Origin: Astropecten irregularis
Lineage: Eukaryota; Echinodermata; Asteroidea; Paxillosida; Astropectinidae
Assembly: GCA_963971285.1 (NCBI GenBank)
Contig: OZ020246.1
Location: forward strand, 17,343,217 to 17,407,216
DNA length: 64,000 bases
Direction of reading: 5' to 3'
Part shown: piece by piece, positions 1 through 64,000 of the stretch
Position numbering within the stretch: the stretch's first letter is position 1
How the letters are laid out: every line of letters begins with the position of its first letter
The notes under the pieces: generated by a model
Seen by the model: the letters and a program-made list of their open reading frames with translations, nothing else
Told to the model about the DNA's origin: nothing
Databases searched by the model: none
Program-made: the position numbers and the translations under genes

Positions 1-572
1 ATAGGCCTACTGTTTATCATTAATAATGATATTTATATCATTTATATCGCGCATTACAAATTTATTATTATCCTTGGTCATCAGACCATAATTTAAGTTC
101 CTGAAACCATCTTAACTCCCTGAGGAGTATACAGCCTTGGCTACCGTAAGGTGCAGAGTAACAAAGCCATCTCAACCCTCACAGGTATACCCATTTACTC
201 CTGGGTGAAGAAAATATGTGTCAAAGTGTCTTGCCCAAGGATTCGAATCCACAATCTGTAGATTTGACCAAAAGATTTTGAATTCGACACACCAGACAAA
301 TAAGCCACAGCACCCCACGTTAAAATGAAAATGAGGATTGATTATTTAACTGATAAAGGTACGTGAACTCTTGACAAACCCAAAGAAACAGAAACTTGGC
401 GAAAGGTGGGGACACTGCAGTAATGGGGGATGGGAAGTCATGCCATCAGATAGGTGTATTGAGTCATGCATTCCAATCCAAGGGCTATTTCTGACTGCTT
501 GAAGTGAATTCCATTAACAAATACAACTAAAAATAGATCCCTAGAGAAAGACAAGCAAGCATCAGCACTTAC

Positions 573-3500
573 AATGTGTGGATGTTCCTGATATCTGAAG
601 GTTAGCACCTTCTCAGCTACTCTAGAGTAAGAGTCATCCAGGTAGGCTGGGTTGAACTGGATGGTCAGGGTCTGAGACTCACCCACCTCCAATGGAATGT
701 CCTAATAGCAAAAGCAATAAAGTCATACGTTTCATTTAACAAAATGCCCACATAAGCAATGATTGAATATGTGCATGATTCATGTTAGTATACCTCAAAA
801 GAGTTTGCTATGCTTTGGCCATCAATAATAATCACAATGCACAGACATTTGTTGACCCAATGCGCATCTGGCAAGGGTGGATCGATTCTGAACATCGTGA
901 TTGGACAACCTAAAAATGACATCATCTTCAGGTCAGTGTCTGAGACCAACTGACCACCACAGGAAAGTCCTTAAAAAAAGAAGCTGTATACTTTATTGAT
1001 TGAATGCCCAGGGGCCAATTTCATAGAGCTGCTTAAGCACCAAAATATACTAAAGCACCAAAAACATTGGCAAATAAAATCAGTATGCCAGCCAAACCTC
1101 CTTGTGAATGTTACGCTCAGAACACAGGAAGGAAACCCATCAACCTACATGTTTCAAGCTTAAAGGATGTACGATTTTTTGATGTGAAGTTCAGAATACT
1201 TTGTAGCCCGAGTACAAGAACCGTAGTTTCCTGAGTACAAGTACTTGGACATTTGAGTACAAGTACGAGTACGAGTACTCTGAAAAAAGTACTCAAGTAA
1301 TGAGTACATGTACTACAACACTGGAATATAATTGTCCATTGCATGAGCAATGATATAAATTTCCTTGGGTTAAATACTATATGCGCAACACAAATAAGGG
1401 AAAGAGAACTTCTATGTGAGATGTGATATGGTAGAGTATTTGACTCACCATGAATGACACTTCAGACTTCTGGCCTTCTTGGCCCGCTGCAATAATGACG
1501 AACGGTTCCTCCAGGTCCACCCTCGTGTGCAGGGGAAGAGACGACACGTTGGTGAGAGTCAGCTCTTCCAGTTGGTTCTCAAGAACGTCATTCGGGTGCT
1601 GTAGGCAGAAGTAAGTTTTGCACAAATTGGTCACAGGAATCAATTCGCTCTTGAGTGTACATTGAATAAGAAATAGACTTCTCATACATCTCCTATCAAG
1701 GAGTGGCCTTCATTTTAAAAGGCATAATTGCAGGACTGGTGGTAAAGTTGATTGCAGAACAGCTGCAGACTGCTCATAATTTGATTTGTCATGAAATAAA
1801 AACAAACCTGTGATATTTTCAGCTCATATCATCATAACAATAGAAAACAGTATTTTCAAATCTATTCACAGGACTTTTGATCTCACCCCAAGATCAAAAT
1901 TGTTTTCATTTGTGGTTGTACTAATTTACTCATTTCTGGATAAATGCAGCATTTCAGGCGTAAATATTTTAATGGTATGTTTCTACCAGCACCATCTTCA
2001 TATCCTAAAAGTTATACATAAATATTTCTGTGAATATTTCTGTTTGGGTATGTTACCAATCCTGTACTGTACCTTTAAAGGTTCTGTTTTAATACGGCAC
2101 TGTGAGGAAACAGTAATTATGTTAGTTGGACCATGACTATCTAGGGGCCTGTTTGTTTAACACACAGGATCCCAGATTTAGGGATCCACGTCCTATGCAG
2201 GGTACGCTAAAATGGGACCCGGATCAGTATAATCCGTGATCCTGTGCATTAAACAGACAGGCCCTAGGTACATGACTATCAGGTAAGACAGAGAGTTACT
2301 CCTAAATAAAGCTCAGGTCCTGTCCTGGATTTCAGTAGGGAGCAATCACGTACCTTGTCTACCCTGAACATGACCTGCTTGTTGGAGAACTCCAGAAGAG
2401 GGCTGATGAACTCGATACTGATGTCTGTCTTCATGATCTTCTCCTTGCCGCTGGCCTTGCCAATGATGGCATGGCACAGCATGCGTTCCTTCACTACCTT
2501 AGGCCTGTGAGTAGTTCACACACAAAACAAACATAATTCCACTACAAGTGATAAACTGCTGCAAACTGCTCATCAGCCAAAACAATGACCCGAAACTTAA
2601 AAAATGTTTGGAGATAATGGGGCCTGACGCGGTTTGACCCTTAAGCAGGACCTTTATCAAAGGCTTAATGAAAAGAGAACAAGAACATGCAGCAGGAATA
2701 CAAGTGAGGAAAAGAGACTTACGTATCAGACTGTCCCTCCAGGATCACGTCAACGCTCTCACCAGGCTCTAGCTCAAAGCGTGACGGCGTCAGGCTGAAT
2801 ATAGGCCTCGGAGGAGGGGCAGGTGGGGGCATCCTCTGTAACCATGACAATCATATAGAAAAACAAAATGTTAAGTCACAGTCATATTATCTACTCTCCA
2901 TCACCTGAGGGAGCCATGATAAGATTCAAGGCTTTGCACAGTTGGAGCCAATAAGAATATTACTTATTACAAATCCCGCTCCATTGTTAAGTATTGTAAA
3001 TATTGTTGATGGACAGGAAGGCCCATAGTAAAACATAAGTGCAAGGGTTCCCTATTCCAGCATAGCATCAAGTCAAGTTTTGTTGAGCCCCGTCTGTGAT
3101 ATCATTACCTGATATTTGACGTCTAGCGGGTTGTAGTAAGGGTCTCTGTTCTTCAGCTTGATGGGGTTGAAGCCTTCTGTGCTCCAGAAGAGCTGCTGAT
3201 GACGTCGGCCTTTGTTGGTGAGCGTGAACATGCGTCGACTTGGTCCACTGCTGCTAGGCACAAATATCAACCAAAAAAACACAACGATTAGGTCTCTAAA
3301 AAACTTACAAAATTAATGATTAGAAAGGAAAGGGTTATTCATCGCAGTAGGTACAGATAACGAAAAAAAGCTGATCAAAGTCATGCGATGTCGTGTGGCT
3401 GGTAGCGACGTTTCGGCTGAGTACTGCTAGCCTTCATTAGGCAACTGAAGAACTGGATGTCTGTGTTCATCGTACCACATTCAATGGACGTCGAATGGGT

Positions 3501-6500
3501 CATTTCATTGAACGTCGTTGAATGATCAAGAACAAATTTGTGAGAGATCAAGGTATTGCAAAAACAACACAGGGAACTGTGAGGGAAGAGTGATGGTCCA
3601 AATTGACATTTGAACGTGACAACTCTGAAGGTGTTCCTACCTGAAATGATGTCCAAGCTCGATGCTTGGGGTGATGGGTGGGAAAGACACGATGGTCGTA
3701 CCGTGCCCGTACGCCTGAAGCTTGATGGTGCGTGTCTGGCTATTCTCAAAGTTGATGGCGAGTTTGTCTTGGAACCTACGGAGAAGACGGACATTCTCTT
3801 TTTGGAAAAACAGATCTCAAAGGAACCATTCACCCCCGGGCAGGGACAGAGGTTTATAGTGACAAAGCATCTTGTCTAAAGATGCATGCACCAGTGACCA
3901 GGCTATGATCAACTGCAGTACCTATTGCGATATTGGATTCAGATAAGCAGCTAACCCCAGAAGCCAATTTCATAGAGCTGCTTAAGCACAAAATTTGCTT
4001 AAGCAGAATCACGAGGCACTACAGAGAAAGATCAAACGGTTCAAGTCAGGGGATATGATGCTGGCTGGAATGCCAGTACCGGCACCTGCTGATAACAGTG
4101 AGTATTACCATCAAGGGCCAATTTCATAGAGCTGCTTATAAGCACAGAATTTGCTTAAGCATGAAAAAGTCTACCTTGATCAAATAGGATTACCAAACAA
4201 ATTTTCATGTGATATTTAGTGCTTTTGACTTGTATTCAGCCATTGTTTGCTGAGCATAACTTTTGTTAACACTTTGGGAAAAGTCAACCTCATAAGCAAG
4301 CAGAAGCCTTCTGTTGTTCTGAAAGCCTATTGACTCAGATGATTAGGGAAGATTGCACGTACCTGATGCAGTCATCCAGGTTGACAGTCAGCTTGAGGTC
4401 CAAGCTATCCTCTGGTGGAATGACGGAGTCCCTAGGCTCCACCTGCCACAGGGAGTTGGGCCGCATCTGCAAGACAATGTCATAGAGTCATGAGAATAAT
4501 ATGCAAGACTTGGATTTGATTCAAGAGTCTCGGACTTCATTGATAGTACGTACCTTTAATGAATATAAAATTGGTAGGTTTTCTTCTGAATAAGGCAGTG
4601 ACTAGTCTGAATATGACCCATTCTACTCTGTAACACTACGTACAAATATCTGATACACGCGTGCATGCAAAGTTTATGCAACGCAGCACATCAGCCAATC
4701 AGATCTATTTTGAGAACATTTCCTTCAGGATCGTGACGGAGAATGTCGATTGGTAAATTTTGCGCCTCCGCGCGGCAGCAGCTATCTTCGTGATAGACGC
4801 GCTCGCCAAACGGTATGATAGTACATGCACCCTGATTAGTAAAAACTTAGAGAGATCAGCGCTGGGTTGGTTTGCACAATTAATCAGGAAATCTGCACGT
4901 ATGTGATAGACGCTCACTTACTGCATGTTCGGCGAATACGAGTGCGTCTATCATATAGACTAGCTGTGACGTGATTATACCAGGAAAGTGCCTATGTCTA
5001 GACTTACCAGTGTGCATGAGAATGGAGCAGGTATGAGGGACTCGTTAGACAGGGTGACTATCTTGGTCACATCGGTCAGGACAGGGGTCTGTCCCCAGTC
5101 AATCTCAGTGGGTGTTACGTGCACAACTGGACCCTCTCCTATAGCCATCAGTTGTACTTGCTGTAAAAGGACATAGTCAAAAACAAGGATTCATTCCAAA
5201 CATTTTCCCCTATTAAAAAATAATCAGTGTCAATGGTGTTTTGCCAAATGAAAAAAGAAAACCAGGGGTCGATTTCACGAAGCCCTACGATCCATCGTAT
5301 CTCGAGTTACGAAGGATAACCATTGTCTTAAGCCCTATAACTGATAGCAAGTTATGAGGAGTTTGGTGAAATCGACCCCAGAAACCTTATAATGGATTTG
5401 TTCCATAGTTTAATCAAACATTTTGAGCGGAAGCATAAGCTGAGGTAGAGACAAAAACTACCTTGCGGTGGACTAGGTATTTCTTTCAGTTCCTATTTTT
5501 ACTATTTGTAAAGATACCACCAGTTTTGTTTTTTTGGATGGGGCTAATTTCATGAAGCTGTTAAGCACAAAATGTCTTGCTCAATATAACAAACCACCAT
5601 TAAAAATTCATGGTCAGCGAACAACAGCCAAAGTAACAATCACAAGTGATACACAACATATGGAAATTTGGATGTTAATCCTGTTTTAATTAAGACAGAA
5701 ATGTCATGCTTAATAGTGATTGGCCCAAACAAAAGTTTGCTAACAATGAATATCAAATCAAATTTTCAATGGTGGTTTGTTTTATTGGGCAAGCCATTTT
5801 TGTGCTAAGTAATTTTGTGTGCTAATTAGCATCTCTATGAAATGGTCCCCTGGTCTATCTGATTTCTCTACTGGATCCATGTGCAGTATACTGGAATGGC
5901 CTTGTGATGGGTGATGACTGTCATGAAAAAATCCAGTCATCAGCGAAATCATGCAGTCAGCTCTGAACCACAGACTTACCAGGGGTGGTTCGGTACTTCC
6001 AAATATGCTGAACTCAGCCACTGCTTCTATCTCTTCAAGGGCCTTGGGCATGATGACCAGAGGTACCTCGGCCGTGGAATGAGGCTCGATGATGCCAGTA
6101 GCCTCAGGGCTGGTGTACAACATCGGGCTCATGTCTTCAACATCCTTAACACCAAACAAATCAATGAAATGCAATTTTTAAGGAGTTTTATCATGGCATA
6201 ATTGCCTGGTCTCATTCAGACACAATGTGCTCTCTCAGTTGCCAACAGACAGCACACAGGTTAAGTTCATACGAGGGGTTGGTTTCCGGAGTATACTCCC
6301 AAATGGGAGTAGTCCCAATGACAAAAGTCCTCGTTGGGACAAACATTTTCAGCACTTCATGACTAACTTAAGAACTATGCCTGAATTGGGGAGTTTATGG
6401 TCGGGTACAGGAACCACTGCTGTGGGCATCAATTAACCGCAACCCAGTCCCGAAGCCATCATCCCCTCATCTGAACTTGCCCATAGAGTCTCTCTTTTCA

Positions 6501-9500
6501 GAAATGAGGCATGATCGAGTCACCAGAACCAAATCTCCTCTTATGCACAGAAATGTTTACAGATTTATGTATAACTTTCAGGATATGAAGATGGTGCTGG
6601 TAGAAACATATACTGTTAAAATATTTCTGCCTGAAATGCTGTATTTATCAAGAAATTAGTACAACAAAGACCGAAAACAGTTTTGATCTTGAGGTATATG
6701 GTCAGAACCATTTTTTATGTTTTATAAGAAAGATCGAGTCAGGTTTTCGCTATATTCGCTATATATGACTCAAATGTCTGATTGAGTTTATCATTTCATG
6801 TACATGCTGCATGCATCAGACAAAGTGTGTGGGCTTTTCTGTGACCTTAACCAATCATGTATTATACCTTTTTAATAATATAATAATTGTTAGTATTTGT
6901 ATTTTGAGAAAGCTAGCCTACCTGAGGCACAAGGTCATATTTGGCGGGCAGGTCCGAGTCATTGAACAGCCTGGTTTTCAGCTCATAGGGGTGGTCCAGG
7001 AAACATCGGGTGTAGTCCATGATGGGAGTCACCACCACAATGGCAGGCACGACGCACCTATCAAACACACCATACAGAATGGCAGTGCATGGATTTAATC
7101 ACGATCCAATTTCATGCAATAACGAAAATTAGGGTAGCACTTAAAGACTATGACTAGGAGAATAACTACATAAGGTTCTTACATAAACATCTTTACATAC
7201 ATGTACAGTGAAAGAAGTCAGTGTACCAGATATTGTTCAATTTTAACTTGCGAAAGGCATACAGGAAGTTAGAAAAGTTGTTGCACAATGCCAATCAATA
7301 GGAATTTAATATGTATTCATTCAACATTCCAACGACATCATTCTAGTGTCAGACTATATCCCTGGCATAAATGACCTAAGGACTCATATTGAAAGGATCC
7401 TACGGCACTTTACACCAGCTCATGATTGTAATGAACTTACTTTGCAGTGATGGGAAGAGCAAGTAGCTCTGCTCCTACCCCTTCCACATCAACAACTAAG
7501 GCCATGTCATACTTCTTCACACTATTGGACGTCAGCTCAACCTGTTGAATAAATAATAATGATAAAAGGCATTTAGCCTTCGATAAAGATTCTGCTAGGA
7601 TCAAATTAACGCGCCAGGCTCTAGATCCTAACTCCAAGCATAAACAGGAATTCAAACGTGCCGGACAGGCTGTAAAATGGAGAACAAATTCAATTTCAGT
7701 TGTTCTTTTCACAAAATAAGAGCAAGTAAGAGCTCTGCAAATGATGAAAAACTTTATCAGTTTTAGTTTTATTTCTTCTTAAAGGTAATATCATACTTTA
7801 GTTTTTGTCAAAGAAATGCAGATTTATGGACAGAATTTCAAGGAAGATACAGTAACAGTTATGTGTGAAATTTTCTGACCCACTTTTTGAGAAAACAGTG
7901 AAAAATGCCCCCATTATTTTAAAAATCTTTCACCGTTATTTTTTAAAATTTATTTAAAGATTTAAATTGTTTTTGTTCACTGGTTTTACTCTTTTCTGGA
8001 TACATACAGCTTTTCAGGCATAACAATTTTAATGGTATGTTTCTTACATCACCATCTTTATACTCTGTAAGTTAAACGTAAATCTGTGAAGATTTCTGTT
8101 TTGGTAAGCTTTCAAAGTATGATAGACCTTTAAATTACAAAACACAGGGTATACATACTTGAACTTTGACCTCACTCTGGGGAGGTATGGTGCCTTTGTC
8201 AGGAGTGATGCAGAACTCTGTGGGAGGAACGCTCAGGTTGGTGCGGTTTAGCGTAGGTTCCCCGCTGGTTGCTGACACTACTTCACCTTCACCATCACCG
8301 GGTACCCTCAGGTTAAAGGTCATGGCTACCAGTGAGGTATTGGCCAGGGTCACCACCCGAGTACTCTTGAAGCCTACAGAATACAATGGAAATGTTGTGC
8401 TGTATTAATGAATAGCAATCTTCTTAAAAATTATTCTTAAAAATTATTCTTAAAATTATTGCATTATTGCATTTCATTCCATAACCTTCAGTGTTAATGC
8501 AGAGTTGTAACCAAGTCAAATTTTCTCAAGTCAAGTCAAGTCTCATGTCATTTTGTTCCAAGTCAATTGTCAAGTCACAAGTCACTGCGTCAAAAAACAA
8601 GTCAAGTCACAAGTCATTTAAGTCAAGTCAAGTCAATCTTGAGAATGCAAAATGAGAAACATATTTTGAATAAAAGTAAATGCCTCGGTTCCAAAAAAAA
8701 TAATTTGGGTAGACTGTTTTTTCATTTTAAACACTATATTTTATGGGCCTAGCTTTGTACTTATTGTGCTAGACATTTACTTTTATATCTGGGACAGATT
8801 TCACTAACGCTTTGCGATCATCGCTAAAGCCCAAATCCATCACTAAACGGAAAATTGATCGCTACTTTGCAAAACAATTTTCCATTTAGCGATGGATTTG
8901 GGCTTTAGCGATGATCGCAAAGCATTAATAGTGAAATGGGCCCCAGAGTTACACATTGTGTCTCTACTGCAAACAAAACAACATGGTTTTCCACCAGGCA
9001 AAGCCATAAACAATACAATCAGGGACAAACAGTTAATTTTTGGAATGGCTTTTTAATTCACAACGCTCACCGTAGGACACGGTTCCAAACTTCAGCTTGG
9101 GCTGGTCAAAGTGGAATGTCGGCCCGATCACATTGCCGCGGAAGTTGAGCTTGAGTTTCTCCGGCAGGCCCACCACCGAGCAGAAGAAGTCCTCGTCAAA
9201 ATCCCCCAGCATCGGAGAGGAGAAGGACACCTTGATTGCCTGGTGGCCGCCCGGGGTCACGATGCCCTCACTGGGACTGAAGTGGAACCGGGGGCCGAAG
9301 GTGGTCTGGTTGGGCAGGAGGTTGAAGGTGGCGTCGATGTCACCCTGATTGCTGAGGACCACCTAATTGCCACAGAATATTACATCACCACGATATATTA
9401 TCAAGTTCTTTTAAGTTAAAGGAATAAAATGCTTGGAGTTAGGAGGGCCTGAAGCGTTTCGTTCCAAGCAGGATCTTTTTCAAAGGCTTTAGCCAACGTG

Positions 9501-12500
9501 ACCCCGGGCGGCCAGCAGGGTCAGAAAATTCCTGATATATACACCTGATGCATTTCAAACTTAGCAGCTTTAGCCTTTGAGAAATAGCCTGACGCGGTAA
9601 TCGGTTCGTACGCTCGACCAATAAAACAGTCGTGAACCAAGACTACTTCTTTCATAAAAGTCTGAGGTTGAATGGTTGAGTAAAGAAGAGAGATTCCAGA
9701 ACTGAGTAAGGCTTGTGGATACACCATGTATAACACTCTTTTTCAGAAGGTCTGTGGTCCTGAGAAGGAGCGGTGAGAGAAATATCTCAACGTTTCAGCC
9801 AGTGTGCTCTGGCCGTCCTCAGGAGACAGAGTGCCAGACTGTGAAGCCTAACGTGTCTTCAGAGTCTGGCATTCCCTCTCCTGAAGATGGCCAGAGCACA
9901 CTGGCCGGAACGTCGAGACGTTTTCTCTCACCGTTCCTTCTCAGGGTCACCCACCTTCTGAAAAAGCCTACTAGTCTCTCCACCATGCAAAACTTCAAAT
10001 CCTACTTAAGAGAGATTCCAGTGTTAATGGCCTCACCTCATAGGTGTGCGTTGACCCCACAAAGATGTGTCCCATGTCCAGCATGTCAAAGGAGAAGACC
10101 ACCTTGGGCCCGATGCCATCTCCCCTCATGCGCAAGGGTAGACGGGTCTCCCGGCCGGTGATGTCACAGTAGGCTGTGCTCCAGTACGTCCGTGCTTCCT
10201 CCGGCTTAAAGATGACGTTAATCTCGGCCACCGAGTTAGGCCAAATGTCGCCCTCTAGAGGCTCTATGCAGAAGGCACTGTCTGAGTACATCATGCTGTC
10301 GCATTCCACCAGCTGCCCAGTTGATGACGAGAAAATGGTAAATACAATTATTTGGCTTAGTGTGAAGTCAAGCAAAGTTGACAAAGAGACACTAATTACT
10401 ATAGTGGTGCTATAGCATTCACGGCTGCATGCTTTTCCCGGCTCATGAATGCCATCAGGAATGCTATTTGGACTGCTGATCATAGCAGTCCACAAGTCTT
10501 CAAACCCTTCGCATGCTATGTGAAAGCTATAATAGCATGTGCATGCTATTGAACTGCTATTGACATGCTCTGCAACTGCTATTATAGCAGTCCAGTTTGG
10601 TAAGGGTAATTATAGCTGGCAAAGCATAAGAAGGATAAACAATTCCAGTGCCAGTTGAGGGCGCCAAACAGATTCAATCATGTTCAGTTTGTTCACTATG
10701 TTGGAGTCTCGGCCCATATAACTCACCTTTCTCCTGTTATGGAAGGTTCTGGTGAGGATTGCCATTTTGTCTCGTAGGGTGTGGTCCATGATGCACTCCT
10801 CTAAGAAGCGATCATGCTCAGCCTGTTCCTCATCAGCTAGGTCCGTGCAGAATCTGCAGCACAAAAATCAAAGCAACCACCAATGTACAATACCCATACT
10901 GAGACTGACTAACGATAAAAATATCTGAAAACAACTGACAGGGTGCATACAAAATCTAAACTCTAAAAATCTCCAATTCTTTTGTATACAGCCTGTGAGG
11001 AAAAAATCTGAACTCCAAAGCAAAACAATCTGAAAACAATCAGATGAAAATCAGAGAAATTTCATCCCTGTATTCACCTGTCTTTCTGCTGGCCTTCTTC
11101 CTCGGCCGTGGCAAACGGCTTCCACTGGAAGTGAGCGATGACATCGCTGCGGTTGTGGATAGTCAGGGATCTCTGATTGGCCATAGAGATGAAGGTGTTC
11201 TCTATACGGACCGTGTTCTTGTCCAATCGTACGTTGGCATCCACTGCGGCGCCATACAAGGTGACGGCAATGTCCTCCCCTGGTGTCATATATTAAATCA
11301 ACGGAAATCAAAAATATGTCCACAAACACGTGCACACACTTCATGCTTAATTGTTTTTAATTGGCGCAGAACCAAACCGAGATGGTGGATGATCCGAAAA
11401 AGTCTGAAACGATTGCCTGGGTTTCCATCGGAAAACATCGATTTTTATCACGAGGAAAGATCGTGAGAACAAACAAACAAGCTGCATTTCATACTTGACA
11501 TTCGGAGAAGAGATGGATCGAGTGATGCCATGTTTTTTCAAATCTTACGTAAAATCTAACTGGTATCCAGCTGCAAGCTTTTTCCTGTACTGACCTGTGT
11601 CATAGGAGATTGTCAGTAACTCGCTGTGATCTCCAACAGTGCAGGGCTTAAAGGTAACCTCTACCTGTAGGCTCTCATTCACGGCTAGTACACCGCAGTC
11701 AGGATGAGCACCAAACGGTCTGCAACAAGGAAGACAGAGAGCAGTTCATTCATGAGGCAGGTATAATGCTATCAAAGCAACTCACCCTGATAGCATAGAG
11801 CTCTCTTATATGCTGATATTAAGGGGGTTTACGAAATGGAGGCTCAGGCTCCGGCTCCATTTCGAGAATCCATTCTAAAATAACAGGTATCAAAAAAGCG
11901 GCTTTTGGCTGCAGTTCTGAAGTAGATTCTCTGGTTTGAAAAGGAAAACAGAGCATCAGCTTCAATGAAAAACCACAACCTATATTCAGTATATGAATGA
12001 CAGAGATTGGAGCTTGAGCCTCTGCCTCCGTTTCGAAAAGGCCCATAGCATAATAAGACTATATTATGAAAGATTCTAGTTACCATCAAACATTCACAAC
12101 AAAATTCACACTGAGTGAGATTTCTTTTCCCAACTTACTGTGGCACAGAGAGTGAAAACCTGGCCTCGCGATTCCCCACGTTCCTAACCAATAGCGTCTT
12201 GGTGGAGGGGTACTTGACGGGGCAAGTAGAGAAGTTGACCTGGTCAGGGAAGTCCAGGAGTGCTCGGGCACCGATGGCCTTGACTGGTACCACAAACTTC
12301 TCACGTTCTGTCATGCAGATCAATTCATGAGTATAGTCCTACAGAAAAGGAAAGAAAGGGAAGTTTATAATTTTTGTGTGTGTGCATTTTTTCAGTTCCA
12401 GCTACAATATCTTCACTCAACTAGAACCAATTTTATACAGCTGTGAGATGCACATAATAAGAAGAGTGAATGCTTGGACTATGTTGGAAAGTGACCAAAC

Positions 12501-15500
12501 AAAAATTGTTTGGAACAGGATTCGCACCAGCAACCTCCAGGACACTGTACCGGCGTGCCGGTATTTGAGTGGTTTCATGGCTTCTTATTGCCAAACGAAC
12601 AAAGATAACTTACTATCGGTATTAGGGACACTCTCAACATAGGCTGAGGGCTGGATACCTCAGTTGGTAGAGCGCCGGTACGGGGTTCCGGAGCTTGCTG
12701 GTTCGAATTCTGCTCCGGTCAATTTTTCTTTGCATTTTTTCAATGACTTGAAATTAATTTGACGAAAAATGCTTAATAACATTTTTCTTTGAATAAAAGA
12801 ACAAATAAAAATCATTCCTTTTGAATAGTTCCCATCCTGCTTTTTGCTAAGCAATAATTTTCAGCAGTATGAAATCAATTCATTCACACAAATGTCGGTA
12901 CTTGAGTTTAAGAACTCCAATCTTTGATGGGAAAAACAAGAAAAGATGATCAAATCAACCCCATTTATCATTTTCATGAATGAAAAGTTGCCTGATGAAT
13001 AAACAAAACCTACATTCACGATTAATTGCAGTACCCATCACAATATCTGATTCAATTCTTGCCCACTGACCCCAGCTAGCTTGGTGATCTAGTGGTATGG
13101 CATTTGCACTAGTAAGCAGGAAATCATGGGTTCGAATCCCAACCGAGCCAGCGCATGAATTTTTTCACGTGCGCTCAACAAGCACTGAGTACGCAGTGCT
13201 CACCTGTGTCTGTGAAGGGCAAGCCTAATTTGCATTTATAAAACCTACAGGAGCAACTTGCACAATTTAATTTGTGTTATGAGTAAATATCTTTCCTTCC
13301 TCCATGTACTAGCAAATCATTATCAAGAATATGTATTATCAAGAATCAACAATAACAACCTTCTTCTCGGCTGGCATGAACTGGATTCTGAAGACGATGG
13401 GCATGCCAGGAGCAACCTTGTTCCCAATGTCTGGTGGGCTGATGATCTTGAAGTATGGTGAGTCAGCCTGGGACACTTTGACCAGCCTCGAGACCTAGCG
13501 AGACATCAAGCAATACCAGTGAAGTCAATGAACTGTATACTTCTCATAGCTCATGAATGAAACATTTAACTCTTCAATCTTAAAAAAATATAGAAACGGG
13601 GCAAACTATTGGGGCAAGTAGCTCAAACAAAAGTGCAAAAATATTTTGTGTACATCTATCATACTTTGGTAGCATACCGAAATTGAAATCTTCCCAGATT
13701 TACCTAAAACTTTAAGGGTATAAAGATGGTGAAGGTAGAAACATATATTGTTTACATTTTTCTGCCTGAAATGCTGTATTTATCCAGAAAAGAGTAAAAC
13801 CAATGACCAAAAACAATTTCGATCTCCGGAAGATAAAAAATCACAGAGAAAATTTGTTTAAATACCGTGGGCATTTTTCACTGTTTTCTCTAAAAGTTGA
13901 CACCATATGGGACTGGGAATTTCACAGATGACTTTTACTGTATCTTCCTTGATATTTTTGCCCATGAATCTGCATTTCTTTGACAAAAACCAAAGTATGA
14001 TATTACGTTTAAGGGTATGGGGCCTGCTATGTGGATACTCACTTTATCATTGTTCCTGAGGAGCAAGGGTACTTCATAGATTTCATGGGGTTCAAACTGC
14101 TGGAAGACAATCTCTGACGGGAAAGGCTGGAACATGGGCTCATCAATATCTACAACAGAGAACTGTGGAGAGGGAGAATAGCTAGTAACATTTAACCCAC
14201 ATAGGGAGGCTTGGATAGGGTCTGACATCAACTGATGTTAGACCATGGGTTGATTTCACCAAACTCATCGTAACTTACTATCAATCGTAGGACTTTTGAT
14301 GCATTGAAGCCCTGCGTGGGATAGACCCCCTACGATGGGTTATCTTTCGTAACTTGAGTTACAAACGATCACAGGGCTTCGTGAAATTGACCCATGATGA
14401 AGAGGAATCAACACAAGAGGACTCAGTTCTGAGCAATGGCACAGCATTTTGGACGTACCTTCTGATGCGTAGTGTCACCCATGTCCAAGAGTTCAATAAC
14501 CTGTGGTATCCGCATGTCGTGGGTGTTGGCAAGCTTCTCATGTGTGGTCAGTGCCATCTCCTTCATGAAGGAAGATGGTGTCAGCTGTGAAATAAACACA
14601 AAAATCCCAATGAAATGACAGTGATAAGGATACATATACTGTTTTCTCAAAAAGTCTGCACCATATGGGACTGGAAATTTCACAAATGACTTTTACTGTA
14701 TCTTTCTTGATATTTTTGCCCCTTTCTTTGACAAAAACCAAAATATGTAGGGCCAATGATTTTCCGTTTCAGAAAAGGGCAAATTCCGTTTTGAAAAATC
14801 CTGAATTCCGCTTCAGGCTGAAAAAATTCCGTTTCACTTTTTTCAGCACATAAAAATGCATTAAAGAGGGTATTACATTGGTTAATTATTAACAAGCAAA
14901 GAGTCTCAGTTTCATGCTTCAATTCTGTTGTAAGGTTGGGCGGTTTTGAAAGAAATAAAAACTGATAAAACCGTGAGACCATGACTCGGTTAAACCGTAA
15001 AACCGTAAGCTCTGAACAAAAATAATAATAGGCCATACTGAATAGGGGCCTATCGCAAATTGAAATTAACAGACACAGGAACGCTACAACTTGATTCCAA
15101 AGACCACCATTCAGATTACAAAATGATCAAACGAAAAATGAATGGACAAACGAAATAATGAATACACTTAATATTATCCCTAATTACCGGTATAAATTCA
15201 GCGAAAACACTCGCTACATTTGACGTATGTCGTTTAGACTTCGAATTCACGTATCAGACCGCATGGGCAGCCATTTTGTACATGTTAGTCTTGATCCAAG
15301 ATGTTCGATCGCTGTTCATCGTGCGCCCTCACACGACTGATTCACACCATCACGATTACGTACGTAAAAAAAAACGCTTCTAAAGTATTGCAAGGACCAA
15401 GACAAGTCTATTAATTCCGACCGCAACAAACCATGCATCGTGCGATTACACAGCGGAAAATCCACACGGCACACACCGCGTGGTCGCTGTGTAGGCACTA

Positions 15501-16105
15501 GGCACCGTGCGATCGAGATGTGTGTGCCGTTGAGTGAGCTCTGTTGCCCGTGTACGCTGTGTATTTTCTACGCTACAGTACGACGGTGTTTCAGCGATTT
15601 ACGACCGAAAAGGTGGACTTTTCTTTCGCTTTTATTTGCATATCTCTGGGTGCCTTTTGCAGTTATTACAAAGTTCTACGATTTTCAGTATGTTGTATAC
15701 TAAAATATGACTGGAAAATTAAGATTTTATGTTGTCATCTTGAAAATCCAGTTTCCGTTTCAAGGAGCCGATTCCGCGAATTCCGTCCGTTTTCCGCGAT
15801 CGCGGAAAATCAGTGGCCCTAAATATGATATCACCTTAGCCTAAATTGTAGAAACATTCTACCACAATTCACCCAAATTTGGAAAAGCGTATTAACTGGC
15901 ACCAAGATGTCATTTATGCTAGATCATTTATCAGTGGCTTAGATTGGTTCAATCCAGACAACAGGTGTGTACATACTTTAATGTCTTCTGCAGGCCCTCT
16001 GATGAGCTTTGGATTCCTTGGAGCTGTGACTTTGCTGACATAGTCAGGAGTTTCCCCGCAGTCAGTCGCCCGCTGGGCCGTCTGCTTCTCCAAGCCTGTT
16101 GGCAT
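573..16105 (-). CDS. HYDIN: HYDIN axonemal central-pair protein, N-terminal 22 coding exons (3' part outside window)
   Basis: HYDIN is a giant protein of the central-pair C2b projection of motile cilia, built of repeated MSP/ASH-type beta domains. Coding exons, 5' to 3': 16105-15977, 14584-14459, 14162-14043, 13494-13360, 12338-12139, 11719-11595, 11279-11078, 10853-10727, 10312-10037, 9362-9071, 8373-8159, 7541-7441, 7057-6922, 6144-5980, 5160-5008, 4466-4363, 3775-3641, 3253-3109, 2835-2723, 2504-2354, 1598-1449, 701-573. All junctions are AG/GT and all phases agree, giving 1143 open codons. Collinear matches to vertebrate HYDIN include PFPSEIVF, FSTCPVKYP, LYGAAVDANVRLDKN, CDITGRETRLPLR, VIGPTFHF and ALVVDVEGVG. 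The start follows a 5' UTR acceptor at 16131/16132 with a start-stop ATG-TAA just ahead. Vertebrate HYDIN is about 5,100 aa, so roughly 22% is here. Identity is very secure; no frameshift was seen. Confidence 0.95.
1013..1110 (+). repeat. Partial copy of the GGGGCCAATTTCATAGAGCT MITE
   Basis: Left terminus plus part of the interior (CAGTATGCCAGCCAAA), in a HYDIN intron. Confidence 0.65.
1868..2085 (+). mobile_element. MITE (TTAA family), partial
   Basis: Right half only, from the GATCAAAATTGTTTTC core to CTGTACCTTTAAAGG. Confidence 0.65.
2142..2266. mobile_element. GGGCCTGTTTG palindromic MITE, copy 1
   Basis: GGGGCCTGTTTGTTTAACAC to TTAAACAGACAGGCCC; interior GGATCCACGTCCTATGCAGG is shared with 20271. 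Confidence 0.8.
3962..4320 (+). repeat. Two GGGGCCAATTTCATAGAGCT repeats flanking the captured MTBP piece
   Basis: Left copy 3962-4003 and right copy 4115-4320 in the same orientation. The right one runs on into CTTGATCAAATAGGATTACC, as in the full copy at 35845, but lacks the terminal inverted end. Confidence 0.75.
4003..4115 (+). pseudogene. Captured MTBP fragment (95 nt of exon plus 18 nt of intron) in a HYDIN intron
   Basis: This segment matches MTBP bases 32782-32670 (minus strand) over 113 positions with four substitutions and no gap. It covers most of the exon 32825-32688, the GTGAGT donor and the next intronic bases, so it was copied from DNA, not spliced RNA. Both sides abut copies of the CCAATTTCATAGAGCTGCTT repeat. 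It sits in the HYDIN intron between exons 4466-4363 and 3775-3641, in opposite orientation to HYDIN. Confidence 0.9.
5264..5380. mobile_element. GGGGTCGATTTCAC palindromic MITE, copy 1
   Basis: GGGGTCGATTTCACGAAGCC to GGTGAAATCGACCCC, about 117 bp; interior CTCGAGTTACGAAGGATAAC. Inverted relative to the next three copies. Confidence 0.8.
5535..5850. mobile_element. Related GGGGCTAATTTCATGAAGCT MITE
   Basis: Ends GGGGCTAATTTCATGAAGCT and ATCTCTATGAAATGGTCCCC; internal CTTGCTCAATAT/AAACAAACCACCATT. Relatives at 25821-26055 and 63806-64000. Confidence 0.7.
7781..8132 (+). mobile_element. TTAA-flanked ~350 bp MITE, complete copy (reference for the family)
   Basis: Ends TTAAAGGTAATATCATACTT and CAAAGTATGATAGACCTTTAA; interior carries CTTTTTGAGAAAACAGTG, a GATCTTTTAAAAGATC-like core in many copies and GTATGTTTCTACCA. 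The flanking TTAA suggests a piggyBac- or Kolobok-type target. At least fifteen copies lie in this window; partial ones not listed separately are at 6540-6700, 14640-14747, 34490-34760 and inside the inverted arms at 43520 and 44240. Confidence 0.85.
8515..8640. repeat. CAAGTCAAGTCA simple repeat
   Basis: Imperfect runs of AAGTC/CAAGTCA in a HYDIN intron. Confidence 0.8.
8791..8944. repeat. Long near-perfect palindrome in a HYDIN intron
   Basis: GATCATCGCTAAAGCCCAAA pairs with TTTGGGCTTTAGCGATGATC across a ~60 bp middle that also pairs; GGGACAGATTTCACT and AGTGAAATGGGCCC close the ends. A MITE able to fold fully. Confidence 0.85.
9742..9962. repeat. 220 bp inverted repeat in a HYDIN intron
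   Basis: Left arm TTCAGAAGGTC...GAGAAGGAGCGGTGAGAGA pairs with right TCTCTCACCGTTCCTTCTCA...CCTTCTGAA. CCAGTGTGCTCTGGCC and GGCCAGAGCACACTGG pair perfectly. The centre (GTGCCAGACT / AGTCTGGCA) also pairs, so nearly the whole unit folds. Confidence 0.85.
10925..11077. repeat. Dispersed ATCTGAA-rich repeat abutting a HYDIN splice donor
   Basis: AATATCTGAAAACAACTGACAG, ACTCT(A/G)AAAATCTCC, TTTTGTA(T/C)AC and TCATC(C/T)CTGTAT are shared with 38600-38770 in an MTBP intron. It runs up to the donor of exon 11279-11078. Confidence 0.65.
12590..12740 (+). mobile_element. tRNA-like SINE, forward copy (HYDIN intron)
   Basis: Leader CCAAACGAACAAAGATAA, then A-box TCAGTTGGTAGAGCG and B-box GGTTCGAATTC, then TTTTTCTTTG. 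A second, inverted head (GGATTCGCACCAGCAACCTC) lies 60 bases upstream at 12517, giving a head-to-head pair. Confidence 0.75.
13080..13152 (+). pseudogene. tRNA-like sequence (possible tRNA pseudogene or SINE head)
   Basis: GCTTGGTGATCTAGTGGTAT begins and GGGTTCGAATCCCAACCGAG ends; GCTTGGT pairs with ACCGAGC as a 7 bp acceptor stem and the T-arm is normal. The anticodon arm is irregular (8-base loop), so it is probably not functional. Confidence 0.45.
13657..14012 (-). mobile_element. MITE (TTAA family), near-complete
   Basis: Reads ATCATACTTTGGTAGCATAC to CAAAGTATGATATTACG in reverse orientation, ending 31 bases from a HYDIN splice donor. Confidence 0.8.
14247..14392. mobile_element. GGGGTCGATTTCAC palindromic MITE, copy 2
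   Basis: GGGTTGATTTCACCAAACTC to GTGAAATTGACCC; HYDIN intron. Confidence 0.8.
14748..15821. mobile_element. 1.07 kb non-autonomous DNA transposon in HYDIN intron 1, hAT-like ends
   Basis: Ends TAGGGCCAATGATTTTCCG and CGGAAAATCAGTGGCCCTA. AAATATG flanks both sides (14741-14747 and 15821-15827, the last base shared with the terminus). It splits a MITE of the TTAA-flanked family, whose halves read continuously across it. Subterminal TTCCGTTTC repeats are seen at both ends. No transposase. Confidence 0.75.
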
Positions 16106-16131
16106 GCTGTTGAATTTTACTTTACATGTAT
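16106..16131 (-). other. HYDIN: HYDIN 5' UTR tail in exon 2, with minimal start-stop uORF
   Basis: The first coding exon is preceded by an acceptor ending TTTTGCAG at 16132, leaving 26 nt of 5' UTR before the start codon at 16105. Within those nt is ATACATGTAAAG, an ATG followed directly by TAA (16127-16122). Start-stop elements are known to stall ribosomes and lower translation; that it works here is inference. Confidence 0.55.
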
Positions 16132-16834
16132 CTGCAAAAGTAATGATTTACTTCATTAATTTGACACAAAGTTGCTACATCAATTACTGTATCGTGTTTG
16201 ATTTTTAAAACTTTTGCCGCTTTTGTTCACAAGTAAAACCTGAATGAGAAAACCTTTTACATGTCATTAACTTATTGCGAAAGCAAGTCAAGTTATTTAG
16301 ACTCCTTTAATAGTAAATTGTGGCATGTGGACTTGAATATGTTTTATGCTTTGACTTTGAGGTTAAATTTCTTATACCGAGCCTTGCCATAAATACTGCA
16401 ATCAGTGCAATGGCAAAGGGAATGGCCTATTTCTTCATAATTTTGCTTTAATTAGGCCCTATCATTAGTTGTTAGCTGCAGCATTCAAAGTCAAACACAA
16501 AGTTTAATTGAACACCTGAACTTATGTCATAAATAATGATCTTGAAATAAGTCTAACTTTAGCCCTAGTTTGTTTAGACTAGCCTACTTAATTTATTATG
16601 AAGGAACGTTAGGGCCTAATATTTAATAAAGCCAAAGGCTCTCGTAATTAATTCCAAGCATGCCAAGCATTTTATTTCTTATTCCTGTTGGGGGCACTGA
16701 GTAGGGCCTACCACCATCATGGCCGTGATGAGCGCAACATCTGAACTTTTTAAACTGCACGATTTCATACCAGCCAATCAGCCATGCAATTTCAATTCCC
16801 CTGCGAAATGTTATTTTTTAGAATTGCACAGTAA

Positions 16835-16977
16835 GGGTGCATTCGTTTAGCTCACCCGGGTCGACACCAGTCAACCTCGTCCCCATTCTCTCACTTGTTT
16901 TGTGCAGTAGGCCTATAGCACGACCGTTCCCAGTAAGGGCTGACCCGTGTTAGCCTAATTCCTAAACGAATGCACCC
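16835..16977 (+). mobile_element. GGGTGCATTCGTTTAGC MITE, copy 1
   Basis: GGGTGCATTCGTTTAGCTC to CCTAAACGAATGCACCC, ~143 bp, in HYDIN 5' UTR intron. Confidence 0.85.
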
Positions 16978-17239
16978 AAAGGCAAAGATTTCCAGCACAA
17001 TATGAATATTTGAACTGTGACTGTGTGTAATTTTGATGTCGCATCCCGGCCCCTTTCGTTCCTGTTTCCAGTCCAAGGCACATTAATGCTTAACCGTCTC
17101 CAAACTACATTTCATTTCAAATCAAAGTTTTCACAGACGTTATGCTCGGGGCCGTGGAGCTCGCCAATTCACACATAGTGTGCAGTGCCAGTTAAATACT
17201 GCCAGGACTGCCTGGTTAGTCAGTTGGCAGTGGGTGCCA

Positions 17240-18636
17240 GTCAACTCGGTCCGTAACCAACTCGGTCCGAGTCAACTCGGTCCGTGACCAACTCGGTCCG
17301 AGACCAACTCGGTCCGAAGCCAACTCGGTCCGTGGCCAACTCGGTCCGTGGCCAACTCGGTCCGAGGCCAACTCGGTCCGCACAGCGAAAAATTCCCCAT
17401 ATGCACTGTAACACGGATGGAAACAGTGCCATGTGTAAAAAGCGCCGCGCTGATTGGTCAACGCGCGAGGCCGTGCTCGTGACGTCACGGAAACCATGTG
17501 CTGGCCCAACTCGTTACGCACGCACGCAGGGCCGTTGCAGACACGTACGGGGCACGCATTACGCGATGTGCCTATTCAAACACACGCGGTGTACGACTAC
17601 GCAACGATCAACAGTCGGCCGTACGACATCTCCGGCTGACCATGCAATTCTATGCATATTCATGTGGCGCTCTCAGCATACACAACCAATAGACCCAACA
17701 CACGTTATATGAATATTCAATGACCCAACAATCACACTCAGACGTTGGCGCGGTTTCGCGGTAAAATGACAACAAAAATACAGCTCACCAAAGTTCAAAT
17801 ACGATCGCGGTGTCCGTGAGTTCTCGAACGTCGGGTGAAACCACCAAAAATGGTCAAAAGGTCGAAGAAATGTACAAATTTATATGTTTTTGGTACCATT
17901 CGAAAGATCGTGGCGAGGTCTGTCGAAGTAACTATGGTTAGAGTGGGCATCGCTGAGTATGTGCCCATGCGCGTCAGTTTCATTCATGAAAACTTCCATT
18001 TTTGGTCAGTGCGATGACGTCACATAATGAGATGATCGGGACGCCCTCTTGTGACCGTTTCGTGCCAATTCGTGTAAGGGATTTTTCGCTGTGGTCCGTG
18101 ACCAACTCGGTCCGTAACCAACTCGGTCTGTGACCAACTCGGTCCCTATGGGAAAACGTACACAAACAAGAATCCATGCAGTTTGCAGCAGCAGTGTACA
18201 ACATGTAGGCTACTTGCATTGGTAATTAATGTTTTTTTAATGTCATCATAACATAATATGTTTTGCTTGTGGCTGAAACCGTGAAGAAATAAATTATGTC
18301 TTATTATGTTGATACCATATTTATTTGATAAAATGGCACAATACAATTTTAATTAAAATATTAATTAAATTATACACGAAGTCAAATGCCTTATGAAAAC
18401 GTGCTTTTTATGTTTAAAATATATCAATCAATTAATGAATAATAATGATGATTGTTTTTGCGTGCATTTTCCCATAGCAGGGACCGAGTTGGTCACGGAC
18501 CGAGTTGGTTACGGACCGAGTTAGCCTCGGACCGAGTTGGTTACGGACCGAGTTGGTCATGGACCGAGTTGGTTACGGACCGAGTTGGTCACGGGCCGAG
18601 TTGACTCGGACCGAGTTGGTTACGGACCGAGTTGAC
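17240..18636. mobile_element. Fold-back (TU-like) element with 15-16 bp outer repeat arrays
   Basis: The left arm (17240-17380, resuming 18094-18147) is a tandem array of CAACTCGGTCCG plus a 3-4 base linker. The right arm (18481-18636) is the same array inverted, and the outermost four units match in order between the ends. Inner flanks also mirror each other (CCCTATGGGAAAA against TTTTCCCATAGCAGGG). The 333 bp centre is AT-rich with no ORF. Sea urchin TU elements have this architecture. The left arm is split by a 713 bp insertion. Confidence 0.8.
17381..18093. mobile_element. 713 bp non-autonomous element inserted in the fold-back arm, 5 bp TSD
   Basis: Ends are CACAGCGAAAAAT and ATTTTTCGCTGTG. 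GTCCG stands directly before the left end and directly after the right end, a 5 bp target duplication. It interrupts the outer array of the fold-back element and is therefore younger. No transposase ORF was seen. A relative is at 21674. Confidence 0.75.
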
Positions 18637-18800
18637 CTGAAACCTTGGCAGTCGCCGCAGTGTGGTGCGGCGGCGACGAAGTCGGCAGTGCCGGATGCCG
18701 TAACGTGGTTTGATTTTACAGGACAGACTTCATTTTACAAATAAATGTAACTGCTTAAATTAGCTTTCATAAGGGGAAGGATAAGTGATATCCAACTTAC

Positions 18801-18880
18801 TCTTATCAAAAATATTTGCCGAAGAGCATCACAAAAAGTTAACGATGTCTGCATAAACACTTCGCCATCTTGTTTTCAGG
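18801..18880 (-). other. HYDIN: Predicted HYDIN 5' UTR exon 1
   Basis: The acceptor before the HYDIN start shows that an upstream non-coding exon exists. The best candidate donor found upstream on the minus strand is AAGA|GTAAGTTGG at 18801/18800. Just 5' of it is CAAGATGGCGAA (18872-18861), a YY1-type motif often found at transcription starts. The ATG in that motif would open a 9-codon uORF ending at 18839. The 5' limit is a guess, and no transcript evidence is available. Confidence 0.35.
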
Positions 18881-18887
18881 CGATCGG

Positions 18888-18900
18888 GTTGTCAAGGAAC
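18888..18900. promoter_or_regulatory. RFX X-box-like site upstream of HYDIN
   Basis: GTTGTCAAGGAAC fits the relaxed X-box consensus RYYNYY-N(1-3)-RRNRAC with a 1-base spacer. RFX factors bind such imperfect palindromes close to the start of motile-cilia genes, and HYDIN is a classical ciliary gene. The site lies only tens of bases upstream of the predicted UTR exon. A single relaxed match can occur by chance, so position and target type carry most of the weight. Confidence 0.45.
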
Positions 18901-19542
18901 GTATCCCGTAAAGTGTTCCTAACATGTTTCCTATTGGCCAATATTTCCCGAAGCTTCTATATTCACCAATGAAAACTTTCGTTACATAGTTTCTGTTACC
19001 AGATGTTATTTAAAAACTTTAAGTCTAGTTCCCAAATTACGTCCTATCCCTACGTGCATACTGCTACATCCATTACAGCGGGATTCTGACTATTTACGCG
19101 GAACAATTTTGGTATAGTTGTTCGCCTTGATAACTTTTATATGTCGTCTGCTTCCTAAGCTTTGGATGGATAAAGTTCCTGTATGCACTAGGCCTATTTA
19201 GTATTTACATTTATTTAATTTCTCGGGAAGAACAAGTAACAACGCACAAGAACAATAATTAACAAGTTCAGTAGAACAGGACAAAAAACAAATACAATAA
19301 CTACATCCAATCTGCAGCTCCCGAAGGATTGCCCAAAAGAAATTAATTCTGAGGGGCTCTCCAGACTAATTGAATTACATAAATATAAATGAATATAGAT
19401 AATCATAAATAACAAATAATTCAAATAATAATAAATGCAAAAAATAACCAGAATTCATAATGATAAAGCAAAGGGGCTCTTCCGACTGACTGCCTTTGAA
19501 AAAGATCCTCAGGATCGAAACGCACCAGCTAGGCCGGCCTCT

Positions 19543-19909
19543 TAAAGGTATAGTATCATACTTTGGTTTTTGTCAAAGAAATACAGATTCGTGGGCACAA
19601 ATATCAAGGAGGATACAATAAAAGTAATATGTGAAAATTTCAGTCCCATGCGTTGCCCACTTTTTGAGAAAACAGTGAAAAACGGCCACTAGTATTTCTT
19701 AAGTCTTTTCTCTTTTTTTTTTGATCTTTTAAAAGATCAAAAAGATTTTCGGTCGTTGTTTTACACATTTCTGGATACCATTTCAGGCAGAAAAATGTTG
19801 ACGGATGTTTCTACCACCACTATCTTCAAACCTTGTAAGTTATAGGTAAATCTGTGAACATTTATGTTTTGGTTTCTTACCAAAGCATGATATATATATA
19901 CTACCTTTA
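19543..19909 (+). mobile_element. MITE (TTAA family), complete
   Basis: TTAAAGGTATAGTATCATAC to TACTACCTTTAA, in the HYDIN-PRELID3 intergenic region, beside a fragment of the GGAGGGCCTGACGCG repeat (19480-19540). Confidence 0.8.
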
Positions 19910-20270
19910 ACTTTAAGCATTTGATATAATTTTTATTTCAGGTCATTTTGGATGATGAGCAGTTTGCAGCAGTTAATACAGGGAATAATGGCTTTAAAGG
20001 AAATCAATAAGTTAATGAAGAATTCATTATTCAAATAAATGACATGAATTCATTATAAACCCCTCAAAAAAGTTCCGCAACTGAAGCCTGAGGGACGACA
20101 TCCCTGATCCTGCCACCAATGATGATACAATATAATTTTTTTATGTGGTGATATACACGTAGTACCGTAGCCACAGGTTTTTTTTATTTAACTCTTTTTT
20201 TAAAACTCTATGACCATATCGTATTAAAATAGGCATAATTAGTATTAAATAGACCTAATTAACACTAAGC

Positions 20271-20381
20271 CGGGCCTGTTTGATTAATGCAAAGGATCCC
20301 TGATTTTGGGATCCACGTCCTATGCAGGGTACGCTAAAACGGGATCCGGACCGCAGGATTCGCTATAAACAAACAGGCCCT
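20271..20381. mobile_element. GGGCCTGTTTG palindromic MITE, copy 2
   Basis: CGGGCCTGTTTGATTAATGC to ATAAACAAACAGGCCC, between HYDIN and PRELID3. A decayed third copy ends with AAATAAACAGGCCC near 38168. Confidence 0.8.
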
Positions 20382-21013
20382 AAAAAAATCACATCCAACA
20401 TCTATCTTTAGTAAATGGGAGACTTTTGAGACGTTGGCGGCAGCAGACTTAGGTCTTTTTTCTAGCTTCAAGTGAACACAAAGTCTGGAAATCTGCTGGT
20501 AAAACAAAATCGGGGGTTTTCATGATACCTTAGGGTAACAACTTCCGAGAAAATGAAAATAAACAGTCGCGTTTATTTCAGACCCACCCCGCCCCCACGA
20601 AAAAGAAAAGAAAAGAAAAGTTAGGCCTAGATAATTATGGCGGATGTGCATAGTCGTGATGAAACTTGGGGCACTACGTCGTTCCCATAAGCCCGTGTTA
20701 TCTTGTGCATAGTGATCAATGGAGATCAATGATAGTGATCTTGTGTACACTGGGCATGAGAACGAGGTTGCTCTGACGCAATAGCCAAAGAAATTAAATC
20801 CCGTACCTTTGAGTGTGTTTTCCTCATAATAGCATACAGGCACCAGTCTATTTTATTCGTGACGTACCGTTTCCCAGTATCTCACGCAACCGAATGAGCG
20901 TGAGTTTACGCAACGTGATATGTGCCGGTGATCTCTATCGAGTGTGGTTGTGGAGGGACTGAAGTGAAGATAACTTATTTTAATTTAAAGAATCAAAGAA
21001 GAGCATTTTAGTC

Positions 21014-25641
<4,628 letters not shown>

Positions 25642-25820
25642 TGCTGACCCACCCCCACCCTCAACACTCCCTGAGGGTGGGGGAGAAGGCAAAGTATGCA
25701 AAATGCCTGATCTTAAGCAACAACAACAGCAACAACAACAAAACATACCAATAAGCCTTATAACAGTTAGCAGCAGAGTATGGTACGGGCTCCAATTTGA
25801 TTCTTCATGGGATGGCACCT

Positions 25821-26055
25821 GGGGCCAATTTTTAATGGAGCTTTGTTAAGCACCAAAAAAACAAACTTAGCACAAAGCACAAAATGTCTTGCTCAATAAA
25901 ACAAACCACCATTAAAAATTCCATTTGATATTTATGGCCAGCAAACTACAGCCAAAGAACAATCACAAGTGATACACAACACATGGACATTTGGGTGTTA
26001 ATCGTGTTTTCATGAAGACAGAAATTGTTGGTGCTGCTAAGCAGGACTTTGGAAT
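25821..26055 (+). mobile_element. MITE of the 5535 type in PRELID3 3' UTR
   Basis: GGGGCCAATTTTTAATGGAG to TTGGAATTGGCCCC, with AAACAAACCACCATT and GTGATACACAACA inside; it lies 180 bases after the stop codon, so it is probably in the mRNA. Confidence 0.7.
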
Positions 26056-26481
26056 TGGCCCCAGATGGGATTTTTTTTCTGGGCATATACCTTGTCATGC
26101 CGTTACCTCTGTGAAGTTCAATATTTGCATATTTTGTGAAGTCTCAAGTGTGATATCTTCTATGCACACCGTCGAAGTTGGTGCTCACAGTGTGTGGTTT
26201 ATTGAATTTTTTTATATTTTTTTTTTGGGGGGGGGGGGGGGGTTGAAGCTGCCAAATATGTTCCTTCCCATAATATAATGTAATAATAGAGATTTACTGT
26301 TACCCGACTGCTGTTTCATGAGTTACATTTATTTAATAAGGTTTAATAGTACCCATGTCTCGAGTACTTGAATTCTGTCGCTGTTTCATGATTGTATTTA
26401 TGTAATGAAGACTTTGTCTTTGACAGCACAGAATACGGTAATGGACCTTAATGGATTATGAACCATGTTTTTATCAATCAA

Positions 26482-26487
26482 ATTAAA
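26482..26487 (+). other. Possible PRELID3 poly(A) signal (ATTAAA)
   Basis: ATTAAA lies about 840 bases after the PRELID3 stop. A canonical AATAAA occurs only much later, at 28397-28402, so a long 3' UTR is also possible. Confidence 0.25.
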
Positions 26488-26915
26488 GCACACTAGGCAA
26501 TGTGTATCCGTCTTCCATGCTGTAATAAGGCCTTTTCAAGTGATGCTAAAAAAACTCGCAAGGCTTGCAAGTTTTTCTCATATTTGAGAAATTTCTCAAG
26601 GATTCACGAGGTACATCGGTCACTCTCATGCATTGGTGTCCTTTCACACGATGACACTTTTGTAAAATTTTTCAAACATGAGAAAAACTTGAAACTTTGA
26701 AAGAAATTGCGAGTTTTTTATCATAGTGTGATAATGCCTTTACATTTCATTTGCTTACACATTCTTTGTTCATAGGGCTGCAATGCACTCACATTTGCTG
26801 TTAGATACAAAAACATTTTGATTTAAACAAATGTCTATTTGAAGTAATATATGATAGACATTTGTGTATTGATTTTGAACCAACATTGTTTTCCTAATGT
26901 ACAAGTATGTGATAA

Positions 26916-27064
26916 GGGATCGATTTCACCAAACTCATCGTAACTTACTATCAATCGTAGGACTTGTGATGTATCAAAACTCTACGTAGGATAAGTAGGA
27001 TACGATGAGTAATCCTTTGTAACTCGAGTTACGATCGATCGCAGGGCTTTGTGAAATCGACCCC
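26916..27064. mobile_element. GGGGTCGATTTCAC palindromic MITE, copy 3
   Basis: GGGATCGATTTCACCAAACT to GTGAAATCGACCCC, downstream of PRELID3. Confidence 0.8.
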
Positions 27065-28054
27065 TGATCCTACAAAAAGACTCTTTAAGGTATACTTCTA
27101 TTTTTAGAATTTTAATTTATGCGTCAGGAAGATTATGCTTTAGTATTTTAATAAGGACTATTTCGTCCTGACAGTGCATGGACATTATTGGGATGAAGAC
27201 ATATTGGCTGTTATGTTCAACCTGACAAATGTTAACTGGTTATTCACAGAGTTTATAACTGGTTACCCACTCCTCAGTGGTAACCCTCTAAATGTAACTA
27301 ATTTTCTAAAAATCAACTGGCAGGATTTTGAGGGACTCAAAACTGTTGGGCTCAGTCTGGCACCATATGTTTGTATGGAATTACTGGCCCAACATTGTAT
27401 AAGGATGCAGGGTACTAGGTAGTGTGGGATGTGAGCAGGTATTACTATACCTCATAAATATTCATGACCTATAGCCGAATCCCAATTGGTCAACTCACCA
27501 TCACGTGCCAGTGGATATAATTATTTGCTGATCACCAGCGAGTAGGCCAGGGAATCTCTGAAGGAACTGTTACACATGTAACATCTCACTCGCTGCGCAT
27601 GTAACATCTAACTGCGCATCCTTGGAAAACTTGCAGCGTGCGCGCGTGTGAACCTCGGGCTACATGAAGTTAATGGCGGCTCATGAACACAAACTTTTTG
27701 ATACACTTTAATACTGACACCGATCTCAACGATATTGTGAATATTTATGAGGTACATGTATAGTAAAACAGATATCACATGGTTTATTTCGGGTGGACAG
27801 TCGATTCTAGCTTCCCTTGGTGTTGCAAGTTGACAAACTAGTTCCCGAGGCAAAGCCTGTGGAACTAAAGTTTGACAACTTCTAGCACCTCGGGAACTAG
27901 AATTGACTGCCCACCCTCAAACCATGTGAAATTTTTATAATGTATGAGGGTTCCTGGTTGACATGACAAGTTTCTTGTAGTTGAATTATTGGTTTACTTT
28001 CAATTGGACTTCCTTTAAGTTGTTTCATTTGTAAGTTTCAATACCTTCAGTATG

Positions 28055-28058
<4 letters not shown>

Positions 28059-28084
<26 letters not shown>
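28059..28084. repeat. Poly-T tract
   Basis: About 26 uninterrupted T; a G15 run at 26227-26242 and a TATATA run at 28230-28243 are similar low-complexity marks downstream of PRELID3. Confidence 0.95.
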
Positions 28085-28088
<4 letters not shown>

Positions 28089-28749
28089 ATGAACAGTTTT
28101 TCTTATAATTTCAATGACCAATGCCCTAAAAAATAATAAGTCAGGAGAATTTGATCTTAATTTGGATTTCTTTCTTTTTTTATTAAGATACGTTTTAAGG
28201 AGTGTAAAAAAAAAGTATAATTTTATTTTATATATATATATATACGCAAATGTTCTGAACCCAAGAGATGATTGAGAAATTTGTTTGTTTTTTGAGGGGA
28301 AAAAAATTAGTTCAGAGTGAGGAATTATTGATACGTTTGTCAAATTATTTTGTAAAAAATGTACTCACATGTATTTTATCAGTTGGTGTCAGGGAAAATA
28401 AAATTGCAGTGTTTTGAAATGTCTCTTTTCAAAAAAAGAAGTTGTTTGTTTGTTTCTATTAATCATGTTGAGTGAAACAAGGACAGGAATACAAAGCTTG
28501 TGGTTTTTGCGGAGTTCACCTGAAGGAAAGGTAAGTAGAGCCTAGTATGATATCATGTTTTGTTTATAATTATGTGTGCTTTCTTATGATACGGGACCAA
28601 GTTCCACTGGAAAGCTCCAAAGCAAACAAATGAGTAAAGTCATCTGTGCAAAGTTCTACGAGCAACCTCCTTTTGACCTATGCTATGTCTAGTCCACAGT
28701 GCCATACACAAAATGCACAGGTCTGAATTAAAAGAGACCAATAATTTAA

Positions 28750-28850
28750 CTGGATGGCTCAGTTGGTAGAGCACCTGTACGGTATTCACGTCGCTGGTTC
28801 GAATCCTGCTCCAGTCAAATTTTCTTTGTTCACTTTTCAATGACAAGTAA
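28750..28850 (+). mobile_element. tRNA-like SINE, forward copy
   Basis: CTGGATGGCTCAGTTGGTAG, GGTTCGAATCCTGCTCCAGT, then TTTTCTTTGTTCACTTTTCA. A palindromic GGAGGGCCTGA element (28892-29017) follows. Confidence 0.8.
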
Positions 28851-29432
28851 TTAACTGCTGCAAACTGCTCATCAGCCAAAATTTATCAAATGCTTGGAGT
28901 TAGGAGGGCCTGACTGGTTTTGATACTAGCAGGATCTTTAACGAAGGCTAATGTGAGCCTTTGATAAAGATCTTGCTAGGATTGAAATGCATCAGGCCTT
29001 CCTAACTCCAAGCATTGTATTAAAAGATATTAAACCAGAGGATAACCATGCCCTATTTTTCTATATTGCTATACTTAGCCCCTAAGAAATTGAGAGGACA
29101 CAGATTGTGCCAAGTTGAAAGCCAATGGTGTTTTATTAGTGTGCTTATTGCAGCATTGGCATAATGACATCTTCAACAGACAATTTAAAACAAGGGATAT
29201 ACTGGTAGACAAACTGTATTAGAAATTTTCAAATTCTGAACTTTAAATTTTTAAAGTACAAAAATAACATACAAAGTTTAAACATGATATTTAAATGTGA
29301 CCAATGTGCCCTTTTTAAACTTGCATAGTTTTGGGTTTGTATAACCCACCAAATCTCAAAGGAAAAGAAAAACACTTCTTCAAAATGAAACTGGAAAAGT
29401 GAATGAAAACATGTGCAATATCATTTCTGGAG

Positions 29433-29565
29433 TGACTGGAGTGGGATTCGAACCAGCGACCGCCGGAATACTGTACCAACGCTCTTACCAATTGAGCTAT
29501 CCAGCCCTATGTTGGTGATGTCCTTTATACTAGTCAATTATCTTTGTTCGTTAAGTCTCGTTCCT
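29433..29565 (-). mobile_element. tRNA-like SINE, reverse copy
   Basis: ACTGGAGTGGGATTCGAACC to ATTGAGCTATCCAGCCCTAT, with the leader TAGTCAATTATCTTTGTTCG on the far side; just downstream of MTBP. Confidence 0.8.
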
Positions 29566-29744
29566 CTCAATTTTTCTTTGTTCACTTTTCAAAGAATCAA
29601 ATGTTGATAGATTTGGACACTTAATAAAACTTGTAATATGATTCTATAACAGAACAAATGGTATGGAAAATGTACAGCTCAATCTGTTTATATCCCAGTG
29701 GTTTCCATAATTTTGATATTTGCCTATTAAATCATGCCAATGTG

Positions 29745-32700
29745 TCAAGAATTCTTAATTCTGTTCTGCTCAAACTGCACCACAAAATCCGCATTAGCCT
29801 CTGCAATATTCCTCATCTCTTCATTCAGGCCCCTGGATGACTTCAAGTCCTGAGGAAAACAAAAATCATCAAAAATTGTCAGACACTTTCTCTATTAAAG
29901 GTAGTATCATACTTTGGTTTTTGTCAAAGAAATACAGATTCATGGGCAAAAATATCAAAGAAGATAGTCAAAGATACATTAACCATCATCTGTGAAAATT
30001 TCAGTCCCATACGGTGCCGACTTTTTGAGAATACAGAGAAAAACGCCCACAGTATTTCTTAAGTCTTTTCTCTTTTATTTTTGATCTTTAAAAGATACAT
30101 ATACATGTAATCCCATACCTTGACATACAGCTCTGCCATTCTATACAGTCGTTCAGTGCAGGCTTTGTAGCAGGCATTTTCCTTGGTAATCCCTCGGCTC
30201 AAAATTGTTTCTTTGACGACCTGTCGCAGTTTCTAAGTAAATGAACAAATGACACAATGCTTTTTATGATTGTCCTTAAAGGTAATCTCATACTTTGGTT
30301 TTGTGAAAGAAATGTAGATTCATGGGCAAAAATGTCAAGGAAGATGCAGTAACAGTTATCTGTTTTCAGTTTTCAGTCCCATACGGTGCCCACTTTTTTA
30401 GAAAACAGTAAAAATGTCCACAGTATTTTAAAATCTTTTCACCGTTATTTTTGATCTTAGATCAAAATTATTTTTGGTTATTGGTTTAATCTTTTGGGGA
30501 TAAATACAGGATTTAAGTCAGGAATGTTTTTACCATTACCATCTTTATACCCTGTAGGTTAAAAGTAAATCTGTGAAGACTTATGTTTTGGTATGCTACC
30601 AAAGTATGATAGTACCTTTAACATCATTAGCAATTTGGGAATTGATTTCATCCAGATCAAATTCCATAAACCCTCTACCATGTCTACTGACTTTCTGTTC
30701 CCTATGTGGTTTATTTTGGTAACTATCAATTTCATTAATGACAAATTTGGGAGAGAAGTCAAACTTGAATGAAGGGCACAAATCATTCCTACCATCCTTG
30801 TTTTCTCTGAGTTGGACAGCTTTCTTGGCTTTGAGCTGGACATAGATGTCGCTGCTTTCTGGTCATCCTCGGACGTCTTTGCAGCAAGGGGCTTTCTATC
30901 TGGCTTCTCTTCTACCATAACTCGCTTACGCGGTGACGTTCTTGTTGGCAGTGCTAGTCTGAGGGTGTAAATATCATTTTTTTAAAGTGAACAATGAAAA
31001 ATAGACTGGAGCAGGATTCGAACCAGCAACCTCTGGAACACCGTACCGGTGCTCTTACCAACTGAGCTACCCTATTATGGTAGCACGAGGCTGTATACTT
31101 CCAGGGAGCTGAGATTGTTTCAGGAATGTAAATGGGCCCGACGACCAGGGATAATAATAGTGTAAGCACATAGAGACTTGCCCCGCAATATGTCATGCGC
31201 TCTATAAAAACTGTTGATTACTTGGTGCCCTTTAAACTGGTCAAAAAAGGAATTCTGCAGGAAAGAATCAAGCAAACTATGTACCTTTTCTGCGGCAGTG
31301 TCACGGGAGCCTCATCAACCTTCCTCTTGGTACCGCTAGCAAGTCTTTTCCCAGGGCTGAACTTGTGACCTCTTTCCAGCGAAATCCTCCGTCGTTTCTC
31401 TGCTGACCTCTGTCCCTTCAAGACCCTCTGTGCTCTCTCCACTGACCGCTGAGCTCTCACAGCTGGCCTCTGCTGCTGCCCTCTTTCGTCCGACCTATGG
31501 CCCCAAGAGCCCTGACCGTCTTTGCGACCTTGGCCTCTGGCTTTCCTGGTTGCAGGAGTGGGATCGGTGGCTGAGGCTGCCTGTGGGAGTGTCAGGGTTG
31601 CAGGTGATGCAGCCTGCTCAGAGGAGCAGGTTGATGCCGTCTCGTAGCGGATGTAGCGCTGCTGCATCTTGGAGAAATGCCGGTCAATCTGCTGGCTTCG
31701 CCCCGAGTCTAAGCAGTACCTGATAGAAAATGAATTTGACAATTTAGCAAATCAGGGATAAATAGTGCAAGCTAGCTGCAAAAAAAATTTGTTATGTGGA
31801 CACAAGAATAACAAATTGCTAAATTTTTTGCTGAAAACATGCTCTCTCAATGGAAATTGTGAAAAGACATAAATAGTGCCAATGTCATTAATCTCGCAAC
31901 ATCCCTCAGTTTTTCCTATATTTTAGTTGCAAATTTTTCATTTTAAAAATTCTTTGGATGATAGGCTCATCAAATTTAGTGATAACAGCGGCATCTACTA
32001 AACAACTGCTGAGCTCCCAAATATGGTGACACATCAACAAGAAATTAGTAAGATGTTCCAAATCATCCCGTAACTTACTGAATTCCCGGGAAGGTGTACT
32101 TCTGCGCCTCCTGAAAGGTGGCCTTCTTGAGGTCGCTCCAGGCCAGGCTGGGACAGATGTTCCGTAAAGTACCCCCACCGGGTCTGTCTGCAGTTGCTGT
32201 GGAGACCGGAGAGAGATCCTCCGTGGTCGGCAGACCGCTGGCCTGGAAATGCTTTAGGAACTCATCTGCTGTTAGTGTAATGGCTGAGGAAAAAAAGGAA
32301 ATGAACTAGGAAGATTCAAACCAACACTAATACAGAAGCTGCTTCAATCTGTCAGGATTATTCTAGACACCAGTGAACATGTAACTCTTGCTTCTTTGCT
32401 TCTAACAGGGCTCCGCGCTCGAGCCATTTATAAAATATGCCCTTTGTATCGATAGCTATAGTTACCTGGATGTTCGGACAATGTCGCTGCTATGGGACAT
32501 ATAATAGCGACATAAAACGAACACAACCACATGATAAAATGTGTCTGCACAACGTGAGATGTATTTTCATGAATGGTTGAGCTGACGCCATTTTCTAATT
32601 CCATGATGTAATGGTACGACTTGTTTGTCCAAACGTCCGAATGTGACGCCACGAGTGCGGAGCCCTATTCTTGATTGTAATACTCACTGTTATCAGCTGG

Positions 32701-35700
32701 TGCCGGTACTGGCATTCCAGCCAGCATCATATCCCCTGACTTGAAGCGTTTGATCTTTCTCTCTAGTGCCTCGTGATTCTGCAGGGCCAACCGCTGCATC
32801 CAACTTGACGGACTCAGATCGGATTCTGGAGAAAACAAAATGTTGAAAATACGATATTGTGATGAATTTGTTCGTCGGAAGACGAGGACGGATGGAATAA
32901 AACAATCCCACCGCTGGCACCAATTTGTGATGAGTTCGGCCGTCGGAAGGCGAGGCGGATGGAATAAAACAATATCACCGCTGCTACCAATTTGTGATGA
33001 GTTCGGCCGACGGAACGCAAGGATGGATGAAATGCAACAATCCCACTGCTGCCACCAATTTGTGATGAGTTCAGCCGTCGGAAGGCAAAGATGGATGGAA
33101 TAATGATCAACGAATGAAGATTTTACATCATACCATGGAATAACTAATTTATTTCACACAGATTAGAGTCATCTCAACAATCATCTGTTTAAACCGTCTG
33201 TCAATGTTCAAAGTAATAACACATAATTATAGCAAGGGTTTATTCTTAATATCAAATAAGAAACAAAACAATCTATCACAACATCAGAAGGGAAAAACAG
33301 GTGATCAGTGTCACGCGATGTCATGTTGCTGGTAGTGACCTGTAAAGACATCAGCGGCAGTTAAACATAAATGTACATAGCCAGGAATTTGTCCATTAAG
33401 AAACATCCGTGGGTGAATAGGTTCAAACCTCCCTGTCTTAAGTCATCTCTTTCTTACCTGAAACAATGTTTCTGCTTCCCAAGTCATCCTCTGTATGTAC
33501 ATGTACACCATCATTCACATCTGCCATCTGTGACATTTCATCTATCTCAGCCATGACGCTGGAATAAACGGTTCCCATCAGTAGCTGCAACTCTGCAAGG
33601 GTGATGGCTGGTTCCCTGCCTTCCTGCCTCCTTTCCTCTTTTTGACAAAATGACAAAGAAATAATAATAATAATAATCGTTTGTAAGACTGGCAATGATC
33701 TAGCAACAGCACTCTCCTGTCTGTACATGCTTTATAGCAACAGTCAAAGCCGTTAAAAATTGAATATTGGATAATACTTTGGTAGCATACCGAAACAGAA
33801 ATCTTTGCAGATTTACCTATAACTTACAGGGTATAAAGATGGTGATGGTAGAAACATATCGTTAATTTTTGTTGCCTGAAATGCTGTATCTATCCAGAAA
33901 AGAGTAAAACTAATGACCCAAAACAATTTTGATCTTTTAAAGATAAAAAGTTACAATGAAAAGATTTTTAAAATACTGTGGGTGTTTTTCACTGTTTTCT
34001 CAAAAAGTGGGCACTGTATGGGACTGGAATTTTCACAGATTACTGTTAATGTATCTTCCTTGATATTTTTGCCCATGAATGTGCATTTCTTTGACAAAAC
34101 CCAAAGTATGATATTGCCTTTAATTCTGACCCAAGTTTAATTTTTGCATAAGTGTATCTGTACTGATGAAGCATAGACCACACATAGCTACACGCTTAGC
34201 AACAGCCATAGCCGTTAATTCTGACCCAACTTTAATTTTTGCATTAGTTCTTAAAGTTAAGAAGAGACTCACCAATGAATGTCTTGATGGCTTCAGCTTG
34301 GGCTAGTGTGATAGTCTCAAGAAGTCTCTGTACCTGGCTCCCATCCAGACAGGCAACTGTATTCAATGCAGTGTCCACATTCTGGCATTCTATAGTTTCA
34401 AAATTAGACAAATCTTGTTTCCCATCAATCAAATAACGTGCACAAGATATAAACATGTAAACAAGTTCAAATAGTAACTACTGGAGTTTAAAGGGCATAT
34501 ATAACATTGGTAATAAACCAAAACAGAAATGTTCACAGATTTACGTATAACTTACAGGGTATAAAGATGGTAATGGTAGAAACATACTGCGAAAATTGTT
34601 CTGTCTGAAATGCTGTTTTTATCCAGAAAATAGTAAAACCAAACACCAAAACTTTATTTGATCTTCGGAAGATCAAAAATGAGACAGCTATTTCCACACA
34701 ATTTGGCGTAACAACTGCAACGGGTTTTCAGTGTTTTCTACTGTTTCCAATGATCAATTGAGCTGAAAATTTCACAGGTTTGTTTTTATTCCATGACAAA
34801 TCAAATTATGAACAGACCGCAGCTGCTCTGTCAACGTTACCCATGTTGTACATGCCATTTAAATGGATTACCACAAATTACAACAAATTGGAAAACACAA
34901 GTTTTAATTCAACAAATTTCAAAATTCAGTGGAGCAAAATGTAGTTACCGGTACTCAAAAAAAAGGTTGGCGTCATAAAATTGCTTTGAAATATTTAAGA
35001 GTCTAGCTGTAGTTAGGAGATCATTATGCAATGGTGCAAGGGCTTTGACAATATGACATAATCTGGACTCAAACCTCTTTGATTCAAATGAGTACTATGG
35101 GCTGCAGGTAATTTCATGAAATGTTGCGTAACTTACGCAACATACAAATGTTGCATAAGTCTCGGAAACGGGCATAACTTGTGCAACCAAAGGCAGGAAA
35201 ATGTTGCGTAAGTTACGTTGAAGTTTTGTGAAATCAGCCACGGGACAAAAACTGACCATCAAATGTGAGTGACTGTTGGTACTCTGACAGCTGTGCGTGC
35301 ACCTCTCCAGTCATTTCCTGGGGCGAGTACATGACTTGGGCGATAACCTCTTGACTGGGGCCTGGATTGCGGTGTACAAGGAGATAGAAGAATTCTTGCG
35401 TTTCCCGCAAATGTAGATCAGGCACTGAAGATGAATTCGCGAAAAATAAAGAAACAATTACATTATTCAGATCGTTCAGTCTGATTCGGTAATATAATAA
35501 CCATCAAATAACCATGAGGAAAACTGACTGAATTATAAGTCATTTAAAGGTAAACAAAGGTAAACAAAGGAAAACTAGAGCGGGATTTGAACCGGCAACA
35601 TCCTGAAAAACATGTACAGGTGCTCTACCAACTGAGCTTTCAAGCCCTAAGTTAGTGGGACGCCACCATCATAGCACTGATAGCTCAGTTGGTGAGATGA

Positions 35701-38700
35701 CGGCTACTTCACTCATTCAAAGTCAAGTGCAACAGCCTGAAAGAACTTCCTCTCAGTTGGTTGACTTTGTTGACCAACAAGCCTCTGCCCAGTGAAATCC
35801 CCCAAGGCAAGTTACTGAAATCTCAGCTACAGATGCCTCCACAAGGGGCCAATGTCATGGAGCTGCTTAAGCACACAATTTGCTTAAGCATGAAAAGTCT
35901 TCCTTGATCAAACAGGATTACCTACCAAATGTTCATGTGATGATGTTTACTGCTTTTGACTTGTATTCAACCATTGTTTGCTGAGCATAACATTCACAAG
36001 GAGTTTTGGCTGGCATGCTGATTTTATTTACATGTACCAAAGTTTTGGTGCTTAAGCAAATTTTGGTGCTTAAGCAGCTCTATGAAATTGGCCTCTGATC
36101 TTACCTGTCAAATCGCTTGCAGCTGAGTTGTTCTTAATGTGGTCCTTCCATGCTTTGGTGCTCAAAGATCTTGTACTGTGAGTGCCCAGTACGAGTGTCC
36201 GACATCGAAGCCTCATGATCACCGCTGCATCGTTGGTCTGCCCAACCTCCGAGAGCCAGCTCAAGAAGTGCTTGGATCTAGGCAGTCTGACGCCTGATAA
36301 ATGCTGTCTGGATCAGGGGGTCAAGGTTCATGTGTCTAAATGTTCAAGAGGCCTTTCTCAAAGCTCGGCTCAGGCTCCGGCTTTGTCTCTGTCATCCATA
36401 TGCTGAAAATATAGGTTGTGGTTTTTCATTAAAGCTGAAGCTCTGTTTTCTTTTTCAAACCAGAGAATCTACTTCCGAACTGCAGCCAAAAGTCTCTATT
36501 TTGATGCTCGTTATTTTAGAATGGATTCACGACATGGAGCTGGAGCTGGAGCCTGAGTCGAACCCAGGGTTTGGGAAAGGCCCCAGGACCGCAACTTAGC
36601 ACTCTACAAGCTGAAGCATGAAGGTGTTGACTCCCAAGCCATGCCCACGGGATATAGCCAAGTCAACTTGCTTGATGCTAGTATGAATGCATCTTCTATC
36701 CATTCAAGAAATGTGCAGTTGAGATAGCGGGAGTGCTACCGTAGTTTCCTACATTGCTGACATTGGTTACAAAAGCAGGGCACCAGTCACCATGGAGAGA
36801 CCTTTTCCCCCTAGTTTAGAAAGGATACAGTGACAGGGTTACCGGTGATAAGAAGGCACTGGGAACACTTGCTCGACAAACGGTGCAAACCACTTCAAGT
36901 TGTCTTGAAAAGGTCACAATCTGTAGATGATCAAAGGTTCACAGTTGAGGAATGAATGCAGAGTAATGACAAAAAGGTGGATAAATTGTAATCATTTTCA
37001 AGAGGAGACAGCACTGACCTTCCTGGCTGCTTGTGATTTTGATGTCTTCATACCTGGAGATGCACACACGCTAGCAGCATCTGTCTTCTTGAGGAGGATC
37101 TGGGGACTGTCGTTCCGATGAGGGCGTAGGACAAAGCCTGGAAGAGAAAGAGATTTTTGGCCCTGAAAAAAATATATATTATTCATAAAAGTGAATATAA
37201 AGGGTTGTAAAGACATCATTTCAAACACATCACTTCAGGAAAAACCTCAATAAGACTCTCCTTAACTTCACACTTTGGTTTTTGTAAAAGAAATACAGAT
37301 TCATGGGCAAAAATATCAAGACAGATACAGTAACAGTCATCTGTGAAAATGTCGGTCCCATACAGTGCCCACTTTTTGAGAAAACAGTAAAAAACGGCCA
37401 CAGTATTTCTTAAGTCTTTTCTCTTTTATTTTTTTATCTTTTAAAACATCAAAAAGATTTTCAGGCGGAAAAATGTTAACGGTATGTTTCTACCACCACC
37501 ATCTTCCTGTTAGTTATACGTATAAGTTATAATCTGTGAACATTTCTGTTTTGGCTTCTCACCAAAGTATGATGTTTACTACCTTGAATGTAATAACCCT
37601 AAATAAACCTAAAATGAGAATCAATAATCATAAAAACAAAAATGTTCAACTTCCCATGAATTTTCCCGTAGTTGGTCTATTATACCTTTCCATCAGCAAG
37701 AACTACTTCACCACGCCACGCTGTATCTTGACCGAGCACCTCCATGACCGATTGCTCATCCCCGACCAATCTCCCATGAAGATGGTTGACCCATGCAGAC
37801 AGGCAGCCATCATACATGTCATAATCTGGTCCTATGGAGTTTGAATCTTGCAGGACTACAGTGAGATGAGCACCGTGCCATGAACACAGTCTCTGCAGCG
37901 CTCCATACAGAGAGATGTGATCATTGATAAGAGCATCAGTTGTGTCTGTTGCTAGCCATATGACGTCTAAATAGTGCCCTGTATGCATCAGAGAGAAGAT
38001 AGGGATTTTAGCCACCGGACGGATCACCTTTTCATGTTTTATTTCTCCGATTGTCATTTACTGTCACAAATGCATACGGGCAGGAAGGATACACTAAAAT
38101 GTGATCCTGAGCAGCTTTTACATGTAAGTGCTGAAGCACTAATTGCATTCCTGAAATAAACAGGCCCTATATATTTGACTGTAGGCTTACCTGTGGCTGG
38201 TAGCTTGTCTGCCAATGCATGGATCAGTTCAGCAAATTCATTGTCCTGCTCACTTAGAACAAACAACAAAACAAAAACCAAATCAAGTGATACATATGTA
38301 CCCAAAACAGCTTCTATTTTTACCATATTTTGTTTTGTACATCAGACACCATGACCCATTTTCTAGTCTTATCATTGCACCTTTTTTCAGCCAATTTTCT
38401 TTCTTTTTAAGTTTTTTTAAATCACATTTTCACATTATTTTGTCCTAATTATTTTTTATCTGCGCACACATATCAAATTATTCAAATATGTATCTTAGGC
38501 CAAACAAAAATGTGTCTGTTTAGAGTACAATCCAAGTTACCTGAAAATTTTCTAGCCAAATTGCAAACCTCAAGTTTTATCTACAGGAAGGAGATTGACC
38601 AATGATAGAAATATCTGAAAACAACTGACAGGTACGTGGCATAAAAATCTGAACTCTGAAAATCTCCTATACTTTTGTACACAACCTGTGATGAGGAAAA

Positions 38701-41700
38701 AAAATCTGAAATCCAAACAAAAAAATCTGAAATTTCAAAATTCTGAGAAATCTCATCTCTGTATCTATTATGTTTGTCATTTTGCAATACAAAATCCCAT
38801 CACTTTCACAAATAATTTTCCACCAATTATAAACATTTTCTACACTCTTACAGCTGTAGTTTTGAGAAAGATCATAGGATAAAAAAAGTGCCCGGCCATC
38901 CTAACTCCAAGCATTTTTTTATAAATTTCAGTTCATTATTTTGGCTGATGAGCAGTTTGCAGCAGTTCATTACTTGTATTAGTTGTAGTTTTCATCACCT
39001 AGAATATAAAAGTCAATACAAGTAATACATTTGTAAAAAGTGCCGGGCCCTCCTAACTCCTTGCATTTTATAAATTTCAGGTCATTATTTTGGCTGATGA
39101 TGAGCAGTTTGTGGCAGAATCTAAAAGTGAAGGAAATCTAACCTGATGGTCATCTCAATGGCTTCTGTGACATCACATGTTTCAAGGGAGGCATTTTCTT
39201 TGTCAGATGGCCCCCTATCATTGGAAAGGGAACTAGTATGCAAATGAGCCAACGGGAGCCAATCAGGGGTCGCAGATTGACCTCTATGTTTCTGACACCA
39301 TGCTGGGTTGACAGTGGCTATGTGGTACCGTTCCAGTGGAACACGGATCTGTACAGCTGTAATGAGCAAAACAAATTACATGTACATGTATATGATACAT
39401 AACATGTGTGAAAATATGACTTGAACCAAAAGTGCCTTCTTGGTGTTTTAAGCAGGGTCCAAATTTAGTAGGGCTTAACCCTAACCCTCTGCACCTATCC
39501 TCGAGACAAGAGCAGTTACCACATATTACATGTACCAGAGGAAAAATCATGTGTGGTAAACTGTGGTATATATACAAAGAGAAATTGAGAGGAGCAGGAT
39601 TTGAACCGGCAACCTCCTAAATACTGTACAGGAGCTTTACCAACTGAGCTATCCAGCCCTATGTTGGTGGTGTTCCTAATAGTTAATTATCTTTGTTCGT
39701 TTGGCAGTCAGAAGCCATGAAGGCACGCACACAAGACATTTTAGATGATGATTGTCAGACAGTTTAGTCAGACCTGTGTGCCAGATAAATACTTCTTTGT
39801 ATGATGTAAAATCCATGTTCGTTCCATGATTAATTCCATCTGTCCTCAACTCCCGACAGCTGCAAACTCATCAAAATATCCTTGTAACAGTAAGACTAAG
39901 AGTAATGTAAATCCCATTTTCGGTGTGTGTGGAAGGAAAATTCCTTCCTAGGCTGGAAGTTGATCTTACCAAAGTCATCCTGGACTTGGGAGGTGTCGTC
40001 AGCGATCTCTTGCCGGAGGGAATTCAGTAAATGTTCTTCTCCTAGTATCAAAATTAGTCATAAGAGAGAAAAAAATAAATATTACCGGTAATTTGTTCTG
40101 AATTAGGATGGCATGAAGATCCAATCTTACTTACTTTCCTGTCAAGATTCAGTGTTGTGCTTGTAAAGTTGTATGTACCCCATTGTAGAACAGAATTTAC
40201 ATTTGGATTTATTTGTAATGACCTGAATCTCAACTATTTGCGATGATCATAAGTTCGTAACCCTTGATCAACATAGATGGACCTAAGGAGCTATGGTCTC
40301 GAGTCAAGTCGAGTTGTCCCAAGACCCAGTGCTCTGATCATTGCAAAAATTTGCAAAGTAAAACCATTCCTCCATGCTACACAATAGGCCTAGGCCCTAG
40401 TAGTACTAGTAGTACTCAGAGATGCCAAGTTCAAAATTTTTTCATGAGTGAGATTTTCATGACGCGGCGTCTCAGCGCGCGCACAGGCGCGAAAGTGAGG
40501 GAGCAGAACAACCAAGTGGGGGGAGGGGGTGTCCCCACTCCCATGGTAGGGAGCTTTTTCAATTTTTAGCTCTTAATGGTGCGATCTGGTGCATACTTAA
40601 ATGACCTTTTTCTCAATTTATTTTGAAAAACAAAAGGGAAACAATGCAAATAATGCTACTTTTTATTTTTTCCTTGTCGGGTCCCGATGCGTGAGAAATA
40701 TGGGTGTCATGCGTGAGACCGTGAGACGGACCCTAATGCGTGAGTCTCACGCACAATGCATGAGACTTGGTAGCTCTGAGTACTAGCTAGCAGCATAGTA
40801 TTGGGTAGAACGTCAGACAAGTCGACCGAGAGACAACTTGACTCGAGACAACTCGACTCGAGACAACTCGACTCGAGACAACTCGACCGCAAAGACAACT
40901 CGACTTCGAGACAGCTCAACTCCAAAGAAAACTCGACTCCGAGTCCGAGACAAGTTGACTCCATCCATGCCACTGTGATGCTAGGCTGGTGTGCGCGTCG
41001 AAACAATGATTATGTAATACAAATTTATGTGTATAAAAGATGACACAGAAAATTCTGATTTCTGATAGTACTAGTAGTATATAGGAAGCAAAAGACAGAC
41101 CATGTACACTAGCAAGTAGCAGTGGGCCGGGGCGTCAGGTTGGTCGTGGCAGATGTAGACGGCCAGAGGAGACAAGTGGGCACGCTGTTGCATAAGAAAA
41201 TTGTATTTTTACTAAAAATACAATTTTCTTACGCGCTTGTTACAAACTTGAAAACAGCCTGTCTGCCAATTTGACTGGTCTGGCTAGTCTAGTTTAGTCT
41301 GGTGCCTACAACCTACATATCAAAAGTCCACACAATGAGAGCAGGAACTAGACCATATTCTCGTCTGCGGCCGTTCGTTCCGTGCATCCATGAAAAGTCG
41401 CGTCGACTTCGTTATCATTTTTAGTTTACCCCATAATTTCCCTCAAAAATCAAAGCCCTGCCCTCTTTCCACAAATTTAACCTTGCTAGTAATATTGAAG
41501 AGGAAGTAGGCCCTACGTTTCTTTCCCTTTAATCTTTATACATACACTGTAGGTATCGAACCTGTTGTCGAACAACAAACTAAACTCAACATATCCTGCA
41601 GTTATCGGTTTTCGCTCCGATAACAGGAAAGTTTCTCAAAAATGGAAACGAAATGGAATATCAGAAAATCACTCCTCACACCTTTCAACTGGACACTTCC

Positions 41701-42784
41701 AGATTATTATCTGTAAAAATCCTCGAAGTTCAAGTCTTTTCTTTGAAAATATTGTCCGTCATTTACAGGGACACCAATTCCGCTATGTAAACGCGACGTC
41801 ATGTGTTTTCACCCCCTTGGCTGGGCGGCAAAGTTAATTGACATCGGAGTAGCTATGGCGCACCAAGTCACTCAAAAACAGCTGGAATATTGTCCTGACT
41901 CGATTCTTCTTACTGGGTCAATTGAGTTTATTTTAAAAAGGTTCTAAAACAGTCTTGATTCCAAGATTGTGAATTATAGATAATTTATCAACAATATCAT
42001 GCATGACATATTTAAAGGCAAATAAAATTAAATCTAAGTGTTTATCTTGACGCAAAATATTATCACAGCATTTTTCATAATATCTGGCATCATTATGAGA
42101 GGCCTAAACATGGATACATCATCTTATCAAAGTTAAAATTTAAAGGAGAAAAACAAAACACTGTCACTCCGATTAGAGAAAGACTTTAACACTTTTGTCT
42201 CGTTGGCACGCCATAAAAACCCAGATCGCAAAAGGGTCACATGACCTGCCGTCTGACATCGGAAGAATGAAAGTTGCTTGAGCAAACGACAGATTAGTTT
42301 GGAAAATTTGACCACAGATGGTTTCTTTTATAAACGTTTGAACATTAGCCTTAAAATGCATTAGTAATATACACCCAAAATCACATAGTTTTTAACTTTT
42401 GAGTATCACTCACGACTGGAAACATTATTTTCAACATCCTGAATGTTGGAGATAGCCCTGAGTGTAGTCATCACTTCAGGGATACTGATCACAAAGAATC
42501 TCGCACGATCTCGCAGTAAACGGGAGTCGAATTTGGGGAGCGAAAACACATGTCGGGTGAAAACACATGACCGGACGATGCTTAAAAGTTAGTCTTAGAA
42601 AATACTAATAGAACTTGTTTATCATTAGGCTAATTTAAAAGTTAAATTAAGTACACGATTTAACAATTTTCTGCTGGAAATACATACCATCATTTGTTTC
42701 GAATGATAGAATGAGAACATATCTCTCTGAATTTTCGCACACGTGTGCAAAAGATGAATGTGCTCGGTGTTTTTTGGAAGACAT
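29745..42784 (-). CDS. MTBP: MTBP, Treslin/TICRR-binding replication origin-firing factor
   Basis: MTBP (MDM2-binding protein) partners Treslin/TICRR to load CDC45 at replication origins. Exons 5' to 3': 42784-42688, 42509-42414 (5' edge tentative), 40041-39970, 39356-39143, 38252-38191, 38044-37686 (acceptor weak), 37162-37019, 36303-36105, 35424-35257, 34389-34273, 33637-33458, 32825-32688, 32283-32079, 31719-31285, 30958-30793, 30232-30119, 29849-29745. Phases agree throughout; about 950 aa against 904 in human. Identity rests on the N-terminus (ERYVLILSFETND) and above all the C-terminus (RLYRMAELYVKDLKSSRGLN, then EEM), which match vertebrate MTBP. Exon 31719-31285 codes a basic, serine-rich low-complexity stretch. 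The start ATG has an in-frame TAA directly ahead. Introns carry many MITEs and four SINE copies. Confidence 0.82.
29896..30105 (+). mobile_element. MITE (TTAA family), left half
   Basis: TTAAAGGTAGTATCATACTT to the GATCTTTAAAAGAT core, in the last MTBP intron. Confidence 0.75.
30277..30621 (+). mobile_element. MITE (TTAA family), complete
   Basis: Fills most of the MTBP intron between exons 30958-30793 and 30232-30119; both TTAA ends present. Confidence 0.8.
30985..31082 (-). mobile_element. tRNA-like SINE, reverse copy (MTBP intron)
   Basis: GTGAACAATGAAAAATAGAC, GCAGGATTCGAACCAGCAAC, CTTACCAACTGAGCTACCC; leader lost. Confidence 0.8.
32857..33103. repeat. 67-68 bp tandem repeat, about 3.7 copies, MTBP intron
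   Basis: TTGTGATGA(G/A)TT marks unit starts near 32857, 32925, 32992 and 33060. Units share CGTCGGAAGGC, GGATGGAATAA and CACCAATT. The array starts about 32 bases upstream of exon 32825-32688. Confidence 0.85.
33297..33345 (+). repeat. Short dispersed repeat shared with HYDIN intron (3370-3405)
   Basis: GCGATGTCATGTTGCTGGTA at 33315 resembles GCGATGTCGTGTGGCTGGTA at 3385; both follow GATCA. Family unknown. Confidence 0.5.
33773..34123 (-). mobile_element. MITE (TTAA family), complete
   Basis: MTBP intron; TACTTTGGTAGCATACCG to CAAAGTATGATATTGCCTTT. Confidence 0.8.
35555..35655 (-). mobile_element. tRNA-like SINE, reverse copy, diverged
   Basis: GAGCGGGATTTGAACCGGCA and CTACCAACTGAGCTTTCAAG; MTBP intron. 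Another A-box-like GATAGCTCAGTTGG follows at 35680. Confidence 0.7.
35845..36093. mobile_element. Palindrome-ended MITE (GGGGCCAATTTCATAGAGCT), full copy
   Basis: GGGGCCAATGTCATGGAGCT at the left, AGCTCTATGAAATTGGCC at the right, TTAAGCA motifs next to both. About 250 bp, in an MTBP intron 12 bases from a donor. Confidence 0.8.
37268..37585 (+). mobile_element. MITE (TTAA family), with decayed ends
   Basis: MTBP intron 37163-37685; CTTCACACTTTGG to CAAAGTATGATG. Confidence 0.75.
38600..38770. repeat. Second copy of the ATCTGAA-rich repeat (MTBP intron)
   Basis: Same orientation as 10925-11077; adds extra AAAAAAATCTGAAAT units. Followed by fragments of the GGAGGGCCTGA repeat at 38885-39118. 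Confidence 0.65.
39580..39730 (-). mobile_element. tRNA-like SINE, reverse copy with full leader
   Basis: GAGAAATTGAGAGGAGCAGG, TTTGAACCGGCAACC, TTACCAACTGAGCTATCCAG, then GTTAATTATCTTTGTTCGTT and TGGCAGTCAGAAGCCATGA, mirroring the forward leader at 56000. Confidence 0.8.
40297..40965. mobile_element. Third fold-back-like element in an MTBP intron
   Basis: A clean 15 bp array (GAGACAACTCGACTC, about ten units) occupies 40810-40965. A short inverted piece, CTCGAGTCAAGTCGAGTTGT, lies at 40299-40318. The internal part includes a GTGAGAC-rich repeat (40430-40770). Confidence 0.5.
41193..41231. repeat. Perfect 19 bp inverted repeat with one-base centre
   Basis: TAAGAAAATTGTATTTTTA, one C, then the exact reverse complement; within an MTBP intron. 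Confidence 0.9.
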
Positions 42785-42940
42785 TTACTGCCGAAATACT
42801 TCTCACGGGAGATTGAAGCTTGAAGTAGTGTAACTTTTTAAAATAAACACACATGCGCTCGTAACATGGCGCCCTCTGTTGCCGAAAAGTTGTAGAGTTG
42901 TGTGACGTCACATCGTCCTCTTTCACGCCGACCCAGAATC
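42785..42940. promoter_or_regulatory. Bidirectional MTBP/RPL14 promoter with CRE
   Basis: Only about 157 bases separate the divergent start codons of MTBP (42784) and RPL14 (42941). The interval holds a perfect palindromic CRE, TGACGTCA, at 42903-42910. An ATGGCGCCC near 42864 resembles a YY1-type initiator motif. A pyrimidine-rich CTCTTTCACGCC run (about 42919) could be the 5' TOP start of a ribosomal protein mRNA. The start sites are inferred. Confidence 0.6.
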
Positions 42941-45900
42941 ATGGTAAAGCATGGCAAATACTGTCTCTCAAAATTCAAGTAGTTGTGGTCGTGAACGATC
43001 ATTTATGACAGTTTATTTTCGAAAATGTAAACTTAATCAAGTTCCTAACAAGACAGAGTGTGTTTTAAATGCCGGACTGTCGAAGGAATCATGTATTTTT
43101 GTTGAAATTCTTTATCAGGTTTCGCACACGATTTGCTATACCTTTGCCACATTGGCATTGCCCATTTTACGGACAGACCGTCACGGGGTCGGGGTCTTTT
43201 TTACTAGTTTTAGTAAACGCAGTGGCTATCGTTACGGCAGCCGTAACGCATTTCCCAATGGCTATAGTTACGGCACTGTAACTGCGCACGCGCGATGGCG
43301 GCGTGTTTTAGCCGTAACCAATATGGTAACGTCTATTATTTTTACGGCAGTAGCACTGCGCAAGGGACCAGAGTAATATTTTGTCTTCTCAATTTTTCTT
43401 TTGATTTTCTTCTTTTCCGTTTAACGTTAGATCCACGCCTAGATTATTTGTTTGTGTTGTTGTGGGTGTTTTTTGGTAAAACATGGAGGAAAGAAAGTAT
43501 TTTCCATGGGAAACATAATAGGTAATATCATACTTCGTGGTCGAATACATGCAGATTCATGGGCAAAAATATCAAGGAAGATACAGTAATTAACAGTTAC
43601 GGCAGCCGTAACGCATTTCCCAATGGCTATAGTTACGGCACTGTAACTGCGCACGCGCGATGATATGTCAGATTGCTTCGAAGCTAACGTGTTTTGTACA
43701 CGTGTGGGTACGCATAGGCCTTTATTACCGTCGTAGCAGTCAAGGTTTGACGGGTAGACATGGCAAATGCTCTCGTTGTGGGCGGGGAATTGTCAGTGTC
43801 AGCATGGAGGTAAATCTACCTCCATGGTGTCAATAACAGAGTGGGAAAAGGCCACATGTATACCTTTTTTAGTTTTTTAGTTTTTTAACTTAGGTTGCCA
43901 TCATGCCGTTTTCGAAAGATGCTGTAGACGATATTATTGTACATGCATGTACAGTACTTTCCATTTAATTTATGCTTATTTCAACTACCTCAACTCTATA
44001 GGGAAAAATGTGCAAACTTGGATTCAATTTAATGGATGAATTATTTTTATGGAGTTATTTTCGGTGTTGTTCAGAAATAAATAATATTTTACATTTAGGT
44101 TATATTAAGTTTTAGAGCTCTTGCTTTCTTGGATAATCCGAGTCAATTTGTTTAAAAGAAAACTATCATAGAGCATCAGTCCTCATAGAGACCTTGTGCA
44201 AAAGTGGGCACCGTATGGGACTGAAATTTTCATAGATGACTGTTAATTACTGTATCTTCCTTGATATTTTTGCCCATGAATCTGCATTTATTCGACCACG
44301 AAGTATGATATTACCTATTACGTTACCCATGGAAAATACTTTCTTTCCTCCATGTTTTACCAAAAAACACCCACAACAACACAAACAAATAATCTAGGCG
44401 TGGATCTAACGTTAAACGGAAAAAGAGGAAAATCAAAAGAAAAATTGAGAAGACAAAATATTACTCTGGTCCCTTGCGCAGTGCTACTGCCGTAAAAATA
44501 ATAGACGTTACCATATTGGTTACGGCTAAAACACGCCGCCATCGCGCGTGCGCAGTTACAGTGCCGTAACTATAGCCATTGGGAAATGCGTTACGGCTGC
44601 CGTAACGATAGCCACTGCGTTTAGTAAAACTAGTAAAAAAGACCCAGACTAAAACTTTTACATGCAGGCCTAATTTGTTATTGATTCAGTAGCGATAAAA
44701 ATTTGTTTTTAATTGTCACAAAGTAGGTATGTGACAATCGTTCATGTAAACTGTGTGTCTGTGGCACCAGCCACTTTTTCATGACATGTATCAGTGCGCA
44801 TGGTGAGTGTGCTGTTATTGACTCTGCACAAATTGCCCTTTCATCATCATCTTAAACCACCAAACTGATGATATAGTAGACAAATTTTTCTTTCTAATGA
44901 TTTGCAACTTATAATTTTCCGTTACTGGGAAGTTGGGTTTTTCTTTGATGGAAGACGAAGGTCAAACATTACATGGAAATTCTTCCTAAAGGAATGTATG
45001 CATTTGTCTTAAAACTGTTTTTCTTGTTAGTATATTTATTAATCAACATTCAGTTCAAATAGGAAACAAATCCATGGACCGAAACCATGTTTTTGACCAT
45101 GATAATTGTGCAAAGGTTGTGAAAAAATACATTACAAGTGACATAACTGAATATGGTCAATCCAACTACTGGTGAGCTAACCAGTGTTAATTAATCATTA
45201 ATCAAAATTAATACTCATTAAAGGCCTAATTAATAAAGGATATTATCACCTTCTAATTGTACTGGTTCTATGCATTTATATGTTTTTTACCCCATTTAAA
45301 TACATAAAAAAACAAGGAAGTTACAATAACTTTTACAATGACATTACAGCCTGGTTAAAACAGTCAAAACGGTCACATTCTGTCCCATTCGTATCCATGG
45401 TGAATGATGGACCAATTTCAGTCGTGATTTAAAAATCAATAAATTATGTAACTTTCTTAATATTTGGGCTATGAACTTGGTTCTGGTGCCATTTTAAAGC
45501 TAATTTTATGCTCTTTCCAAAAATATAACTGACTAAGAGATGTCTTGGTTTTGAAATTTTTTGTCACATACCTACACAAAGTTGTCAAAGGTTTTGGAAG
45601 TTTTTTTAGAATCGGATGAAATGAGAAATCATGAGGTGTAAAAAATATGTTTTATTTAGGCTAACGTTAGGGCCTACTTTTCAAAACAGGTGCTTCTAAA
45701 AAATAATGTGATTATGGGTGCATTCGTTTAGCTAACACGGGTCAGCCCTTACTGGGAATGGTCGTGCTATACTGCACAAAACAAGCGAGAGAATGGGGAC
45801 GAGGTTGAGAAGTGTCGACCCGGGGGAGCTAAACGAATGCACCCTTACTAAAAGTAGACCCAGTAATGTACCTGGGGCGCTGAACTCCCTTTTTTAATTT

Positions 45901-48349
45901 TGGGGTTGACGGTCAGTCTAGCGCCCCAGAGAATCCCATAGCCCTAGATGTGTTGTACACAGAAGAAATTGTATTTCACCCAAGTTCACGGGGACATTTT
46001 CAGCGCAAGTACCGTGAACTTACCGTGAAATACATTTTTTTCTGACTGTGTACAACATATTTAGGGCTATGGGATTCTCTGGAGCTTTAAAAAAAAAAAG
46101 TGAGTTCAGCGCCCCAGTCACTGCGTCTATGTTAAAAATCATGTTAGCTTCTGAAAAATATAGGCCTTTCCCTTTTCATGTTAGGGGCCTATGTGTTCCG
46201 ATCTTTTTGACACGATTTCTGCTTTGTAGCCCAAGGTCTCAACTTTCAAGTTACCGTAACTGTTTCCGTCTTTGAATCTTCTCTTTGTTACAGGTTTTCA
46301 CACGTTTTGTGGAGATTGGCCGTGTGGCCTTTGTGGCTGTTGGCAGAAACCGGGGAAAGCTATGCTCCATCGTTGATGTCATTGACCAGAAAAGGGTAAG
46401 CATGTCATGACATCTCCTAGTCCTTACATAAAAGTTTTGGACATCTTAATTATTGTCTCACTTATAAAACTAACCTTTAAACCATGTGAAAGAATGTGGT
46501 CATGGATATTTTGTTCGTTAATAAAACCCATTATTTTAAGAATCAGGCATACTGTCCATTTACACTTCCCTAAATGTTTGTACTTAACATTCGGGACAAG
46601 TTGAAATCAATTGTACGAACCAACAGAGAAACAAATTTAAATTAATTTGAAAACAAGCACATTGTCATCCAATTTGCCTTGGTTTGATGTGTGGGTAGGC
46701 GCTTGTGGACGGACCATGCACCAAGTTCCCTCGTCAGCAGATCCGCCTGAAGAAGCTTCATCTGACCGACTTCAAGATCCGCATCCCACACTCTGCCCGT
46801 ACAGGCACCGTCCGCAAGGCTTGGGAGAAGGCAGACATCGAGAAGAAGTGGCGGGGGACAACCTGGGCCAAGAAGCTGGCTGCCAAGAAGAGGGTAAGTG
46901 AGGCAAACAGTAGCCATCCAGGGGCCAATTTCATAGAGCTGCTTAAGCACCAAAATTTGCTTAACCCTAACCCTCCTCAATCCTCCAAAATCCTTCTAAT
47001 AGTTTGGAGGATTTCGGAGGATTCAGGATATAATGTCATTTTCAAGTGAGGACCACTTGAGGAGTTGCAAGGATTCAGGATAAACGCATTTTTTGAGGTA
47101 TGGCCACCGAAGGATTTTGAAGGATTCAGGATTCAGGTACCTCTCATTTTGAGTATAAGTGAGATCACTGGAGGATTGAGGAGGAATGCTGTTTTTTAAC
47201 TATGTCCCTATGAGGATTTTGAAGGATTGAGGAGGGTAGTTATATAAAAGGCTCAAGTGGGTTAGGGTTAAAGGTTTACTGTAATCAAAACTCATATGAA
47301 GGTAAATACATCTGTATTGTTAAAACTCAACGTGTCTATCATTGTTTGTGCTAAAAAAAAATTGTATAAAGAAAAAAGAGGTAAAATTTTAGTGAAAAGG
47401 GGCATACCCTTTTAGTTGAAATTTGCATTTAATTTTGCAATCATTAAGAGATCAATTCATAATTTCATACCAGGAAATTTCCTTGCAGAACCAGCCAAGT
47501 AAATAATGCTTTATTTGTATCCTGTTAGAAATTCTTGAGGACATCTAAATGAATGTAAAAGAACAAAATGATGATTGTAATGTATTGAAAATTGTCTTGT
47601 AACACTTTTTATTTCAGAGGGCCAACATGACAGACTTTGACCGTTACAAGCTCATGAGAGCCAAACAAAAGGTAGGCTTGAATGTGTTTGTTTTTCTTTC
47701 CTCGGGGTTAGGAGGGAGGGCCTGGCATTTTGATTCTCGCAGAATCTTTCTCAAAGGATCTTAAAGATCTTGCTATAGTCAAATGTCAGGCCCTTTTGTA
47801 ACTTGGAGCATTTTACATACATTTTGGTTGATGATAAGGTATCAGCAATGCATTGTTTGAATTTATTTAGGTAATTAGGTTGATATTTAACTTACATTGT
47901 GACCTTTTGTTATTAAACTGGAAAAGTTTATGAAAGTTCTTTCTTGAGAAGAAGTGATACACATTTTAGCTTTGAGGGAAGATGGAAAAACAAGGCTACG
48001 AAAACTTTCCTTGTGAACAAAATCTGTGCATTCTACAATTTTGTGGCTCAGTTTTCTGGGAAGATAAAGTGTGTTAAATGATTTTGAAGATAACCAGATT
48101 CCACAGGTTTTTGCAAAAAAATAATTGTTGTGACCTTTTAAGCAACATCTAAAATTTATTTTGTCAGGCTTGCTTTTGTGAGTTAATGCCTAATGTCTAA
48201 TTTGCCTACAGGCATGAGTTTTACATCATGTAAGACTTCTAATATTCCCCTCTTTCTTCAAATCTTGTTTCCTGCAGAGGACTCGCCTCATCAACACTGA
48301 GGTGAAACAACTGAAGAAAGCAAAGAAGGCAGCAGCTGCTGCTAAGTAA
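42941..48349 (+). CDS. RPL14: 60S ribosomal protein L14 (eL14)
   Basis: Exons 42941-42943 (ATG only), 46294-46395, 46699-46893, 47618-47671, 48278-48349, all phase 0; 141 aa. Exons 2-5 are unmistakable: [55 protein letters not shown] and [10 protein letters not shown], then a lysine/alanine tail. It is a structural protein of the large ribosomal subunit with a KOW-type N-terminal domain. The long C-terminal alanine/lysine expansion of mammals is missing, as usual for invertebrates. The assignment of exon 1 is inference: ATG|GTAAAG sits at a TOP-like start divergent from MTBP, and mammalian RPL14 also has only the ATG in exon 1. Intron 1 (3.35 kb) holds two large mobile repeats. Confidence 0.93.
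43192..43597. repeat. Left arm of 406 bp inverted repeat (RPL14 intron 1)
   Basis: Starts GGGTCTTTTTTACTAGTTTT and pairs with 44645-44239 at about 97-98% by eye. A sub-block GCAGCCGTAACGCATTTCCC is directly repeated at 43602-43664, just inside the arm. The arm includes part of the TTAA-flanked MITE. Its ORFs are incidental. Confidence 0.9.
44239..44645. repeat. Right arm of 406 bp inverted repeat (RPL14 intron 1)
   Basis: Reverse complement of 43192-43597, ending AAACTAGTAAAAAAGACCC. The loop between the arms is about 640 bp and holds an ATGGAGGTA hairpin near 43804. Transcribed with RPL14 it could fold into a long duplex. Confidence 0.9.
44724..45574. mobile_element. 851 bp twin element, copy 1 (RPL14 intron 1), 7 bp TSD
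   Basis: Perfect 14 bp terminal inverted repeats TAGGTATGTGACAA / TTGTCACATACCTA. CACAAAG is duplicated at 44717-44723 and 45575-45581. Interior is AT-rich, without any ORF that resembles a transposase. Superfamily not assignable; a 7 bp duplication is unusual (P and Dada elements are among those reported near this length). Confidence 0.88.
45716..45843 (-). mobile_element. GGGTGCATTCGTTTAGC MITE, copy 2
   Basis: Same element inverted (128 bp) in RPL14 intron 1; a diverged partial third copy begins near 56990. Confidence 0.85.
46960..47275. repeat. GGAGGATT-rich degenerate repeat in RPL14 intron 3
   Basis: Many variants of GAAGGATTCAGGAT and TTGAGGAGG; begins with TTAACCCTAACCCTCCTC next to a GGGGCCAATTTCATAGAGCT end (46921). 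Confidence 0.7.
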
Positions 48350-48476
48350 ACGACCATCCAACAAGCTGCTATCATCACTACAAAGTCTTAATTTTTATTT
48401 GTAGCAAGATATAAAAACCAATCTCTCCAGAATTTTGCAAATTGTATGGTCTCCATGGCCATGTTGGGTCAGAGTT

Positions 48477-48482
48477 AATAAA
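48477..48482 (+). other. RPL14 poly(A) signal
   Basis: AATAAA lies 128 bases after the stop codon; a second AATAAA follows near 48503. Confidence 0.7.
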
Positions 48483-49006
48483 TGACACACTCGTGAGGTA
48501 GTCAATAAAAAAAAATCATTTTGTTCCTTGGTTTTCATTCAGTGTCAGATTTGATGCGTTCATTACTATTAGAAATGTGTGGTCTGTTCAAGTAGTCTTA
48601 AGGTGGGTTAAACGACTTCTGATTAGATGTTTTACTTTGACAATCTTCCAATTCCCTCGATGATACGATTGCTTTTTGTTCAATTCTAATTTTTGTTCTC
48701 AAAATCAAAATTAAATAAATTCAGTGATGTGAAGTGCACTGATTATTAAACCGAACAAGTTATAAAAATACAAGTAGTAAACTGCTGCAAAACTGATAAT
48801 CAGCCAAAAATTACCTGAAATATATCAAATGCTTGGAGTTTGGAGGGCCTTACGCGTTTCAATCAGTGGCAGGATCATGTGTGCTCTCTCCATCTGGGGA
48901 AGTTTGGAGACACAAATTTAGTGGTCTAGTAATTTTCCATACACTGGTCATAGACAAACTTACACTAGATGTCCTATTTCCTGAATGGTAAACTGTCATT
49001 GTCTGT

Positions 49007-49370
49007 TAAAGGTAGTATCATACTTTGGCAAGAAACCAAAACAGAAATGTTCACAGATTTACGTGTCACTTGCAGGGTATGGAGATGGTGGTGGTAGGAA
49101 CATACCGTTAAAATCTTTCCGCCTGAAATGGTGTATTTATCCAGACATTAGTAAAACAATGACCGAAAATCTTTTTGATCTTTTAAAAGATAAAAAATAA
49201 ATGAGAAAAGACTTAAGATATACTGTGGCTGTTTTTCACTGTTTTCTCAAAAAGTGGGCAACGTATAGGACTAAACTTTTCACAGATGACTGTTACTGTA
49301 TCTGTCTTGGTATTTTTGCCCATGAATCTGTATTTCTTTTATAAAAATCAAAGTATGATACTACCTTTAA
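49007..49370 (-). mobile_element. MITE (TTAA family), complete
   Basis: RPL14-METTL9 intergenic region; the ends TTAAAGGTAGTATCATACTT and AAGTATGATACTACCTTTAA are perfect inverted copies over 20 bases. Confidence 0.85.
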
Positions 49371-50331
49371 AGGACACTAGGCTTGGAACTTATTTCGCTA
49401 TTGCCATTTGAGGCCCACAAAAACAAAATGAAGGGATTGGGCCACACGATGAAGCCAAAGAAAGGCTCCAGATTCGCCATGTATCTCAAGCCAATCATTT
49501 CATTTAGGACACAAATTGACGGTAGCAAAATAAATCCCAAGCTTTTCATAAAAGATCTTGAGTTTCATTACATGATGACCAGTCCAAGGAGTCTACCGCC
49601 CTCTGTGGCAAAATTGTGTTTTACTCAAACTTGCCATAATTTCAATATTGCCAAAACTTTATATGGGCCAACAATATTTGGGGGTTTTCTTTTCTTAATC
49701 CGTCTTAAAAAATCGTCTCAGGGTTTGTGAACTTTTGAAGTATGTGTTTCAGCCTAAATATATTATTACAATCGATAAACCCATAATGTTAAGGCATCCT
49801 TCTTAACATGAAACATCACATTTACCATCAAACCAGAGCGACACAGGAAAAAGATGAATTTGCAGAATTTTTTTTTTATTGGCATTTCTTTATAAACGTA
49901 ATATTCATTATTGAAGAGCTGTTAATTACGGAAAAGACTTGTATCTGCTTATAACCCACCTCCCCACATCTGAAGAATTCAAGCAAGCCATGAACACTTC
50001 CTCCAGACCAGTACACTGACTACACTCCATGAAGAATGTACTGAAGTACAACAGAAACTTCCACTGGAATAATTTTTGCTGCTGTCCTTTGGGGAATCAA
50101 GGCCCATCTTCCTACATGGGTTGAGTCCACATGGCCAGTCCAAAATGACCAACCACAGTGATAGGTATATGGTACACCCATTTGCAAGAGATGGTTTTAT
50201 GCACAGATTGCACATAGTTGTGGAGGAATGCGTACCTTACTATAAATTTCCTTTATGTCACTTGGACAGCACCAACCACAGGATGGGAGTACGCATGTAG
50301 TATGTTCGAGTGTGGTTGGAGGTTAAACAGT

Positions 50332-50700
50332 TAAAGGTAGTAACTAGTATCATACTTTGGTTAGAAACCAAAACAGAAATGTTCACCGATTAACGTACAA
50401 CTTACAGGGTATGAAGATGGTGGTGGTAGAAACATACCGTTAAAATGTTTCCGCCTAAAATTGTGTATTTATCCAGAAATTAGTAAACAACAACCAAAAA
50501 TCTGTTTGATCTTTTTAAAAGATCAAAAATAAAAGAGAAAAGACTTAAGAAATACTGTGGCTGTTTTTCACTGTTTTCTCAAAAAGTGGGCACCGTATGG
50601 GACTGAAATGTTCACAGATTACTGTTACTGTATCTGTATTGATATTTTTGCCCATGAATCTACATTTCTTTGATAAAAACCAAAGTGTGATATTACCTTG
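50332..50700 (-). mobile_element. MITE (TTAA family), complete
   Basis: Second copy in the RPL14-METTL9 intergenic region; a 5-base insertion (TAACTAGTAT) marks the left end. Confidence 0.8.
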
Positions 50701-51147
50701 TTTAGGTTATTAGGAGTGAGAAATAGAAATGTGTTGACTACAAAGCTTGAGATTTAAGGACTTAGGAGTAATATAATACATGTCATAGCTTTTTCAAGGG
50801 CAAGCAAGTCATGGAGTTAAACAAATACGGTACTATAAACAGTGTTAATATTGTTTCCCATTAATTCTCAAAAAAATAAATTCAAGTGTGGTTGGTGTTA
50901 AATGCAAATCATATTTCACTCTATTTCAAGTGGCAAGGCTCAGTCATATGGGATAAACATGGGCAGATTTCTGGAGACAATCTATCCAGTTTGCATCTAT
51001 TTCAAAATCCACGTATCTGTGTTAGCACTGAGAGAGAGGTCCTTCAATTCTCTGTGGTATCGGCTAGCAATGTCCACACCACAGAATGGCACTGCAAATC
51101 TGTGCACTGGAAAACGGTCAAACCCAAAGCAGCCCGGACAGGTTTCA

Positions 51148-55295
<4,148 letters not shown>

Positions 55296-55639
55296 GACTA
55301 AAGCCCAGTGCTGCACTGCTGGTACGAGTAGAAGTGGTGTTGCGTGTACGTACCAGTACTACTACATCATGTGTGTACTTCTACCAACTTTGTCCATTGA
55401 CAAACACTAACAAAAAAGAAAAACACAATATTGCTCAAATGTCATGATACTAATACTATTAATAATAATAGTGCTAGGCCTACATGAAAAGATGTTCTCA
55501 TTGCTAGTGGTATACACATATATTTGATGACTTTGAGCTGTCTGAACGGTTGTGCTGTCTCAGTGGTCAACTTGTCCTGAGTCAAGTTTTCAACGAAAAC
55601 TTTACACTCTCCAGTAGTACTGCAGTAGCACTTGTAGGA

Positions 55640-56352
55640 ATGTCAGACAAGTCGACCGCGAGACAACTCGACTCGAGACACAGAGACAGCTCGACCACAA
55701 AGACAACTTGACTCCAAGACAGCTCGACCGGGTATCAAACACCCTATCAAGTTGGAGGGCTCGATGATTCGACGGATCCCTTAGCAGCATCTTTCTCAAA
55801 GGTTTAGGCTGAAATAATTTGAAAAGGGAACAATCCAGAAATAAAAATCCCAGAATAATCATTCCAGGGTTTTGCAGAATGGCGTCAGCCAGTGATAGTA
55901 ACGTAAATTATTTTGCTTCCAATGAGAACATTATTTTCAGTATCACTTATAGTTATCTTTTCCTTGGGCCTTGGGGTATTAGTGCGCGTGGTTTCATGGC
56001 TTCTGACTGCCAAACAAACAAAGATAATTGACTATTACTGACACCACAAATGTACTGTAGTGCTAGCCCAGTCGGCAGAGTGCCGGCCCAGTATTCAGGA
56101 GGTCGCCGGTTCGAATCCCGCTCCAGTAAATTTTTCTTTGTTCACCTTTCAATATCTTATATTCAGATAAGCTACATTTGTTACATTGCTATGTTGCGCA
56201 CACCGCGTATCTCATCGGCAGAGAATTGCGAGTTCATTGTCTCGGTTGAGCTGTCTTGGAGTTGAGTTGTCTTTGCCATGTTTGCAGCGAGTAGCGCTAT
56301 ATAATCTTTGGTTTGCAGTCGACTTGTCTCGAGTCGAGTTGTCCCGCAGTCA
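55640..56352. mobile_element. Second fold-back element, GAGACAACTCGACTC outer repeats
   Basis: Left arm 55640-55731 and inverted right arm about 56240-56352 are degenerate arrays of a 15-mer near GAGACAACTCGACTC. The interior holds a tRNA-like SINE (56000-56150). The unit is related to that of the 17240 element (CAACTCG followed by a C/G-rich half). Confidence 0.6.
55995..56155 (+). mobile_element. tRNA-like SINE, forward copy inside fold-back element
   Basis: ATGGCTTCTGACTGCCAAAC leader, GCTAGCCCAGTCGGCAGAG, GGTTCGAATCCCGCTCCAGT, TTTTTCTTTGTTCACC. Confidence 0.8.
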
Positions 56353-57094
56353 AATTGCAGACTTGGCTAGGCCTACTTCAACCATGGAGGAAGGATGCTT
56401 CAATCATGGCCTATTTCTCCATGCTACAACCATGGAGAAATCTCCATGCTTCAACCATGGAGGTAGAAATGGACTCCATGCTTCAACTTACAACAAATCA
56501 AGACCAGAAGACAGTACACCAACACTACAGTTAGGCCTACTCAACTAACTTGTTACAGCATGAGGAGACTCACTGAACCGACTCACTAGTTCAGCATAAA
56601 TTCTAGTGAAGTAGCTGGACCTATTCCAGTACCACTGAAGGAATAGGCCTACTAGTTTCTGCAAGTTCTTTTCACTGTGTAAACCTCAATCACTCAGTTA
56701 GGAGCAGTAGGCCAACAGTGGTCAGCAGTACAAAACAGACGTTTTTTTACAGTAACACTAACACTGCAGAGGAAGTCCTTCCTATCCTCCATAATGTGTA
56801 ACAATCAACCGGTTTGAAGTCGGGTTTTTATTCCCTATTGGACATTCACATTCACGCTGTACAAAAACCACAGGTCAGCTCGCCCCTTGATCCTGGCTCA
56901 CACCTTACCGACTCGGCCCTCTGTCTGCCCGATATGAACGTTCACACACGGCGCAACTTACCTCCAAGAATACGCGTTAGTATTGGATGCGTTCGTTTAG
57001 CGTTTACGAGTCGACACTAGTCAACCCTCTCGCTTTACTATTGTGCAGAACGCGACACTCCCCATGTCAGGTCTGCTTCGTGGAAGCTAACCGA

Positions 57095-57135
57095 ACGATT
57101 TGGACACGGACCGAGTTGGTTACTGACCGAGTAGA
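57095..57135. repeat. Remnant of the CGGACCGAGTTGG array
   Basis: Two degenerate units (ACGGACCGAGTTGGTTACTG) followed by AGAAATTCCCC, resembling the junction at 17381. Solo remnant of the fold-back family. Confidence 0.5.
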
Positions 57136-57229
57136 AATTCCCCCCTGCGCAGTATAGATTCTCATGCAATAATTATTTCCTGGCCGGATCAAGTAACGTG
57201 CGGCCTATTTACATTTGTATTTGTGTACA

Positions 57230-60200
57230 ATGTCGTTGGTACTGAATTTTCCAAGTTTAACGTTAAGCAAAACCGAAGCGGCTTCCAGTTTATTGCGACC
57301 ATTTCTGTGCAGATACATCTATTCACGCCTTCACAGGACTTTATCGTCTACATCCAATCATTCCAGGTATGCACAGTGCCAGTGCAGTGGCGTAGACATT
57401 CATTCCCTTCCCTGCCTGTACTTCAACTACTGAACTAGTTCAAAGTAATGTAACTTGAAGCTAAGGGGTACTCTCTCCGAACCCCGTGTTCACTCCCGTA
57501 CCGCGCCGTTTGGGAGTGAACACGGGATGGGAGTCCGCCTTACAACTTTGGAAAAATGGAAGTAGCCTAGGCGGTTAGTAGGCCTATGCCGCCCCCTGGG
57601 GGTTAGTGTCTTTTACGCCACCCATATTATTTTCAGTATTTATTTCATATTTGGTAGGTACGTGACAATCGTCCATTGTAAACTGTGTGTCTGTGGCACC
57701 AGCCACTTTTTCATGACATGCTTCAGTGCGCATGGTGAGTGTGCTGTTATTGACTCTGCACAAATTGCCCTTTCATCATCATCTTAAACCACCAAACTGA
57801 TGATATAGTAGACACATTTTTCTTTCTAATGATTTGCAACTCATAATTTTCCGTTACTGGGAAGTTGGGTTTTTCTTTGATGGAAGACAAAGGTCAAACA
57901 TTACATGGAAATTCTTCCTAAAGGAATGTATGCATTGTCTTAAAACTCTTTTTTCTTGTTAGTATATTTATTAATCAATATTCAGTTCAAATAAGAAACA
58001 AATCCATGGACCGAAACCATGTTTTTGACCATGATAATTGTGCAAAGGTTGTGAAAAAATACATTACAAGTGACATAACTGAATAATGGTCAATCCAACT
58101 ACTGGTGAGCTAACCAGTGTTAATTAATCATTAATCAAAATTAATACTCATTATAGGCCTAATTAATAAAGGATATTATCACCTTCTAATTGTACTGGTT
58201 CTATGCATTTATATGTTTTTTACCCCATTCAAATACATAAAAAAACAAGGAAGTTACAATAACTTTTACAATGACATTACAGCCTGGTTAAAACAGTCAA
58301 AACGGTCACATTCTGTCCCATTTGTATCAATGGTGAACGATGGACCAATTTCAGTCGTGATTTAAAAATCAATAAATTTTGTAACTTTCTTAATATTTGG
58401 GCTATGAGCTTGGTTCTGGTGTCATTTTAAAGCTAATTTTATGCTCTTTCCAAAAATATAACTGACTAAGAGATGTCCTGGTTTTGAAAATTTTTGTCAC
58501 ATACCTATATTTGGGTAATAATTTTTTTTTTACTGAAATATTGCCGAAATATGTTCATTTTTAGTCCGAGTAGGCCCTAACTTGGACCCTAAAAATTGCC
58601 TTAAAAAAAATAAACATTATTTTGGACATGATCTGGCGATTGCCAGATCATGTCCAAATGTTTAAAAAGGCGATTTTTAGGGTCCAAATTACTCGGACTA
58701 GTTCATTTTAGGGTTTAAATGAATACAAAATTTGCTTTAACTAACTCCTGAGTAACAAATTATAAATCTCATTTTGGAACAGAAGAAGCTAAATAAATAC
58801 TGAAAATAATATGGGTGGCGTTAGTTGCGATGATCGTAACCCTAGGTCTGACATGGGGACTGGCCCTAGGTCTGACATGGGGACTGGGACCTAGGGTTAC
58901 GATCATCGCAACTAGGGTGGCGTAAAAGACACTGTACTAACCCCCAAATGTTCATGGGTCCTGTAAACGTAAACATGGTAAACCCTTAAATGAACATATT
59001 TCGGCAATATTTCAGTTAAAAAAACAAACAGTTTTCTTACCCCAAATAAATACTGAATGGGTGGCTTAAAAGACACTAATGCCCTTCCCTGGGTGTAGTT
59101 GCGATGATAAATTTGGTAATCCTGGGTTTTAGGGGCCTAAATTATGACAGTGTGATACCCTGGGATGAGTTGGCTGAAGTTAGCGACCTCTTTTTGTATG
59201 ATTTACATTGTAACTGTTACATAATTTAGGCCCGTAAAACCCAGGATTACCGGTTTGTTTTTTGTTTAACCATGGTCTGGCATGGAATGGAGGAAGGGGC
59301 TCCAAGTTCCCATGTCAGTCCATTATGGATTACGATCATGCATCACAATGCACAACTGGCCTAGGCTAGGCTAGGCTAGGGTAGGGTAGAGGATGATCCT
59401 CGCAACAAGTTCAATGTTTGACGTCATTTTTTTAACTGCCAGTGTCATGCCAAAAGGTTTCCTTTGCCAAATAGTGTCCGCGGAGCATTTGCAGTGAAGC
59501 ACGGACACTTTTTGGCATGTATTGTAGTACTAGCCTATACATGCCAAATAGTGTCCGCTGCCAAATAGTGTCCGAGCATCGAGCACAGCCCAGTGGCGTG
59601 CGCATGCAATGCATGGTGCTTTGTCTTCGTGATTCCCATCAAAAACAAGTCAGTTCTATTCTTGCTTTCCGCACGAGTAGACAAAGTGCTCGATCATTGC
59701 TTGCGTGCAAATCATCATAATATATAAACTCTAAGGAATTTCCAAACAGCTATTGTTTTTTTTTACAGCCAATCAAATCCAAATATGCTAATTAGTGGAC
59801 ACTAAGTTGGCAACAGACACCTTTTGGCATGACACCGGGTGCCTCATGACACCGGGTGCTTGAAAATAATCCTTGTGGACTAAAGCACACTAACCCCAGT
59901 TAGATAAACTAGGCGTTACTATAAATTACTAAGCCTAGAGGGGATTGGTATAACGTAATCTGTGTTAGTTCTCAGCTTGTCAATATCAGCATGGGAGGTA
60001 CATGTAGGTCTAGCAAGTAGTACATGCATGGGGGTAGTACCAAAGAGCTACTCTATACTAGTAGTCCTACCTCCACGGTCAGATGGTAGTCCTATCTCCA
60101 GTAGGAGATAGGACTGTTTACCCAGTAGGCCCTAATGACATTCAAAGCTGACTGCAATTCCATGCAGTGGCATCACATCACAAAAAAGGAAACACACACC

Positions 60201-61361
60201 AAGTACTGTACTAGAACTAGAAGGTTCCTCTGCAGAATTCTTCTCCCTATGTACGTGTCCCCTGGATGTCGTTTGGCACAAGAGACTAGCTAGCTGTGCT
60301 GGCTTGGATACGCTCTTGCAGTGGCATAACTAGGATGGGGGCAACAGGGGCAAGTGCCCCGGGTGCCACTTTTTAGGGTTAAAGGGATTCGAACCGGCGA
60401 TCTACTGAATACGTTGGTGGTGTCCCAAATAGTCATTAGTCAATTATCTTAAAAATTCAGTCAGTCTCCCTTGTGATTATTTGATGATATTATTAAAATG
60501 AAATACACTGTAGAAATAAAATAATCCTAGTATGCAAATTTATTCTTTATCTTTCATTTATATCTTTTATCTACTCTTATTGACCGAAGGTGCTTGAAAA
60601 AGATGACTGAGATGACGTCACCATCTTCATCTACTTTACAAGAGCCATCCAGAGAAGAGGTGATTGCTCGATTGAAACAGTTAGATGCAACTGACATGCT
60701 GGCCGAACTCCCGCCTCTACCAGCGTCAGTCAGCAGAGCAGCGGTTCTACTTCCACTCTTCTACCGTGATGACAAACTGCACATTCTATTAACTCTCCGC
60801 TCTTCCAATTTGAAATCTCACAGAGGTGATGTAGCCTTCCCTGGTGGGAAGCGTGATGAAGGGGATGCTGATTTCAAGGCAACAGCTCTAAGAGAAGCCG
60901 AAGAAGAAGTTGGTCTGGCGCGGGACCAGGTCCAGGTGATTTCACAACTTGGTCCAACATTTTCAAAGCGTAGATCTTTAGTTATACCAGTGGTGGGTTT
61001 CATCCCGGATGACTTCTGTCCTGTTCCCAATCCAGCTGAAGTTCAGGATGTTTTCTCCCTTCCTTTGGTTAACTTTGTGAAACCCGTCGATCATTCTCAA
61101 AGACTCTGGAAGGTTGGGGGCGAGAATTACACCATCAACTTTTTTGGCCACAACGAAGGTGGCAAGAGGTTTGTTACATACGGCCTCACTGCAGGCATCT
61201 GCATCATTGCCGCATCTGTGTGCTATGCACGTAGCCCTCCGTTTAAGAGTAGCATTGTCTACGACTCTGCCAATCCCAGAAAACTTCTCCAATTGTCGCA
61301 TGACTCTTATATGAAACAAGTGAAGAAATTGGAGCATGCTAGGCTGAAAGGCAATTTATGA
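57230..61361 (+). CDS. NUDT7: NUDT7/NUDT8-family coenzyme A diphosphatase with mitochondrial-type presequence
   Basis: Two exons, 57230-57366 (donor GTATGC) and 60590-61361; phase 2 joins cleanly, giving 302 aa. Nudix enzymes of this group cut CoA and acyl-CoA to 3',5'-ADP and phosphopantetheine. Exon 2 has the CoA signature LLTLRSSNLKSHRGDVAFPGG in slightly relaxed form (residues about 112-132) running into the Nudix helix TALREAEEEVGL (about 143-154), and NPAEVQDVFSLPL, typical of NUDT7. Exon 1 codes 46 residues rich in R, S and L with a single acidic residue, like a matrix-targeting presequence. The C-terminus is ARLKGNL: an ARL tripeptide resembling the peroxisomal PTS1 is followed by four more residues, so no terminal PTS1 exists. 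A shorter product could start at ATG 60603. NUDT7 versus NUDT8 orthology is undecided. Confidence 0.85.
57655..58507. mobile_element. 853 bp twin element, copy 2 (NUDT intron), 7 bp TSD
   Basis: Same orientation as copy 1 and about 96-98% identical by eye. TATTTGG is duplicated at 57648-57654 and 58508-58514. The left terminus carries ACGTG in place of ATGTG. It is inserted inside another palindromic element whose GTGTCTTTTACGCCACCC end lies at 57606. Confidence 0.88.
58563..58708. repeat. Palindrome (hairpin) inside nested element
   Basis: AGTCCGAGTAGG... pairs with ...ACTCGGACT, with strong internal pairing at GGACATGATCTGG / CCAGATCATGTCC. It is interrupted by an A-rich stretch. Confidence 0.75.
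58821..58914. mobile_element. 94 bp palindromic mini-element with 8 bp TSD GGGTGGCG
   Basis: Ends TTAGTTGCGATGATCGTAAC and an inverted match finishing CATCGCAACTA. GGGTGGCG is repeated exactly at 58813-58820 and 58915-58922. Related sequence without the second half occurs at 54001. Far too short to code for anything. Confidence 0.8.
59442..59835. mobile_element. 394 bp element with GTGTCATGCCAAAAGGT termini
   Basis: GTGTCATGCCAAAAGGT at the left and its inverted form ACCTTTTGGCATGACAC at the right. Subterminal CCAAATAGTGTCCG occurs three or more times in both orientations. Located in the NUDT intron. Confidence 0.7.
60373..60460 (-). mobile_element. tRNA-like SINE fragment
   Basis: GGGATTCGAACCGGCGATCT joined to GTTGGTGGTGTCCCAAATAG; the A-box part has been deleted. 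Ends 130 bases before NUDT exon 2. Confidence 0.65.
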
Positions 61362-62571
61362 ATCAATCAGTATCTAGTACACAGTGGTCAGTGGATGCAG
61401 TAGGTCCTATTGTACAGGAATTGGTCTATGATTATAAACAGCAAGAAATGAGAGAAGTTTTGAGGCTAAAAAGCAGGCCTTGAATTTGGTTCTGAAAAGG
61501 GCAAGGCCATGTTTCCATTGCAAGGGGCACTTCCATTGGAAAATCATAATGTCTATGGAAACATTTGAAGGGGGCACGAAGGCCAAGAACCAGGGCAACA
61601 AAGGCCATGGCCTCCATGGCCTCCGTTAAATTCAAGGCTTGAAAAAGGATGCAAAAAAATAATCTCCAGCCGAAGATAACCATATATTAAACTCTTTTTC
61701 AAATGGTGAGAAATTTTGCTGACATTTAGGCTCAGGCACTATACATTTTATTTTTAATGAAGTATATAAGTCCAAATAATAGAATGCTTCACATTGCTGC
61801 ATTTTTTGGCAGATTCAGGAAGATGTGCAGTAAAAATTTCAAAAAGGATTTTTTTTCACATAACCACAGCACAGATTGTAAACTTATAACAAGTAAAATA
61901 TTTTAATATAAAAATTATATATATGTATTTTCAAACAGTTCTAGTGGCTGCAGCTACACAAATTAATCCAACTGAGTGGAATAGAGTTTTATAACATTTT
62001 GTTAAATGAATGTATACCCTCCTTAACATTTTTAGGTTTTTTTTTTAATTCTTTGTATTTTAACAAAGAGCATCCTGTAATTATCTTTTTATCTTGATTG
62101 GTGACAGAAAAAAAAATATATAAAGATATATTTACAATATGTAAGGAAAGAATATATGCATCTTGACATTGAAAATTATATGCATTATGAAGGCTTTCAA
62201 ATTAAGTTGAGCTTTCATTTTAAAGCAGCCATAACTATGAGTAGATGGCGTGCATATATATGAAATCATGTAGGATCCATGTTCAGATTTAAACCTGTAC
62301 ATGGTACACATCCTGTATAAAATACCCATATCTCACGAGTCCATTCATACACTATTTGTTATAATTTATTCAAACATCAAATCAATTGAATATTTGAATG
62401 GTATATATCAAAAGTAGAACAGGGAATCTAACATACAGGACTAAGTGGTGCACATAATACAGCATGTTGCAGTTTTCACTAGTCATTCATTTCTGTGCAA
62501 ACCTTATCTAAATACATGTACATGTACTGTATATAAATTAAAGTAAATCTTAAATGTCTTTTCTGATGTTA

Positions 62572-62577
62572 AATAAA
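62572..62577 (+). other. Possible NUDT poly(A) signal
   Basis: AATAAA about 1.2 kb beyond the stop; no earlier canonical signal with clear context was noticed. The 3' UTR would be AT-rich. Confidence 0.35.
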
Positions 62578-63805
62578 AAGACAAGATTATAGGTACAAAG
62601 GTCAACTCTTGTTCATTTTGATCACTGGATTGAATACTTGTCCATCACTATGGAGTCACAATCACATTTACAATACACAGAGGAATGTCCTTCTATTTAC
62701 ATATGGTTTTACCATAGAGTAAGGTTACAGAGTAGATTAGGCATAATGGAATATAAAAGATACACCACACTTGGTATTCTCCTCATTTCAATGAGATTGC
62801 ACAATACTGTACACGTTATTACACAATGCACTCTAAATATATGGACACAACGCCATTAAGCACTGATATGATTTTCCCCCATTATCTATGTTAATCATCC
62901 AGTTGTAATTATGTATGAGAGAGAGAGTGTTGTAAATCACTGGAATGGGTATGTAGTATTAGTGCAGTGTACATTAGTCTCCTATGCGATACAAAATACA
63001 CCCATGCTCACTCAACGAAGTAACACTTTTGTGCATGTAAACTTGTATAGGCCGTACATTAATTTTTATTAGCAATATTGAATCAAGGAAGTATGTCACT
63101 GATTAATTAAACGACCTTCACAACATTAACAATGCGTGATGTGCAGTTCCCTGGATTTTAATTACTTTCGTGTATAGAAATGAATCCTGGACAAGTTCAT
63201 GAAGTGAAGATATTGAAAAAACATAACCATGAAGGTAAAGGCTTCCAACAACTTGAACAGAATCATTTAGGCAAGTTTGATAGCAGTTAAAAGGAAAATG
63301 TATGGTCCGTTTCCCTCAACGAACAAATGAATTCAAATCGTCAAAGGTCTTACAAAACACGTACAATTGTACATAGTTACGTAGGCTCCCAGGCCTATAC
63401 ATACATTTTATTTTAAGTCTCCTTTGAAAGTAAAAAGAAAATGAAAAGTTTGAAGGTGACAAATTGTCTGCGGTTTTCGTCCGTGAATGCGTGGAAGCAA
63501 ACCACAATGCATACAAACTTCTGGAAACTAACGCATCCGGTATGGGCGGTTTTATTTTCACAGGCTTTTGGCCATTATTAGCCTTTTGTACAAAGTACGC
63601 AATCGACTGTCGAAAAGTGGCTACGTAAATGCGACAATTGTTCCAGCATGCACACGTGTAGTTCATGTGACATATTGCTTTCCATGAAGCAGCTTATTGT
63701 GATTTACTATAATTAATAGTTGCGAATGCAACGTATTATGCTTGAGACCAACCGTCACGAATAATGAAAATTATATACACTTCGGAATGTCCCTTCCTTG
63801 GGCAA

Positions 63806-64000
63806 ATTTCATAGAGCTGCTTAGCACAAAAAATTGCTTTATAGCAAAAAAATAGCTTGCTCAATAAAATAAACCTCCATTGAAAATTCCATTTGATATT
63901 CATGGTCAGCGAACAACAGCCAAAGAACCATTGTAAGTGATACACAAGTCACACGGAAATGTTGATGTTAATCATGTTTTTATTAAGACAGAAATGTCAT
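63806..64000 (+). mobile_element. MITE of the 5535 type, running off the window
   Basis: GGCAAATTTCATAGAGCTGC onward, with ATTCATGGTCAGCGAACAAC. Confidence 0.7.

Follow-up and report, generated by a model that had tools for sequence, protein, structure and literature searches.

In Pack-TYPE elements, as characterized in PMC8903248, pieces of genes are carried between terminal inverted repeats and become duplicated when the element moves. An animal case of transduplication, that of Turmoil-1 in C. elegans, has been presented by authors who regarded the transduplication of protein-coding genes as unknown in animals (PMC2572040). Double-strand breaks, too, can receive short pieces copied from elsewhere in a genome, as templated insertions or filler DNA (SDSA, MMBIR, class 2 TSIPs). 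In rice, fillers are given for 58 of 94 putative DNA-transposon excisions (mean 13 bp, range 1–123), SDSA is described as a source of such filler, and a random deletion that breaks exactly at a TE terminus is considered highly unlikely by the authors (PMC4423477). For chromosome 1 of lung adenocarcinomas, 103 template-switch insertions are reported, with 2–12 bp of microhomology (mean 3.7) at 80% of the junctions (PMC8421209), and class 2 TSIPs are described as patches of breaks, perhaps made from RNA (PMC5110952).

The locus described here has in common with Pack-TYPE elements and Pack-MITEs that a gene fragment, including part of an exon, lies next to transposon ends; it differs from them in having direct ends of one kind, no right end and no amplified copies found. 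It resembles templated insertions in that a short stretch was copied from another place in the genome, one junction shows microhomology, poly(A) is lacking and there is a single copy besides the donor; what sets it apart is that one of its junctions coincides with a MITE terminus and that the end of the MITE is duplicated as well. Polymerase-theta end joining is, we presume, a further kind of templated insertion or filler at breaks that comes close to this locus. The excision footprints described for rice resemble it in having a foreign filler in the 1–123 bp range at a base-exact terminus of a DNA transposon; since the left half of the MITE is still in place, the cut at our locus would have been incomplete or one-sided, unlike the excisions described there (PMC4423477).

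Results

The window (the whole stretch of 64,000 nucleotides of Astropecten irregularis DNA that was analysed) belongs to the 475.7-Mb assembly of 168 contigs that we searched, where its contig is named C9. Both HYDIN and MTBP lie on the minus strand of the window, the ORFs of which matched the Pfam families HYDIN/VesB/CFA65 Ig (1.9e-17), MTBP_C (2.5e-12) and MTBP_N (2.3e-9), and the HYDIN gene was also matched by HYDIN chains in the PDB. Three minus-strand HYDIN exons surround the locus, matching residues 842–889 (in ORF 4975–5190, E 4.9e-10), 893–923 (within 4350–4490, E 6.1e-4) and 923–968 (within 3630–3840, E 5e-4) of PDB 9ijj. These residue ranges follow one another in order, in agreement with the HYDIN-intron site proposed by an earlier, sequence-only reading of this DNA. 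The two top-scoring matches of the window with itself were a pair of direct repeats (44723–45574 and 57654–58507, 97% over 855 bp) and a pair of inverted repeats (43188–43597 and 44649–44239, 98% over 411 bp).

That reading had also reported an MTBP match of 113 bp with four substitutions and no indel, which BLAST of 3900–4400 against the window reproduced: 4003–4115 on the plus strand aligned with 32782–32670 on the minus strand over 113 bp (96.46% identity, 4 mismatches, 0 gaps, E 1.5e-49). The template (32670–32782, minus strand) consists of the last 95 nt of a 138-nt MTBP exon, the limits of which (32688–32825) are our own reading, and of 18 nt of the next intron. This donor exon, whose own peptide had no Pfam match at E 0.01, was assigned to MTBP by its position, the minus-strand ORFs on both sides matching MTBP_N and MTBP_C; its reading frame in MTBP is open. 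The copy differs from it at positions 20, 37, 85 and 107 of the piece, three of them exonic (one E to Q and two silent) and one intronic, and it keeps the intact donor splice site GTGAGT, as had been noted. Donor and copy lie 28.6 kb apart on the same contig. The coding sense of the piece is on the plus strand: its orientation is opposite to that of both genes, which makes it antisense to HYDIN. The Jukes-Cantor distance between piece and donor is 0.036 (4/113), a value summed over both branches, of which the MTBP branch is presumably under coding constraint. In the MTBP intron, 3 nt beyond the copied stretch, we also observed a MITE-like element (32407–32666) with inverted ends of ~15 bp (AGGGCTCCGCRCTCG, identified by eye).

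The ends that flank the piece belong to a family of ~240 bp which has the features of a MITE, being short, with inverted left and right ends and many copies, and which we take, as a lead, to be a candidate member of the PIF/Harbinger-like elements. An inverted pair of left and right ends is present in 20 of the 22 other loci retrieved with 3-kb flanks (L002–L008 and L032–L046, the exceptions being L006 and L034), loci that were chosen as best or pattern matches and not at random; the pair spans 360 bp in L036 and ~135 bp in L046. The majority left end reads GCACAAAATTT then GCATGAAAA, and the right end, which differs from it, GCACCAAAATTT then GCACCAAAAA. Both are found, in inverted orientation, in an element inside MTBP (35845–36093, plus strand) that served as the reference for the family in the window. 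A CWG trinucleotide precedes the left end in 17 of the 21 copies of a similarity-chosen set and in 9/15 of a second, pattern-chosen one. The MITE end had 0 exact matches in viral and prokaryote sequence collections, and a text search of a set of papers did not find its strings. Several other arrangements were seen among these elements. A related subfamily with GGGGCC..TTTCATAGAGCTG-like ends and a different interior occurs at 5540–5850, ~25815–26062 and 63800–64000. At L005:1380–1835, one MITE of the family is nested in another and has CTG on either side, which shows a 3-bp CWG target duplication clearly, and at L045:1570–1780 a MITE right end and its flank are duplicated in tandem with a 109-bp period. 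At 46921–47275, the sequence runs straight from a lone MITE end into a segment that has CCCTAACCC and GGGTTAGGGTT at its borders and contains repeated GGAGGATT words.

At the locus itself, all on the plus strand, a CAG flank (3958–3960), lying outside the first end and typical of the family (CWG), is followed by 45 nt of MITE left end (3961–4005), the GCA junction, ~110 nt of MTBP and a MITE that restarts at its first base (4115–4263). The first end begins with AA where the family has GG; from 3963 to 4005 it is identical to a left-end form at 43/43 positions, and its best match is to the left and not to the right end. The second MITE, which comprises the left end and the 100 bp that follow it, matches the left part of the 35845–36093 element and lacks the right half. 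Its match with the family ends at ~4263, all 39 other long matches listed stopping at query positions 307–315 (314 corresponds to 4263), and 4240–4420 has no match in the genome besides itself. Close to the piece no MITE right end was found; beyond 4172, the next ends found in the window start at 5797 and belong to the related subfamily. The sequence-only reading had described repeats on both sides of the piece. MITE ends do abut both borders, but they are two direct copies of the same, left, end and not an inverted pair: CCAATTTCATAGAGCTGCTTA occurs at 3964–3984 and 4118–4138, identical and on the same strand (7 matches in the window at ≤3 mismatches, 0.01 being expected), and the left occurrence is the outer part of the 45-nt end, which at its inner edge has GCA in common with the piece. 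The outer left end is preceded by CAG and the inner one by CAA, which is MTBP sequence.

The two end copies differ by 1 substitution and one 2-nt gap over 45 columns, the second having an inserted TA and a G in place of A. The TA form was found in 1 of the 21 similarity-chosen copies (L022), and TTATAAGC in 8 of 15 other loci from a pattern built on it. Further variants are shared with the second MITE copy by L039, L045 and L046 (one) and by L045 and L046 (two more, these two loci aligning over 53–58 bp only). Most of the pattern-matched loci have no further variant in common with this copy at the substituted columns; we rejected the TA insertion as the marker of a separate MITE lineage and read it as recurrent slippage. 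Given their differences (AA/GG tip, TA, A/G), the two left ends need not be copies of each other, and the variants that this copy shares with L039, L045 and L046 make two separate MITE sources possible. Relative to the family majority, the second MITE has 7/146 differing positions, the upper limit of the 2–7 found in 21 other copies. From these counts the patch may be of similar age to the MITE insertion or younger, the numbers being too small for more.

At the left junction, MITE (TTAAGCA-TGAAAA) and MTBP (CCCTGCA-GAATC) have GCA (4003–4005) in common, and the copy reads TTAAGCAGAATC. At the right junction, MTBP (ATCAAG-AATA) and the MITE terminus (GGGCC) have one G (4115) in common, and the copy reads ATCAAGGGCC; the second MITE restarts exactly at its terminus, with GGGCC at 4115 as in the family. 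By chance, microhomology of at least 3 nt would be expected at ~5% of joins and of at least 1 nt at ~44%, so that the right join is uninformative. There is no poly(A) at the insert, and the repeat around it is the 45-nt MITE end, not a short TSD. With respect to a TSD around the whole composite, CAG is present on the left; as the right terminus was not found, a matching duplicate cannot be placed.

A search of 3950–4330 against the assembly, which had been suggested as a check for mobilised copies, gave 72 matches with the best 40 of 2917 candidates scored, so that the MITE counts are lower bounds; among these, the whole stretch was matched by the locus itself only, and the other matches were parts of the MITE. 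The MTBP piece alone gave 2 candidates in the 475.7-Mb assembly, both scored, and 2 matches, namely this locus and MTBP. No second locus with the piece, besides MTBP and the one described here, was found in this search, in which sequences composed of very common words can be overlooked and strongly diverged copies could be missed. As controls, an MTBP exon stretch (31250–31660) and a HYDIN exon stretch (9060–9355) each matched only themselves genome-wide.

Discussion

We consider that this arrangement probably originated as a one-off templated insertion, that is, a filler patch laid down while broken DNA was being repaired at the left-hand terminus of a MITE in the HYDIN intron. Once this terminus of the resident MITE had been broken, the flank-side end would have copied 45 nt of the left end of a MITE, with the sister chromatid, the homologue or another MITE copy as the source, slipped at the GCA microhomology onto the MTBP exon 28.6 kb off, copied ~110 nt of it in inverted orientation and finally been ligated, with a 1-nt overlap, to the free MITE terminus at its first base. 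We infer DNA as the template and this order of the repair steps; a transposase cut would be the likeliest cause of a break exactly at a MITE terminus. Such a scenario would account for the duplicated end, the outer CAG, the absence of CWG at the inner end, the resumption of the MITE precisely at its terminus and the fact that there is a single copy. It is in line with the same-end direct repeats that flank the piece, with a CWG on the outer end (CAG) and not between MTBP and the second end (CAA), and with the low numbers of changes that separate the piece from its donor (4/113) and one end copy from the other. The insert is near-identical (96.5%) to a distant donor that stays in place, and its joins are microhomologous or blunt (GCA, 3 nt; G, 1 nt), with no short TSD or poly(A). 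Against it, the CWG rule has 10/36 exceptions, the right join has only a 1-nt overlap, the two left ends are not identical, the TA form recurs at other loci, further variants are shared with L039, L045 and L046, and 110 bp is close to the maximum filler length reported for rice. Rearranged or nested MITE ends exist elsewhere in the family (L005 and L045, read directly; L036 and L038, from the table of ends only), and a disorderly, multi-step origin is possible.

The sequence-only reading had favoured the capture of the piece by a Pack-type MITE. We rejected this on the basis of the same-end direct orientation, of a second MITE without its right half and of copy number: the fragment does not lie between terminal inverted repeats, and the composite was not found at more than one locus in the assembly search, which may miss very diverged copies. 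A wrecked Pack-MITE, in which the piece would have been captured between inverted ends and the right end lost on the arrival of a second MITE, is quite unlikely. MITE ends do adjoin the piece to its left and right, and nested insertion is known in the family (L005), but there is no inverted right end near the piece (those from 5797 on belonging to the related subfamily), no second copy in the assembly search, no CWG flank (CAA instead) or right end in the second MITE, and no MITE interior between the piece and the second terminus, which it abuts exactly. A nested MITE insertion into a captured piece was also rejected, since in L005 the inner element has both ends and CTG on both sides, which is not the case here. 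It would be still less likely, to a degree that we regard as very low, that independent events produced the locus, the MTBP piece having inserted beside a MITE remnant and a second MITE later next to the piece; these MITEs are numerous (2917 first-look candidates, of which 40 were scored) and an indel and substitutions separate the two left ends, but several coincidences at base resolution would be needed, and the second MITE shows no CWG flank and no right end.

An RNA-templated patch, similar to class 2 TSIPs, in which unspliced MTBP pre-mRNA was reverse-copied into the break, appears unlikely, although it has arguments in its favour. Pre-mRNA also spans exon and intron, and class 2 TSIPs, as described in PMC5110952, have neither TSD nor poly(A) and are proposed to use RNA. 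Hence, the claim that the piece crosses a splice site and so moved as DNA was right about the crossing and too strong in its conclusion: unspliced pre-mRNA crosses the site too, and with class 2 TSIPs perhaps RNA-derived (PMC5110952) the crossing is no proof. The 28.6-kb distance of the donor fits local template switching on DNA at least as well, and a second template, the MITE end, was also used. Finally, the locus is known from assembled sequence alone, but an assembly or chimera artefact is extremely improbable, as the copy differs from its donor at 4 sites, and is therefore not simply the same sequence placed twice, and the HYDIN exons continue on both sides.

As a templated insertion, the locus would most likely represent a real but ordinary kind of genome scar and not a mobile gene-carrying transposon. 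A piece of an exon next to transposon ends is not necessarily a Pack element; it is the orientation of the ends together with the genome-wide copy count that tells capture from repair scar. We also entertain, as a rather improbable variant, that the locus is the frozen first step of a Pack-type capture in an animal, in which, through template switching, a neighbouring exon was drawn into a transposase-made break at the terminus of the MITE. If this were true, the exon could have become mobile by way of the outer left end, provided that the right end of the MITE had been retained, and gene capture by transposons would be tied directly to filler repair. With donor, acceptor and MITE family all in view, the event could be dated by comparison with a relative.

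We saw no apparent function for the product. The suggestion that the piece might act as a cryptic exon is weak, given that 43 of the 138 exon bases and the exon's 3' splice site are absent and that the piece is antisense to HYDIN. More speculatively, the pre-mRNA of HYDIN would contain 95 nt antisense to the MTBP exon, with 3 mismatches.
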